Below, piece by piece: positions 1 through 64,000 of a stretch of DNA of 64,000 nt (positions within the stretch are counted from its first letter, which is position 1; every line of letters begins with the position of its first letter). The stretch is from Micromussa lordhowensis (Eukaryota > Cnidaria > Anthozoa > Scleractinia > Lobophylliidae): contig OZ026599.1 in assembly GCA_964020085.1 (NCBI GenBank), forward strand, positions 29,109,033-29,173,032, read 5' to 3'. The notes beneath the pieces are model-generated. The model did no database searches. It was not told the DNA's origin and worked only from the letters and a program-made list of their open reading frames with translations. Position numbers and translations under genes: made by a program.

Positions 1-3000
1 TGCAGGAGTTTGACCTGCTCCCAACTTTGCAGAATTTCAGAAAACGCGCGCTGGGGGTCCCCTTGGAAAATTTGACATAGCTCGGCTCCACGGGCACTTT
101 TAGAGGCGCGGTTTGCAGGAAAATGTTGTGCTAGGTTGGCACTTTAAGGAAAATTTAGTTAGGACATGATGGCATTCGCGCGAGGGAGTTTTTTCTGGCC
201 TTATTTTTGCAAGAGTTTGACCTGCTCCCAACTTTGCAGAATTTCAGAAAACGCGCGCTGGGGGTCCCCTTGGCAAATTTGACATAGCTCGGCTCCACGG
301 GCACTTTTAGAGGCGCGGTTTGCAGCAAAATGTTCTGCTAGGTTGGCACTTTAAGGAAATGCTTGTTACAACATGATGGCATTCGCGCCAGGGTGTTTTT
401 TCTGGCCTTCTTTTTGCAGGAGTTTGACCTGCTTTCAACTTTGCAGAATTTCAGAAAACGCGCGCTGGGGGTCCCCTTGGCAAATTTGACATAGCTCGGC
501 TCCACGGGCACTTTTAGAGGCGCGGTTTGCAGCTAAATGTTGTGCTAGGTTGGCACTTCAAGGAAATGCTTGTCAGAATATGATGGCATTCGCGCCAGGG
601 TGTTTTTTCTGGCCTTCTTTTTGCAGGAGTTTGACCTGCTTTCAACTTTGCAGAATTTCAGAAAACGCGCGCTGGTGGTCCCCTTGGCAAATTTGACATA
701 GCTCGGCTCCACGGGCAGTTTTAGAGGCGCGGTTTGCAGCAAAATGTTGTGCTAGGTTGGCACTTCAAGGAAATGCTTGTCAGAACATGATGGCATTCGC
801 GCCAGGGTGTTTTTTCTGGCCTTCTTTTTGCAGGAGTTTGACCTGCTTTCAACTTTGCAGAATTTCAGAAAACGCGCGCTGGGGGTCCCCTTGGCAAATT
901 TGACATAGCTCGGCTCCACGGGCACTTTTAGAGGCGCGGTTTGCAGCAAAATAATGTTGTGCTAGGTTGGCACTTTAAGGAAATTTTAGTTAGGACATGA
1001 TGGCATTCGCGCGTGGGTGTTTTTTCTGGCCTTCTTTTTGCAGGAGTTTGACCTGCTCCCAACTTTGCAGAATTTCAGAAAACACGCGCTGGGGGTCCCC
1101 TTGGCAAATTTGACATAGCTCGGCTCCACGGGCACTTTTAGAGGCGCGGTTTGCAGCAAAATGTTGTGCTAGGTTGGCACTTTAAGGAAATTTTAGTTAA
1201 AACATAATGGCTTTCGCACCAGGGTGTTTTTTCTGGCCTTCTTTTTGCAGAAGTTTGACCTGCTCCCAACTTTGCAGAATTTTAGAAAGCGCGCGCTGGG
1301 GGTCCCCTTGGCAAATTTGACATAGCTCGGCTCCACGGGCACTTTTAGAGGCGCGGTTTGCAGCAAAATATTGTGCTAGGTTGGCACTTTAAGGAAATTT
1401 AAGTTAGAATATGATGGCATTCGCGACAGGGTGTTTTTTCTGGCCTTCTTTTTGCAGGAGTTTGACCTGCTCCCAACTTTGCAGAATTTCAGAAAACGCG
1501 CGCTGGGGGTCCCCTTGGCAAATTTGAGATAGCTCGGCTCCACGGGCACTTTTAGAGGCGCGGTTTGCAGTAAAATGTTGTGCTAGGTTGGCACTTCAAG
1601 GAAATTGTATTTAAGACATGATGGCATACGCGCTAGGGTATTTTTTCTGGCCTTCTTTTTGCAAGAGTTTGACCTGCTCCCAACTTTGCAGAATTTCAGA
1701 AAACGCGCGCTGGGGGTCCCCTTGGCAAATTTGACATAGCTCGGCTCCACGGGCACTTTTAGAGGCGCGGTTTGCAGCAAAATGTTGTGCTAGGTTAGCA
1801 CTTGAAGGAAATGTTAGTTAGGACATGATGGCGTTCGCGCCAGGGTGTTTTTTCTGGCCTTCTTTTTGCAGGATTTTAACCTGCTCCCAACTTTGCAGAA
1901 TTTTAGAAAACGCGCGCTGGGGGTCCCCTTGGCAAATTTGACATAGCTCGGCTCCACGGGCACTTTTAGAGGCGCGGTTTGCAGCAAAATGTTGTGCTAG
2001 GTTGGCACTTCAAGGAAATTGAAGTTAGAACATGATGGCATTCGCGCCAGGGTGTTTTTTCTGTCTTTTTTTTGCACGAGTTTGTCCTGCTCCCAACTTT
2101 GCAGAATTTCAGAAATCGCGTGCTGCAGGTCCCCTTGGCAAATTTGACATAGCTCGGCTCCACGGGCACTTTTAGAGGCGCGGTTTGCAGCAAAATGTTG
2201 TGCTAGGTTGGCACTTCAAGGACATTTTAGTTAGGACATGATGGCATTTGCGACAGGGTGTTTTTTCTGGCCTTTTTTTTGCAGGAGTTTGACCTGCTCC
2301 CAACTTTGCAGAATTTCAGAAAACGCTCGCTGGGGGTCCCCTTGGCAAGTTTGACATAGCTCGGCTCCACGGGCACTTTTAGAGGCGCGGTTTGCAGCAA
2401 AATGTTGTGCTAGGTTGGCACTTGAAGGAAATTATTGTTAGGACATGATGGCATTCGCGCCAGGGTGTTTTTTCTGGCCTTCTTTTTGCAAGTGTTTGAC
2501 CTGCTCCCAACTTTGCAGAATTTCAGAAAACGCGCGCTGGGGGTTCCCTTGGCAAATTTGACATAGCTCGGCTCCACGGGCACTTTTAGATGCGCGGTTT
2601 GCAGCAAAATGTTGTGCTAGGTTGGCACTTCAAGGAAGTTTTAGTTAGGACATGATGTCATTCGCGCCAGGGTGTTTTTTTCGGCATTGTTTTTGCAGGA
2701 GTTTGACCTGCTCCCTACTTTGCAGAATTTCGGAAAACGCGCGCTGGGGGTCCCCTTGGCAAATTTGACATAGCTCGGCTCCACGGGCACTTTTAATGGC
2801 GCGGTTTGCAGCAAAATGTTGTGCTAGGTTGGCACCTTAAGGAAATTTTAGTTAGGACATGATGGCATTCGCGCCAGGGTGTTTTTTTGGCCTTCTTTTT
2901 GGAGGAGTTTGACCTGCTCCCAACTTTGCAGAATTTCAGAAAACGCGCGCTGGGGGTCCCCTTGGCAAATTTGACATAGCTCGGCTCCACGGGCACTTTT

Positions 3001-6000
3001 AGAGGCGCGGTTTGCAGCAAAATGTTGTGCTAGGTTGCCACTTAAAGGAAATTCTAGTTAAGACATGATGGCATTCGCGCCAGGGTGTCTTTTCTGGCCT
3101 TCTTTTTGCAGGAGTTTGACCTGCTCCCAACTTTGCAGAATTTCAGAAAACGCGCGCTGGGGGTCCCCTTGGCAAATTTGACATAGCTCGGCTCCACGGG
3201 CACTTTTAGAGGCGCGGTTTGCAGCAAAATGTTGTGCTAGCTTGGCACTTTAAGGAAATTCTAGTTAGGACATGATGGCATTCGCGCCAGGGTGTTTTTT
3301 CTGGCCTTTTTTTTGCAGGAGTTTGACCTGCTCCCAACTTTGCAAAATTTCAGAAAACGGGCGCTGGGGGTCCCCTTGGCAAATTTGACATAGCTCGGCT
3401 CCACGGGCACTTTTAGAGGCGCGGTTTGCAGCAAAATGTTGTGCTAGGTTGGCACTTGAAGGAAATGTTAGTTAGGACATGATGGCATTCGCGCCAGGGT
3501 GTTTTTTCTGGCCTTCATTTTGCAGAAGTTTGACCTGCTCCCAACTTCGCAGAATTTCAGAAAACGCGCGCTGGGGGTCCCCTTCGCAAATTTGACATAG
3601 CTCGGCTCCACGGGCACGTTTAGAGGCGCGGTTTGCAGCAAAATGTTGTGCTTGGTTGGCACGTTAAGGAAATTCTAGTTAGGACATGATGGCATTCGCG
3701 CCAGGGTTTTTTTTCTGGCCTTCTTTTTGCAGGAGTTTGACCTGCTCCCAACTTTGCAGAATTTCAGAAAACGCGCGCTGGGGGCCCCCTTGGCAAATTT
3801 GACATAGCTCGGCTCCACAGGCACTTTCAGAGGCGCGGTTTGCAGCAAAATTTTGTGCTGGGTTGGCACTTTAAGGAAATTTTAGTTAAGACATGATGGC
3901 ATTCGCGCCAGGGTGTTTTTTCTGGCCTTTTTTTTCAGGAGTTTGACCTGCTCTCAGCTTTGCAGAATTTCAGAAAACGCGCGCTGGGGGTCCTCTTGGC
4001 AAATTTGACATAGCTCGGCTCCACGGGCACTTTTAGAGGCGCGGTTTGCAGCAAAATGTTGTGCTAGGTTGGAACTTCAAGGAAATTTTAGTTAGGACAT
4101 GATGGCATTCGCGCCAGGGAGTTTTTTCTGGCCTTCTTTTTGCAGGAGTTTGACCTGCTCCCAACTTTGCAGAATTTCAGAAAACGCGCGCTGGGTGTCC
4201 CCTTGGCAAATTTGACATAGCTCGGCTCCACGGGCACTTTTAGAGGCGCGGTTTGCAGCAAAATGTTGTGCTAGGTTGGCACTTGAAGGAAATCCTTGTT
4301 AGGACATGATGGCATTCGCGCCAGGGTGTTTTTTCTGGCCTTCTTTTTGCAGGAGTTTGACCTGCTCCCAACTTTGCAGAATTTCAGAAAACGCGCGCTG
4401 GGGGTCCCCTTGGCAAATTTGACATAGCTCCGCTCCACGGGCACTTTTAGAGGTGCGGTTTGCAGCAAAATGTTGTGCTAGGTTGGCACTTTAAGGAAAT
4501 CTTAGTTAGGACATGATGGCATTTGCGCCAGAGTGTTTTTTTGGGCCTTCTTTTTGCACGAGTTTGACCTGCTCTTAAATTTGCAGAATTTCATAAAACG
4601 CGCGCTGGGGGTCTCCTTGGCAAATTTGACATAGCTCGGCTCCACGGGCACTTTTAGAGGCGCGGTTTGCAGCAAAATGTTGTGCTAGGTTGGCACTTTA
4701 AGGAAATTTTAGTTAGGATATGATGGCATTCGCGCCAGGGTGTTTTTTTTGGCCTTCTTTTTGCAGGAGTTTGACCTGCTCCCAACTTTGCAGAATTTCA
4801 GAAAACGCGCGCTGGGGGTCCCCTTGGCAAATTTGACATAGCTCGGCTCCACGGGCACTTTCAGAGCCGCGGTTTGCAGCAAAATGTTGTGCTAGGTTGG
4901 AACTTTAAGGAAATTTTAGTTAGCACATGATGCCATTCGCGCCAGGGTGTTTTTTCTGGCCTTCTTTTTGCAGGAGTTTGACCTGCTCCCAACTTTGCAG
5001 AATTTGAGAAAACGCGCGCTGGGGGTCCCCTTGGCAAATTTGACATAGCTCGGCTCCACGGGCACTTTTAGAGACGCGGTTTGCAGCAAAATGTTGTGCT
5101 AGGTTGGCACTTTAAGGAAATTTTAGTTAGGACATGATGGCATTCGCGCCAGGGTGTTTTTTCTGGCCTTCTTTTTGCAAGTGTTTGACCTGCTCCCAAC
5201 TTTGCAGAATTTGAGAAAACGCGCGCTGGGGACCCCCTTGGCAAATTTGACATAGCTTGGCTCCACGGGCACTTTTAGAGGCGCGGTTTGCAGCAAAATG
5301 TTGTGCTAGGTTGGAACTTCAAGGAAATGTTAGTTAGAACATGATGGCATTCGCGCCAGGGTTTTTGTTCTGGCCTTCTTTTTGCAAGAGTTTGACCTGC
5401 TCCCAACTTTGCAGAATTTCAGAAAACGCGCGCTGGTGGTCCCCTTGGCAAATTTGACATAGCTCGGCTCCACGGGCACTTTTAGAGGCGCGGTTTGCAG
5501 CAAAATGTTGTGCTAGGTTGGCTCTTCAAGGAAATGCTAGTTAGAACATGATGGCATTCGCACCAGGGTTTTTTTTTTGGCCTTCTTTTTGCAGGAGTTT
5601 GACCTGCTCCCAACTTTGCAGAATTTCAGAAAACGCGCGCTGGGGGTCCGCTTGGCAAATTTGACATAGCTCGGCTCCACGGGCACTTTTAGAGGCGCGG
5701 TTTGCAGCAAAATGTTCTGCTAGGTTGGCACTTGAAGGAATTGTTAGTTAGGACATGATGGCATTCGCGCCAGGGTGTTTTTTCTGGCCTTCTTTTTGCA
5801 GGAGTTTGACCTGCTCCCAACTTTGCAGAATTTCAGAAAACGCGCGCTGGGTGTCCCCTTGGCAAATTTGACATAGCTCGGCTCCACGGGCACTTTTAGA
5901 GGCGCGGTTTGCAGCAAAATGTTGTGCTAGGTTGGCACTTTAAGGAAATTCTAGTTAGGACATGATGGCGTTCGCGCTAGGGTGTTTTTTTTCTGGCCTT

Positions 6001-7800
6001 CTCTTTGCAGGAGTTTGACCTGCTCCCAACTTTGCGGAATTTCAGAAAACGCGCGCTGGAGGTCCCCTTGGCAAATTTGACATAGCTCGGCTCCACGGGC
6101 ACTTTTAGAGGCGCGGTTTGCAGCAAAATGTTGTGCTAGGTTGGCAGCTTAAGGAAATCCCATTTAAAACATGATGGCATTCGCGCCAGGGTGTTTTTTC
6201 TGGCCTTCTTTTTTCAAGTGTTTGACCTGCTCCCAACTTTGCAGAATTTCAGAAAACGCGCGCTGGGGATCCCCTTGGCAAATTTGACATAGTTTGGCTC
6301 CACGGGCACTTTTAGAGGAACGGTTTGAAGCAAAATGTTGTGCTAGGTTGGCAAATTAAGGAAATGTTAGTTAGGACATGATGGCATTCGCGCCAGGGTT
6401 TTTTTTCTGGCCTTCTTTTTGCAAGAGTTTGACCTGCTCCCAACTTTGCAGAATTTCAGAAAACGCGCGCTGGGGGTCCCCTTGGCAAATTTGACATAGC
6501 TCGGCTCCACGGGCACTTTTAGAGGCGCGGTTTGCAGCAAAATGTTGTGCTAGGTTGGCTCTTCAAGGAAATGCTAGTTAGAACATGATGGCATTCGCAC
6601 CAGGGTGTTTTTTTTGGCCTTCTTTTTGCAGGAGTTTGACCTGCTCCCAACTTTGCAGAATTTCAGAAAACGCGCGCTGGGGGTCCCCTTGGCAAATTTG
6701 ACATAGCTCGGCTCCACAGGCACTTTTCGAGGCGCGGTTTGCAGCAAAATGTTGTGCTAGGTTGGCAGCTTAAGGAAATTTTAGTTAAAACATGATGGCA
6801 TTCGCGCCAGGGTGTTTTTTTTGGCCTTCTTTTTGCAGGAGTTTGACCTGCTCCCAACTTTGCAGAATTTCAGAAAACGCGCGCTGGGGGTCCCCTTGGC
6901 AAATTTGACATAGCTCGGCTCCACGGGCACTTTTAGAGGCGCGGTTTGCAGCAAAATGTTCTGCTAGGTTGGCACTTTAAGGAAATCCTAGTTAGCACAT
7001 GATGGCATTCGCGCCAGGGTGTTTTTTCTGGCCTTCTTTTTGGAGGAGTTTGACCTGCTCCCAACTTTGCAGAATTTCACAAAACGCGCGCTGGGGGTCC
7101 CCTTGGCAAATTTGACATAGCTCGGCTCCACGGGCACTTTTAGAGGCGCGGTTTGCAGCAAAATGTTGTGCTAGGTTGGCACTTCAAGGAAATGCTAGTT
7201 AAGACATGATGGCGTTCGCGCCAGGGTGGTTTTTCTGGCCTTCTTTTTGCAGGAGTTTGACCTGCTCCCAACTTTGCAGAATTTCAGAAAACGCGCGCTG
7301 GGGGTCCCCTTGGCAAATTTGACATAGCTCGGCTCCACGGGCTTTTTTAGAGGCGTGGTTTGAAGCAAAATGTTGTGCTAGGTTGGCACATTAAGGAAAT
7401 CTTAGTTAGGACATGATGGCATTCGCGCCAGGGTGTTTTTTCTGGCCTTCTTTTTGCAGGAGTTTGACCTGCTCCCAACTTTGCAGAATTTCAGAAAACG
7501 CGCGCTGGGGGTCCGCTTGGCAAATTTGACATAGCTCGGCTCCACGGGCACTTTTAGAGGCGCGGTTTGCAGCAAAATGTTCTGCTAGGTTTTCACATTA
7601 AGGAAATGTTAGTTAGGACATGATGGCATTCGCGCCAGGGTGTTTTTTCTGGCCTTCTTTTTGCAGAAGTTTGACCTGCTCCCAACTTTGCAGAATTTCA
7701 GAAAACCTGCGCTGGGGGTCCCCGTTTGGCAAATTTGACATAGCTCGGCTCCACGGGCACTTTTAGAGGCGCGGTTTGCAGCAAAATGTTGTGCTAGGTT

Positions 7801-10702
7801 GGCTCTTAAAGGAAATGCTAGTTAGAACATGATGGCATTCGCACCAGGGTGTTTTTTTTGGCCTTCTTTTTGCAGGAGTTTGACCTGCTCCCAACTTTGC
7901 AGAATTTCAGAAAACGCGCGCTGGGGGTCCCCTTGGCAAATTTGACATAGCTCGGCTCCACAGGCACTTTTAGAGGCGCGGTTTGCAGCAAAATGTTGTG
8001 CTAGGTTGGCAGCTTAAGGAAATTTTAGTTAAAACATGATGGCATTCGCGCCAGGGTGTTTTTTCTGGCCTTCTTTTTGCAAGTGTTTGACCTGCTCCCA
8101 ACTTTGCAGAATTTTAGAAAACGCGCGCTGGGGATCCCCTTGGCAATATTTGACATAGCTTGGCTCCACGGGCACTTTTAGAGGCGCGGTTTGCAGCAAA
8201 ATGTTGTGCTAGGTTGGCACATTAAGGAAATGTTAGTTAGGACATGATGGCATTCGCGCCAGGGTGTTTTTTTTGGCCTTCTTTTTGCAAGAGTTTGACC
8301 TGCTCCCAACTTTGCAGAATTTCAGAAAACGCGCGCTGGGGGTCCCCTTGGCAAATTTGACATAGCTCGGCTCCACGGGCACTTTTAGAGGCGCGGTTTG
8401 CAGCAAAATGTTGTGCTAGGTTGGCAGCTTAAGGAAATTTTAGTTACAACATGATGGCATTCGCGCCAGGGTGTTTTTTCTGGCCTTCTTTTTGCAAGTG
8501 TTTGACCTGCTCCCAACTTTGCAAAATTTCAGAAAACGCGCGCTGGAGGTCCCCTTGGCAAATTTGACATAGCTCGGCTCCACGGGCACTTTTAGAGGCG
8601 CGGTTTGCAGCAAAATGTTCTGCTAGGTTGGCACTTGAAGGAATTGTTAGTTAGGACATGATGGCATTCGCGCCAGGGTAATTTTTCTGGCCTTCTTTTT
8701 GCAGGAGTTTGACCTGCTCCCAGCTTTGCAGAATTTCAGAAAACGCGCGCTGGGGGTCCCCTTGGCAAATTTGACATAGCTCGGCTCCACGGGCACTTTT
8801 AGAGGCGCGATTTGCAGCAAAATGTTGTGCTAGGTTGGCACTTTAAGGAAATGTTAGTTAAAACATGATGGCGTTCGCGCCAGGGTGTTTTTTCTGGCCT
8901 TCTTTTTGCAGGAGTTTGACCTGCTCCCAACTTTGCAGAATTTCACAAAACGCGCGCTGGGGGTCCCCTTGGCAAATTTGACATAGCTCGGCTCCACGGG
9001 CACTTTTAGATGCGCGGTTTGCAGCAAAATGTTGTGCTAGGTTGGCACTTTAAGGAAATGCTAGTTAGGACATGATGGCGTTCGCGCCAGGGTGTTTTTT
9101 TCTGGGCTTCTCTTTGGAGGAGTTTGACCTGCTCCCAACTTTGCGGAATTTCAGAAAACGCGCGCTGGAGGTCCCCTTGGCAAATTTGACATAGCTCGGC
9201 TCCACGGGCACTTTTAGAGGCGCGGTTTGCAGCAAAATGTTGTGCTAGGTTGGCTCTTAAAGGAAATGCTAGTTAGAACATGATGGCATTCGCACCAGGG
9301 TGTTTTTTTTGGCCTTCTTTTTGCAGGAGTTTGACCTGCTCCCAACTTTGCAGAATTTCAGAAAACGCGCGCTGGGGGTCCCCTTGGCAAATTTGACATA
9401 GCTCGGCTCCACAGGCACTTTTAGAGGCGCGGTTTGCAGCAAAATGTTGTGCTAGGTTGGCAGCTTAAGGAAATTTTAGTTAAAACATGATGGCATTCGC
9501 GCCAGGGTGTTTTTTCTGGCCTTCTTTTTGCAAGTGTTTGACCTGCTCCCAACTTTGCAGAATTTTAGAAAACGCGCGCTGGGGATCCCCTTGGCAATAT
9601 TTGACATAGCTTGGCTCCACGGGCACTTTTAGAGGCGCGGTTTGCAGCAAAATGTTGTGCTAGGTTGGCACATTAAGGAAATGTTAGTTAGGACATGATG
9701 GCATTCGCGCCAGGGTGTTTTTTTTGGCCTTCTTTTTGCAAGAGTTTGACCTGCTCCCAACTTTGCAGAATTTCAGAAAACGCGCGCTGGGGGTCCCCTT
9801 GGCAAATTTGACATAGCTCGGCTCCACGGGCACTTTTAGAGGCGCGGTTTGCAGCAAAATGTTGTGCTAGGTTGGCAGCTTAAGGAAATTTTAGTTACAA
9901 CATGATGGCATTCGCGCCAGGGTGTTTTTTCTGGCCTTCTTTTTGCAAGTGTTTGACCTGCTCCCAACTTTGCAAAATTTCAGAAAACGCGCGCTGGAGG
10001 TCCCCTTGGCAAATTTGACATAGCTCGGCTCCACGGGCACTTTTAGAGGCGCGGTTTGCAGCAAAATGTTCTGCTAGGTTGGCACTTGAAGGAATTGTTA
10101 GTTAGGACATGATGGCATTCGCGCCAGGGTAATTTTTCTGGCCTTCTTTTTGCAGGAGTTTGACCTGCTCCCAGCTTTGCAGAATTTCAGAAAACGCGCG
10201 CTGGGGGTCCCCTTGGCAAATTTGACATAGCTCGGCTCCACGGGCACTTTTAGAGGCGCGATTTGCAGCAAAATGTTGTGCTAGGTTGGCACTTTAAGGA
10301 AATGTTAGTTAAAACATGATGGCGTTCGCGCCAGGGTGTTTTTTCTGGCCTTCTTTTTGCAGGAGTTTGACCTGCTCCCAACTTTGCAGAATTTCACAAA
10401 ACGCGCGCTGGGGGTCCCCTTGGCAAATTTGACATAGCTCGGCTCCACGGGCACTTTTAGATGCGCGGTTTGCAGCAAAATGTTGTGCTAGGTTGGCACT
10501 TTAAGGAAATGCTAGTTAGGACATGATGGCGTTCGCGCCAGGGTGTTTTTTTCTGGGCTTCTCTTTGGAGGAGTTTGACCTGCTCCCAACTTTGCGGAAT
10601 TTCAGAAAACGCGCGCTGGAGGTCCCCTTGGCAAATTTGACATAGCTCGGCTCCACGGGCACTTTTAGAGGCGCGGTTTGCAGCAAAATGTTGTGCTAGG
10701 TT
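7801..10702. repeat. Tandem duplication of a 7-monomer higher-order unit
   Basis: Two consecutive blocks of 1451 bp (7801-9251 and 9252-10702) carry the same ordered series of variants. Examples are GGCTCTTAAAGG at 7801 and 9252, the rare insertion GGCAATATTTGAC, the GGGTAATTTTTC T-tract variant and the GGGCTTCTCTTTGGAGG variant. This is a higher-order repeat created by a recent segmental duplication inside the array. Confidence 0.85.
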
Positions 10703-13700
10703 GGCACTTTAAGGAAATTTTAATTAGGACATGATGGCGTTCGCGCCAGGGTGTTTTTTCTGGCCTTCTTTTTGCAGGAGTTTGACCTGCTCCCAACTTT
10801 GCAGAATTTCAGAAAACGCGCGCTGCGGGTCCCCTTGGCAAATTTGACATAGCTCGGCTCCACGGGCACTTTTAGAGGCGCGGTTTGCAGCAAAATGTTG
10901 TGCTAGGTTGGCACTTTAAGGAAATGTTAGTTAGGACATGATGGCGTTCGCGCCAGGGTGTTTTTTCCGGCCTTCTTTTTGCAGGAGTTTGACCTGCTCC
11001 CAACTTTGCAGAATTTCAGAAAACGCGCGCTGGGGGTTCCCTTGGCAAATTTGACATAGCTCGGCTCCACGGGCACTTTTAGATGCGCGGTTTGCAGCAA
11101 AATGTTGTGCTAGGTTGGCACTTCAAGGAAATACTAGTTGGGACATGATGGCGTTCGCGCCAGGGTGTTTTTTCTGGCCTTCTTTTTGCAGGAGTTTGAC
11201 CTGCTCCCAACTTTGCAGAATTTCAGAAAACGCGCGCTGGGGGTCCCCTTGGCAAATTTGACATAGCTCGGCTCCACGGGCACTTTTAGAGGCGCGGTTT
11301 GCAGCAAAATGTTGTGCTAGGTTGGCACTTTAAGGAAATTTTAGTTAGGACATGATGGCATTCGCGGCAGGGTGTTTTTTTTGGCCTTCTTTTTGCAGAA
11401 GTTTGACCTGCTCCCAACTTTGCAGAATTTCAGAAAACGCGCGCTGGAGGTTCCCTTGGCAAATTTGACATAGCTCGGCTCCACGGGCACTTTTAGAGGC
11501 GCGGTTTGCAGCAAAATGTTGTGCTAGGTTGGCACTTCAAGGAAATTTTAAGTAGGACATGATGGCATTCGCGCCAGGGTGGTTTTTCTGGCCTTCTTTT
11601 TGCAGGAGTTTGACCTGCTCCCAACTTTGCAGAATTTCAGAAAACGCGCGCTGGGGGTCCCCTTTTTCAAATTTGACATAACTCGGCTCCACGGGCACTT
11701 TTAGAGGCGCGGTTTGCAGCAAAATGTTGTGCTAGGTTGGCACTTCAAGGAAATTGTAGTTAGAACATCATGGTATTCGCGCCAGGGTGTTTTTTCTTGC
11801 TTTCTTTTTGCAGGAGTTTGACCTGCTCCCAACTTTGCAGAATTTCAGAAAACGCGCGCTGGGGGTCCCCTTGGCAAATTTGACATAGCTCGGCTCCACG
11901 GGCACTTTTAGAGGCGCGGTTTGCAGCAAAATGTTGTGCTAGGTTGGCACTTGAAGGAAATTTCAGTTAGAACATGATGGCATTTGCGCCAGGGTGTTTT
12001 TTTTGGCCTTCTTTTTGCAGGAGTTTGACCTGCTCCCAACTTTGCAGAATTTCAGAAAACGCGCGCTGGGGATCCCCTTGGCAAATTTGACATAGCTCGG
12101 CTCCACGGGCACTTTTAGAGACGCGGTTTGCAGCAAAATGTTGTGCTAGGTTGGCACTTGAAGAGGTATTTAGTTAGGACATGATGGCATTCGCGCCAGG
12201 GTGTTTTTTGTGGCCTTCTTTTTGCAGGAGTTTGACCTGCTCCCAACTTTGCAGAATTTCAGAAAACGCGTGCTGGGGGTCCCCTTGGCAAATTTGACAT
12301 AGCTCGGCTCCAGGGGCACTTTTAGAGGCGCGGTTTGCAGCAAAATGTTGTGCTAGGTTGGCACTTCAAGGAAATTTTAGTTAGGACATGATGGCATTCG
12401 CGCCAGGGTGTTTTTTTTGGCCTTCTTTTTGCAGGAGTTTGACCTGCTCCCAACTTTGCAGAATTTCAGAAAACGCGCGCTGGAGGTCCCCTTGGAAAAT
12501 TTGACATAGCTCGGCTCCACGGGCACTTTTAGAGGCGCAGTTTGCAGCAAAATGTTGTGCTAGGTTGGCACTTCAAGGAAATTTTAGTTAGGACATGATG
12601 GCTTTCGCGCCAGGGTGTTTTTTCTGGCCTTCTTTTTGCAGGAGTTTGACCTGCTCCCAACTTTGCAGAATTTCAGAAAACGCGCGCTGGGGGTCCCCTT
12701 GGCAAATTTGACATAGCTCGGCTCCACGGGCACTTTTAGAGGCGCGGTTTGCAGCAAAATGTTGTGCTAGGTTGGCACTTTAAGGAAATCTTAGTTAAAA
12801 CATGATGTCGTTCGCGCCAGGGTGTTTTTCCTGGCCTTCTTTTTGCAGGAGTTTGACCTGCTCCCAACTTTGCAGAATTTCACAAAACGCGCGCTGGGGG
12901 TTCCCTTGGCAAATTTGACATAGCTCGGCTCCACGGGCACTTTTAGATGCGCGGTTTGCAGCAAAATGTTGTGCTAGGTTGGCACTTCGAGGAAATGCTA
13001 GCTGGGACATAATGGCGTTCGCGCCAGGGTGTTTTTTCTGGCCTTCTTTTTGCAGGAGTTTGACCTGCTCCCAACTTTGCAGAATTTCAGAAAACCGCGC
13101 TGGAGGTCCCCTTGGCAAATTTGACATAGCTCGGCTCCACGGGCACTTTTAGAGGCGCGGTTTGCAGCAAAATGTTGTGCTAGGTTGGCACTTTAAGGAA
13201 ACTTTAGTTAGGACATGATGGCATTCGCGCCAGGGTGTTTTTTCTGGCCTTCTTTTTGCAGGAGTTTGACCTGCTCCCAACTTTGCAGAATTTCAGAAAA
13301 CGCGCGCTGGAGGTCCCCTTGGCAAATTTGACATAGCTCGGCTCCACGGGCACTTTTAGAGGCGCGGTTTGCAGCAAAATGTTGTGCTAGGTTGGCACTT
13401 CAAGGAAATTTTAGTTAGGACATGATGGCATTCGCGCCAGGGGGTTTTTTCTGGCCTTCTTTTTGCAGGAGTTTGACCTGCTCCCAACTTTGCAGAATTT
13501 CAGAAAACGCGCGCTGGAGGTCCCCTTGGCAAATTTGACATAGCTCGGCTCCACGGGCACTTTTAGAGGCGCGGTTTGCAGCAAAATGTTGTGCTAGGTT
13601 AGCACTTCAAGGAACATTTAAGTAGGACATGATGGCATTCGCGCCAGGGTGTTTTTTCTGGCCTTCTTTTTGCAGGAGTTTGACCTGCTCCCAACTTTGC

Positions 13701-16700
13701 AGAATTTCAGAAAACGCGCGCTGGAGGTCCCCTTGGCAAATTTGACATAGCTCGGCTCCACGGGCACTTTTAGAGGCGCGGTTTGCAGCAAAATGTTGTG
13801 CTAGGTTGGCACTTCAAGGAAATTTTAGTTAGGACATGATGGCATTCGCGCCAGGGTGTTTTTTCTGGCCTTCTTTTTGCAGGAGTTTGACCTGCTCCCA
13901 ACTTTGCAGAATTTCAGAAAACGCGCGCTGGAGGTCCCCTTGGCAAATTTGACATAGCTCGGCTCCACGGGCACTTTTAGAGGCGCGGTTTGCAGCAAAA
14001 TGTTGTGCTAGGTTAGCACTTTAAGGAACATTTAAGTAGGACATGATGGCATTCGCGCCAGGGTGGTTTTTCTAGCCTTCTTTTTGCAGGAGTTTGACCT
14101 GCTCCCAACTTTGCAGAATTTCAGAAAACGCGCGCTGGGGGTCCCCTTGGCAAATTTGACATAGCTCGGCTCCACGGGCACTTTTAGAGGCGCGGTTTGC
14201 AGCAAAATGTTGTGCTAGGTTGGCACTTTAGGGAAATTCTAGTTAGGACATGATGGCATTCGCGCCAGGGTGTTTTTTCTGGCCTTCTTTTTGCAGGAGT
14301 TTGACCTGCTCCCAACTTTGCAGAATTTCAGAAAACGCGCGCTGGGGGTCCCCTTGGCAAATTTGACATAGCTCGGCTCCACGGGCACTTTTAGAGGCGC
14401 GGTTTGCAGCAAAATGTTGTGCTAGGTTGCCACTTTAAGGAAATTGTAGTTGCGACATGATGGCGTTCGCGCCAGGGTGTTTTTTCTGGCCTTCTTTTTG
14501 CAGGAGTTTGACCTGCTCCCAACTTTGCAGAATTTTAGAAAACGCGCGCTGGGGGTCCCCTTGGCAAATTTGACATAGCTCGGCTCCACGGGCACTTTTA
14601 GAGGCGCGGTTTGCAGCAAAATGTTGTGCTAGGTTAGCACTTCAAGGAACATTTAAGTAGGACATGATGGCATTCGCCCCAGGGTGTTTTTTCTGGCCTT
14701 CTTTTTGCAGGAGTTTGACCTGCTCCCAACTTTGCAGAATTTCAGAAAACGCGCGCTGGAGGTCCCCTTGGCAAATTTGACATAGCTCGGCTCCACGGGC
14801 ACTTTTAGAGGCGCGGTTTGCAGCAAAATGTTGTGCTAGGTTAGCACTTAAAGGAACATTTAAGTAGGACATGATGGCATTCGCGCCAGGGTGTTTTTTC
14901 TGGCCTTCTTTTTGCAGGAGTTTGACCTGCTCCCAACTTTGCAGAATTTCAGAAAACGCGCGCTGGAGGTCCCCTTGGCAAATTTGACATAGCTCGGCTC
15001 CACGGGCACTTTTAGAGGCGCGGTTTGCAGCAAAATGTTGTGCTAGGTTGGCACTTCAAGGAAATTTTAGTTAGGACATGATGGCATTCGCGCCAGGGTT
15101 TTTTTTCTGGCCTTCTTTTTGCAGGAGTTTGACCTGCTCCCAACTTTGCAGAATTTCAGAAAACGCGCGCTGGAGGTCCTCTTGGCAAATTTGACATAGC
15201 TCGGCTCCACGGGCACTTTTAGAGGCGCGGTTTGCAGCAAAATGTTGTGCTAGGTTGCCACTTTAAGGAAATTGTAGTTACGACATGATGGCGTTCGCGC
15301 CAGGGTGTTTTTTCTGGCCTTCTTTTTGCAGGAGTTTGACCTGCTCCCAACTTTGCAGAATTTTAGAAAACGCGCGCTGGGGGTCCCCTTGGCAAATTTG
15401 ACATAGCTCGGCTCCACGGGCACTTTTAGAGGCGCGGTTTGCAGCAAAATGTTGTGCTAGGTTAGCACTTCAAGGAACATTTAAGTAGGACATGATGGCA
15501 TTCGCGCCAGGGTGTTTTTTCTGGCCTTCTTTTTGCAGGAGTTTGACCTGCTCCCAACTTTGCAGAATTTCAGAAAACGCGCGCTGGAGGTCCCCTTGGC
15601 AAATTTGACATAGCTCGGCTCCACGGGCACTTTTAGAGGCGCGGTTTGCAGCAAAATGTTGTGCTAGGTTAGCACTTCAAGGAACATTTAAGTAGGACAT
15701 GATGGCATTCGCGCCAGGGTGTTTTTTCTGGCCTTCTTTTTGCAGGAGTTTGACGTGCTCCCAACTTTGCAGAATTTCAGAAAACGCGCGCTGGAGGTCC
15801 CCTTGGCAAATTTGACATAGCTCGGCTCCACGGGCACTTTTAGAGGCGCGGTTTGCAGCAAAATGTTGTGCTAGGTTGGCACTTCAAGGAAATCTTAGTT
15901 AGGACATGATGGCATTCGCGCCAGGGTGTTTTTTCTGGCCTTCTTTTTGCAGGAGTTTGACCTGCTCCCAACTTTGCAGAATTTCAGAAAACGCGCGCTG
16001 GAGGTCCCCTTGGCAAATTTGACATAGCTCGGCTCCACGGGCACTTTTAGAGGCGCGGTTTGCAGCAAAATGTTGTGCTAGGTTAGCACTTTAAGGAACA
16101 TTTAAGTAGGACATGATGGCATTCGCGCCAGGGTGGTTTTTCTAGCCTTCTTTTTGCAGGAGTTTGACCTGCTCCCAACTTTGCAGAATTTCAGAAAACG
16201 CGCGCTGGGGGTCCCCTTGGCAAATTTGACATAGCTCGGCTCCACGGGCACTTTTAGAGGCGCGGTTTGCAGCAAAATGTTGTGCTAGGTTGGCACTTTA
16301 GGGAAATTCTAGTTAGGACATGATGGCATTCGCGCCAGGGTGTTTTTTCTGGCCTTCTTTTTGCAGGAGTTTGACCTGCTCCCAACTTTGCAGAATTTCA
16401 GAAAACGCGCGCTGGGGGTCCCCTTGGCAAATTTGACATAGCTCGGCTCCACGGGCACTTTTAGAGGCGCGGTTTGCAGCAAAATGTTGTGCTAGGTTGC
16501 CACTTTAAGGAAATTGTAGTTACGACATGATGGCGTTCGCGCCAGGGTGTTTTTTCTGGCCTTCTTTTTGCAGGAGTTTGACCTGCTCCCAACTTTGCAG
16601 AATTTTAGAAAACGCGCGCTGGGGGTCCCTTTGGAAAATTTGACATAGCTCGGCTCCACGGGCACTTTTAGAGGCGCGGTTTGCAGCACAATGTTGTGCT

Positions 16701-19700
16701 AGGTTGGCACTTTAAGGAAATTCTAGTTAGGACATGATGGCATTCGCGCAAGGGTGTTTTTTTTGGCCTTCTTTTTGCAGGAGTTTTACCTGCTCCCAAC
16801 TTTGCAGAATTTCAGAAAACGCGCGCTGGGGGTCCCCTTGGCAAATTTGACATACCTCGGCTCCACGGGCACCTTTAGAGGCGCGGTTTGCAGCAAAATG
16901 TTGTGCTAGGTTGGTACTTGAAGGAAATTTTAGTTAGGACATGATGTCATTCGCGACAGGGTGTTTTTTCTGGCCTTCTTTTTGCAGGAGTTTGACCTGC
17001 TCCCACTTTTGCAGAATTTCAGAAAACGCGCGCTGGGGGTCCCCTTGGCAAATTTGACATAGCTCGGCTCCACGGGCACTTTTAGAGGCGCGGTTTGCAG
17101 CGAAATGTTGTGCTAGGTTGGCACTTTAAGGAAATTTTAAGTAGGACATGATGGCATTCGCGCCAGGGTGTTTTTTCTGGCCTTCTTTTTGCAGGAGTTT
17201 GACCTGCTCCCAACTTTGCAGAATTTCAGAAAACGCGCGCTGGAGGTCCCCTTGGCAAATTTGACATAGCTCGGCTCCACGGGCACTTTTAGAGGCGCGG
17301 TTTGCAGCAAAATGTTGTGCTAGGTTGGCACTTCAAGGAAATTTTAAGTAGGACATGATGGCATTCGCGCCAGGGTGGTTTTTCTAGCCTTCTTTTTGCA
17401 GGAGTTTGACCTGCTCCCAACTTTGCAGAATTTCAGAAAACGCGCGCTGGGGGTCCCCTTGGCAAATTTGACATAGCTCGGCTCCACGGGCACTTTTAGA
17501 GGCGCGGTTTGCAGCAAAATGTTGTGCTAGGTTGGCACTTTAGGGAAATTCTAGTTAGGACATGATGGCATTCGCGCCAGGGTGTTTTTTCTGGCCTTGT
17601 TTTTGCAGGAGTTTGACCTGCTCCCAACTTTGCAGAATTTCAGAAAACGCGCATTGGGGGTCCCCTTGGCAAATTTGACATAGCTCGGCTCCACGGGCAC
17701 TTTTAGAGGCGCGGTTTGCAGCAAAATGTTGTGCTAGGTTGGCACTTTAAGGAAATTTTAGTTAGGACATGATGGCATTCGCGCCAGGGTGTTTTTTCTG
17801 GCCTTCTTTTTGCAGGAGTTTGACCTGCTCCCAACTTTGCAGAATTTCAGAAAACGCGCGCTGGGGGTCCCCTTGGCAAATTTGACATAGCTCGGCTCCA
17901 CGGGCATTTTTAGACGCGCGGGTTGCAGCAAAATGTTGTGCTAGATTGGCACATCAAGGAAATTTTAGTTAGGACATGATGGCATTCGCGCCAGGGTGTT
18001 TTTTCTGGCCTTCTTTTTGCAGGAGTTTGACCTCCTCCCAACTTTGAAAAATTTCAGAAAACGCGCGCTGGCGGTCCCCTTGGCAAATTTGACATAGCTC
18101 GGCTCCACGGGCACTTTTAGAGGCGCAGTTTGCAGCAAAATGTTGTGCTAGGTTGGCACTTTAAGGAAATTTTAGTTAAGAAATGATGGCATTCGCACCA
18201 GGGTGTTTTTTGGTGCCTCCTTTTTGCAGGAGTTTGACCTGCTCCCAACTTTGCAGAATTTCAGAAAACGCGCGCTGGGGGTCCCCTTGGCAAATTTGAC
18301 ATAGCTCGGCTCCACGGGCACTTTTAGAGGCGCGGTTTGCAGCAAAATGTTGTGCTAGGTTGCCACTTCAAGGAAATCGTAGTTAAAACATGATGGCATT
18401 CGCGCCAGGGTGTTTTTTCTGGCCTTCTTTTTGCAGGAGTTTGACCTGCTCTCAACTTTGCAGAATTTTAGAAAACGCGCGCTGGGGGTCCCTTTGGAAA
18501 ATTTGACATAGCTCGGCTCCACGGGCACTTTTAGAGGCGCGGTTTGCAGCACAATGTTGTGCTAGGTTGGCACTTCAAGGAAATTGTAGTTACGACATGA
18601 TGGCATTCGCGCGAGGGTGTTTTTTTTGGCCTTCTTTTTGCAGGAGTTTTACCTGCTCCCAACTTTGCAGAATTTCAGAAAACGCGCGCTGGGGGTCCTC
18701 TTGGCAAATTTGACATAGCTCGGCTCCACGGGCACCTTTAGAGGCGCGGTTTGCAGCAAAATGTTGTGCTAGGTTGGTACTTTAAGGAAATTTTAGTTAG
18801 GACATGATGTCATTCGCGACAGGGTGTTTTTTCTGGCCTTCTTTTTGCAGGAGTTTGACCTGCTCCCACTTTTGCAGAATTTCAGAAAACGCGCGCTGGG
18901 GGTCCCCTTGGCAAATTTGACATAGCTCGGCTCCACGGGCACTTTTAGAGGCGCGGTTTGCAGCAAAATGTTGTGCTAGGTTGGCACTTCAAGGAAATTT
19001 TAGATAGAACATCATGGCATTCGCGCCAGGGTGTTTTTTCTTACTTTCTTTTTGCAGGAGTTTGACCTGCTCCCAACTTTGCAGAATTTCAGAAAACGTG
19101 CGCTGGGGGTCCCCTTGGCAAATTTGACATAGCTCGGCTCCACGGGCACTTTTAGAGGCGCGGTTTGCAGCAAAATGTTGTGCTAGGTTGGCACTTGAAG
19201 GAAATTTTAGTTAGGACATGATGGCATTCGCGCCAGGGTGTTTTTTCTGGCCTTCTTTCTGCAGGAGTTTGACCTGCTCCCAACTTTGCAGAATTTCAGA
19301 AAACGCGCGCTGGGGGTCCCCTTGGCAAATTTGACATAGCTCGGCTCCACGGGCACTTTTAGAGGCGCGGTTTGCAGCAAAATATTGTGCTAGGTTGGCG
19401 CTTTAAGGAAATTTTAGTTAGGACACGATGGCATTCGTGCCAGGGTGTTTTTTTTGGCCTTCTTTTTGCAGGAGTTTGACCTGCTCCCAACTTTGCAGAA
19501 TTTCAGAAAACGCGCGCTGGGGGTCCCCTTGGCAAATTTGACATAGCTCGGCTCCACGGGCACTTTTAGAGGCTCGGTTTGCAGCAAAATATTGTGCTAG
19601 GTTGGCGCTTTAAGGAAATGGTAGTTAGGAGACGATGACATTCGTGCCAGGGTGTTTTTTTTGGCCTTCTTTTTGCAGGAGTTTGACCTGCTCCCAACTT

Positions 19701-22700
19701 TGCAGAATTTCAGAAAACGCGCGCTGGGGGTCCCCTTGGCAAATTTGACATAGCTCGGCTCCACGGGCACTTTTAGAGGCGCGGTTTGCAGCAAAATGTT
19801 GTGCTAGGTTGGCACTTCAAGGAAATCCTAGTTAGGACATGATGGCATTCGCGCCAGGGTGCTTCTTCTGGCCTTCTTTTTGCAGGAGTTTAACCTGCTC
19901 CCAACTTTGGAGAATTTTAGAAAACGCGCGCTGGGGGTCCCCTTGGCAAATTTGACGTACCTCAGCTCCACGGGCACTTTTAGAGGCGCGGTTTGCAGCA
20001 AAATGTTGTGCTAGGTTGGCACTTTAAGGAAATCCTAGTTAGGACACGATGGCATTTGCGCCAGGGTGTTTTTTTCTGGCCTTCTTTTTGCAGGAGTTTG
20101 ACCTGCTCCCAACTTTGCAGAATTTCAGAAAACGCGCGCTGGGGGTCCCCTTGGCAAATTTTACATAGCTCGGCTCCACGGGCACTTTTAGAGGCGCAGT
20201 TTCCAGCAAAATGTTGTGCTAGGTTGGCTTTTCAAGGAAATCCTAGTTAACACATGATGGCATTCGCGCCAGGGTGTTTTTTCTGGCCTTTTTTTTGCAG
20301 GAGTTTGACCTGCTCCCAACTTTGGAGAATTTTAGAAAACGCGCGCTGGGGGTCCCCTTGGCAAATTTGACATACCTCGGCTCCACGGGCACTTTTAGAC
20401 GCGCGGTTTGCAGCAAAATGTTGTGCTAGGTTGGCACTTTAAGGAAATTGTAGTTAAGACATGATGGCATTCGCGCCAGGGGGTTTTTCTGGCCTTATTT
20501 TGCAGGAGTTTGACCTGCTCCCAACTTTGCAGAATTTCAGAAAACGCGCGCTGGGGGTCCCCTTGGCAAATTTGACATAGCTCGGCTCCACGGGCACTTT
20601 TAGAGGCGCGGTTTGCAGGAAAATGTTGTGCTAGGTTGGCACTTTAAGGAAATGCTTGTTAGGACACGATGGCATTCGCGCCAGGGTGTTTTTTCTGGCC
20701 TTCTTTTTGCAGGAGTTTGACCTGCTCCCAACTTTGCAGAATTTCAGAAAACGCGCGCTGGGGGTCCCCTTGGCAAATTTGACATAGCTCGGCTCCGCGG
20801 GCACTTTTAGAGGCGCGGTTTGCAGCAAAATGTTGTGCTAGGTTGGCACTTGAAGGAAATTTTAGTTAGGACATCATGGCATTCGCGCCAGGGTGTTTTT
20901 TCTGGCCTTCTTTTTGCAGGAGTTTGACCTGCTCCCAACTTTGCAGAATTTCAGAAAACGCGCGCTGGGGGTCCCCTTGGCAAATTTGACATAGCTCGGC
21001 TCCACGGGCACTTTTAGAGGCGCGGTTTGCAGCAAAATGTTGTGCTAGGTTGGCACTTAAAGGAAATTTAAGTTAGGACATGATGGCATTCGCGCCAGGG
21101 TGTTTTTTCTGGCCTTCTTTTTGAAGGAGTTTGACCTGCTCCCAACTTTGCAGAATTTCAGAAAACGCGCGCTGGGGGTCCCCTTGGCAAATTTGACATA
21201 GCTCGGCTCCACGGGCACTTTTAGAGGCGCGGTTTGCAGCAAAATGTTGTGCTAGGTTGGCACTTTAAGGAAATGCTAGTAAGAACACGATGGCATTCGC
21301 GCCAGGGTGTTTTTTCTGGCCTTCTTTTTGCAGGAGTTTGACCTGCTCCCAACTTTGCAGAATTTCAGAAAACGCGCGCTGGGGGTCCCCTTGGCAAATT
21401 TGACATAGCTCGGCTCCACGGGCACTTTTAGAGGCGCGGTTTGCAGCAAAATATTGTGCTAGGTTGGCGCTTTAAAGAAATGCTAGTTAGGACACGATGG
21501 CATTCGTGCCAGGGTGGTTTTTTTGGCCTTCTTTTTGCAGGAGTTTGACCTGCTACCAACTTTGCAGAATTTCAGAAAACGCGCGCTGGGGGTCCCCTTG
21601 GCAAATTTGACATAGCTCGGCTCCACGGGCACTTTTAGAGGCGCGGTTTGCAGCAAAATATTGTGCTAGGTTGGCACTTGAAGGAAATTTTAGTTAACAC
21701 ATGATGGCATTCGCGCCAGGGTGTTTTTTGTGGCCTTCTTTTTGCAGGAGTTTGACCTGCTCCCAACTTTGCAGAATTTCAGAAAACGCGCGCTGGGGGT
21801 CCCCTTGGCAAATTTGATATAGCTCGGCTCCACGGGCACTTTTAGAGGCGCGGTTTGCAGCAAAATGTTGTGCTAGGTTGGCACTTTAAGGAAATTTTAG
21901 TTACGACATGATGGCATTCGCGCCAGGGTGTTTTTTCTGGCCTTCTTTTTGCAGGAGTTTGACCTGCTCCCAACTTTGCAGAATTTCAGAAAACGCGCGC
22001 TGGGGGTCCCCTTGGAAAATTTGACATAGCTCGGCTCCACGGGCATTTTTAGAGGCGCGGTTTGCAGCAAAATTTTGTGCTAGATTGGCACTTCAAGGAA
22101 ATTCTAGTTAGGACATGATGGCATTCGCGCCAGGGCTTTTTCTGGCCTTCTTTTTGCAGGAGTTTGACCTGCTCCCATTTTTGCAGAATTTCAGAAAACG
22201 CGCGCTGGGGGTCCCCTTGGCAAATTTGACATAGCTCGGCTCCACGGGCACTTTTAGAGGCGCGGTTTGCAGCAAAATGTTGTGCTAGGTTGCCACTTTA
22301 AGGAAATTGTAGTTAGGACATGATGGCATTCGCGCCAGGGTGTTTTTTCTGGCCTTGTTTTTGCAGGAGTTTGACCTGCTCCCAACTTTGCAGAATTTCA
22401 GAAAACGCGCGCTGGGGGTCCCCTTGGCAAATTTGACATAGCTTGGCTCCATGGGCACTTTTAGAGGCGCGGTTTGCAGGAAAATGTTGTGCTAGGTTGC
22501 CACTTGAAGGAAATTGTAGTTAGGACATGATGGCGTTCGCGCCAGGGTGTTTTCTCTGGCCTTCTTTTTGCAGGAGTTTGACCTGCTCCCAACTTTGCAG
22601 AATTTTAGAAAACGCGCGCTGGGGGTCCCCTTGGCAAATTTGACATAGCTCGGCTCCACGGGCACTTTTAGAGGCGGGGTTTGCAGCAAAATGTTGTGCT

Positions 22701-25700
22701 AGGTTGGCACTTAAAGGAAATTTTAATTAGGACATGATGGCATTCGCGCCAGGGTGTTTTTTTTGGCCTTCTTTTTGCAGGAGTTTTACCTGCTTCCAAC
22801 TTTGCAGAATTTCAGAAAACGCGCGCTGGGGGTCCCCTTGGCAAATTTGACATAGCTCGGCTCCACGGGCACTTTTAGAGGCGCGGTTTGCAGCAAAATG
22901 TTGTGCTAGGTTGGCACTTTAAGAAAATTTTAGTTAGGACATGATGTCATACGCGCCAGGGTGTTTTTTTCGGCCTTCTTTTTGCAGGAGTTTGACCTGC
23001 TCCCACTTTTGCAGAATTTCAGAAAACGCGCGCTGGGGGCCCCTTGGCAAATTTGACATAGCTCGGCTCCACGGGCACTTTTAGAGGCGCGGTTTGCAGC
23101 AAAATGTTGTGCTAGGTTGGCACTTTAAGGAAATTTTAGTTAGGACATGATGACATTCGCGCAAGGGTGTTTTTTTCGGCCTTCTTTTTTCAGGAGTTTG
23201 ACCTGCTCCCAACTTTGCAGAATTTCAGAAAACGCGCATTGGGGGTCCCCTTGGCAAATTTGACATAGCTCGGCTCCACCGGCACTTTTAGAGGCGCGGT
23301 TTGCAGCAAAATGTTGTGCTAGGTTGGCACTTTAAGGAAATTTTAGTTAGGACATGATGGCATTCGCGCCAATGTGTTTTTTCCGGCCTTCTTTTTGCAG
23401 GAGTTTGACCTCCTCCCAACTTTGCAGAATTTCAGAAAACGCGCGCTGGGGGTCCCCTTGGCAAATTTGACATAGCTCGGCTCCACGGGCACTTTTAGAG
23501 GCGCGGTTTGCAGCAAAATGTTGTGCTAGGTTGGCACTTGAAGGAAATTTTAGTTAGGACATGATGGCATTCGCGCCAGGGTGTTTTTTCTGGCCTTCTT
23601 TCTGCAGGAGTTTGACCTGCTCCCAACTTTGCAGAATTTCAGAAAACGCGCGCTGGGGGTCCCCTTGGCAAATTTGACATAGCTCGGCTCCACGGGCACT
23701 TTTAGAGGCGCGGTTTGCAGCAAAATGTTGTGCTAGGTTGGCACTTTAAGGAAATTTTAGTTAGGACATGATGCCATTCGCGCCAGGGTATTTTTTCTGG
23801 CCTTCTTTTTGCAGGAGTTTGACCTGCTCCCAACTTTGCAGAATTTCAGAAAACGCGCGCTGGGGGTCCCCTTGGCAAATTTGACATAGCTCGGCTCCAC
23901 GGGCATTTTTAGAGGCGCGGTTTGCAGCAAAATGTTGTGCTAGATTGGCACTTCAAAGAAATTCTAGTTAGGACATGATGGCATTCGCGCCAGGGTGTTT
24001 TTTCTGGCCTTCTTTCTGCAGGAGTTTGACCTGCTCCCAACTTTGCAGAATTTCAGAAAACGCGCGCTGGGGGTCCCCGTGGCAAATTTGACATAGCTCG
24101 GCTCCGCGGGCACTTTTAGAGGCGCGGTTTGCAGAAAAAATGTTGTGCTAGGTTGGCACTTCAAGGAAATTTTAGTTAGGACATGATGGCATTCGCGCCA
24201 GGGTGTTTTTTCTGGCCTTCTTTTTGCAGGAGTTTGACCTGCTCCCAACTTTGCAGAATTTCAGAAAACGCGCGCTGGGGGTCCCCTTGGCAAATTTGAC
24301 ATAGCTCGGCTCAACGGGCACTTTCAGAGGCGCGGTTTGCAGCAAAATGTTGTGCTAGGTTGGCACTTGAAGGAAATTCTAGTTAGGACATGATGGCATT
24401 CGCGCCAGGATGTTTTTTTCTGGCCTTTTTTCTGCAGGAGTTTGACCTGCCCCCAACTTTGCAGAATTTCAGAAAACGCGCGCTGGGGGTTCCCTTGGCA
24501 AATTTGACATAGCTCGGCTCCACGGGCACTTTTAGAGGCACGGTTTGCAGCAAAATGTTGTGCTAGGTTGACACTTATAGGAATATTTAAATAGGACATG
24601 ATGGCATTCGCGACAGGGTGTTTTTTCTGGCCTTCTTTTTGCAGGAGTTTAAAATGCTCCCAACTTTGCAGAATTTCAGAAAACGCCCGCTGGGGGTCCC
24701 CTTGGCAAATTTGACATAGCTCGGCTCCACGGGCAATTTTAGAGGCGCGGTTTGCAGCAAAATGTTGTGCTAGGTTGGCACTTCAAGGAAATTTTAGTTA
24801 GGACATGATGGCATTTGCGCCAGGGTGTTTTTTGTGGCCTTCTTCTTGCAGGAGTTTGACTTGCTCCCAACTTTGCAGAATTTCAGAAAACGCGCGCTGG
24901 GGGTCCCCTTGGCAAATTTGACATAGCTCGGCTCCACGGGCACTTTTAGAGGTGCGGTTTGCAGCAAAATGTTGTGCTAGGTTGGCACTTGAAGGAAATT
25001 TTAGTTAGGACATGATGGCATTCGCGCCAGGGTGTTTTTTTCGGCCTTCTTTTTGGAGGAGTTTGACCTGCTCCCAACTTTGCAGAATTTTAGAAAACGC
25101 GCGCTGGGGGTCCCCTTGGCAAATTTGACATAGCTCGGCTCCACGGGCACTTTTAGAGGCGCGGTTTGCAGCAAAATGTTGTGCTAGGTTGGCACTTCAA
25201 GTAAATTTTAGTTAGGACATGATGGCATTCGCGCCAGGGTGTTTTTTCTGGCCTTCTTTTTGCAGGAGTTTGACCTGCTCCCAACTTTGCAAAATTTCAG
25301 AAAACTCGCGCTGGGGGTCCCCTGCCTTGGCAAATTTGACATAGCTCGGCTCCATGGGCACTTTTAGAGGCGCGGTTTGCAGCGAAATGTTTTGCTAGGT
25401 TGGCACTTCAAAGAAATCCTAGTTAGGACATGATGGCATTCCCGCCAGGGTGTTTTTTCTGGCCTGCCTTTTGCAGGAGTTTGACCTGCTCCCAACTTTG
25501 CAGAATTTCAGAAAACGCCCGCTGGGGGTCCCCTTGGCAAATTTGACATAGCTCGGCTCCACGGGCACTTTTAGAGGCGCGGTTTGCAGCAAAATGTTGT
25601 GCTTGGTTGGTACTTTAAGGAAATCTTAGTTAGGACATGATGGCATTTGCGCCAGGGTGTTTGCTCTGACCTTGTTTTTGCAGGAGTTTGACCTGCTCCC

Positions 25701-26281
25701 AACTTTGCAGAATTTCAGAAAACGCGCGCTGGGGGTCCCCTTGGCAAATTTGACATACCTCGGCTCCACGGGCACTTTTAGAGGCGCGGTTTGCAGCCAA
25801 ATGTTGTGCTAGGTTGGCACTTCAAGGAAATTTTAGTTAGGACATGATGGCATTCGCGCCAGGGTGTTTTTTCTGGCCTTCTTTTTGCAGGAGTTTGACC
25901 TGCTCCCAACTTTGCAGAATTTCAGAAAACGAGCGCTGGGGGTCCCCTTGGCAAATTTGACATAGCTCGGCTCCACGGGCACTTTTAGAGGCGCGGTTTG
26001 CAGCAAAATGTTGTGCTAGGTTGGCACTTCAAGGAAATGTTAGTTACGACATGATGGCATTCGCGCCAGGGTGTTTTTCCTGGCTTTCTTTTTGCCGGAG
26101 TTTGACCTGCTCCCAACTTTGCAGAATTTCAGAAAACGCGCGCTGGGGGTCCCCTTGGCAAATTTGACATAGCTCGGCTCCACGGGCACTTTTAGAGGCG
26201 CGGTTTGCAGCAAAATGTTGTGCTAGGTTGGCACTTTAAGGAAATCCTAGTTAAGACATGATGGCATTCGCGCCAGGGTGT

Positions 26282-26287
26282 TTTTTC
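26282..26287. repeat. Target site duplication, left copy (TTTTTC)
   Basis: Six bases directly before the Polinton end, identical to 49910-49915. Six-bp duplications are the rule for Polinton integrases. Confidence 0.92.
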
Positions 26288-26460
26288 AGTAGTACAGTTC
26301 GCGCCTCTGGGTCATAACCAATCAGAGAGCAGGATTAATACCACGTGACCAAAATGGACCAATCAGAATGCAGCTAGCACATTCCATTCTCACATTCCAT
26401 TCCAGCGCCATCTTGAATACCGAGTGCGCTACTGGGGCCGAGTCGCGCCTGCGCACAACA
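26288..26460 (+). repeat. Polinton 1 left terminal inverted repeat
   Basis: 173 bp matching the reverse complement of 49737-49909. I see two differences: T for A in the AGTACAGTTCGCG stretch, and A for G in AGGATTAATACC. It contains a CACGTG, two CCAATCAGA (CCAAT-box-like) sites and a GC-rich inner end (GCGCCTGCGCAC). Confidence 0.95.
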
Positions 26461-26528
26461 AATCGGACTACCACAAGGAGGCAAAAATATCAGTTGAATC
26501 CTATATAGACATGAAAAAAATGGATGAT

Positions 26529-26614
26529 AAGTGTGAGGTCCGGAAAGACAGGATTATCTTCCTGGGCGCGGGAGCAATTGTAACACGCACCTGTCTTGAC
26601 ACTTGACCTCACTT
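26529..26614. ncRNA. Imperfect hairpin, left RNA island
   Basis: AAGACAGG (26545-26552) pairs exactly with CCTGTCTT (26590-26597). Outside it, AAGTGTGAGGTC (26529-26540) pairs with GACCTCACTT (26605-26614) with a 2-nt bulge. The arms enclose a 37-nt loop and CTTTTT follows. No expression evidence exists here; it may be a structured RNA or only an old inverted repeat. Confidence 0.35.
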
Positions 26615-26676
26615 CTTTTTGTAACGAATTCATACCATATATTACCATACATAATGTTAAATGTTTGAGCAAATCC

Positions 26677-26727
26677 TTCAGTGAGCTTGATGGTCAAGTG
26701 GATTATTCGACCATTGAGCTTACTGAA
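26677..26727. ncRNA. 19-bp imperfect stem-loop just before the tRNA
   Basis: Arms 26677-26695 and 26709-26727 are complementary over 19 positions with a 13-nt loop; the mismatches are largely of the kind that form G-U pairs in RNA. It ends two bases before the tRNA gene. It could be a precursor hairpin, part of a tRNA-linked transcript, or a terminal structure of the element. Confidence 0.4.
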
Positions 26728-26729
26728 AA

Positions 26730-26802
26730 GCTACAGTAGTGTTAATGGTTAGCACGCAATGTTGTGGCCATTGAGGTTGGGGTTCGAATCCTCACTGTGG
26801 CA
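26730..26802 (+). tRNA. tRNA-His (anticodon GUG)
   Basis: A complete 73-nt cloverleaf can be drawn by hand. The acceptor stem GCTACAG pairs with CTGTGGC over 7 of 7 positions with one G-U, with discriminator A. The D stem is GTGT/GCAC with loop TAATGGTTA; the anticodon stem CAATG/CATTG is perfect. The anticodon loop TTGTGGC carries GTG at 26764-26766. The T stem TGGGG/CCTCA has one G-U, with the canonical loop TTCGAAT. GGTTCGAATCC is a good Pol III B box; the A box is weaker. T8 follows at 26803-26810, a Pol III terminator. No intron. It lies inside the Polinton, between the left TIR and the first ORF. Confidence 0.9.
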
Positions 26803-26810
26803 TTTTTTTT
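26803..26810 (+). terminator. Pol III T-run after the tRNA
   Basis: Eight T residues directly after the discriminator base of the tRNA. Confidence 0.75.
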
Positions 26811-26885
26811 AAAAAAATATGAAACAACACAATATGTTTTTTACAGATATTTAATGTAAATAACACATTTACAAATAAAGTGGAA

Positions 26886-27200
26886 CTATTTAGTGTCATT
26901 TCTAGCTGCTGCGAACTCTTTATCATCTTGAGGAAAATAAATCAATTGAAATGGTATATCGCCATTGATATCCATGTATATGATTTCTTTTTTGGTAAAA
27001 TCATCCAAAAAGTATTCAGAAAAGAAGAATGTATCAAAAGACATTGTTTCTGGTCTATTCCAGTACTCTTGAATAATTCCATCCAAAACTTGTTTATCAA
27101 GTTCACACATGTCTGTGGGATCATACTTTCTCAATGTTTCAATCTTTACACATGCTGCTGTGGAAGGCGTTAAAGGAAGCTTCTTCTTTATCTTCATCAT
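26886..27200 (-). CDS. Hypothetical acidic protein, 104 aa
   Basis: ORF on the minus strand whose first ATG lies at 27200; the same frame is open further upstream without ATG. It overlaps the 3' end of the next upstream ORF by 62 bp in another frame. The middle and end (ELDKQVLDGIIQEYW, SFDTFFFSEYFLDDF) look like a folded protein rather than a shadow. It may be a separate gene, or the second half of the upstream gene reached by splicing or frameshift; I cannot decide which. Function unknown. Confidence 0.45.
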   Translation of the reverse strand: MMKIKKKLPLTPSTAACVKIETLRKYDPTDMCELDKQVLDGIIQEYWNRPETMSFDTFFFSEYFLDDFTKKEIIYMDINGDIPFQLIYFPQDDKEFAAARNDTK

Positions 27201-27480
27201 CCTTTTTCCAGATATCCCATCCAGCTCTGAAACTTTCAAAGAATCCTTTAAGATTTGGCTTCTTTTTATGCTCTTCCTCACTCATGGATAAGATTTTGTC
27301 AGATAAGTTGTTCCTGTACTTGAGCATTTTTAGTTCAATGTCCATTTTTTCTTCGGAAAGGATTGTATTGACTACTAGTTGAATCAATACTGATAAAGAG
27401 ATAGATTCTTCATTCTCTTCCCTTTTTTTGTCTTCTTTCAAATTGTTCTGGCATAAATCAGTTACCTCGCATGGGGCCAT
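27139..27480 (-). CDS. Hypothetical charged helical protein, 113 aa
   Basis: Starts at ATG 27480 (MAPCEVT), 40 bp downstream of a TATAAAA box, matching the promoter spacing of other genes in the element. The protein is rich in Lys and Glu, with a predicted helical middle. Its last residues (KKDDEDKEEASF) overlap the next ORF in a different frame. No family recognised. Confidence 0.55.
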   Translation of the reverse strand: MAPCEVTDLCQNNLKEDKKREENEESISLSVLIQLVVNTILSEEKMDIELKMLKYRNNLSDKILSMSEEEHKKKPNLKGFFESFRAGWDIWKKDDEDKEEASFNAFHSSMCKD

Positions 27481-27519
27481 GATGCTCAATGAATGTGTAG
27501 GAAAAAAAATGTATCCTGA

Positions 27520-27526
27520 TTTTATA
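27520..27526 (-). promoter_or_regulatory. TATA box of the 113-aa gene
   Basis: TATAAAA on the minus strand, about 40 bp before ATG 27480. Confidence 0.6.
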
Positions 27527-27538
27527 GTTTATGCGGTG

Positions 27539-27751
27539 TCAATCACTGTCAATCACTCGTTCATTTTTGTGACATTTCAATCCCTTAGTTAACCAACTTG
27601 TTTTTTTCTTTTGATTGGATTTGAATAACCATTCTTTGTCTTCTTCTTTTTTTGGTTTTAGTCGTTCGTGGATGTGTGGCAATACTGACATTACTTTCCC
27701 CATTTTCAAGTTGCGATCATTCACCATTGCTACTACCAACACCAGGATCAT
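27539..27751 (-). CDS. Hypothetical basic protein, 62-70 aa
   Basis: Two possible starts, ATG 27751 (70 aa) or ATG 27727 (62 aa). The latter overlaps the stop of the upstream coiled-coil ORF by 11 bp. The product is Lys-rich (KPKKEEDKEW, NQKKKTSW) and could be a DNA- or RNA-binding tail. It has no promoter of its own, so it would be the second cistron of the coiled-coil unit. No family recognised. Confidence 0.4.
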   Translation of the reverse strand: MILVLVVAMVNDRNLKMGKVMSVLPHIHERLKPKKEEDKEWLFKSNQKKKTSWLTKGLKCHKNERVIDSD

Positions 27752-27917
27752 TTTTTCTTTGCATAATGATTCTTTGATTTACCTCCTCTAGGATGGATTC
27801 CAATTCAAGGAATTCTTCTTCTATTTCTTGCAAGTGAATTTGTATACTTTCAATGTGGGTTAAAATTTCTGAATAGGATTGTTTGAACGCTGTAAGCATT
27901 CCATCTGCTTGTGCCAT
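27717..27917 (-). CDS. Small coiled-coil protein, 66 aa
   Basis: I chose ATG 27917 (MAQADGML) because a TATAAAA box lies about 40 bp upstream, although the frame is open further back. Residues 10-50 (EILTHIESIQIHLQEIEEE, LELESILEEVNQRI) show a clear heptad pattern, so an oligomeric coiled coil is likely. It follows directly after the last RING cassette exon. Function unknown. Confidence 0.6.
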   Translation of the reverse strand: MAQADGMLTAFKQSYSEILTHIESIQIHLQEIEEEFLELESILEEVNQRIIMQRKNDPGVGSSNGE

Positions 27918-27955
27918 GATGAAAAAATAAATTGAAGACGCTACACACAAATGGT

Positions 27956-27962
27956 TTTTATA
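27956..27962 (-). promoter_or_regulatory. TATA box of the coiled-coil gene
   Basis: TATAAAA on the minus strand, 39-45 bp upstream of ATG 27917. It lies just beyond the stop of cassette exon k and so marks the end of the cassette array. A minus-strand ATTAAA at 27969-27974, a variant poly(A) signal, overlaps the same boundary. Confidence 0.6.
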
Positions 27963-27969
27963 CAATTTT

Positions 27970-28284
27970 TTAATGTGTCGTCTCCACTTTTTGAATACAA
28001 TAGAATAACACTTGATAATCCGCAATGAAAAGTGTATTACCGCGAGGAACACAGCATAAATGAATAGAATAACGACAAGGCATAAACATACATTGTAAAA
28101 GGTAATGTACATGGTGCATTGCTAATGACATTGAAATTGAACCTTGAGTAAACTGTCTAGTTCTAGGTCCTAACATGTTTATGTAAATATGTAAAGTGAC
28201 ACCTCTAGGATCATTAATGGCACGTAAAAGTGTTTGGCAAATACATCTGTGTAAATTTTTAATATGATGAATTCTGAAAGGCAA
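27970..28284 (-). CDS. RING-array cassette exon k (104 codons)
   Basis: The acceptor ATTTTTTACAG ends at 28285; the exon starts at 28284 with TTG and no ATG. In phase 0, the phase left by the RING exon donor, it reads LPFRIHHIKNL and stays open for 104 codons to a stop at 27970. It shares the LPFR opening with exons i and g, and the strand-like IYINMLGPRT segment resembles FLIVGPRN of exon i. Inferred role: one of the alternative C-terminal domains of the RING protein. This is the last cassette. Confidence 0.7.
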   Translation of the reverse strand: MPFRIHHIKNLHRCICQTLLRAINDPRGVTLHIYINMLGPRTRQFTQGSISMSLAMHHVHYLLQCMFMPCRYSIHLCCVPRGNTLFIADYQVLFYCIQKVETTH

Positions 28285-28301
28285 CTGTAAAAAATAGTAT
28301 T

Positions 28302-28403
28302 TTAAAAGGGGTTATTGATTCGTACAAAGTGTCCGTAACCGTCTCGTATTAGACGTAAGTTAAGTCTAAATCTAGCATATCGTAATCTTCTTTCTAAGGT
28401 TAA
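28302..28403 (-). CDS. RING-array cassette exon j (short, 33 codons)
   Basis: The acceptor TTATTTTTCAG lies inside the last codons of exon i. In phase 0 the exon encodes 33 residues, Arg/Leu-rich (LERRLRYARFRLNLRL), and stops at 28302. It is much shorter than its neighbours, so it may be a decayed or truncated cassette, or the acceptor may not be used. Confidence 0.4.
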   Translation of the reverse strand, partial: LTLERRLRYARFRLNLRLIRDGYGHFVRINNPF

Positions 28404-28726
28404 CTGAAAAATAACGAGAGAGAGTTACATGTTATCAAAATGCGTTCTACATTATATACCATCCAACCATCCCCTAAGATTGAAATAGGATTCCAAATGA
28501 TTCTTATTTTATAACGAAATGGTAATCTTAAAAGATTAAAAAATTGATGCATGTCGTTATTTATAGGTCCATTTCTTGGACCTACTATTAAAAAATAAAA
28601 TCGAACTATTAAATTATTAGATAGGGTGGCTGACCATTGATCCCAAGTCATGATTTCATTTATGATTTTAGGTAGTAGGTTTCCCTTGGTGAATAAAATG
28701 TTTCCTCCATGAAATCTGAAAGGGAG
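28400..28726 (-). CDS. RING-array cassette exon i (108 codons)
   Basis: The acceptor is a T-run ending TTTTTTTAG at 28727. Phase 0 gives LPFRFHGGNILF and 108 codons to the stop at 28400; without splicing, the first ATG would be at codon 26. A second LPFR (LLRLPFRYKIRI) occurs two thirds of the way along, preceded by the segment FYFLIVGPRNG, so the exon seems to hold a helix-strand-helix-strand unit. Inferred substrate-binding module of a spliced RING protein. Confidence 0.72.
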   Translation of the reverse strand, partial: LPFRFHGGNILFTKGNLLPKIINEIMTWDQWSATLSNNLIVRFYFLIVGPRNGPINNDMHQFFNLLRLPFRYKIRIIWNPISILGDGWMVYNVERILITCNSLSLFFS

Positions 28727-28759
28727 CTAAAAAAATACCATGCATCAACTTTTTTATAT

Positions 28760-29095
28760 TCAATGAAAATGTCTGTAATCATGAAAATCAGTGTGATTGT
28801 AAGTACATGATGTTAAACAATATTTATTGATTGGGAGCCAATCAGGTGCAGTTTCATCAGCTGCTGAAAAAATGAAACATAGTTTCCCCATTTGGGTTAG
28901 ATAAAATGCTACATGTAAAGGTAAAATAAATTGTGCGAGCCTTGACATATCTCGTTGATATCGATTACGTACATGTCCATTAAGATAGAACACAATGCGA
29001 TTTCTGTCGGAGTCAAGGTATTCATTATGTAAGGTATGATTTAGAATAAATGTTAACATTCTTCTTAGATCTTGTACTTGTACTGTGTATTCAAA
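28760..29095 (-). CDS. RING-array cassette exon h (111 codons)
   Basis: The acceptor ATTTTATTTTTTCAG ends at 29096. Phase 0 gives FEYTVQVQDLRR, then M at codon 13, open to a stop at 28760. The layout again reads helix, strand (RIVFYLNGHVRN), helix (DMSRLAQFIL) and strand (PLHVAFYLTQ). Same family pattern as exons g, i and k, strongly diverged. Confidence 0.72.
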   Translation of the reverse strand, partial: FEYTVQVQDLRRMLTFILNHTLHNEYLDSDRNRIVFYLNGHVRNRYQRDMSRLAQFILPLHVAFYLTQMGKLCFIFSAADETAPDWLPINKYCLTSCTYNHTDFHDYRHFH

Positions 29096-29116
29096 CTGAA
29101 AAAATAAAATGATTTT

Positions 29117-29494
29117 TTAAGAAAATGAAGTGTATTTTCTTTTGTAGTGATTGAAAGTTTGATTAAATAGATTGTATTTGTGACTGAATGAGGAAAGTTC
29201 AAAGTGAGCAAATTCGTAGACTTCATCATCAAAATATCCTGTGTGATATTCCAATGACAAAAAAAAACGAAAAGGATTTAAAAAATGAATGAAATCTTTC
29301 ATATGGTTTTTACAATGAGAAATGTTATTGGAGCCACCGCGTAGAACAATATGAAATCTACGCCGTCCTAATACAAGATGGCTTCTTCTTGCTAATGCTT
29401 GATCTTGCAAATTCATATCAGGTCCTGTTTCAAAGGCTATTATTGTTTTTATGATCTGTTTCACTTGTTGTGGATTGTAGAATCGAAAAGGAAA
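29117..29494 (-). CDS. RING-array cassette exon g (125 codons)
   Basis: The acceptor TTTATTTTTTTTAG ends at 29495. Phase 0 gives FPFRFYNPQQVKQII with no ATG before codon 27, open for 125 codons. Internal motifs are RRFHIVLRGGSNN and a second PFR copy (FLNPFRFFLSLEY). The absence of an ATG at the start argues that an upstream exon supplies the start codon. Confidence 0.73.
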   Translation of the reverse strand, partial: FPFRFYNPQQVKQIIKTIIAFETGPDMNLQDQALARRSHLVLGRRRFHIVLRGGSNNISHCKNHMKDFIHFLNPFRFFLSLEYHTGYFDDEVYEFAHFELSSFSHKYNLFNQTFNHYKRKYTSFS

Positions 29495-29514
29495 CTAAAA
29501 AAAATAAAAAAACT

Positions 29515-29790
29515 TTAGTAATTAACAAAAAGCCAAGCTTTAAAATTATTGGTAGTATTATAATAATGAACTTCAAACTCGAAAGTTAAATCGTCAATGA
29601 ATTTCCGGGTCAGATTTTGTAATATTGGGAAAAAATCGACAGTTTGATCTCTACAAAAGATGTCATAGTTTAAAATTGGTCTAGTCCAGGACCTAAAATG
29701 ATCTTCTTCTTGTTCCTCTTCTTCCCAAGAAGGGTAGTGTCTCAATTTATGAATCACACGTAATAATTTCCATGGTGAACCTTGAATGAA
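29515..29790 (-). CDS. RING-array cassette exon f (91 codons)
   Basis: The acceptor CTTAATTTTTATAG ends at 29791. Phase 0 gives FIQGSPWKLLRVIHKL and 91 codons to a stop at 29515; the whole frame contains no ATG. It has an acidic insert (EEEEQEED) and then strand-like segments (LTFEFEVHYYN). It is a good example of an exon that cannot be an independent gene. Confidence 0.73.
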   Translation of the reverse strand, partial: FIQGSPWKLLRVIHKLRHYPSWEEEEQEEDHFRSWTRPILNYDIFCRDQTVDFFPILQNLTRKFIDDLTFEFEVHYYNTTNNFKAWLFVNY

Positions 29791-29841
29791 CTATAAAAAT
29801 TAAGAATAGAAAGATTTAAGTCTATCACGTTGATTAATTCA

Positions 29842-30132
29842 TTACTCATGATGCCATGAGTAATGAAAGTCTGATCTCGTGTGACCCATGATTAACCCAT
29901 AGGTGTCGAATCGCATTTGATTATGAAAAAAAATAAAATATGGAGCACCTGAGTATTGTATAGGATGAAAGTCAATTGAGATCTCGTCCGTAACAGTAAC
30001 CTTATCGGTAATTCGATCAATCAATGTGATAAAATTCTGCTCTCCCATAACGAGCACAAGGTAGTTGTTCACGCGTAAATTACATAAATGAATATAGTAA
30101 ATGCATAGACATCTTTGTTCTCTCAGGGTGCA
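29842..30132 (-). CDS. RING-array cassette exon e (96 codons)
   Basis: The acceptor TTTTAATTTTTCAG ends at 30133. Phase 0 gives CTLREQRCLCIYYIHL and 96 codons to a stop at 29842. The first 40 residues match exons c and d in pattern (R....IY, then a strand with VNNYLVLVMGEQN). The first ATG is at codon 29. Confidence 0.72.
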   Translation of the reverse strand, partial: CTLREQRCLCIYYIHLCNLRVNNYLVLVMGEQNFITLIDRITDKVTVTDEISIDFHPIQYSGAPYFIFFHNQMRFDTYGLIMGHTRSDFHYSWHHE

Positions 30133-30163
30133 CTGAAAAATTAAAATTAAAAATTAAAGAAAA

Positions 30164-30419
30164 TTAAAGAAAAAGTGGTGTACTGAATCTACTGATTTCA
30201 TTATCATAGTATGCTCTGAAATCTTTATACCATGACAATATGATCTGATTATTATTATAATAGGTGGGAGGGTGTTCAAATTCAATAACTGAGACAGGAA
30301 TGTAACGATGTTGTATTGTTAGATGTTGCACCATGTTATTGAAAATGTGAGATCCATAAGTCCTGGTATTAACAAATATGATTTGTGGATTCACACGATA
30401 TTCTTGTCTAAAAGGATCC

Positions 30420-30425
<6 letters not shown>
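30164..30425 (-). pseudogene. RING-array cassette exon d, 3' part (cut by LINE)
   Basis: This is the distal part of cassette d, separated from its acceptor and first 18 codons (32041-32094) by a LINE. An ATG lies in the duplicated target (30421), so an 85-codon reading frame survives, but it is detached from the RING splice acceptor. Motifs resemble exon c (IIFVNTRTYGSHIFNNM against a similar strand-helix segment). Unless the LINE is spliced out, this cassette should be dead. Confidence 0.65.
30412..30425. repeat. LINE target site duplication, left
   Basis: AAGGATCCATCCTT, identical to 32031-32044. Its last two T bases merge with the poly(A) tail, so the true length is 12-14 bp. Confidence 0.85.
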
Positions 30426-30462
<37 letters not shown>

Positions 30463-32030
30463 TGCTTTGCACAAACACAAGAAACTATACCACACACTAC
30501 TGTCTTAAAACTATCCTACTGACAATCTAATTGGAGCAACTAAAAATACTTAACCTACATGTAACTTATATGACTACAAGAATACTAATACTAACAAACA
30601 AGGTTGCAATAGCCCTAGCACTAGAATTTTAAAAAATTAAACATATATTCTAGGTGTTTTAATTCACATTATTCCCTTGTCATTTAAATTCTACATATAA
30701 TAAAAGAAAATAAGAAGAAGGAGAGGAGGAACTTTATGTTTTAAAATATTAAATAATCTTTTCGATTTTATACTTGTATTTTATTTTATTGATAAAATCA
30801 ACGATCTGCATTGGTGGTGAGTTATTTTGGAGCTTACATCTATAAATATAATAACGCAAGAAGAGAAGAGTATAATTCAATTTCTTTGTTGGTGTGTCTG
30901 ATGCAGAGAAGAGGCCAAAGAGGACGTCTTCAGCATTTAAAATAAAGTTAGAGCTATTACTTTCATTAAACCATTGTAATACTTCTTGAGTAAAGGTTTT
31001 TGTGACCTGGCACTCAATAAAGGTGTGGTCTATGGAGTCTGATTCCCCGCAATAAACGCAATTGCTATCTGGTTTGATGTTAAATCGGAACAATTCCTTC
31101 TTTGTAACAACTACTCTGTGAATGAATTTAAAGTGGAATTCTCTTAACTTGTTTTCCTTGCATACCTTTCGAACCGACCTAAATATGGTTTTCCAGTTTG
31201 TTTTATCCTCTGTAATAGTTTTATTCCATCGCCTTGGGCCTGAATGCTGATCATTATATCTACGCTGAATAATTAGCCAATAGAAGTCTTTTGACTTTGC
31301 CTTAAGCAAATTTATATTCACATTTTCAGTTAGGCAGAAGGATTCCAGATCCTCATGACTAACACCTTTAGATCCTGAATCCTTAGATTTTGCTTTTGCC
31401 AAGAGGTGACCTGGAATAGCGGAAATAACTTGGAAATAATGCAGGAAGGAAGTTTTCTTCAACGAATATTTGCGCTGAAAGACGGGAAAGGGCAGGACTT
31501 GCCCCTTCTCATCGAAAAGATCTTCAATTCTTTTAATTCCTTTCATGAACCATTCCTTCCAGAAAAACGTTTTACCATCGATACGGATTTCCTTATTGTT
31601 AAATAAGATTGTATCTCCCACATCACATCCATAAAGAGTCTTCAGTTCATGAAAGTACAGGAGGATGTCCCTGTAAAATAGTGGCATATTTTGGAAGTCT
31701 ATAACGTGATAATTGCACGTCAACAGAAATCGAAGTCCTCCATAAGATTTTAGGAAGTGATCTGAAGCAAATTTCCAATTTGATTGGCCATTTTTTAACA
31801 GTCTTGGAATCCATGCTAACCTTAACGCTTTTATCATTGTTTCAATGTCTGTCATACGCAGCCCACCATTATCATAATCCTGGTATAATCCCTCTCTTTT
31901 TATTTTATCTCTTTTATTTTTCCACAGAAAAGAAAACAGCCTTCTCTTAACGTTGCCGGCAATATCGTTTGGTACATTGATATTTGAAGCTGAATAAATT
32001 AAAGATGATACCCCAAGCGTCTTGATTATC
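30426..32030 (-). mobile_element. 5'-truncated LINE (non-LTR retrotransposon)
   Basis: A 1.6-kb insertion with a 35-nt poly(A) tail (a T-run on the plus strand, 30426-30460), about 290 bp of 3' UTR and the end of a reverse-transcriptase ORF open up to the 5' junction. Flanked by 14-bp target duplications. This is a classic target-primed, 5'-truncated insertion, recent because the tail and ORF are intact. Confidence 0.92.
30749..32030 (-). pseudogene. LINE ORF2 C-terminal fragment (about 427 codons)
   Basis: The reading frame has no ATG at its 5' end and simply begins at the insertion junction, so the endonuclease and the RT catalytic core are missing. What remains looks like the region after the RT palm in L1-like LINEs: LWKNKRDKIKREGLYQDY with NGGLRMTDIETMIKALRLAW near the start. 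A zinc-knuckle-like C-x2-C-x7-H-x4-C (CVYCGESDSIDHTFIEC) lies near the C-terminus. The stop is at 30749. Clade assignment to L1-like is by motif only. It is inactive on its own. Confidence 0.85.
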
Positions 32031-32044
32031 AAGGATCCATCCTT
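32031..32044. repeat. LINE target site duplication, right
   Basis: AAGGATCCATCCTT, the second copy of the duplicated target. It includes an in-frame ATG of cassette d. Confidence 0.85.
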
Positions 32045-32094
32045 GTTAATGCACGTTTATAGAGTAACAAAGCTGCTCGATCTTGATCATCGAA
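32031..32094 (-). pseudogene. RING-array cassette exon d, 5' part (cut by LINE)
   Basis: The acceptor AACTCTTTTCTTTAG ends at 32095, inside the last codons of exon c. In phase 0 the exon opens FDDQDRAALLLYKRALTR and runs into the LINE insertion. The opening resembles exon c (F....R.A....Y) and exon e. A CTATAAAC that looks like a TATA box is simply its LYKR codons. Confidence 0.65.
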
Positions 32095-32404
32095 CTAAAG
32101 AAAAGAGTTCAGCAAACACTTCATTACTATGAATAGTTTTGATAGTTCTTTCGAGTTCTTCTACAGTGGAAGTTATTGAAATTATTTGATGATAACTAAT
32201 ACAAAAATGATCAAAATCAATAACAGATGTATTAAAATATCGAATGAGAGATCTTCCTGTTAGTCTTGCACTGATCATATTTGCAACATCACGGAAATCG
32301 TTATTTCCAATTATAAAGTGTACTTGATGTGCAGGTCTTTGCTCATTTAGTTGGTCTATACACCATGCATAAATCCAAGCTAATCTAGCTTGACGATGAC
32401 TGAA
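32087..32404 (-). CDS. RING-array cassette exon c (105 codons)
   Basis: The acceptor TTAATTTTTTTCAG ends at 32405. Phase 0 gives FSHRQARLAWIYAWC with the first ATG only at codon 43, open for 105 codons to 32087. A strand-like VHFIIGNNDFRDV segment follows the first helix, as in exons d and e. Its stop overlaps the start of exon d by 8 bp. Confidence 0.72.
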   Translation of the reverse strand, partial: FSHRQARLAWIYAWCIDQLNEQRPAHQVHFIIGNNDFRDVANMISARLTGRSLIRYFNTSVIDFDHFCISYHQIISITSTVEELERTIKTIHSNEVFAELFSLVR

Positions 32405-32414
32405 CTGAAAAAAA

Positions 32415-32609
32415 TTAATTTATAAGAGCTAGTAAAAGAGGGAGTAAATGAATACTTAGAACAGTATTAGATTGATTAAAAATATCTTCATAACCATCGG
32501 CTAATCGAAAGCTAAAAGTTGCATCACTGTATTGTTGCTGTATGTAATTCCTCACTTGCTCTATAATTCTTCTGAATGCAAACACTGTAAATAATTCTAT
32601 AGTGTTCAT
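32415..32609 (-). CDS. RING-array cassette exon b (64 codons)
   Basis: The acceptor AATTTTTTTCAG is followed directly by ATG at 32609. Phase 0 encodes MNTIELFTVFAFRR and ends at 32415. It is a clear tandem duplicate of exon a, sharing the TIEL-TVFAFRR opening, a QYSD stretch, SFRLA and YEDI. Because ATG is the first codon, it could also be translated alone, but the acceptor placement matches the others. Confidence 0.68.
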   Translation of the reverse strand: MNTIELFTVFAFRRIIEQVRNYIQQQYSDATFSFRLADGYEDIFNQSNTVLSIHLLPLLLALIN

Positions 32610-32627
32610 CTGAAAAAAATTTAAGAG

Positions 32628-32834
32628 CTAGTAAAAGAGAGCTAGTAAAATAGGGAGTAAATGTCTACTAAATCTTATAACAGCATTAGATGAGAAATTA
32701 AGAATGTCTTCATAATTATTGGCTAATCGAAAGCTAATAGTTGTATCACTGTATTGCATCCAAATGTATTGTATCCCCACTTGTTCTATAAATCTTCTGA
32801 ATGCAAACACTGTAGATAATTCTATAGTGCTCAT
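32628..32834 (-). CDS. RING-array cassette exon a (68 codons)
   Basis: This is the first cassette after the RING exon. The acceptor ATTTTTTCAG ends at 32835 and the exon begins with ATG in phase 0 (MSTIELSTVFAFRR), stopping at 32628. Paralogue of exon b. The intron between RING donor and this acceptor would be 82 bp, a normal size for an invertebrate. Confidence 0.7.
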   Translation of the reverse strand: MSTIELSTVFAFRRFIEQVGIQYIWMQYSDTTISFRLANNYEDILNFSSNAVIRFSRHLLPILLALFY

Positions 32835-32910
32835 CTGAAAAAATTTTTAAAAAAATATTTTTAAAAAAGGTCTAGATCCACTTTTTTATAGGGATAAAGA
32901 AGAAGAAAAT

Positions 32911-32916
32911 ACTTAC
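32911..32916 (-). other. 5' splice donor of the RING exon
   Basis: CGT|GTAAGTATTT on the minus strand is close to the ideal metazoan donor. It cuts exactly after codon 131 (phase 0), before a 14-codon read-through tail that is low complexity (SIFFFFIPIKKWI). Confidence 0.8.
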
Positions 32917-33309
32917 ACGTTGTAGTTGTTCTTCTAACTCTTCAGATTGCAATAATTCGCTCAATCTGGCAATCACTTGTTCGCGGGACATGGACAAGAC
33001 TTCATGGGTGATCTCGTCAAAGTTTAGAGAATCCGTAGGAATGTCAATGTCTTCTGATCGAATCGGATTGGATTCACCTGCGCTGAGTACCACATCAGTT
33101 GTTAAGGATCCTCGACACATTCCACAGTTTCTTCCTTCAGCTTGCCATCGAGCTTGACATCGTTGATGCACAAAGTTTTTACAGCAGGCTAGCTGCATGG
33201 TACCCATATCGCAAGTGTATGAAGTGCCATGACAAATGAAACATTGAAAAGTGGTTTGTAGAATTTCAGGTGCTTCCAGACGAAGTCTTTTACTCTGACG
33301 GCCAGCCAT
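32917..33309 (-). CDS. RING-finger first exon of the cassette array (131 codons)
   Basis: Starts at ATG 33309 (MAGRQSKR). Residues 23-65 form a RING-type zinc site: C23-x2-C26, C42-C43-x4-H48-x2-C51, C62-x2-C65. An acidic segment and a C-terminal helix with coiled-coil character (REQVIARLSELLQSEELEEQ) follow. RING domains bring E2 enzymes to substrates, so an E3 ubiquitin ligase role is likely. The exon ends at a strong donor in phase 0, upstream of eleven phase-0 acceptors. The neighbouring divergent gene has the same unusual CC-x4-H-x2-C spacing. Without splicing the ORF would end after 14 more low-complexity residues. Confidence 0.85.
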
Positions 33310-33374
33310 TCTTGTTTTTCAGCGTAATGAGTTTTCGTACAATTGTGAAAATGATCTCCAAAGGTGGTTTACTT

Positions 33375-33382
33375 CTTATATA
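33375..33382 (-). promoter_or_regulatory. TATA box of the RING-cassette gene
   Basis: TATATAAG on the minus strand, about 66 bp before ATG 33309. The same octamer precedes the 180-aa gene that diverges from polB. Confidence 0.55.
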
Positions 33383-33394
33383 GGATTTATTAAG

Positions 33395-33495
33395 GTCATG
33401 TGACCTATCACGTGATCTCATATTGAGAAGGGGGGATACCCCCCCATCCCCCTAATATGACCACGTGATGTCTACGTCATAGTGTCACATGACGT
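33395..33495. promoter_or_regulatory. Shared divergent-promoter module, copy 1
   Basis: Lies between the two RING genes. Half A (33397-33452) contains CACGTG at 33409 and GGGGGATACCCCCCC. Half B (33455-33495) contains CACGTG at 33462, CTACGTCATAG and CACATGAC. Both halves recur between the 180-aa gene and polB (45170-45271), half A inverted and half B direct. The E-box-like CACGTG/CACATG sites and the GGGGATACCCC palindrome are likely transcription factor sites. Confidence 0.7.
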
Positions 33496-33505
33496 TTTTA
33501 TTTAC

Positions 33506-33512
33506 TATAAAG
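33506..33512 (+). promoter_or_regulatory. TATA box of the plus-strand RING gene
   Basis: TATAAAG, about 38-44 bp before ATG 33550. Confidence 0.6.
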
Positions 33513-33549
33513 CTAAGGCGATTTTGGGGGATTGAACATCATTATTAGT

Positions 33550-34011
33550 ATGAGTGTCGCAATGTCGAGTGGAGAAGACGATTGCATCATCTGCTTCTAC
33601 CCAACCACAGAAGCAAGTAGCGCCTGTTGTCAACAACCGATTCATTACAATTGTATTGATCGGTGGTTTCATACACAGCTGCAGACCAAATCTTTCTCAG
33701 ATATCACATGCCCTTACTGCCGTACCAGGATCAACAGCGTTAATTTTGACATTATGGTTTCCAACTACAAGAACGCCATGGAGTCCAAACCTTTCTACGA
33801 GGATCGCGTGTTTATGAGAGCCGCTAAAGCTGCATGGGGTGATCGTCCTTTATGGAGAGGTAACGATGGCTATTTTTATGGTGAAATGTGGAACGTAACC
33901 TCTAATACCTCCGATGTGATGTTCCTGGGGTGTAACAAGGAGCAGACTTTGGCTCGCATGCGTGCCATCACGAACTATTTAGTTACACTATCATGCGAAT
34001 ATATGGAGTGA
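33550..34011 (+). CDS. RING-finger protein, 153 aa (probable E3 ligase)
   Basis: Start chosen at the first ATG, 33550 (MSVAMSSGED); the frame is open a little further upstream but with TTG only. The RING residues are C12-x2-C15, C26-C27-x4-H32-x2-C35 and C54-x2-C57. This matches the cassette-array RING across the shared promoter, so the two genes probably arose by duplication. The C-terminal 90 residues (WGDRPLWRGNDGYFYGEMW) match nothing I know. Unlike its partner it has one exon and no cassettes. An AATAAA at 34151 could end the transcript. Probable early viral ubiquitin ligase. Confidence 0.85.
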   Translation: MSVAMSSGEDDCIICFYPTTEASSACCQQPIHYNCIDRWFHTQLQTKSFSDITCPYCRTRINSVNFDIMVSNYKNAMESKPFYEDRVFMRAAKAAWGDRPLWRGNDGYFYGEMWNVTSNTSDVMFLGCNKEQTLARMRAITNYLVTLSCEYME

Positions 34012-34094
34012 TTTGTGTCGTTCAAGATATGTTAATCAAGAATGAAAGACAGCAAGGAACTTTTTTGCAATGCTTTTAATGTAGATCAATGCTT

Positions 34095-34152
34095 GTACAA
34101 CAATTGTTTTTTACGTACAACAATTGATTTTTTACGTACAACAATGTTTTAA
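34095..34152. repeat. Three tandem 20-21 bp repeats
   Basis: GTACAACAATTGTTTTTTAC and near copies start at 34095, 34115 and 34136, in the gap between two convergent genes. An AATAAA at 34151-34156 overlaps the end. Probably a 3' UTR element with no coding role. Confidence 0.7.
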
Positions 34153-34169
34153 TAAAAAAAATGTTGATT

Positions 34170-34535
34170 TTACAATTTTAATCGTTTCTTAGCTTTCATG
34201 ATATTTTTAACAACACGTTCTGTTATTTTTTTTTTGCCTGGTAATTGATCAATGGCTTTGATCATTTTTGTGTCTGCTTTCCATTTGTCCTGTAAAGATT
34301 TTGCTCTTGAATAATCAATGTCATGTTGCTTGGCAATACGGTCGAGACGGTTGATGCCTGGATCTCCACGTGCTAGACGTTTTTTTAGTTTGGTACCAGG
34401 TCCCATGTATTGATATCCAGGCCAATGAAATTCAATTCCTGTCTTTTCAATCATCTTTTGAATATCGAATCCTTTTTTTCTTCCTCCCCATTGTTTGTAT
34501 ACTCGTCGTGGTGCTCGTTTTCTTCCTCTAACCAT
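34170..34535 (-). CDS. Phospholipase A2-like protein, 121 aa
   Basis: Starts at ATG 34535, 7 bp after the stop of the 212-aa gene. A very basic N-terminus (MVRGRKRAPRR) precedes a domain with the parvovirus-VP1-type PLA2 signature: YMGPGT (43-48, calcium loop), then the catalytic pair H71-D72 in AKQHDIDY, then KADTKM (87-92). In viruses this fold breaches the endosomal membrane during entry, and it is known from some Polinton/adintovirus genomes. The basic ends suggest a virion component that also touches DNA. Third gene of its transcription unit. Confidence 0.8.
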   Translation of the reverse strand: MVRGRKRAPRRVYKQWGGRKKGFDIQKMIEKTGIEFHWPGYQYMGPGTKLKKRLARGDPGINRLDRIAKQHDIDYSRAKSLQDKWKADTKMIKAIDQLPGKKKITERVVKNIMKAKKRLKL

Positions 34536-34541
34536 AATTGT

Positions 34542-35180
34542 TCACGTAGAAGATGGAAATAATCGTTTTCTTGTCTCACCTCCTAATGGCTCCCAAGATT
34601 CCCATCCTTCAGCCCTTTTAAGCCTTCGGAGAGGTGCTGGCTCACGCCTTTTTTGACCAACTCGTTTTCGAGATTTCCTTAATGTTTTTTTAATTGTTTC
34701 TTCCAGAGTGGGTTGTTCTATAATAGGCTCTTCGAAGAAAGGTAATTCTGATGCCAATTGTTTGCGACTTATTCGAGGTTTTTTCTTTGGAGTTTCTGTC
34801 ATTGGCGTTACGGGTTCTGTTTTCACAGATGTGGCTCTAGCTGGAGTCACTGTTTTCAGAATACGTTGTAATAATTTCTGTTGTACTGGTGTGATGAGAT
34901 CTTCATCTTCATCTTCTTCCATCATTCCTACTGCTGAGCTAATTCCTGGTGGTAATTGGCGCATCCTTTTGATCAAAGCTTGAAGTTTCGGATTGATTTG
35001 TTGTACCAAACTTTGTTTTTCAGCGCTTGACATTCTTGGATTTTTCAAAATACGTAATTTTTTAGCCGATAGTTTGGCAGCTGTGTCCAAGGTAGGGTCT
35101 TCAGTTAATTTTCCTTTGAACCAACTCACCATTTCGGGATCCTCCGCAGGGATCATGTACATTTTACGGTATTTTGACAT
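34542..35180 (-). CDS. Basic structural/core protein, 212 aa
   Basis: Starts at ATG 35180, 8 bp after the stop of the small core gene. The N-terminus YRKMYMIPAEDPEMV is followed by a helical Lys/Leu-rich part, an acidic patch (EEDEDED), a Pro/Thr-rich linker (TPVTPMTETPKKK) and a strongly basic C-terminus. Located between two other virion-type genes. Likely a minor capsid or DNA-condensing protein. No firm family. Confidence 0.65.
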   Translation of the reverse strand: MSKYRKMYMIPAEDPEMVSWFKGKLTEDPTLDTAAKLSAKKLRILKNPRMSSAEKQSLVQQINPKLQALIKRMRQLPPGISSAVGMMEEDEDEDLITPVQQKLLQRILKTVTPARATSVKTEPVTPMTETPKKKPRISRKQLASELPFFEEPIIEQPTLEETIKKTLRKSRKRVGQKRREPAPLRRLKRAEGWESWEPLGGETRKRLFPSST

Positions 35181-35187
35181 CTTGTTG

Positions 35188-35502
35188 TTAACAACAATTT
35201 TTTACAATAGTACCCAAACCAGACCAAAAGCGTCCACCTTTCTGATTTATAAGGGCTTGTCGTCGCTTTTTAAGGGATACGCTTCGTTTTCCAACACGTC
35301 GTAATGTATTTCGAAACGGACTAAGTTTGGCCATGGTAATTGGTGACACAGGAATGTTGTTTCGTAGCAGATTGAGTGTGATTTCACTGATGGCATTAAT
35401 TTGATCTTTGTTTGCATGTTTGAGTAAATCTCTTCTTCTATTCCGTTCACTAGCAGATACAATCGCACGTAAAAATGGTACTTGTCTCTTGATTCTATCC
35501 AT
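35188..35502 (-). CDS. Small basic Polinton core-type protein, 104 aa
   Basis: Starts at ATG 35502, 40 bp after a TATAAAA box. The pattern VPFLRAI, then a helical stretch around ISEITLNLLRNNIP, then repeated Lys/Arg and a C-terminal QKGGRFWSG matches a short basic protein that recurs in Polinton and adintovirus genomes. The KGG/R site resembles targets of adenovirus-type proteases. Probably packaged with DNA and cleaved on maturation. First gene of a three-gene unit. Confidence 0.7.
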   Translation of the reverse strand: MDRIKRQVPFLRAIVSASERNRRRDLLKHANKDQINAISEITLNLLRNNIPVSPITMAKLSPFRNTLRRVGKRSVSLKKRRQALINQKGGRFWSGLGTIVKNCC

Positions 35503-35541
35503 GCTGAAAAAATATTTTAAAAAAATTGATAGTCATGTTGT

Positions 35542-35548
35542 TTTTATA
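35542..35548 (-). promoter_or_regulatory. TATA box, core-protein/PLA2 unit
   Basis: TATAAAA on the minus strand, 40 bp before ATG 35502. Confidence 0.65.
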
Positions 35549-35552
35549 GTAT

Positions 35553-35833
35553 CTATGGTGAGAATGAATTACTCGAACGTGTTACACTAGGTCTTCCACC
35601 ATCTTTGTAGGTCGTGGTGATGGTATTGGTGTGTGTAACTCCTGAAATTTGCCTTCCTTGCATTTTTTGAATGTTTTGCTGTTGAAGTCTTTGTAATTCT
35701 CGTAGTAAATCTTGTTGACGATAACGACGTCTAACACTACTTGTGGGTGTATCGTCACTTCGTCTTGATCCATTACTACCTCCACTACCACCTGGACCAC
35801 CACCACCACCACTGCCACCACCACCACTGCCGC

Positions 35834-35892
<59 letters not shown>

Positions 35893-36428
35893 GGTGGGCC
35901 GCGGCCGGGGCCACCACGTCTTCGTCTACCCCCTCCTCTTCTCAAGGCTTTGGAGGGTCTTCCACGCGGTGTGCTAGGAGGTGTGATAGGTGGAGGTGAT
36001 GTTGGAACCGCTCTTCTTTTTCTAACTTGCCGTAACGGTCTTTGCCATATTGAAGGTGAAATTGGAGGTGTTGAACGCAATGAAGGGGAAGGTCCTGATC
36101 CATAAAATGAGGCAGATAGGGGAATGGGGGAAGGTGAACCCACACCCGCAGGTGATGATCCTGATGTTGGTGCTTTTGGAGTAGAGCTCTTTGGTGTTGA
36201 TGTTTTTGGAGTAGAGCTCTTTGGTGTTGATGTTTTTGGAGATTGTGTCATTCGCTCAAATATTATATCAATGTCATAGCGACCATATGAAGGAGATACT
36301 GGAGATAATGGGGATGGATATTCTCTATCCAGTATGCTGTCGACATCAAAACCTTGGGCTTGCGCTTGATTGTAAAACGTCGTATTGTAGCGTTGAATTT
36401 CATTGTCGGTACTACTTTTAGCACTCAT
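35553..36428 (-). CDS. Ser/Pro/Gly-rich protein with polyglycine tract, 291 aa
   Basis: ATG 36428 overlaps the stop of the ATPase gene as ATGA. The N-terminal 60 residues look ordered. Then come repeats of STPK/TSTPK (about residues 65-90), a Pro-rich basic part with RRGGGRRRRGG, and a tract of more than 30 Gly with few interruptions. The tail carries a helical segment (LLRELQRLQQQNIQKMQG). Low complexity suggests a flexible, perhaps phase-separating or DNA-coating protein. The tandem TSTPK repeats and the GCC tract are expected to vary in length between copies. Confidence 0.65.
35826..35892. repeat. CCG/CCA trinucleotide tract
   Basis: Nearly pure CCG and CCA triplets on the plus strand, coding the glycine run on the minus strand. 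The mirror proline and histidine ORFs on the plus strand are shadows of it. Confidence 0.85.
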
Positions 36429-37072
36429 GATGAGGTATAAGTGGTAGTAAAGCCTTCTCCTTGTAATATATTGGCTATCAGTCTTTTCTCGTCGTCACTA
36501 TTAGGATGAAAGTCGAATATGAGATAGCCATAAGGCCGACTTGTGGCGTCCCTATATACTCCTAAGACATCTTCCCAATCACTAGGATAAGCTTGTAACA
36601 CCATATTTTTTACCCCCAATTGATCTCTTGGATTTTTAAACGCCACGATGTAATGTGCATTTCTAGAGATGGTTTTGGCATATTTTCCTGGTGGGAACAT
36701 GTCTTGACAGAGATATAGTACTGTTACATTATTGTGATGAGAATGTTTCGTAAATAGATCCAAGATAGTCTTATCATTCCCACCTTCATCCATCAAGTCA
36801 TCTAATATCAGTACTCCTCCCCCATTGAACCATTTATGAATGTCTTCGACAGTTGGAATGCCTTTATGAAATCGTATGCCTCGCTGTTTCATTCCATGAA
36901 ATTTATCTTGCCAGGCTCCGTAACAATAATAAACTTTAGAGGTGTTCCCGTGAAAGAATTGGTTTCTTTCTCGTAACAAGCGTTCCACGAATACGGTTTT
37001 TCCACTACTGGATGGTCCCACCACCAATATGCTGCAAGGGCTTCGGAACATAAAAGACTCACAGACACTCAT
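36425..37072 (-). CDS. FtsK/HerA-type DNA packaging ATPase, 215 aa
   Basis: Start chosen at ATG 37072 (MSVCESFMF), 40 bp after a TATATAA; the frame extends three codons back only to a TTG. Walker A is GPSSSGKT (19-26); Walker B is VLILDD (87-92), followed by LMDE. A polar residue in the LYLCQDMF strand fits sensor I. This is the A32-like ATPase that pumps genome DNA into the capsid of Polintons and related viruses. Length and position beside protease and MCP are typical. Confidence 0.93.
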   Translation of the reverse strand: MSVCESFMFRSPCSILVVGPSSSGKTVFVERLLRERNQFFHGNTSKVYYCYGAWQDKFHGMKQRGIRFHKGIPTVEDIHKWFNGGGVLILDDLMDEGGNDKTILDLFTKHSHHNNVTVLYLCQDMFPPGKYAKTISRNAHYIVAFKNPRDQLGVKNMVLQAYPSDWEDVLGVYRDATSRPYGYLIFDFHPNSDDEKRLIANILQGEGFTTTYTSS

Positions 37073-37110
37073 GATGTACAATAAATTAATTTTTTAATGA
37101 TTTTGCTTGT

Positions 37111-37117
37111 TTATATA
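37111..37117 (-). promoter_or_regulatory. TATA box of the ATPase unit
   Basis: TATATAA on the minus strand overlapping the protease stop region, 40 bp before ATG 37072. Confidence 0.6.
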
Positions 37118-37656
37118 TCAATATAACAACAGGTAAAATTATACTGTTGACATGGTAAATAAGCAATATCTTTTAAACTCTGTTTAATTTCTTTTTTAAT
37201 CATGTTCCCCACTTTATGATCGTTTGCCACATAATCGTTGCTGAACAGCCCAGTAAAATCTTCCATGCTTTTATCACGACATCGGTACTTGAGATACATC
37301 AATGCGTATTGTCCGCATGAATTCGAATTTAGTTCTTGTAATGATTTGGCGTTGCTTGATATGCTTTCCCAATTATCCATCACCCAAGGTACGACCAAGG
37401 ATCGACTGTACCAATTTAATGGTACTCCGTAACTGTCCATCACTTCACATTTGCCTTGTTCCGTGTAGATACCAAACCAGTGACTACCAACTTCCTTAAT
37501 GGGATCCGTGTTCACAATGTAGGCACAAGGTTTGATAAATTCTGGTTTTTGAGGTAATTGATCGGAGGCGAAGACTCCTTTAAAAATCGGTTTCAGTATG
37601 GGATCGTCCTTAGCAAGATACTCCAATTGAGTGGTGGAAAATGGTATGAATTCCAT
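37111..37656 (-). CDS. Adenovirus-type (Ulp1-like) maturation cysteine protease, 181 aa
   Basis: Starts at ATG 37656, 13 bp after the MCP stop. The catalytic residues are in the order of the C5/C48 clan: H59 in GSHWFGIY, D74 in EVMDSYG, Q107 and C114 in NSCGQYAL. The Q-to-C spacing of seven matches the adenoviral enzyme. It would cleave capsid and core precursors; candidate GG sites occur in the small basic proteins of this element. Translated from the MCP transcript or a subgenomic one. Confidence 0.93.
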   Translation of the reverse strand: MEFIPFSTTQLEYLAKDDPILKPIFKGVFASDQLPQKPEFIKPCAYIVNTDPIKEVGSHWFGIYTEQGKCEVMDSYGVPLNWYSRSLVVPWVMDNWESISSNAKSLQELNSNSCGQYALMYLKYRCRDKSMEDFTGLFSNDYVANDHKVGNMIKKEIKQSLKDIAYLPCQQYNFTCCYIDI

Positions 37657-37668
37657 GTCTTTGTTTTT

Positions 37669-39090
37669 TCAATCCACTCTACCCACTATCATCTGTTGCC
37701 TGTAAATGTCGTATTGCACACTGCCGGTGGGTTTTATTTCCAACATGTTTTCAAATTCACCATAAATAATGACAGTGATGCCATGATTGACATTAGCCCC
37801 CAATTGCAAGTAGATCTTTAACCGTCCTTGTTGTCGTGGGTTAAGGTCATCACTTTCTTGACAGCCTGAAGCCACATTATTCCACATGAACAATGTAGTG
37901 TTTTTGTTTTGTCCCCAATGCTCGTAACCTAACATACTTCTTCCATTTTCATTCAGACAACCAGCTGTAATCAGGCGGTAATAGCCTTCCATGTCTAGTT
38001 GACCATTGTCATGATTCATTTCTAGGGCTTCATCGGGATATTCTTCCCCTTCAATGATTTGTTTAATATTTTTAATTCCAAACTTTTGGAATGAGAATGG
38101 ATTCCATTTGTAACCACCATTGTATGCATTTTGGTGCACTAATCCTACTATGGTACGATCTGGAATACGTCCATTGAAGATGTCTGTTTCTTCCCAAGTA
38201 CGGGTATTGGTTGGGATGGTGAATGATCTGATTTCTGATCGCACTGTTGGGTAATACACAGATTTCATTTGCCTCAATCTCATTTCTGAGATGTCATTGA
38301 ACTTGTCAGATCTGACTCTTACAAGGCAAGCGATGAACTCCATTTTGAAATTCTCCTGAGTTAGTTGAGCGGTATTTACAATACCGTTGCAGAAGAAGGA
38401 CGGTTCATTCAATGTGAACCGCATCTTGAGATCCACTGAAGGCACCAATAAACGCCGCACTTGGAAAATGTCAATATGTGGCTTCCCAAGCAATTGAAGG
38501 GTTTTTCCATCTTTAATTCTATTTTTCAACTTAAACGCATTGACGAACGCTTTTTTGGCTTCAGAACTCAATGCTACATAGTCAGCATGACCATTTCCTC
38601 CATTGGCTGCAGTGTCAATATTGGTTGCGGTTATTTCCGGTGTGTGATCCAAGGCTGAGTAGAATCCTTGCGGTTCCAAGTAGGTTTCAGCGGCTTCTTT
38701 GTCATAATTTAGGATGGTCTCCAAGTACGCTTTGTACGCATACGTGTCGGTCTGCTCTGTGATCAAAGTGCCATTGAGATAAACTGAGGGTTGTTTGATG
38801 ATTGTATGAAACGCATTAGATGCTAGCCACGTGTTTGTTGCATCCGCAATATTGCCCCCACCACCTTCGAGCAATTTTAATTCCATTTTAAAATAGCTTC
38901 GTGAAAGATCTATGTAATCACGACCTCCAGGAATATTGAATTCCACTGGATTAATGCTACGGCTTGTAGGATCAATGGTCACCATCCTGTAACTGTGAAT
39001 GGATGTATCCGTTGCAGGAACCGTGAAAAGGTCCAAAACGGCATTTTCGGTTTGACCGGATGCCTCGTGGGCTGGAATGGGTTGTGCCAT
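37669..39090 (-). CDS. Major capsid protein, double jelly-roll, 473 aa
   Basis: Start chosen at ATG 39090 (MAQPIPAHEA), 43-49 bp after a TATAAAA box; an upstream in-frame start at 39156 would lie before that TATA. The N-terminal motif YIDLSRSYFKMELKLL and the spacing of strands match Polinton and adintovirus hexon-like proteins. Length is typical (about 450-600). It forms the pseudo-hexameric capsomers. Intact, so particle formation is plausible. Confidence 0.93.
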   Translation of the reverse strand: MAQPIPAHEASGQTENAVLDLFTVPATDTSIHSYRMVTIDPTSRSINPVEFNIPGGRDYIDLSRSYFKMELKLLEGGGGNIADATNTWLASNAFHTIIKQPSVYLNGTLITEQTDTYAYKAYLETILNYDKEAAETYLEPQGFYSALDHTPEITATNIDTAANGGNGHADYVALSSEAKKAFVNAFKLKNRIKDGKTLQLLGKPHIDIFQVRRLLVPSVDLKMRFTLNEPSFFCNGIVNTAQLTQENFKMEFIACLVRVRSDKFNDISEMRLRQMKSVYYPTVRSEIRSFTIPTNTRTWEETDIFNGRIPDRTIVGLVHQNAYNGGYKWNPFSFQKFGIKNIKQIIEGEEYPDEALEMNHDNGQLDMEGYYRLITAGCLNENGRSMLGYEHWGQNKNTTLFMWNNVASGCQESDDLNPRQQGRLKIYLQLGANVNHGITVIIYGEFENMLEIKPTGSVQYDIYRQQMIVGRVD

Positions 39091-39132
39091 CTCGTCAATA
39101 AAAATGAATGTTGCAAAAGTCTCTTTTTTCCT

Positions 39133-39139
39133 TTTTATA
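39133..39139 (-). promoter_or_regulatory. TATA box of the MCP unit
   Basis: TATAAAA on the minus strand, two bases past the stop of the upstream basic gene. It decides the MCP start at 39090. Confidence 0.7.
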
Positions 39140-39140
39140 G

Positions 39141-39485
39141 CTATTGATATAACCACGGCTCTGGAATTCGTCGATAACTACTTTGCGCTGCACCAGTTAA
39201 TCCCATCCGTTTATAATCTTTTTGTTTACCCAATTTATACCCCATCTTTGCAGCACCCAGAAAAACGTTACCTCCTTTTTGTCTTCTTTTCCTTCGTCTT
39301 TGTTTTCGTTGACGTATTAATTTTTTGGAAGCAGCCACTAAACTTGGTGAAAACAAAGTAAATTGACCTCCTTTCTGTTTACGCCTTGTCATAGCGGTTC
39401 TTCTCACAGCTAATCCTACATTACGGTATGGATTTCTGAAACTCACTGTGGGTACAATACCTTGACTTCTCAACTGGTAATCCAT
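39141..39485 (-). CDS. Basic core protein with two GG cleavage-like sites, 114 aa
   Basis: ATG 39485 overlaps the previous stop as TGATG. The N-terminal part (MDYQLRSQGIVPTVSF) is followed by KQKGGQFT (about 37-44) and RRQKGGNVFLGA (about 68-79). Between them is a dense basic stretch (RQRKQRRRKRR). This is the layout of adenovirus-like core peptides cut by the viral protease. Probably binds genome DNA in the particle. Confidence 0.7.
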   Translation of the reverse strand: MDYQLRSQGIVPTVSFRNPYRNVGLAVRRTAMTRRKQKGGQFTLFSPSLVAASKKLIRQRKQRRRKRRQKGGNVFLGAAKMGYKLGKQKDYKRMGLTGAAQSSYRRIPEPWLYQ

Positions 39486-39757
39486 CAGTACTGAAATATA
39501 TCAACTCTTCGTCTACGTGGACGTCGTCTTCGCCTTTTATTGTAAAATGCTCCACCCGATTGACCAGTCAATAATCTGGATACTTTCCGTCCAGCAGAAG
39601 ACAAGAGTTGTCGACCTTTTCTTTTGGCAGTTCTTTTCAATTTAGTTACTATTAAATTTTTTAGATAATTCGTCCCTGCTTTTCGAAGGACACCACCAAG
39701 TCCTCGCCCTCTTTGACCACCATTTGGTTTATACAGTCGCAATGCACCACCTCTCAT
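39485..39757 (-). CDS. Very basic core protein, 90 aa
   Basis: Starts at ATG 39757. Rich in Arg, Lys and Gly (GGQRGRGLGGVLRKAG), with a GQSGGAFYNK cleavage-like site near residue 70 and an RRRRRPRRRR tail. Resembles the DNA-condensing proteins of adenoviruses in composition only. Its stop and the next start share TGATG. A TATATAAG at 39814-39821 is a possible promoter, about 60 bp upstream. Confidence 0.68.
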   Translation of the reverse strand: MRGGALRLYKPNGGQRGRGLGGVLRKAGTNYLKNLIVTKLKRTAKRKGRQLLSSAGRKVSRLLTGQSGGAFYNKRRRRRPRRRRVDIFQY

Positions 39758-39813
39758 GATTCTCTTTTTTTACGTTTACAAAAAAAATAATGAGAAGTGA
39801 CTTTATTAATCGC

Positions 39814-39821
39814 CTTATATA
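39814..39821 (-). promoter_or_regulatory. Possible TATA box of the basic-protein pair
   Basis: TATATAAG on the minus strand, about 60 bp before ATG 39757. Confidence 0.45.
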
Positions 39822-39853
39822 CTCATACCACAATAACATGAAACGTTTATTTT

Positions 39854-40432
39854 TTATTTTAACTTCTCCAAGAATAAACTTACAATGTATGAAATGTAAA
39901 TATAAAAGAATTCATCTCTTTTTTCAAATGCCTTCATAACATCTTTTAGTTGTTTTCCGTTCAAGATTAATGCTTGCCCTACATCTCTGAACATGTGCCA
40001 TTGATTCATCAGGTAGTCTCGTTGTTGAAGTGATGTATCAAAGGACCCCATGACTTCTTTGATTTCTAACAATCGTTTCTGTAACGAAGAAACGAATCGA
40101 ACAGCTTTTTGGCCTACAAATGGTATTGGAATGTCACTGCATGAGATCCAATGAAGTAACAGTAAAAACTGAAACACATCTTCCAGGATTGTCTCTGGTA
40201 CATTCTGCACATAGTAAAGTCGTTGATTTTGTGTGGGTCCATAATAATGTTGAATCCAATCCTGCTTTTGACCGTGGTATAATGGAAGAGCGAGTTCTCC
40301 TTCAATGCGCTTAACGCGTAAACGATCTAATCCTAAAATGGTTTGAAAAAAAGGTCCTTTTCTGAATGGACGTGTACTCGGTACTTTGAAAAAATGGGAA
40401 GATTGGTCTGAAAATCGACACATGAAGGCCAT
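39854..40432 (-). CDS. Hypothetical protein, 192 aa
   Basis: Starts at ATG 40432, 37 bp after a TATAAAA box that overlaps the stop of the penton gene. The middle is helical (ILEDVFQFLLLLHWI, SSLQKRLLEIKEVMG). The C-terminus ends in an aromatic hydrophobic helix (FFYIYISYIVSLFLEKL) that could span a membrane. Position among virion genes suggests a structural or membrane-associated role. No family recognised. Confidence 0.65.
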   Translation of the reverse strand: MAFMCRFSDQSSHFFKVPSTRPFRKGPFFQTILGLDRLRVKRIEGELALPLYHGQKQDWIQHYYGPTQNQRLYYVQNVPETILEDVFQFLLLLHWISCSDIPIPFVGQKAVRFVSSLQKRLLEIKEVMGSFDTSLQQRDYLMNQWHMFRDVGQALILNGKQLKDVMKAFEKRDEFFYIYISYIVSLFLEKLK

Positions 40433-40468
40433 GATTTCAAATAATATCGTAATCCTGTATCTTCTTCT

Positions 40469-40475
40469 TTTTATA
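40469..40475 (-). promoter_or_regulatory. TATA box of the 192-aa gene
   Basis: TATAAAA on the minus strand, sharing bases with the TAA stop of the penton-like gene. Confidence 0.65.
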
Positions 40476-41592
40476 GCAATTTTTCACTTCTCCGTTTGAA
40501 TAGTAATGTCAAAATTGTTGAACCACCTCTAATATCCGCTAATTGCCCATCTGCTTCACTAACAGCTACTTCAATGGTGTCAAAGACGTTCTTTCTGATG
40601 GGAATGAACTGTAAATGTAACGGTTCAAATTGACTACGCCCTTTAAACTTGTTAGTGTACACGACTTCTCTGATCATGTCTGTTTGCTTTCCACCCACGA
40701 TCTGTGGTTGAGCGACGTCGGTGTAAATGAACAATGTTCGAGTTTCATTTCCAAAGATTCTCTCGAAATTGGAATTGATGTCTGTGATGTACCAATTACA
40801 AAATCCATAAAGTCTTAGATAATCTTGTCTCTCACCTAAAATCGTCGAAACGTTTGTCATCACTTTCCAAAACCTTCCACGACGATTTCCAGGGACCTCT
40901 ACCACACCATATGCTGCAGGATCCGGTACTTTAGGTCCTCGCTTAGTAGTATGTATTAGTTCAATGGATTCACCGAGAATCCAGAAAGTATTTCCAGCTC
41001 TATCACGAGCTTCTTTGACTAATCCAAAAGCCTCTGCTAAGGGTAGACTAATGTCTGTGTAAGAACCTTCATTTAATAAATGAAGTGAGTCATTGTCTAT
41101 CATCAAATCAAATTGATTTCCACGTTCCACCCATTTGTAAGTAGGCATTCCTGTATCCCCAGTGACATTGGTAAATAATTCGTCAGGTTGTAGACCGGTA
41201 TTGAATTCATAGTTGGTCCTTTGAATTATCTTTTTCCAAAATGACAATCCATCTCTGACTGGGTTGTCTGCTAGATCCAAAAGAGACTCACGTACATAAA
41301 ATGCATTATTAGCCAAACCAATTGGATCTTCAAGATTAGGTGAACCATCAGCGTTTTCGCCGAATGTACCAGAAAAGTGTGTAACTACCTTTTGTACAAA
41401 CGGATACTTTCCAAGCAGGGAACTTTTAAGCACTGATTCTGTGTCTGGAAATGAAATCGTTTGAAGTGCCACTTCCCAATCATCTTCTGTTAATCGAATT
41501 TCATTGACCAGTTTGACTTTGTAGTTATTGGTTTTATTATCTGGAAAGATACTGGTACTTGCGTCACTTGGTAATGTTATAGTAAAAGTCAT
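40471..41592 (-). CDS. Penton-like minor capsid protein, 373 aa
   Basis: ATG 41592 overlaps the integrase stop as ATGA. The N-terminal motif FTITLPSDAST, then FPDNKTNNYKVKL, then WEVALQTISFP is the conserved start of the Polinton minor capsid (single jelly-roll, penton) proteins. These form the five-fold vertices with the MCP. Length is normal and no break is seen. Confidence 0.88.
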   Translation of the reverse strand: MTFTITLPSDASTSIFPDNKTNNYKVKLVNEIRLTEDDWEVALQTISFPDTESVLKSSLLGKYPFVQKVVTHFSGTFGENADGSPNLEDPIGLANNAFYVRESLLDLADNPVRDGLSFWKKIIQRTNYEFNTGLQPDELFTNVTGDTGMPTYKWVERGNQFDLMIDNDSLHLLNEGSYTDISLPLAEAFGLVKEARDRAGNTFWILGESIELIHTTKRGPKVPDPAAYGVVEVPGNRRGRFWKVMTNVSTILGERQDYLRLYGFCNWYITDINSNFERIFGNETRTLFIYTDVAQPQIVGGKQTDMIREVVYTNKFKGRSQFEPLHLQFIPIRKNVFDTIEVAVSEADGQLADIRGGSTILTLLFKRRSEKLL

Positions 41593-42671
41593 AATGGTGG
41601 TAATACCAGTTGCTTACGCTCAATCCAGCTGTTGTACTTACTAGGCCAACCTTTCCATTGAACGAGAACTTTATCACCGCGTCGCTTTAATACTTTTTCA
41701 ATTCTGAAAAAATCATCTTCTTTTATATTGACTTTTTGCAATTCTGGTTCGTAAAATGCACCTTCCACGGGCGTTTCATCGTATTCTTTTATTCGGTACG
41801 CTGGTACTGGTAAATTTAGAATACGATCAATAATGAAGATTTCTTCTGTCCAACCTGGTAGATAGCCTTTTTTGAATGTGCGTTTCACTTTACTGATTCT
41901 CACTTTATCTCCAGGCAAGAATTTATACACGGGACGTTGACTTAGTTTTTTCTTGTACAAGGTTTTCCAAACTTTTTCATCATTGGACATGTTCACATTT
42001 TCTGGTGCCATTTTAATAGAACCATGAACGGACGCATTATAACTCTTGACAAGGTCAGGTAACATCCACAAGTATTTTAGAGTGTTGTTGGCTGTGAAAG
42101 CACGATACATCCGTTCTTTTAGGGTTCTGTTAAATCGTTCTACAGTCGATGCTTTGGTTTCACCTTGAGTACTGAAATGATGAATACCTTGGTCTTTTAA
42201 AAAAGCTTGAAATGTCTTGTTGTAAAATTCACTACCTTTGTCTGTTTGAAGTTGAATAGGTTTACGTCCTTCTTTCAAAATAGACTCAAATCCACGTTTT
42301 TGTTCTGCACCTGTCTTGTTCTTTAATGGAACCACCCATGCGTACTTACTCAATACGTCAATCACAGTTAGTAAATACTTGAATCCTTTATTTTCTTTAC
42401 TGAGATTCTTGATGTCTACTAAATCTGCTGCCCATTGATGATCGATGGATAAAGCAACTGTAGGATTCGTGCTGTACTTGCGCCGTACGGGCTTGTGAAG
42501 AGTGTAAGTTAAGTTTCGTCTCAAAATAGGTTGTATTTTTTTCAGTGATAATCCTGTAGCTTTTCTCAATCGATCCACTCCGCCATAACTACCAGGATTT
42601 GCCGGGTCATAGTAAACTTTCATCACTTTTCTTTGTAATGTATCCAATCTTTTCTTCTTTTTAGCACTCAT
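41589..42671 (-). CDS. Retroviral-like integrase with chromodomain, 360 aa
   Basis: Starts at ATG 42671, overlapping the previous stop as ATGA. The rve core has a candidate DDE triad: D83 (WAADLVDI), D144 (LQTDKGSEF) and E178 (TVERFNR). A C-terminal chromodomain covers about 322-352 (RIEKVLKRR, VLVQWKGWPSKYNSWIE). The enzyme joins TIR ends to target DNA with a 6-bp stagger, as seen here. Chromodomains read histone marks, which could explain insertion into satellite heterochromatin. All key residues are present. Confidence 0.95.
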   Translation of the reverse strand: MSAKKKKRLDTLQRKVMKVYYDPANPGSYGGVDRLRKATGLSLKKIQPILRRNLTYTLHKPVRRKYSTNPTVALSIDHQWAADLVDIKNLSKENKGFKYLLTVIDVLSKYAWVVPLKNKTGAEQKRGFESILKEGRKPIQLQTDKGSEFYNKTFQAFLKDQGIHHFSTQGETKASTVERFNRTLKERMYRAFTANNTLKYLWMLPDLVKSYNASVHGSIKMAPENVNMSNDEKVWKTLYKKKLSQRPVYKFLPGDKVRISKVKRTFKKGYLPGWTEEIFIIDRILNLPVPAYRIKEYDETPVEGAFYEPELQKVNIKEDDFFRIEKVLKRRGDKVLVQWKGWPSKYNSWIERKQLVLPPL

Positions 42672-43024
42672 CTTAAAAACGATCTAGCCACACAGGTCAA
42701 CAAACAATTAACTAATCCTCTAAGAAGTTGCCTAAAAGTGGGAACCTTGTTTGGGTACTTGTTAAATACCCATTCTTTGTGATTGATAAAATCTTCTTCT
42801 GGTAACTTCATCCGCATGTTTTCCATGTGAGCAATAAAATGATACATAGTGAACTCTGATGTAGTATCTTGTATTTGGTCTGTAAAAACTGCTTTAGGAT
42901 CAAACAAAATCACTGTAGAATCATCCTCCTCATTTTTCCAAACCGAGTAAACACTATCACCATCCATACCATTCCAAATACGTTTCCACATCCACTCCTT
43001 CGTAGTATTCTTCACTCGTGCCAT
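42668..43024 (-). CDS. Hypothetical protein, 118 aa, first gene of the integrase unit
   Basis: Start chosen at ATG 43024 (MARVKNTTKEW) because the TATAAAA box at 43069-43075 sits about 45 bp upstream; an earlier ATG at 43066 would touch the TATA box. Two Trp-rich stretches (EWMWKRIWNGMDG, YSVWKNEEDD), then a hydrophobic C-terminus (LLRGLVNCLLTCVARSF). Its TGA overlaps the integrase ATG. No family recognised. Confidence 0.6.
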   Translation of the reverse strand: MARVKNTTKEWMWKRIWNGMDGDSVYSVWKNEEDDSTVILFDPKAVFTDQIQDTTSEFTMYHFIAHMENMRMKLPEEDFINHKEWVFNKYPNKVPTFRQLLRGLVNCLLTCVARSFLR

Positions 43025-43068
43025 AATAACAGCAAACATGAATTGAATAACAACATACCATACCATTT

Positions 43069-43126
43069 TTTTATATGTATACGAACTGTCAATCACATTT
43101 GATTGACTTCACTGAATGCTATAAAA
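43069..43126. promoter_or_regulatory. Compact divergent promoter (two TATA boxes)
   Basis: A minus-strand TATAAAA at 43069-43075 serves the 118-aa/integrase/penton unit. A plus-strand TATAAAA at 43120-43126 serves the 220-aa gene. The boxes are about 45 bp apart, so the two start sites are divergent and close. Confidence 0.65.
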
Positions 43127-43158
43127 CGAATGATTTTTTTATTTTTATTTCTTATTAC

Positions 43159-43821
43159 ATGGGTAATTCTACTCCAACCATGTGTCATTTTGAAGAACCT
43201 TTTAAAAAACCCATTTTTGTTGACACAGAAGAACCTATACGAAGAGATGGGGGTATAGTATACAGAAGCGCCTTTTATAATAGTTTACATGAAACTCAAT
43301 GGAAGAAATATTGGATCATGGCTATCCTAAAAGTCATTCACAGTAAAGAAGACCTTGAACCAAAAAACCATGCTGTTTTTTCCATAGAAAGCATTCAACA
43401 AGCAACTGAGTTACAGCACAAAATTTGGAGAGGATTACAAAGATTGAAATTTGACGAGATCTATGACACATGGAAGAAAATGTTGATTGAGTATGGTATA
43501 ATGCATACTCCCTGGAATGAAGAAGATTGTGAATTTGTCAGAAAAATGATGTCTTCTGAAAAGATGACGGAAGCAATCTTGACAGAAATCGTGTCATTCA
43601 ACAAACAAGGTATGGTATTCACTTATGAGCTCTTAGGATTCATTCACCAAGACATTGATGACATATTCAATTGGTCAAGATGTCAATCAATCGATTGCTC
43701 GTACTGGCGCGGATTGGATGAAATTGATATGACGCCAACAATGTCTATCGGGAAACAATCTAGCACATATAAATCGATGTCAGACCTCAGTTCGCTCTCT
43801 TCGATGCGGGATTCAAGATGA
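43159..43821 (+). CDS. Hypothetical protein, 220 aa
   Basis: Start chosen at ATG 43159 (MGNSTPTMCHF), 33-39 bp after the TATAAAA; the frame is open upstream but includes the promoter. Gly2 with small polar residues after it could allow N-myristoylation, though the signal is weak. The middle is helical with several Trp (WKKYWIMAILKVIH, HKIWRGLQRLKF). The tail is Ser-rich (MSDLSSLSSM). Its stop overlaps the next ATG as ATGA. Function unknown. Confidence 0.6.
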   Translation: MGNSTPTMCHFEEPFKKPIFVDTEEPIRRDGGIVYRSAFYNSLHETQWKKYWIMAILKVIHSKEDLEPKNHAVFSIESIQQATELQHKIWRGLQRLKFDEIYDTWKKMLIEYGIMHTPWNEEDCEFVRKMMSSEKMTEAILTEIVSFNKQGMVFTYELLGFIHQDIDDIFNWSRCQSIDCSYWRGLDEIDMTPTMSIGKQSSTYKSMSDLSSLSSMRDSR

Positions 43822-44532
43822 GTAAATCATTGTCAGCGATGAAAAGATTGGTAGAGACTATGCCCCCCGTTGAAAAAGAGAAGAAAAAAAAAAATCAAAA
43901 GAAGTAAAAAAGAAGAAGAAAGTCATCCATCTTTAAAGAAAGCAGAAACACCAACAACAACCACCATTCCATTGAGTGTGGTAGAAGAACCGTTACCATT
44001 AGTCACCACAGACACATTTCTTCCATCACTCGACTTTGAACATGAGCAAGCCATGGTCAATTTACTGGATGAAATGATTTCTGGTCCACCCAATACAGCA
44101 GTTACCACACACATCACACCACCACCAATCATTCCAGCTCCAAGATTGACATTCTCGGAAGTGAAACAATATGATATCAATGTGTGTCCATTCCACCAAG
44201 TGAACCTCAGCACCTTTGAGGCCAGATCTAACAAGAAAACATACGTGAAGTGCCAGCTGGTACCTTGTGGATTATTCACTGACATTGATGAGATAATACC
44301 TTACATGAACATTATCCACACAAAGATTCATGCAGTGTACAAGAAACTACAAGGAGCAATCAAATGTGAATGCAACAATCAAGCTTCACTGCGTGTCAGT
44401 AAATCTGCAAGTAACTTTGAAAGGCCCTATTTCGCTTGTAGGGATAATGATGGATGTCGCTTTTTTCAGTGGGCTGATGTCCCTTTTACAATAAGAACTC
44501 AACGACTACAAGAAAAGTTCAACCAAGTTTAA
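43818..44532 (+). pseudogene. zf-GRF-type zinc finger gene interrupted at an 11-A tract
   Basis: ATG 43818 overlaps the preceding stop (ATGA), but that frame ends about 25 codons on, just after an 11-A run (43884-43894). The long downstream frame, open to 44532, has no ATG at its beginning and is offset by one base, so a one-base length difference in the run separates the halves. The downstream part has a Pro/Thr-rich linker, a CPFHQVNL...C zinc-like region and a C-terminal GRF-type finger (IKCECN, then PYFACRDN and CRFFQWAD). Such fingers bind single-stranded nucleic acid. It could be a true mutation, an assembly error, or programmed slippage. Confidence 0.65.
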
Positions 44533-44576
44533 TGAAAAAAACCATTTACACTTTTTTGTAAAGAGTGTCGCTGATC

Positions 44577-45119
44577 TTAAATATTAATTAATTCGTCCTG
44601 TTCGTCAAGCATTCTTTTCATTACATTTTGTTCAAACTTGTTGAACTCTTGAAAATAAAGTTTAATATGATTGACATATCGCTTCGCTTTCTTTCTCTGA
44701 CGTATGTTCAAATGATTGACAAAAGGTTCAAACGTGAAACAGAGCATCAACCTCAAAAATGTTGCTCGATCCACAGGAGGTTTTACCCCCAAGTTCCAAA
44801 TTAAATTCTTTCTTATTGCACAGATAGCGTGGAACAGCGTCATAGCGAAAACCTTCTCAATCCGACGGTAACGACGTTTAGACCGCGTCCAATTTTCCCG
44901 CTCTTGATCCATGAACAAGTAGATCTCGTGAATCATTATCTGCAATTGGCTCGTGTGTGAAAAATGGTACATGATGGTTCTTCCTACCAAAAGATCTTTG
45001 ATGGGTATATCATTGGATTCCATTCGATTGATCCATTCTACATTTAAGCTATCGATCGCTTCTTCAATAGTGACCCCACTTCTTCTCACTTCTTGCTGAA
45101 CATCTACAAAACTACCCAT
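44577..45119 (-). CDS. Hypothetical protein, 180 aa, divergent from polB
   Basis: Start chosen at ATG 45119 (MGSFVDVQQEV), 40 bp after a TATATAAG. All-helical appearance, with a basic middle (RSKRRYRRIEKVF) and a hydrophobic helix after it. The C-terminal part is charged (RQRKKAKRYVNHIKLYFQEF). It shares the duplicated promoter module with the RING pair, so it is probably an early gene. No family recognised. Confidence 0.65.
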   Translation of the reverse strand: MGSFVDVQQEVRRSGVTIEEAIDSLNVEWINRMESNDIPIKDLLVGRTIMYHFSHTSQLQIMIHEIYLFMDQERENWTRSKRRYRRIEKVFAMTLFHAICAIRKNLIWNLGVKPPVDRATFLRLMLCFTFEPFVNHLNIRQRKKAKRYVNHIKLYFQEFNKFEQNVMKRMLDEQDELINI

Positions 45120-45156
45120 CTTCAATTAAAGCGGTGAAGTCAACTACTTACATACT

Positions 45157-45164
45157 TATATAAA
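45157..45164 (-). promoter_or_regulatory. TATA box of the 180-aa gene
   Basis: TATATAAG on the minus strand, about 40 bp before ATG 45119. Confidence 0.6.
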
Positions 45165-45169
45165 GAATA

Positions 45170-45271
45170 ATATAACACGTGATGTCTACGTCATAGGGTC
45201 ACATGACCTACTGAGGGGATGGGGGGGTATCCCCCATTCTCAATATGAGGTCACGTGATAGGTCACATGGT
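45170..45271. promoter_or_regulatory. Shared divergent-promoter module, copy 2
   Basis: Holds CACGTGATGTCTACGTCATAG and CACATGAC (half B, direct relative to copy 1). It also holds GGGGGGGTATCCCCC and CACGTG at 45252 (half A, inverted relative to copy 1). Half A is next to polB here and next to the RING-cassette gene in copy 1, in the same orientation relative to the gene. Confidence 0.7.
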
Positions 45272-45283
45272 ACAAATATATAC

Positions 45284-45290
45284 TATAAAA
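45284..45290 (+). promoter_or_regulatory. TATA box of polB
   Basis: TATAAAA, 48-54 bp before ATG 45338. It decides against the earlier in-frame ATG at 45245, which lies inside the promoter module. Confidence 0.65.
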
Positions 45291-45337
45291 CAGGTCGACA
45301 ATCTTCAAAAAAATCACATTTGAATAAGAAGGAGAAG

Positions 45338-48300
45338 ATGGCTAATCGTTTTTTCAAGTTCAATTTAGAACAATTCCGAGACAGAACAGCAAGAAGCTAT
45401 GGATTGAGAAGAACCTCTTATCATCTACGTGTGACCAACCCACCAGAAACACGACCTACAAGACATGCTAACATAGTAAGAGAATTTGAAGAAGGATTGA
45501 CAGATGCCATAGACAATTTGATAGAAGACTTGCCAGATCATGATAGAATTCAACTTTATTTGAGTTCGAATCGCTTACGAAGTGCTCACACTTCAGCACC
45601 TGTCAGTGTGAGTGGTTGGAGAGACACCATGGGGGTTTCGAGACAAATTTTGAATCAAATTTCAAAAATGTTGAACTCGAACGAAAACTTTGAAGTGGAT
45701 GACACTTTACAATTAGATATCACACACGTTAAAATGCCAGAACCTGGTACAGGAAAAAGAAGATGGAAATTCGGCATGGACAACTACACCGAATTACTTA
45801 AAAAGAAACAAAGTGTCATCGTCATCCAAAACAAAGATGAACTTTGTTGTGCTCGAGCTCTGGTAACAGCCCGAGCGAAAGTAGACAACAGCACTGAATA
45901 TAATAACATAAAGAGAGGACGTGAAAGTCAAGAAACGCAAGCAAGAGAATTACATTCGCAAGCTGGTGTCACTATAGGACCATGTGGACTCAAAGAAATC
46001 GCACAATTTCAAGCAATCTTAAATGATTATCAAATCATAGTTATTTCTGCTGAACATGGACATAGTATCGTGTACAAAGGTCCTGAACGACAGAAGCAAC
46101 TTATGCTGTTGATGCATGATGCCCACTTTGATGTCATTACTTCTCTAGCAGGGTTTTTTTCAAAAAATTATTTTTGTTTAAGCTGTGAAAGAGGATACTT
46201 TCACGACAATATAAAAGAACACAACTGTAATGGAAAAAAGTGCTTTGCCTGCCACCAAGTTGACTGTGATGATTTTAAAAGAAAATTAAATGAAGTCCCA
46301 GAAATCAAATGCACTTATTGCAATCGAGGATTTTACGGTGCCATTTGTCAAACAAACCATTTGATACGTACTGCCAGTGGACAATCAGCTGATCATCATA
46401 AAAAGAAGAGTCTGTGTCAATCACACAAACTATGTTCAGAATGTGGAAAAAACAAAAATAGAAAGCATGTATGTGGTGAAAATGAATGTCTTTCATGTAA
46501 AAAAACAGTGAACTTACAACAACACAAGTGTTACATTCAATGCTCTGACTTAGATGAAGATGCGTACGATGATGAAAACGAAACACATCCTGTATTTGTT
46601 TATTTTGACATTGAAGCCAGACAAGACACGGGAAATCACATTGCCAATCTCGTTTGTGCAGAAACTGATCAAGATGGTGAAAAACACTCGTTTTATGGAG
46701 ATACCTGTTTAGAAGAATTCCTGAAATGGGTGCATTCCGTTGCCAATCAAGAAGACATAGAGAAAGTTATTGTTGTGGCACACAATTTCAAAGGCTATGA
46801 TGGATACCTCATCTTGGAGGAACTTTATAGACAGCATGTGACCAACCTCAACCTGATTGTAACAGGAGCCAAGATTCTCAGTGCTCAATTACCCAATGTG
46901 AAATTCATTGATTCAATGAATTTTTTTCCTATGGCATTGGCAAACTTTCCCAAAACATTTGGTTTGAAAGAACTGAAGAAAGGATTCTTCCCACATTTTT
47001 TCAACACGGTAGAAAATCAGAATTACAAAGGACCCATTCCAGACGTCCACTACTACGACCCTGACGGCATGTCTCCCAGCAAGCGAGAGGAATTTTTGAA
47101 ATGGCATGAAAGTAAAGTCAAAGCCAATTACATGTTTGACTTTCAACAAGAACTGTTGACGTATTGTCAATCAGACGTGCGCCTTCTCAAAGAAGGGTGT
47201 ATGAATTTTCAAAGAGAATTTAAAGCTATGATTGGATTCAATCCTATGCGTCACTGCATCACCATTGCCTCGGCGTGTAATGTGGCCTACCGAAGAAACT
47301 GGATGCCAGAAAACAAAATTGCCATTGAACCTATGTACGGGTGGAGACCCGCACATATTCAATCCATGATTGCCCTCGAATGGTTGTATTGGGAAGAAAA
47401 TAAACTAAAACATGAAGAACAAACCCCTCGAATAGCGCATGCCAGGAACCGCGGTGAAAGGCGTCTCAAACATGGAGCTTTCAATGACTTTTTAGTGGAT
47501 GGCTACGACGAGCAAACCAAAACAGTGTATGAATTTCAGGGGTGCTTTTACCATGGTTGTCTTGAATGCTTTCCAAATCGTCAACAAAATCACCCCAAGC
47601 ACAACAATAAATCCATGCACATGGTCAGGTTGCAAACGAAACAAAAAGTAGAAAAACTTCAAGAGCTAGGCTATACCGTGATTGAAATGTGGGAATGTCA
47701 ATGGAATGATCTCAAAAAAAACAATCAAGACATTGGAAACTTTGTTTCCAAATTAAAGTTGACCACTGCATTGAATCCACGGGATGCCTTTTTCGGTGGA
47801 CGCACCAATGCAATATGGCTTCATCACAAGGTGAAAGAGGACGAAGAAATCCATTACATGGATGTGACATCACTTTATCCATGGGCGAACAAGAATATGG
47901 AATATCCCATTGGTCATCCAGAATTCATTGATCAACCCAAGACAACAAATATCGACCGCTACTTTGGTGTAATCAAATGTGACATTCTTCCACCCTATGA
48001 ACTCTATCACCCTGTATTGCCATACAGGCAAGGAAAAAAACTAACATTTCCTCTGTGTAGAACATGTGTGGAAACAGAATCAGTCAAACCCATACGCGAA
48101 CGAAACATGCATTGCAATCACACTCTTGAGGAAAGAACTCTAACAGGTACTTGGTGCACTCCAGAATTGAACAAAGCCATTGACAAAGGCTATACAATAA
48201 AGTACATTTACGAAGTATGGCACTTTAAAGAAAAATCCACAGATCTTTTCAGAAAATACATTGACACCTTCTTAAAGTTAAAGCAGGAAGCTTCAGGATG

Positions 48301-49150
48301 GCCTGGTGAATGTCAAACAGAGGAAGATCGAGCCAAGTATGTGACTGATTACCAAAAGCATGAAAAGATTCAACTCGAACCACAGAAAATCTGTAAAAAT
48401 CCTGGAAAACGACAACTGGCAAAATTGATGTTAAATTCATTCTGGGGCAAGTTTGGACAACGATCCAATCTCACGCAAGTAACTACTTGTGACAAACCTG
48501 ACCTTTTTTTTCAGATCCTACAAGATGACAGTCAACTCATTCACCGGATTGAAATTATGAATGAAGAAATGGTAGAAATATTTCATTCATTTCAGCAAGA
48601 GTGTGATCCCATTCAAATCAATGTGAACATTTTCATTGCCTGTTTCACAACATGTTACGCAAGACTCAAACTCTATGAGGCATTAGACCAATTACAAGAA
48701 CAGGTATTGTACTTTGACACAGATTCAGTGGTGTACGTATGGAAACCTGGTCAAACCTGTATTACTGTTGGAAACTACTTGGGAGAATTCACCTCGGAGT
48801 TACAAGAAGGGGATCATATTCAAGAATTTGTAGCAGCTGGACCCAAGAATTACGCCTATGTTACCAAAAATGGAGAAACCTGTTGTAAAGTCAGAGGATT
48901 CACACTCAACACCCGAGGGCAACAAGTCCTGAATTTCACAAGTATGAAAGACTTGGTTCTAACTGAAATTTTAGAACCTGAAAACGAAACACGTACTTTA
49001 ACATTAAACAATCCTCATAAAATCGTACGAGAGCCAGCCACCAAGAAGATCAAGACCGTGGAACAAGACAAACAGTACAAGTTGGTCTTCGACAAACGCA
49101 TCTTAGACATGAACACTTTTAAATCTTATCCCTATGGATACAAACAATGA
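45338..49150 (+). CDS. Protein-primed DNA polymerase B, 1270 aa
   Basis: Start chosen at MANRFFKFN after the TATA box. The N-terminal part has Cys/His clusters (CLSCERGYFHDN, CFACHQVDC). The exonuclease motifs are FDIEA (about 423), NFKGYD (about 481) and YCQSD (about 608). A GCFYHGC-type segment (about 735) common in Polinton PolB follows. The polymerase motifs are A, DVTSLYP (about 841); B, KLMLNSFWGKFG (about 1028); and C, YFDTDS (about 1125). It replicates linear element DNA from terminal protein primers. No break seen. A second partial copy at the right window edge is near-identical. Confidence 0.96.
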   Translation: MANRFFKFNLEQFRDRTARSYGLRRTSYHLRVTNPPETRPTRHANIVREFEEGLTDAIDNLIEDLPDHDRIQLYLSSNRLRSAHTSAPVSVSGWRDTMGVSRQILNQISKMLNSNENFEVDDTLQLDITHVKMPEPGTGKRRWKFGMDNYTELLKKKQSVIVIQNKDELCCARALVTARAKVDNSTEYNNIKRGRESQETQARELHSQAGVTIGPCGLKEIAQFQAILNDYQIIVISAEHGHSIVYKGPERQKQLMLLMHDAHFDVITSLAGFFSKNYFCLSCERGYFHDNIKEHNCNGKKCFACHQVDCDDFKRKLNEVPEIKCTYCNRGFYGAICQTNHLIRTASGQSADHHKKKSLCQSHKLCSECGKNKNRKHVCGENECLSCKKTVNLQQHKCYIQCSDLDEDAYDDENETHPVFVYFDIEARQDTGNHIANLVCAETDQDGEKHSFYGDTCLEEFLKWVHSVANQEDIEKVIVVAHNFKGYDGYLILEELYRQHVTNLNLIVTGAKILSAQLPNVKFIDSMNFFPMALANFPKTFGLKELKKGFFPHFFNTVENQNYKGPIPDVHYYDPDGMSPSKREEFLKWHESKVKANYMFDFQQELLTYCQSDVRLLKEGCMNFQREFKAMIGFNPMRHCITIASACNVAYRRNWMPENKIAIEPMYGWRPAHIQSMIALEWLYWEENKLKHEEQTPRIAHARNRGERRLKHGAFNDFLVDGYDEQTKTVYEFQGCFYHGCLECFPNRQQNHPKHNNKSMHMVRLQTKQKVEKLQELGYTVIEMWECQWNDLKKNNQDIGNFVSKLKLTTALNPRDAFFGGRTNAIWLHHKVKEDEEIHYMDVTSLYPWANKNMEYPIGHPEFIDQPKTTNIDRYFGVIKCDILPPYELYHPVLPYRQGKKLTFPLCRTCVETESVKPIRERNMHCNHTLEERTLTGTWCTPELNKAIDKGYTIKYIYEVWHFKEKSTDLFRKYIDTFLKLKQEASGWPGECQTEEDRAKYVTDYQKHEKIQLEPQKICKNPGKRQLAKLMLNSFWGKFGQRSNLTQVTTCDKPDLFFQILQDDSQLIHRIEIMNEEMVEIFHSFQQECDPIQINVNIFIACFTTCYARLKLYEALDQLQEQVLYFDTDSVVYVWKPGQTCITVGNYLGEFTSELQEGDHIQEFVAAGPKNYAYVTKNGETCCKVRGFTLNTRGQQVLNFTSMKDLVLTEILEPENETRTLTLNNPHKIVREPATKKIKTVEQDKQYKLVFDKRILDMNTFKSYPYGYKQ

Positions 49151-49271
49151 ATGAAACAAATGTTTTTTATTACTTTTTTATAGGTTTATACAATTTTTAA
49201 TAGAAATGAAATTCAGGATTGTAACATGATGTTTATAGAGTTCTTCAAGGATCATGTAGTCATCGTACCCA

Positions 49272-49328
49272 TATGTTGTTGTTGTTGTTGCTGCTGTTGC
49301 TACTGTTGCTGCTGCTTCTTCTTCTCCA
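49272..49328. repeat. TTG/CTG trinucleotide tract
   Basis: An imperfect triplet run (GTTGTTGTTGTTGTTGCTGCTG and similar) between polB and the 63-aa gene. The same tract is present in Polinton 2 at 63242-63298. Confidence 0.8.
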
Positions 49329-49334
49329 ACATTT

Positions 49335-49363
49335 TCGAGTAAGTCAAGACGACATGTGTAAAC
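49335..49363. repeat. 29-bp direct repeat, copy 1
   Basis: Identical to 49643-49671 (begins TCGAGTAAGTCAAGACG, ends GTGTAAAC). It covers the last codons and stop of the 63-aa gene and includes GTAAGT and the palindrome ACATGT. Confidence 0.85.
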
Positions 49364-49535
49364 TGTCTAAGGACTCTTCATATTTGACTGGATGATTCTC
49401 AAGTTGTTTGTATATCACTTGATGAAGAGAAGGGAAGTCTTGTAGTAGTCGTCTTCGACTATCTCCTTCAGCGATTCTTCTTACAATCTCTTCTGTTGGT
49501 TTCTTTTTTACCGGCTCTCCATCATCTTTATACAT
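49344..49535 (-). CDS. Small helical protein, 63 aa
   Basis: Starts at ATG 49535, about 20 bp after a TATATA. Highly charged and helical (EEIVRRIAEGDSRRRLLQDF, LHQVIYKQLENHPVKYEE). The sequence is the same in Polinton 2 (63035-63226), but both copies are nearly identical throughout, so this does not prove selection. Possibly a DNA-binding or regulatory protein. No family recognised. Confidence 0.5.
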   Translation of the reverse strand: MYKDDGEPVKKKPTEEIVRRIAEGDSRRRLLQDFPSLHQVIYKQLENHPVKYEESLDSLHMSS

Positions 49536-49642
49536 CACTTCTCTTACATGGAATGTATATAGGGGATCGTTCTCTTTACATCGTAAACGATGCCCATGAC
49601 TTGATATCGCAGACTAAGACTATAACTCACTACCCATCGTAA

Positions 49643-49671
49643 TCGAGTAAGTCAAGACGACATGTGTAAAC
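49643..49671. repeat. 29-bp direct repeat, copy 2
   Basis: The second copy lies 65 bp inside the right TIR. The two copies frame the 63-aa gene and its promoter. Confidence 0.85.
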
Positions 49672-49736
49672 ATAGGTGTTTGTTCATATGTAAATATTGT
49701 AAATAAAATCAATTTTAAAATCATATCCGTTTTGTC

Positions 49737-49909
49737 TGTTGTGCGCAGGCGCGACTCGGCCCCAGTAGCGCACTCGGTATTCAAGATGGCGCTGGAATGG
49801 AATGTGAGAATGGAATGTGCTAGCTGCATTCTGATTGGTCCATTTTGGTCACGTGGTATCAATCCTGCTCTCTGATTGGTTATGACCCAGAGGCGCGTAC
49901 TGTACTACT
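49737..49909 (-). repeat. Polinton 1 right terminal inverted repeat
   Basis: 173 bp, reverse complement of 26288-26460 with two differences. It matches 62661-62833 of Polinton 2. Confidence 0.95.
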
Positions 49910-49915
49910 TTTTTC
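49910..49915. repeat. Target site duplication, right copy (TTTTTC)
   Basis: Matches 26282-26287. The satellite T-tract and CTGGCC continue directly after it. Confidence 0.92.
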
Positions 49916-52900
49916 TGGCCTTCTTTTTGCAGGAGTTTGACCTGCTCCCAACTTTGCAGAATTTCAGAAAACGCGCGCTGGGGGTCCCCTTGGCAAATTT
50001 GACATAGCTCGGCTCCACGGGCACTTTTAGAGGCGCGGTTTGCAGCAAAATGTTGTGCTAGGTTGGCACTTTAAGGAAATTGTAGTTAAGACATGATGGC
50101 ATTCGCGCCAGGGTGTTTATTCTGGCCTTCTTTTTGCAGGAGTTTGACCTGCTCCCAACTTTGCAGAATTTCAGAAAACGCGCGCTGGGGGTCCCCTTGG
50201 CAAATTTGACATAGCTCGGCTCCACGGGCACTTTTAGAGGCGCGGTTTGCAGCAAAATGTTGTGCTAGGTTGGCACTTTAAGGAAGTTTTAGTTAGGACA
50301 TGATGGGATTCGCGCCAGGGTGTTTATTTTGGCCTTCTTTTTGCAGGAGTTTGACCTGCTCCCAACTTTGCAGAATTTAGGAAAACGCGCGCTGGGGGTC
50401 CCCTTGGCAAATTTGACATAGCTCGGCTCCACGGGCACTTTTAGAGGCGCGGTTTGCAGCAAAATGTTGTGCTAGGTTGGCACTTGAAGGAAATCCTTGT
50501 TAGGACATGATGGCATTCGCGCCAGGGTGCTTTTTCTTGCCTTCTTTTTGCAGGAGTTTGACCTGCTCCCAACTTTGCAGAATTTCAGATAACGCGCGCT
50601 GGGGGTCCCCTTGGCAAATTTGACATAGCTCGGCTCCACGGGCACTTTTAGAGGCGCGGTTTGCAGCAAAATGTTGTGCTAGGTTGGCGCTTTAAGGAAA
50701 TTTTAGTTAGGACATGATGGCATTCGCGCCAGGGTGTTTTTTCTGGCCTTCTTTTTGCAGGAGTTTGACCTGCTCCCAACTTTGCAGAATTTCAGAAAAC
50801 GCGCGCTGGGGGTCCCCTTGGCAAATTTGACATAGCTCGGCTCCACGGGCACTTTTAGAGGCGCGGTTTGCAGCAAAATGTTGTGCTAGGTTGGCACTTT
50901 AAGGAAATTTTAGTTAATACATGATGGCATTCGCGCCAGGGTGCTTTTTCTGGCCTTCTTTTTGCACGAGTTTGACCTGCTCCCAACTTTGCAGAATTTC
51001 AGAAAACGCGCGCTGGGGGTCCCCTTGGCAAATTTGACATAGCTCGGCTCCACGGGCACTTTTAGAGGCGCGGTTTGCAGCAAAATGTTGTGCTAGGTTG
51101 GCACTTCAAGCAAGTCCTAGTTAGGACATGATGGGATTCGCGCCAGGGTGTTTTTTGTTTGGCCTTCTTTTTGCAGGAGTTTGACCTGCTCCCAACTTTG
51201 CAGAATTTCAGAAAACGCGCGCTGGGGGTCCCCTTGGCAAATTTGACATAGCTCGGCTCCACGGGCACTTTTAGAGGCGCGGTTTGCAGCAAAATGTTGT
51301 GCTAGGTTGCCACTTTAAGGAATTTGTAGTTAGGACATAATGGCATTCGCGCCAGGGTGTTTTTTCTGGCCTTCTTTTTGCAGGAGTTTGACCTGCTCCC
51401 AATTTTGCAGAATTTCAGAAAACGCGCGCTGGGGGTCTCCTTGGCAAATTTGACATAGCTCGGCTCCACGGGCACTTTTAGAGGCGCGGTTTGCAGCAAA
51501 ATGTTGTGGTAGGTTGGCGCTTTAAGGAAATTCTAGTTAAGACATGATGGCATTCGCGCCAGGGTGCTTTTTCTGGCCTTCTTTTTGCAGAAGTTTGACC
51601 TGCTCCCAACTTTGCAGAATTTCAGAAAACGCGCGCTGGGGGTCCCCTTGGCAAATTTGACATAGCTCGGCTCCACGGGCACTTTTAGAGGCGCGATTTG
51701 CAGCAAAATGTTGTGCTAGGTTGGCACTTTAAGGAAATTTTAGTTAGGATCTGATGGCATTCGCGCCAGGGTGTTTTTTTTGGCCTTCTTTTTGCAGGTG
51801 TTTGATTTGCTCCCAACTTTGCAGAATTTCAGAAAACGCGCGCTGGGGGTCTCCTTGGCAAATTTGACATAGCTCGGCTCCACGGGCACTTTTAGAGGCG
51901 CGGTTTGCAGCAAAATGTTGTGCTAGGTTGGCGCTTTAAGGAAGTTTTAGTTAGGACATGATGGCATTCGCGCCAGGGTGTTTTTTCTGGCCTTCTTTTT
52001 GCAGGAGTTTGACCTGCTCCCAACTTTGCAGAATTTCAGAAAACGCGCGCTGGGGGTCCCCTTGGCAAATTTGACATAGCTCGGCTCCACGGGCACTTTT
52101 AGAGGCGCGATTTGCAGCAAAATGTTGTGCTAGGTGGGCACTTTAAGGAAATTTTAGTTAGGACATGATGGCATTCGCGCCAGGGTGCTTTTTCTGGCCT
52201 TCTTTTTGCACGAGTTTGACCTGCTCCCAACTTTGCAGAATTTCAGAAAACGCGCGCTGGGGGTCCCCTTGGCAAATTTGACATAGCTCGGCTCCACGGG
52301 CACTTTTAGAGGCGCGGTTTGCAGCAAAATGTTGTGCTAGGTTGGCACTTCAAGCAAGTCCTAGTTAGGACATGATGGGATTCGCGCCAGGGTGTTTTTT
52401 GTTTGGCCTTCTTTTTGCAGGAGTTTGACCTGCTCCCAACTTTGCAGAATTTCAGAAAACGCGCGCTGGGGGTCCCCTTGGCAAATTTGACATAGCTCGG
52501 CTCCACGGGCACTTTTAGAGGCGCGGTTTGCAGCAAAATGTTGTGCTAGGTTGGCACTTTAAGGAATTTGTAGTTAGGACATAATGGCATTCGCGCCAGG
52601 GTGTTTTTTCTGGCCTTCTTTTTGCAGGAGTTTGACCTGCTCCCAATTTTGCAGAATTTCAGAAAACGCGCGCTGGGGGTCTCCTTGGCAAATTTGACAT
52701 AGCTCGGCTCCACGGGCACTTTTAGAGGCGCGGTTTGCAGCAAAATGTTGTGGTAGGTTGGCGCTTTAAGGAAATTCTAGTTAAGACATGATGGCATTCG
52801 CGCCAGGGTGCTTTTTCTGGCCTTCTTTTTGCAGAAGTTTGACCTGCTCCCAACCTTGCAGAATTTCAGAAAACGCGCGCTGGGGGTCCCCTTGGCAAAT

Positions 52901-55900
52901 TTGACATAGCTCGGCTCCACGGGCACTTTTAGAGGCGCGATTTGCAGCAAAATGTTGTGCTAGGTTGGCACTTTAAGGAAATTTTAGTTAGGATCTGATG
53001 GCATTCGCGCCAGGGTGTTTTTTTTGGCCTTCTTTTTGCAGGTGTTTGATTTGCTCCCAACTTTGCAGAATTTCAGAAAACGCGCGCTGGGGGTCTCCTT
53101 GGCAAATTTGACATAGCTCGGCTCCACGGGCACTTTTAGAGGCGCGGTTTGCAGCAAAATGTTGTGCTAGGTTTGCACTTTAAGGAAATCTAATTAAAAA
53201 CATGATGGCATTCGCGCCAGGGTGTTTCTTTTGGCCTTCTTTTTGCAGGTGTTTGACCTGCTCCCAACTTTGCAGAATTTCAGAAAACGCGCGCTGGGGG
53301 TCCCCTTGGCAAATTTGACATAGCTCGGCTCCACGGGCTTTTTAAGAGGCGCGGTTTAAAGCAAAATGTTGTGCTAGGCTGGCACTTGAAGGAAATTCTA
53401 GTTACGACATGATGGCATTCGCGCCAGGGTGTTTTTTCTGGCCTTCTTTTTGCAGGAGTTTGACCTGCTCCCAACTTTGCAGAATTTCAGAAAACGCGCG
53501 CTGGGGGTCCCCTTGGCAAATTTGACATAGCTCGGCTCCACGGGCACTTTTAGAGGCGCGGTTTGCAGCAAAATGTTGTGCTAGGTTGGCACTTCAAGCA
53601 AGTCCTAGTTAGGACATGATGGCATTCGCGCCAGGGTGTTTTTTGTGGCCTTCTTTTTGCAGGAGTTTGACCTGCTCCCAACTTTGCAGAATTTCAGAAA
53701 ACGCGCGCTGGGGGTCTCCTTGGCAAATTTGACATAGCTCGGCTCCACGGGCACTTTTAGAGGCGCGGTTTGCAGCAAAATGTTGTGCTAGGTTAGCACT
53801 TGAAGGAAATTCTAGTTAACACATGATGGCATTCGCGCCAGGGTGTTTTTTCTGGCCTTCTTTTTGCAGGAGTTTGACCTGCTCCCAACTTTGCAGAATT
53901 TCAGAAAACGCGCGCTGGGGGTCCCCTTGGCAAATTTGACATAGCTCGGCTCCACGGGCACTTTTAGAGGCGCGGTTTGCAGCAAAATGTTGTGCAAGGT
54001 TGGCGCTTTAAGGAAATTTTAGTTAGGACATGATGGCATTCGCGCCAGGGTGTTTTTTCTGGCCTTCTTTTTGCACGAGTTTGACCTGCTCCCAACTTTG
54101 CAGAATTTCAGAAAACGCGCGCTGGGGGTCCCCTTGGCAAATTTGACATAGCTCGGCTCCACGGGCACTTTTAGAGGCGCGGTTTGCAACAAAATGTTGT
54201 GCTAGATTGGCACTTCAAGCAAGTCCTAGTTAGCACATGATGGAATTCGCGCCAGGGTGTTTTTTCTGGCCTTCTTTTTGCAGGAGTTTGACCTGCTCCC
54301 AACTTTGCAGAATTTCAGAAAACGCGCGCTGGGGGTCCCCTTGGCAAATTTGACATAGCTCGGCTCCACGGGCACTTTTAGAGGCGCGGTTTGCAGCAAA
54401 ATGTTGTGCTAGGTTGGCACTTCAAGAAAATACTAGTTAGGACATGATGGCATTCGCGCCAGGGTGCTTTTCCTGGCCTTCTTTTTGCAGGAGTTTGACC
54501 TGCTCCCAACTTTGCAGAATTTCAGAAAACGCGCGCTGGGGGTCCCCTTGGCAAATTTGACATAGCTCGGCTCCACGGGCACTTTTAGAGGCGCGGTTTG
54601 CAGCAAAATGTTGTGCTAGGTTGGCACTTCAAGCAAGTCCTTGTTAGGACATGATGGCATTCGCGCCAGGGTGTTTTTTCTGGCCTTCTTTTTGCAGGAG
54701 TTTGACCTGCTCCCAACTTTGCAGAATTTCAGAAAACGCGCGCTGGGGGTCCCCTTGGCAAATTTGACATAGCTCGGCTCCACGGGCACTTTTAGAGGCG
54801 CGGTTTGCAGCAAAATGTTGTGCTAGGTTGGCACTTTAAGGAAATCCTAGTTAACACATGATGGCATTCGCGCCAGGGTGTTTTTCCTGGCCTTCTTTTT
54901 GCAGGAGTTTGACCTGCTCCCAACTTTGCAGAATTTCAGAAAACGCGCGCTGGGGGTCTCCTTGGCAATTTTGACATAGCTCGGCTCGACGGGCACTTTT
55001 AGAGGCGCGGTTTGCAGCAAAATGTTGTGCTAGGTTGGCACTTCAAGCAAGTGCTTGTTAGGACATGATGGCATTCGCGCCAGGGTTTTTTTTCTGGCCT
55101 TCTTTTTGCAGGAGTTTGACCTGCTCCCAACTTTGCAGAATTTCAGAAAATGCGCGCTGGGGGTCCCCTTGGCAAATTTGACAAAGCTCGGCTCCACGGG
55201 CACTTTTAGAGGCGCGGTTTGCAGCAAAATGTTGTGCTAGGTTAGCACTTCAAGGAAATCGTAGTTAGGACATGATGGCGTTGGCGCCAGGGTGTTTTTT
55301 CTGGCCTTCTTTTTGCAGGAGTTTGACCTGCTCCCAACTTTGCAGAATTTCAGAAAACGCGCGCTGGGGGTCTCCTTGGCAAATTTGACATAGCTCGGCT
55401 CCACGGGCACTTTTAGAGGCGCGGTTTGCAGCAAAATGTTGTGGTAGGTTGGCGCTTTAAGGAAATTCTAGTTAAGACATGATGGCATTCGCGCCAGGGT
55501 GCTTTTTCTGGCCTTCTTTTTGCAGAAGTTTGACCTGCTCCCAACCTTGCAGAATTTCAGAAAACGCGCGCTGGGGGTCCCCTTGGCAAATTTGACATAG
55601 CTCGGCTCCACGGGCACTTTTAGAGGCGCGATTTGCAGCAAAATGTTGTGCTAGGTTGGCACTTTAAGGAAATTTTAGTTAGGATCTGATGGCATTCGCG
55701 CCAGGGTGTTTTTTTTGGCCTTCTTTTTGCAGGTGTTTGATTTGCTCCCAACTTTGCAGAATTTCAGAAAACGCGCGCTGGGGGTCTCCTTGGCAAATTT
55801 GACATAGCTCGGCTCCACGGGCACTTTTAGAGGCGCGGTTTGCAGCAAAATGTTGTGCTAGGTTTGCACTTTAAGGAAATCTAATTAAAAACATGATGGC

Positions 55901-58900
55901 ATTCGCGCCAGGGTGTTTCTTTTGGCCTTCTTTTTGCAGGTGTTTGACCTGCTCCCAACTTTGCAGAATTTCAGAAAACGCGCGCTGGGGGTCCCCTTGG
56001 CAAATTTGACATAGCTCGGCTCCACGGGCTTTTTAAGAGGCGCGGTTTAAAGCAAAATGTTGTGCTAGGCTGGCACTTGAAGGAAATTCTAGTTACGACA
56101 TGATGGCATTCGCGCCAGGGTGTTTTTTCTGGCCTTCTTTTTGCAGGAGTTTGACCTGCTCCCAACTTTGCAGAATTTCAGAAAACGCGCGCTGGGGGTC
56201 CCCTTGGCAAATTTGACATAGCTCGGCTCCACGGGCACTTTTAGAGGCGCGGTTTGCAGCAAAATGTTGTGCTAGGTTGGCACTTCAAGCAAGTCCTAGT
56301 TAGGACATGATGGCATTCGCGCCAGGGTGTTTTTTCTGGCCTTCTTTTTGCAGGAGTTTGACCTGCTCCCAACTTTGCAGAATTTCAGAAAACGCGCGCT
56401 GGGGGTCCCCTTGGCAAATTTGACATAGCTCGGCTCCACGGGCACTTTTAGAGGCGCGGTTTGCAGCAAAATGTTGTGCTAGGTTGGCGCTTTAAGGAAA
56501 TTTTAGTTAGGACATGATGGCATTCGCGCCAGGGTGTTTTTTTTGGCCTTCTTTTTGCACGAGTTTGACCTGCTCCCAACTTTGCAGAATTTCAGAAAAC
56601 GCGCGCTGGGGGTCCCCTTGGCAAATTTGACATAGCTCGGCTCCACGGGCACTTTTAGAGGCGCGGTTTGCAACAAAATGTTGTGCTAGATTGGCACTTC
56701 AAGCAAGTCCTAGTTAGCACATGATGGAATTCGCGCCAGGGTGTTTTTTCTGGCCTTCTTTTTGCAGGAGTTTGACCTGCTCCCAACTTTGCAGAATTTC
56801 AGAAAACGCGCGCTGGGGGTCCCCTTGGCAAATTTGACATAGCTCGGCTCCACGGGCACTTTTAGAGGCGCGGTTTGCAGCAAAATGTTGTGCTAGGTTG
56901 GCACTTCAAGAAAGTCCTAGTTAGGACATGATGGCATTCGCGCCAGGGTGCTTTTTCTGGCCTTCTTTTTGCAGGAGTTTGACCTGCTCCCAACTTTGCA
57001 GAATTTCAGAAAACGCGCGCTGGGGGTCCCCTTGGCAAATTTAAAATAGCTCGGCTCCACGGGCACTTTTAGAGGCGCGGTTTGCAGCAAAATGTTGTGC
57101 TAGGTTGGCACTTCAAGCAAGTCCTTGTTAGGACATGATGGCATTCGCGCCAGGGTGTTTTTTCTGGCCTTCTTTTTGCAGGAGTTTGACCTGCTCCCAA
57201 CTTTGCAGAATTTCAGAAAACGCGCGCTGGGGGTCCCCTTGGCAAATTTGACATAGCTCGGCTCCACGGGCACTTTTAGAGGCGCGGTTTGCAGCAAAAT
57301 GTTGTGCTAGGTTGGCACTTTAAGGAAATCCTAGTTAACACATGATGGCATTCGCGCCAGGGTGTTTTTCCTGGCCTTCTTTTTGCAGGAGTTTGACCTG
57401 CTCCCAACTTTGCAGAATTTCAGAAAACGCGCGCTGGGGGTCTCCTTGGCAATTTTGACATAGCTCGGCTCGACGGGCACTTTTAGAGGCGCGGTTTGCA
57501 GCAAAATGTTGTGCTAGGTTGGCACTTCAAGCAAGTGCTTGTTAGGACATGATGGCATTCGCGCCAGGGTTTTTTTTCTGGCCTTCTTTTTGCAGGAGTT
57601 TGACCTGCTCCCAACTTTGCAGAATTTCAGAAAACGCGCGCTGGGGGTCCCCTTGGCAAATTTGACAAAGCTCGGCTCCACGGGCACTTTTAGAGGCGCG
57701 GTTTGCAGCAAAATGTTGTGCTAGGTTAGCACTTCAAGGAAATCGTAGTTAGGACATGATGGCGTTGGCGCCAGGGTGTTTTTTCTGGCCTTCTTTTTGC
57801 AGGAGTTTGACCTGCTCCCAACTTTGCAGAATTTCAGAAAACGCGCGCTGGGGGTCCCCTTGGCAAATTTGACATAGCTCGGCTCCACGGGCACTTTTAG
57901 AGGCGCGGTTTGCAGCAAAATGTTGTGCTAGGTTGGCACTTGAAGGCAATTTTAGTTACGACATGATGGCATTTGCGCCAGGGTGTTTTTTCTGGCCTTC
58001 TTTTTGCAGGAGTTTGACCTGCTCCCAACTTTGCAGAATTTCAGAAAACGCGCGCTGGGGGTCCCCTTGGCAAATTTGCATAGCTCGGCTCCACGGGCAC
58101 TTTTAGAGGCGCGGTTTGCAGCAAAATGTTGTGCTAGGTTGGCACTTTAAGGAAATCCTAGTTAGGACATGATGGCATTCGCGTCAGGGTGTTTTTTTTG
58201 GCCTTCTTTTTGCAGGAGTTTGACCTGCTCCCAACTTTGCAGAATTTCAGAAAACGCGCGCTGGGGGTCCCCTTGGCAAATTTGACATAGCTCGGCTCCA
58301 CGGGCAATTTTAGAGGCGCGGTTTGCAGCAAAATAGTGTGCTAGGTTGGCACTTTAAGGATATTTTAGTTAGGACATGATGGCATTCGCGCCAGGGTGTT
58401 TTTTCTGGCCTTCTTTTTGCAGAAGTTTGACCTGCTCCCAACTTTGCAGAATTTCAGAAAACGCGCGCTGGGGGTCCCCTTGGAAAATTTGACAAAGCTC
58501 GGCTCCACGGGCACTTTTAGAGGCGCGGTTTGCAGCAAAATGTTGTGCTAGGTTGGCACTTTAAGGAAATTCTAGTTAAAACATGATGGCATTCGCGCCA
58601 GGGTGTTTTTTCTGGCCTTCTTTTTGCAGGAGTTTGACCTGCTCCCAACTTTGCAGAATTTCAGAAAACGCGCGCTGGGGGCTCCTTGGCAAATTTAACA
58701 TAGCTCGGCTCCACGGGCAGTTTTAGAGGCGCGGTTTGCAGCAAAATAGTGTGCTAGGTTGGCACTTTTAGGATATTTTAGTGAGAACATGATGGCATTC
58801 GCGCCAGGGTGTTTTTTCTGGCCTTCTTTTTGCAGGAGTTTGAGCTGCTCCCAACTTTGCAGAATTTCAGAAAACGCACGCTGGGGTCCCCTTGGCAAAT

Positions 58901-61900
58901 TTGACATAGCTCGGCTCCACGGGCAGTTTTAGAGGCGCGGTTTGCAGCAAAATGTTGTGCTAGGTTAGCACTTGAAGGAAATTCTAGTTAGAACGTGATG
59001 GCATTCGCGCCAAAGTGTTTTTTTTGGCCTTCTTTTTGCAGGAGTTTGACCTGCTCCCAACTTTGCAGAATTTCAGAAAACGCGCGCTGGGGTTGCCCTT
59101 GGCAAATTTGACATAGCTCGGCTCCACGGGCACTTTTAGAGGCGCGGTTTGCAGCTAAATGTTGTGCTAGGTTGGCACTTCAAGGAAATTTTAGTTAAGA
59201 CATGATGGCATTCGCGCCAGGGTGTTTTTTTCTGGCCTTCTTTTTGCAGGAGTTTGACCTGCTCCCAACTTTGCAGAATTTCAGAAAACGCGCGCTGGCG
59301 GTCCCCTTGGCAAATTTGACATAGCTCGGCTCCACGGGCACTTTTAGAGGCGCGGTTTGCAGCAAAATGTTGTGCTAGGTTTGCACTTTAAGGAAATCCT
59401 AGTTAGGACATGATGGCATTCGCGCGGGGGTGGTTTTTTTTGCCCTTCTTTTTGCAGGAGTTTGACCTGCTCCCAACTTTGCAGAATTTCAGAAAACGCG
59501 CGCTGGGGGTCCCTTTGGCAAATTTGACATAGCTCGGGTCCACGGGCACTTTTAGAGGCGCAGTTTGCAGCAAAATGTTGTGCTAGATTAGCACTTTAAT
59601 GAAATCCTAGTTAAGACATGATGGCATTCGCGCCAGGGTGTTTTTTCTGGCCTTCTTTTTGCAGGAGTTTGACCTGCTCCCAACTTTGCAGAATTTCAGA
59701 AAACGCGCGCTGGGGTCCCCTTGGATAATTTGACATAGCTCGGCTCCACGGGCACTTTTAGAGGCACGGTTTGCAGCAAATTGTTGTGCTAGGTTGGCAC
59801 TTGAAGGAAATCCAAGTTAGGACATGATGGCATCTGGCCAGGGTGTTTTTTCTGGCCTTCTTTTTGCAGGAGTTTGACCTGCTCCCAACTTTGCAGAATT
59901 TCAGAAAACGCGCGCTGGGGGTCCCCTTGGCAAATTTGACATAGCTCGGCTCCACGGGCACTTTTAGAGACGCGGTTTGCAGCAAAATGTTGTGCTAGGT
60001 TAGCACTTGAAGGAAATCGTAGTTAGGACATGATGGCATTCGCGTCAGGGTGTTTTTTTTTGGCCTTCTTTTTGCAGGAGTTTGACCTGCTCCCAACTTT
60101 GCAGAATTTCAGAAAACGCGCGCTGGGGGTCCCCTTGGCAAATTTGACATAGCTCGGCTCCGCGGGCACTTTTAGAGGCGCGGTTTGCAGCAAAATGTTG
60201 TGCTAGGTTGGCACTTGAGGGAAATGTAAGTTAAGACATGATGGCATCTGGCCAGGGTGTTTTTTCTGGCCTTCTTTTTCCAGGAGTTTGACCTGCTCCC
60301 AACTTTGCAGAATTTCAGAAAACGCGCGCTGGGGGTCCCCTTGGATAATTTGACATAGCTCGGCTCCACGGGCACTTTTAGAGGCACGGTTTGCAGCAAA
60401 TTGTTGTGCTAGGTTGGCACTTGAAGGAAATCTAAGTTAGGACATGATGGCATCTGGCCAGGGTGTTTTTTCTGGCCTTCTTTTTGCAGGAGTTTGACCT
60501 GCTCCCAACTTTGCAGAATTTCAGAAAACGCGCGCTGGGGGTCCCCTTGGCAAATTTGACATAGCTCGGCTCCACGGGCACTTTTAGAGACGCGGTTTGC
60601 AGCAAAATGTTGTGCTAGGTTAGCACTTTAAGGAAATTGTAGTTAGGACATGATGGCATTCGCGTCAGGGTGTTTTTTTTTGGCCTTCTTTTTGCAGGAG
60701 TTTGACCTGCTCCCAACTTTGCAGAATTTCAGAAAACGCGCGCTGGGGGTCCCCTTGGCAAATTTGACATAGCTCGGCTCCACGGGCACTTTTAGAGGCG
60801 CGGTTTGCAGCAAAATGTTGTGCTAGGTTGGCACTTGAGGGAAATCTAAGTTAAGACATGATGGCATCTGGCCAGGGTGTTTTTTCTGGCCTTCTTTTTG
60901 CAAGAGTTTGACCTGCTCCCAACTTTGCAGAATTTCAGAAAACGCGCGCTGGGGGTCCTCTTGGCAAATTTGACATAGCTCGGCTCCACGGGCACTTTTA
61001 GAGACGCGGTTTGCAGCAAAATGTTGTGCTAGGTTGGCACTTGAAGGAAATCGTAGTTAGGACATGATAACATTCGCGCCAGAGTGTTTTTTTTGGCCTT
61101 CTTTTTGCACGAGTTTGACCTGCTCCCAACTTTGCAGAATTTCAGAAAACGCGCGCTGGGGGTCCCCTTGGCAAATTTGACATAGCTCGGCTCCACGGGC
61201 ACTGTTAGAGGCGCGGTTTGCAGCAAACTGTTGTGCTAGGTTGGCACTTTAAGTAAATTCTAGTTAGGACATGATGGCATTCGCGCCAGGGTGTTTTTTC
61301 TGGCCTTCTTTTTGCAGGAGTTTGACCTGCTCCCAACTTTGCAGAATTTCAGAAAACGCGCGCTGGGGGTCCTCTTGGCAAATTTGACATAGCTCGGCTC
61401 CACGGGCACTTTTAGAGACGCGGTTTGCAGCAAAATGTTGTGCTAGGTTGGCACTTTAAGGAAATCGTAGTTAGTACATGATAACATTCGCGCCAGGGTG
61501 TTTTTTTGGCCTACTTTTTGCAGGAGTTTGACCTGCTCCCAACTTTGCAGAATTTCAGAAAACGCGCGCTGGGGGTCCCCTTGGCAAATTTGATATAGCT
61601 CGGCTCCACGGGCACTGTTAGAGGCGCGGTTTGCAGCAAACTGTTGTGCTAGGTTGGCACTTTAAGGAAATTTTAGTTAGGACATGATGGCATTCGCGCC
61701 AGGGTGTTTTTTCTGGCCTTCTTTTTGCAGGAGTTTGACCTGCTCCCAACTTTGCAGAATTTCAGAAAACGCGCGCTAGGGATCCCCTTGGCAAATTTGA
61801 CATAGCTCGGCTCCACGGGCACTTTTAGAGGCGCGGTTTGCAGCAAAATGTTGTGCTAGGTTAACACTTTAAGGAAATGTAAGTGAAGACATGATGGCAT

Positions 61901-62660
61901 TCGCGCCAGGGTGTTTATTCTGGCCTTCTTTTTGCAGGAGTTTGACCTGCTCCCAACTTTGCAGAATTTCAGAAAACGCGCGCTGGGGGTCCCCTTGGCA
62001 AATTTGACATAGCTCGGCTCCACGGGCTTTTTGAGAGGCGCGGTTTGCAGCAAACTATTGTGCTAGGTTGGCACTTTAAGGAAATGCTTGTTACGACATG
62101 ATGGCATTCGCGCCAGGGTGTTTTTTTTGGCCTTCTTTTTGCAAGGGGTTTGGCCTGCTCCCAACTTTGCAGAATTTCAGAAAACGCGCGCTGGGGGTCC
62201 CCTTGGCAAATTTGACATAGCTCGGCTCCACGGGCACTTTTAGAGGCGCGGTTTGCAGCAAAATGTTCTACTAGGTTGGCACTTTAAGGAAATCTTAGTT
62301 AGGACATGATGACATTCGCGCCAGGGTGTTTTTTTTTGGCCTTCTTTTTGCAAGAGTTTGACCTGCTCCCAACTTTGCAGAATTTCAGAAAACGCCCGCT
62401 GGGGGTCCCCTTGGCAAATTTGACATAGCTTGGCTCCACGGGCACTTTTAGAGGCGCGGTTTGCAGCAAAATGTTGTGCTAGGTTGGCACTTTAAGGAAA
62501 TCCTAGTTAGAACATGATGGCATTCGCGCCAGGGTGTTTTTTCTGGCCTTCTTTTTGCAGGAGTTTGACCTGCTCCCAACTTTGCAGAATTTCAGAAAAC
62601 GCACGCTGGGGGTCCCCTTGGCAAATTTGACATAGCTCGGCTCCACGGGCACTTTTAGAG
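49910..62660. repeat. Right satellite array, 207-bp monomer
   Basis: About 62 copies of the same monomer continue in register after the Polinton. Variants such as CAAGCAAGTCCTAGTT and CATCTGGCCAGGG were seen only on this side. Long higher-order duplications occur: 51302 and 52546 are 6 monomers apart (1244 bp), 53280 and 55971 are 13 apart (2691 bp), 54616 and 57100 are 12 apart (2484 bp). No gene supported. Confidence 0.97.
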
Positions 62661-62833
62661 AGTAGTACAGTACGCGCCTCTGGGTCATAACCAATCAGAG
62701 AGCAGGATTGATACCACGTGACCAAAATGGACCAATCAGAATGCAGCTAGCACATTCCATTCTCACATTCCATTCCAGCGCCATCTTGAATACCGAGTGC
62801 GCTACTGGGGCCGAGTCGCGCCTGCGCACAACA
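62661..62833 (+). repeat. Polinton 2 terminal inverted repeat (polB end)
   Basis: Same bases as the right TIR of Polinton 1 read inward. Confidence 0.93.
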
Positions 62834-63034
62834 GACAAAACGGATATGATTTTAAAATTGATTTTATTTACAATATTTACATATGAACAAACACCTATGT
62901 TTACACATGTCGTCTTGACTTACTCGATTACGATGGGTAGTGAGTTATAGTCTTAGTCTGCGATATCAAGTCATGGGCATCGTTTACGATGTAAAGAGAA
63001 CGATCCCCTATATACATTCCATGTAAGAGAAGTG

Positions 63035-63226
63035 ATGTATAAAGATGATGGAGAGCCGGTAAAAAAGAAACCAACAGAAGAGATTGTAAGAAGAATCGCT
63101 GAAGGAGATAGTCGAAGACGACTACTACAAGACTTCCCTTCTCTTCATCAAGTGATATACAAACAACTTGAGAATCATCCAGTCAAATATGAAGAGTCCT
63201 TAGACAGTTTACACATGTCGTCTTGA
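63035..63226 (+). CDS. Small helical protein, 63 aa, Polinton 2 copy
   Basis: Same protein as 49344-49535, with ATG at 63035 after TATATA. The 29-bp direct repeats flank it here too. Confidence 0.5.
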   Translation: MYKDDGEPVKKKPTEEIVRRIAEGDSRRRLLQDFPSLHQVIYKQLENHPVKYEESLDSLHMSS

Positions 63227-63419
63227 CTTACTCGAAAATGTTGGAGAAGAAGAAGCAGCAGCAACAGTAGCAACAGCAGCAACAACAACAACAACATATG
63301 GGTACGATGACTACATGATCCTTGAAGAACTCTATAAACATCATGTTACAATCCTGAATTTCATTTCTATTAAAAATTGTATAAACCTATAAAAAAGTAA
63401 TAAAAAACATTTGTTTCAT

Positions 63420-64000
63420 TCATTGTTTGTATCCATAGGGATAAGATTTAAAAGTGTTCATGTCTAAGATGCGTTTGTCGAAGACCAACTTGTACTGTTT
63501 GTCTTGTTCCACGGTCTTGATCTTCTTGGTGGCTGCCTCTCGTACGATTTTATGAGGATTGTTTAATGTTAAAGTACGTGTTTCGTTTTCAGGTTCTAAA
63601 ATTTCAGTTAGAACCAAGTCTTTCATACTTGTGAAATTCAGGACTTGTTGCCCTCGGGTGTTGAGTGTGAATCCTCTGACTTTACAACAGGTTTCTCCAT
63701 TTTTGGTAACATAGGCGTAATTCTTGGGTCCAGCTGCTACAAATTCTTGAATATGATCCCCTTCTTGTAACTCCGAGGTGAATTCTCCCAAGTAGTTTCC
63801 AACAGTAATACAGGTTTGACCAGGTTTCCATACGTACACCACTGAATCTGTGTCAAAGTACAATACCTGTTCTTGTAATTGGTCTAATGCCTCATAGAGT
63901 TTGAGTCTTGCGTAACATGTTGTGAAACAGGCAATGAAAATGTTCACATTGATTTGAATGGGATCACACTCTTGCTGAAATGAATGAAATATTTCTACCA
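63420..64000 (-). CDS. DNA polymerase B of Polinton 2, C-terminal part
   Basis: The frame is open from the polB stop at 63420 to the window edge and includes the palm motif C (YFDTDS). It equals Polinton 1 except for one substitution I noticed (Ala for Pro in a VRE-ATKK context, a single C/G change). The N-terminal 85 percent lies outside the window. Confidence 0.93.
   Translation of the reverse strand, partial: VEIFHSFQQECDPIQINVNIFIACFTTCYARLKLYEALDQLQEQVLYFDTDSVVYVWKPGQTCITVGNYLGEFTSELQEGDHIQEFVAAGPKNYAYVTKNGETCCKVRGFTLNTRGQQVLNFTSMKDLVLTEILEPENETRTLTLNNPHKIVREAATKKIKTVEQDKQYKLVFDKRILDMNTFKSYPYGYKQ

Follow-up and report, generated by a model that had tools for sequence, protein, structure and literature searches.

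A Polinton in the coral Micromussa lordhowensis carries a RING finger exon followed on the same strand by eleven short open reading frames, and the locus raises the question of whether these frames (cassettes a to k) are small genes of their own or alternative last exons joined one at a time to a single RING exon. We analysed a stretch of 64,000 nucleotides, here called the window, together with copies and relatives of the locus in the host genome (581 Mb) and in a protein collection.

The element and its core genes

The Polinton spans 26288-49909 of the window and is bounded by 173-nt terminal inverted repeats (TIRs) that are 99% complementary and by 6-bp target site duplications (TSDs). It carries the Polinton/Maverick core genes (PolB, RVE integrase, adenovirus-type protease and packaging ATPase), its ORFs matching the Pfam families rve (2.4e-12), Peptidase_C48 (8.8e-06) and Pox_A32 (7.2e-06); a Peptidase_C5 match of the protease ORF (0.0065) is below the cut-off. 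A 495-aa ORF at 37669-39156, for which Pfam gave no match, was taken as the capsid candidate from its place and size. Viral contigs scanned with the capsid-candidate protein, with the RING alignment and with the alignment of the fused family described below yielded no relatives.

26288..26460, no strand: left TIR, 173 nt, 99% complementary to the right arm; TSD TTTTTC at 26282-26287
49737..49909, no strand: right TIR, 99% against the left arm; TSD TTTTTC at 49910-49915
45245..49150, plus strand: DNA polymerase B ORF (pPolB), DNA_pol_B_2 9.4e-47
33532..34011, plus strand: second RING gene, divergently transcribed, with the same ligand pattern as the RING exon; zf-RING_2 8.2e-06, just under the cut-off

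The RING exon and its 5' splice site

Translation bears out the first-pass annotation in placing the end of the RING exon after codon 131, at CGT|GTAAGTAT, in phase 0.

32917..33309, minus strand: constant RING exon, 131 codons, identified by translation, ligand pattern and zf-RING_2 (E=0.013)
32909..32916, minus strand: 5' splice site GTAAGTAT, phase 0, identical in 13/13 copies

The exon encodes C-x2-C..CC-x4-H-x2-C..C-x2-C, that is, eight zinc ligands in RING order, an order that resembles RING-CH. All eight positions are invariant in three family alignments, and the ordered pattern is present in 57 of 75 RING family proteins; among the 18 without it are several sequences truncated within the RING. 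The window RING does not reach the Pfam curated cut-off (zf-RING_2 16.2 bits vs 27.3; E=0.013). A genome search with it gave 21 matches. The V-S encoded by GTAAGT at the donor is kept in 4/4 RING homologues, and in three diverged homologues (45-62%) similarity ends directly after V-S, the later codons not being kept. Read through the donor, the RING frame meets a stop after 145 codons. When an uninterrupted copy of the locus (L009) was scanned with a simple matrix, the RING donor ranked only third on the sense strand and six opposite-strand sites scored higher.

Eleven cassettes in phase 0

All eleven cassette starts proposed from the first reading were found to be right (11/11), each preceded by a T-rich stretch and YAG, and every cassette is open in phase 0 to its own stop.

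32628..32834, minus strand: cassette a, 68 aa; ATG directly after the acceptor; homologue in frame with RING in protein P0002
32415..32609, minus strand: cassette b, 64 aa; tandem duplicate of a including the acceptor; starts with ATG
32087..32404, minus strand: cassette c, 105 aa; first Met at 43
32031..32094, minus strand: cassette d, upstream piece, running to a LINE insertion
30426..32030, minus strand: LINE copy inside cassette d; zf-RVT 3.8e-07; AATAAA at 30463, own poly-A
30164..30425, minus strand: cassette d, downstream piece, past the LINE insertion; uninterrupted 103-aa frame in 12 other copies
29842..30132, minus strand: cassette e, 96 aa; phase-0 frame after the acceptor
29515..29790, minus strand: cassette f, 91 aa; without any Met
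29117..29494, minus strand: cassette g, 125 aa; dN/dS 0.11 among 13 copies
28760..29095, minus strand: cassette h, 111 aa; phase-0 frame after the acceptor
28400..28726, minus strand: cassette i, 108 aa; dN/dS 0.20 among 12 copies
28302..28403, minus strand: cassette j, 33 aa; without any Met
27970..28284, minus strand: cassette k, 104 aa; dN/dS 0.25 among 13 copies

Overlaps between neighboring cassettes were seen as had been described (c/d and i/j), and the remaining gaps measured 10-51 nt, the d/e gap being taken from the downstream piece of d. The lack of an early ATG was likewise confirmed, in L009: Met is absent from f and j, and in c, d, e, g, i and k it first occurs at residues 19-43.

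Phase 0 had been said to exceed the one acceptor in three expected by chance, and a phase-blind test on L009 agrees with this. With the best-scoring acceptor taken for each sense ORF of at least 60 aa (simple matrix), the offset was 0 in 9/11 ORFs, one of the nine being a shadow ORF, against an expectation of 1/3 (binomial about 0.0014); at a minimum of 80 aa it was 0 in 6/8. The two misses are i and k, in which a rival AG sits 11 nt inside the PFR codons. On the opposite strand of the L009 array no ORF of at least 60 aa was found.

The LINE lies on the same strand as the array, is flanked by a duplication of about 14 bp and is present in this copy only, none of the 12 other close copies having it in d. 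Because it interrupts d, this cassette has only 21 codons in the window copy. The insertion would likely end many transcripts of the window copy early, and cassettes e-k may therefore be lost from its output.

Conservation and selection among copies

The host genome holds at least 12 further close copies in which the order a-k is identical (13/13 with the window copy). Across these 13 copies the acceptor is YAG in 143/143 cases and 136/143 cassettes are undisrupted; e is disturbed in 3/13 copies, h and i in the copy L016, and a in L010. Cassette e has a different end (94 aa) in six copies. L009 is 95.8-97.7% identical to 10 other copies (window copy and L016 left out), and since the copies are young their conservation partly reflects shared descent.

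A ratio test for selection, which the first-pass annotation had suggested, gave a divided answer. Pooling the cassettes, we counted 48 synonymous and 61 nonsynonymous changes at codon positions that had changed only once, where 29.5% synonymous is expected (p=0.0009; 70 complex sites, of which e contributes 43, were set aside). This excess points to coding selection on the cassettes, and low dN/dS values among copies are seen for g (0.11), i (0.20), k (0.25) and b (0). This is contrasted by a, c and j, which have values of about 1 or more and look neutral, and by h at 0.84; the ratio of a against b is about 0.99. Single-cassette ratios are imprecise because the changes per cassette are few. 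For codons ahead of the first Met, selection was not significant (11 synonymous, 18 not, p=0.27).

Homologues and fused relatives

A search of the protein collection with the cassettes returned eight proteins at E<=10, seven of which seem to be near-copies of h, k, f, a and c. P0011, encoded on another contig, is the only diverged protein among them; it is identical to c at 32/41 positions before the first Met (2-42) and at 49/63 from the Met on, and the pre-Met stretch of c is thus as conserved as the remainder. In P0002 the RING runs through 22 codons in frame into a homologue of cassette a with no break. None of the four RING matches in the collection is a spliced RING-cassette protein.

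RING domains with a C-terminal end in a single ORF occur at the loci L021 (RING homology 1.1e-14 in the genome search) and L025, and an alignment of these two retrieved 71 more such proteins (P0013-P0083), some partial. A second end, with a phase-1 donor and a matching acceptor that were both chosen by eye, is present in L025 and L027; the phase match in L025 is weak evidence because its linker contains several further GT sites. The ORFs adjoining L021 and L027, read by eye, are PLA2-, capsid- or integrase-like. A Gly-Thr pair is present in 34/56 linkers of the fused family vs 182/1329 40-residue windows (71 proteins, linkers included) and may represent a hidden GGTAC donor, which we treat as a lead only. 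Between the cassettes and the C-terminal end of the fused family no alignment could be established, comparisons by BLASTP, profiles and hhalign all being not significant. Against a profile of L021, i, k and g, cassette c and the L027 end L027c1 were beaten by 7 and 11 of 1000 shuffles, which we do not count as proof.

Relatedness of the cassettes to one another

A loose pattern had been described as common to the cassettes, with a PFR or F opening followed by helices and strands, and this was not supported: PFR occurs in g, i and k only, and apart from g at one profile setting neither leave-one-out profiles nor hhalign gave significant similarity. Profiles built for 8 of the 11 cassettes (a, c, e-i and k) beat shuffles in 1/8 (g, 1 of 2000 shuffles) and, at the other alignment setting, in 0/8. 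In hhalign 6/45 cassette pairs had E<0.05, with a best probability of 6.3%. The only plain duplicates are a and b, copied with the acceptor. Pfam searches of seven cassettes (c, e-i and k) found nothing above the cut-off. A structure model of P0007, a 98% homologue of k, is predicted to have the order helix-strand-helix-strand-strand at low confidence (pLDDT 54.6), and a PDB search with it gave no match at E<=0.001; the model of P0002, the RING-cassette-a protein, is too poor for use (mean pLDDT 41.4). The suggested common fold therefore lacks sequence support, and the low-confidence P0007 model argues for it weakly.

Predicted promoter and poly(A) signals

33361..33451, minus strand: predicted RING promoter stretch, an 82% copy of the stretch upstream of pPolB (inverted pair)
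45215..45305, plus strand: matching stretch on the 5' side of pPolB, the other member of the 82% pair
27969..27974, minus strand: predicted poly(A) site common to the array, an ATTAAA that overlaps the stop of k and has a GU-rich TGTGTGT downstream

A single promoter for the RING array is plausible because the RING is preceded by an 82% copy of a stretch found upstream of pPolB. Within the window the block CAATATGAG..CACGTG..GGTCACATG occurs only at these two sites, up to 7 mismatches being allowed. The shared stretch had not been mentioned in the earlier annotation. At the other end of the array, 13/13 copies have the ATTAAA and its TGTGTGT where k ends, and a poly(A) hexamer after each single cassette was not found in the copies. 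Hexamers also lie inside the array, AATAAA in cassette h and ATTAAA in cassette k, and transcripts could end early at them.

Interpretation and rival explanations

We consider it likely that the cassettes serve a single RING exon as alternative last exons, giving predicted E3 ligases with different, probably target-binding, C-terminal ends. What speaks for this at the level of sequence is that all 13 copies keep the donor, the YAG acceptors and, nearly always, intact phase-0 frames with their stops; in the window one donor faces several same-phase acceptors whose frames have their own stops (11/11). The interpretation first offered for the locus, 3'-coterminal splicing of one RING to exchangeable ends, is supported by comparison as to the one donor with many phase-0 acceptors (13/13), the poly(A)-like signal at the end and the fused relatives, and falls short as to the common fold. 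One early transcript would start from a promoter type shared with pPolB, one acceptor would be picked for each mRNA and the messages would be 3'-coterminal; the RING-cassette products would act as ubiquitin ligases on host proteins. The array would likely have grown by tandem duplication of acceptor-plus-frame units, as exemplified by a and b. More tentatively, and at somewhat below an even chance, we propose a splice-programmed E3 ligase repertoire in Polintons: a RING exon under a DNA-polymerase-type early promoter would be joined alternately to eleven duplicated and diverged recognition cassettes, so that one locus would send many host proteins to degradation and acquire a further target with each duplicated acceptor-frame unit, smaller versions with another intron phase existing in another Polinton family of the same genome.

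A cluster of separate small genes, each with a start of its own, behind a RING gene that ends a few codons past 131 is very improbable, and we reject this reading. The read-through stop after 145 codons and the ATG at the start of a and b agree with it, but f and j have no Met at all, c, d, e, g, i and k reach their first Met only at residues 19-43, c/d and i/j overlap with gaps of 10-51 nt elsewhere, the codons past V-S are not kept in the three diverged RING homologues, and no poly(A) hexamer follows each frame. One long decayed gene was likewise rejected, most stops and all acceptors being the same in other copies.

Two further readings keep alternative last exons and differ in what the cassettes do. 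Were b, g, i, k, d and f alone used and the remainder duplicated or neutral leftovers, the dN/dS values of a, c and j, close to 1 or higher, and of h (0.84), the damage to e in 3/13 copies, to h and i in L016 and to a in L010, and the mere 33 codons of j would be accounted for. Partial decay of this kind is nevertheless unlikely: acceptors are kept in 143/143 cases with these cassettes included, open-frame homologues of a and c exist on other contigs (P0002, P0011), and the ratios invoked derive from few changes each. It is also improbable that the products are decoys, inhibitors or regulators with the RING as a binding module, or virion- or DNA-level ends. In that direction point the RING score under the Pfam cut-off and the lack of a match in the PDB search with the k-homologue model and in hhalign against the fused end; the eight invariant ligand positions in three alignments and the ordered pattern in 57/75 family proteins argue against it.

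Comparison with known systems

In its core gene set the window Polinton is like the Mavericks of vertebrates. It also shares with them TIRs and 6-bp TSDs; intact vertebrate elements are reported to have intronless conserved ORFs (PMC8097293), whereas the window Polinton has a predicted spliced array. The terms 'ring' and 'splic' do not occur in the text of PMC8097293, and among the literature matches listed, which cover few subscription papers, none describes a Polinton RING gene with alternative last exons.

The single-ORF RING relatives (L021, L025 and members of P0013-P0083) have a homologous RING N-terminus and a C-terminal end of similar size, but one or two ends vs eleven in the array, and ends that are not alignable with the cassettes. 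Adenoviruses, compact linear DNA viruses related to Polintons, have nested units in which one upstream exon serves several acceptors and gives 3'-coterminal messages. Most of their acceptors precede distinct ORFs, each with a start of its own, whereas in the array the constant exon would provide both start codon and domain. The genes mod(mdg4) and lola also join a constant exon for an N-terminal domain, there BTB, to many variable 3' ends; these are host genes of insects, whereas the array occupies one strand over about 5.3 kb of a virus-like mobile element. For mod(mdg4), at least 31 isoforms with a common 5' exon are reported; the variable regions come from primary transcripts of their own, in some cases encoded on the opposite strand, are joined by trans-splicing and mostly contain a FLYWCH motif (PMC4667647). 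Among the Polinton cassettes, similarity that would indicate a common domain is not significant.

Should the predicted junctions prove real, alternative last exons would let a single viral or transposon locus turn one enzyme domain into as many as eleven products, within a group whose intact vertebrate representatives are reported to be intronless (PMC8097293). Because every cassette would name a candidate host partner, the array would then offer a handle on how integrated Polintons deal with their host. The single-ORF relatives are simple proteins on which structure and activity can be studied ahead of the array.

The array within the Polinton

The window (C5:29109033-29173032 in the 580.8-Mb genome of 1383 contigs) contains a Polinton that bears the following features.

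26288-49909: Polinton, with inverted repeats of 173 nt that are 99% complementary and a 6-bp duplication, TTTTTC, flanking both ends
33309-32917, minus strand: RING exon, ending CGT|GTAAGTAT
32030-30426, same strand as the array: LINE copy that splits cassette d of the window copy
33532-34011, plus strand: second RING gene, transcribed away from the array RING and towards the PLA2-like gene

Pfam matches in the Polinton are PolB, integrase, protease, ATPase and a PLA2-like protein. A chromodomain match accompanying the integrase lies just under the Pfam cut-off, and a Pfam scan of the ORF taken as the capsid gave no match. The second RING gene has the same ligand spacing, CC-x4-H-x2-C, as the array RING.

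The first-pass annotation had proposed that the RING exon is alternatively spliced to eleven phase-0 last exons, or cassettes (a-k). Every one of the eleven frames is indeed preceded by a T-rich stretch and a YAG and is open in phase 0 to its stop. Its remark that several frames lack an early ATG also holds, with f and j having no Met at all and the first Met standing at position 43 in c, 19 in d, 29 in e, 27 in g, 26 in i and 37 in k; it is at 13 in h and at 1 in a and b. Phase was also scored blindly in the uninterrupted copy L009 by taking the best-scoring acceptor, under a simple scoring matrix, for each sense ORF of ≥60 aa. Offset 0 was obtained for 9 of 11 such ORFs (one of the nine being a shadow ORF) and for 6 of 8 ORFs of ≥80 aa. 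For i and k the preferred AG was 11 nt further in, within the codons of the PFR motif. No ORF of ≥60 aa was found on the opposite strand of L009 in this test.

Conservation among genome copies

The RING exon has at least 13 close copies in the genome including that of the window (94-100% protein identity) and 8 more distant matches, and the stretches around all 20 matches other than the window's were taken for comparison. Cassettes a-k occur in identical order in all 12 other close copies, and YAG is kept at 143/143 acceptors (13 copies x 11 cassettes, e of L017 included). Undisrupted cassettes number 136/143, the seven disrupted ones being d in the window (by the LINE), a in L010, e in L017, L018 and L020, and h and i in L016. 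Another six copies, L010-L015, have an open e with a different end, of 94 aa. L009 (C5:29188291-29188683) lies ~15 kb past the window in inverted orientation and lacks the LINE; its RING is 99% and its cassettes are 100% identical to those of the window, and the two arrays are possibly a segmental duplication. Later insertions account for ~340 extra bases in intron 1 of L017 and ~1.2 kb between h and i of L016.

Among these copies dN/dS is 0.27 for the RING, with 0 to 2 disrupted copies omitted per cassette and e of L018 retained. Low values were obtained for b (0), g (0.11), i (0.20), k (0.25), d (0.35) and f (0.44), and higher ones for e (0.57), h (0.84), j (1.00), c (1.09) and a (1.46). When single-change codon positions of all cassettes are pooled, 48 are synonymous and 61 are not, against an expectation of 29.5% synonymous that allows for the observed transition bias (70 complex sites, 43 of them in e, excluded; p=0.0009). 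Codons upstream of the first Met, together with all of f and j, gave 11 synonymous and 18 nonsynonymous changes and no significant selection (p=0.27), so that this subset is silent on the question.

Homologues in protein collections

Four proteins match the RING. P0001, which probably comes from the same species as the window, has a 96% identical RING and continues past the donor like the window, while P0002-P0004 have RING identities of 45-62%. All four retain the residues V-S, encoded by GTAAGT, directly after which the similarity of the three diverged proteins to the window RING ends. P0002 has 22 open codons past V-S and then an in-frame homologue of cassette a; an unspliced message there would thus also give RING plus cassette a. 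P0011, encoded on a contig of 2183 bp, is homologous to cassette c, with 32/41 identities before c's first Met (residues 2-42) and 49/63 from that Met on.

P0007 is 98% identical to k. Its structure model has a helix at 9-24, a strand at 30-38, a helix at 52-66 and strands at 71-78 and 93-103, with a mean pLDDT of 54.6 and a pTM of 0.49, and found no PDB match at E≤0.001. By sequence methods the cassettes show no significant relation to each other, the a-b pair excepted, nor to the C-terminal end of relatives in which RING and end are fused in one ORF.

Relatives with one or two ends

Among the more distant genome matches, L021 carries RING and a C-terminal end within one 256-aa ORF, and L022-L024 are apparently its decayed relatives. 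In L025 the RING shares an ORF with a first end, and a second end lies in a different frame; in L027 a stop separates RING from the first end, and the second end follows. The linker donor of both (AAG|GTACGG and TAG|GTACGC, phase 1) matches in phase the acceptor before the second end (offset 2), these sites having been chosen by eye, with further candidate donors present in L025. Since the two elements are related, they count as one supporting case. By eye, their fused RING gene seems to be at the place matching the second RING gene of the window, beside a PLA2-like frame.

L021 and L025 as queries retrieved 71 proteins, of which 35 measure 230-270 aa. In this large family (P0013-P0083) a RING is followed, often after an acidic VLETDEE linker, by a C-terminal domain; those members that were scanned gave no Pfam match above the cut-off. 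The C-terminal domain is common to 11 aligned proteins, and we read its motif order as resembling helix-strand-helix-strand-strand. The usual arrangement thus seems to be a RING gene with one end, which the array elaborates.

Expression signals and proposed mechanism

Upstream of the RING gene, 91 nt repeat at 82% identity a sequence on the 5' side of the DNA polymerase B gene (pPolB), and within the window the core block of this sequence was found only at these two genes. Because of this copy, we infer that both may be expressed early together. At pPolB this promoter-like sequence (45215-45305) includes the ATG at 45245 with which the ORF opens, and translation therefore probably begins at a Met further on.

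At the other end of the array, ATTAAA at the stop of k is followed by TGTGTGT in 13/13 copies. In the 11 copies other than the window and L016, the other hexamers past the donor are AATAAA in h and ATTAAA in k only, except that L014 has one additional ATTAAA just after h. A single transcript would cover the whole array and end at the predicted poly(A) signal by the stop of k, and its one donor would be spliced to one acceptor to give RING plus one end, all spliced messages having a common 3' end. The array could enlarge by duplication of a cassette with its acceptor, as the a/b pair illustrates. The kept zinc ligands and the plan of the locus itself suggest that the products would combine RING activity with target binding.

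The host loci mod(mdg4) and lola are described as having one constant exon and many 3' ends (PMC4667647), whereas the array here lies within a Polinton and its constant domain is a RING. Intact vertebrate Mavericks are reported to be intronless (PMC8097293). Among the literature matches listed, whose coverage is incomplete, none described an array of this kind in a Polinton. Alternative last exons as such are known; their predicted occurrence in a Polinton, with a RING as constant domain, would be new.

Directly 3' of the array lies a frame of 66 codons (27717-27917, minus strand) with an ATG start and a coiled-coil-like sequence; the bases following its ATG vary between copies.
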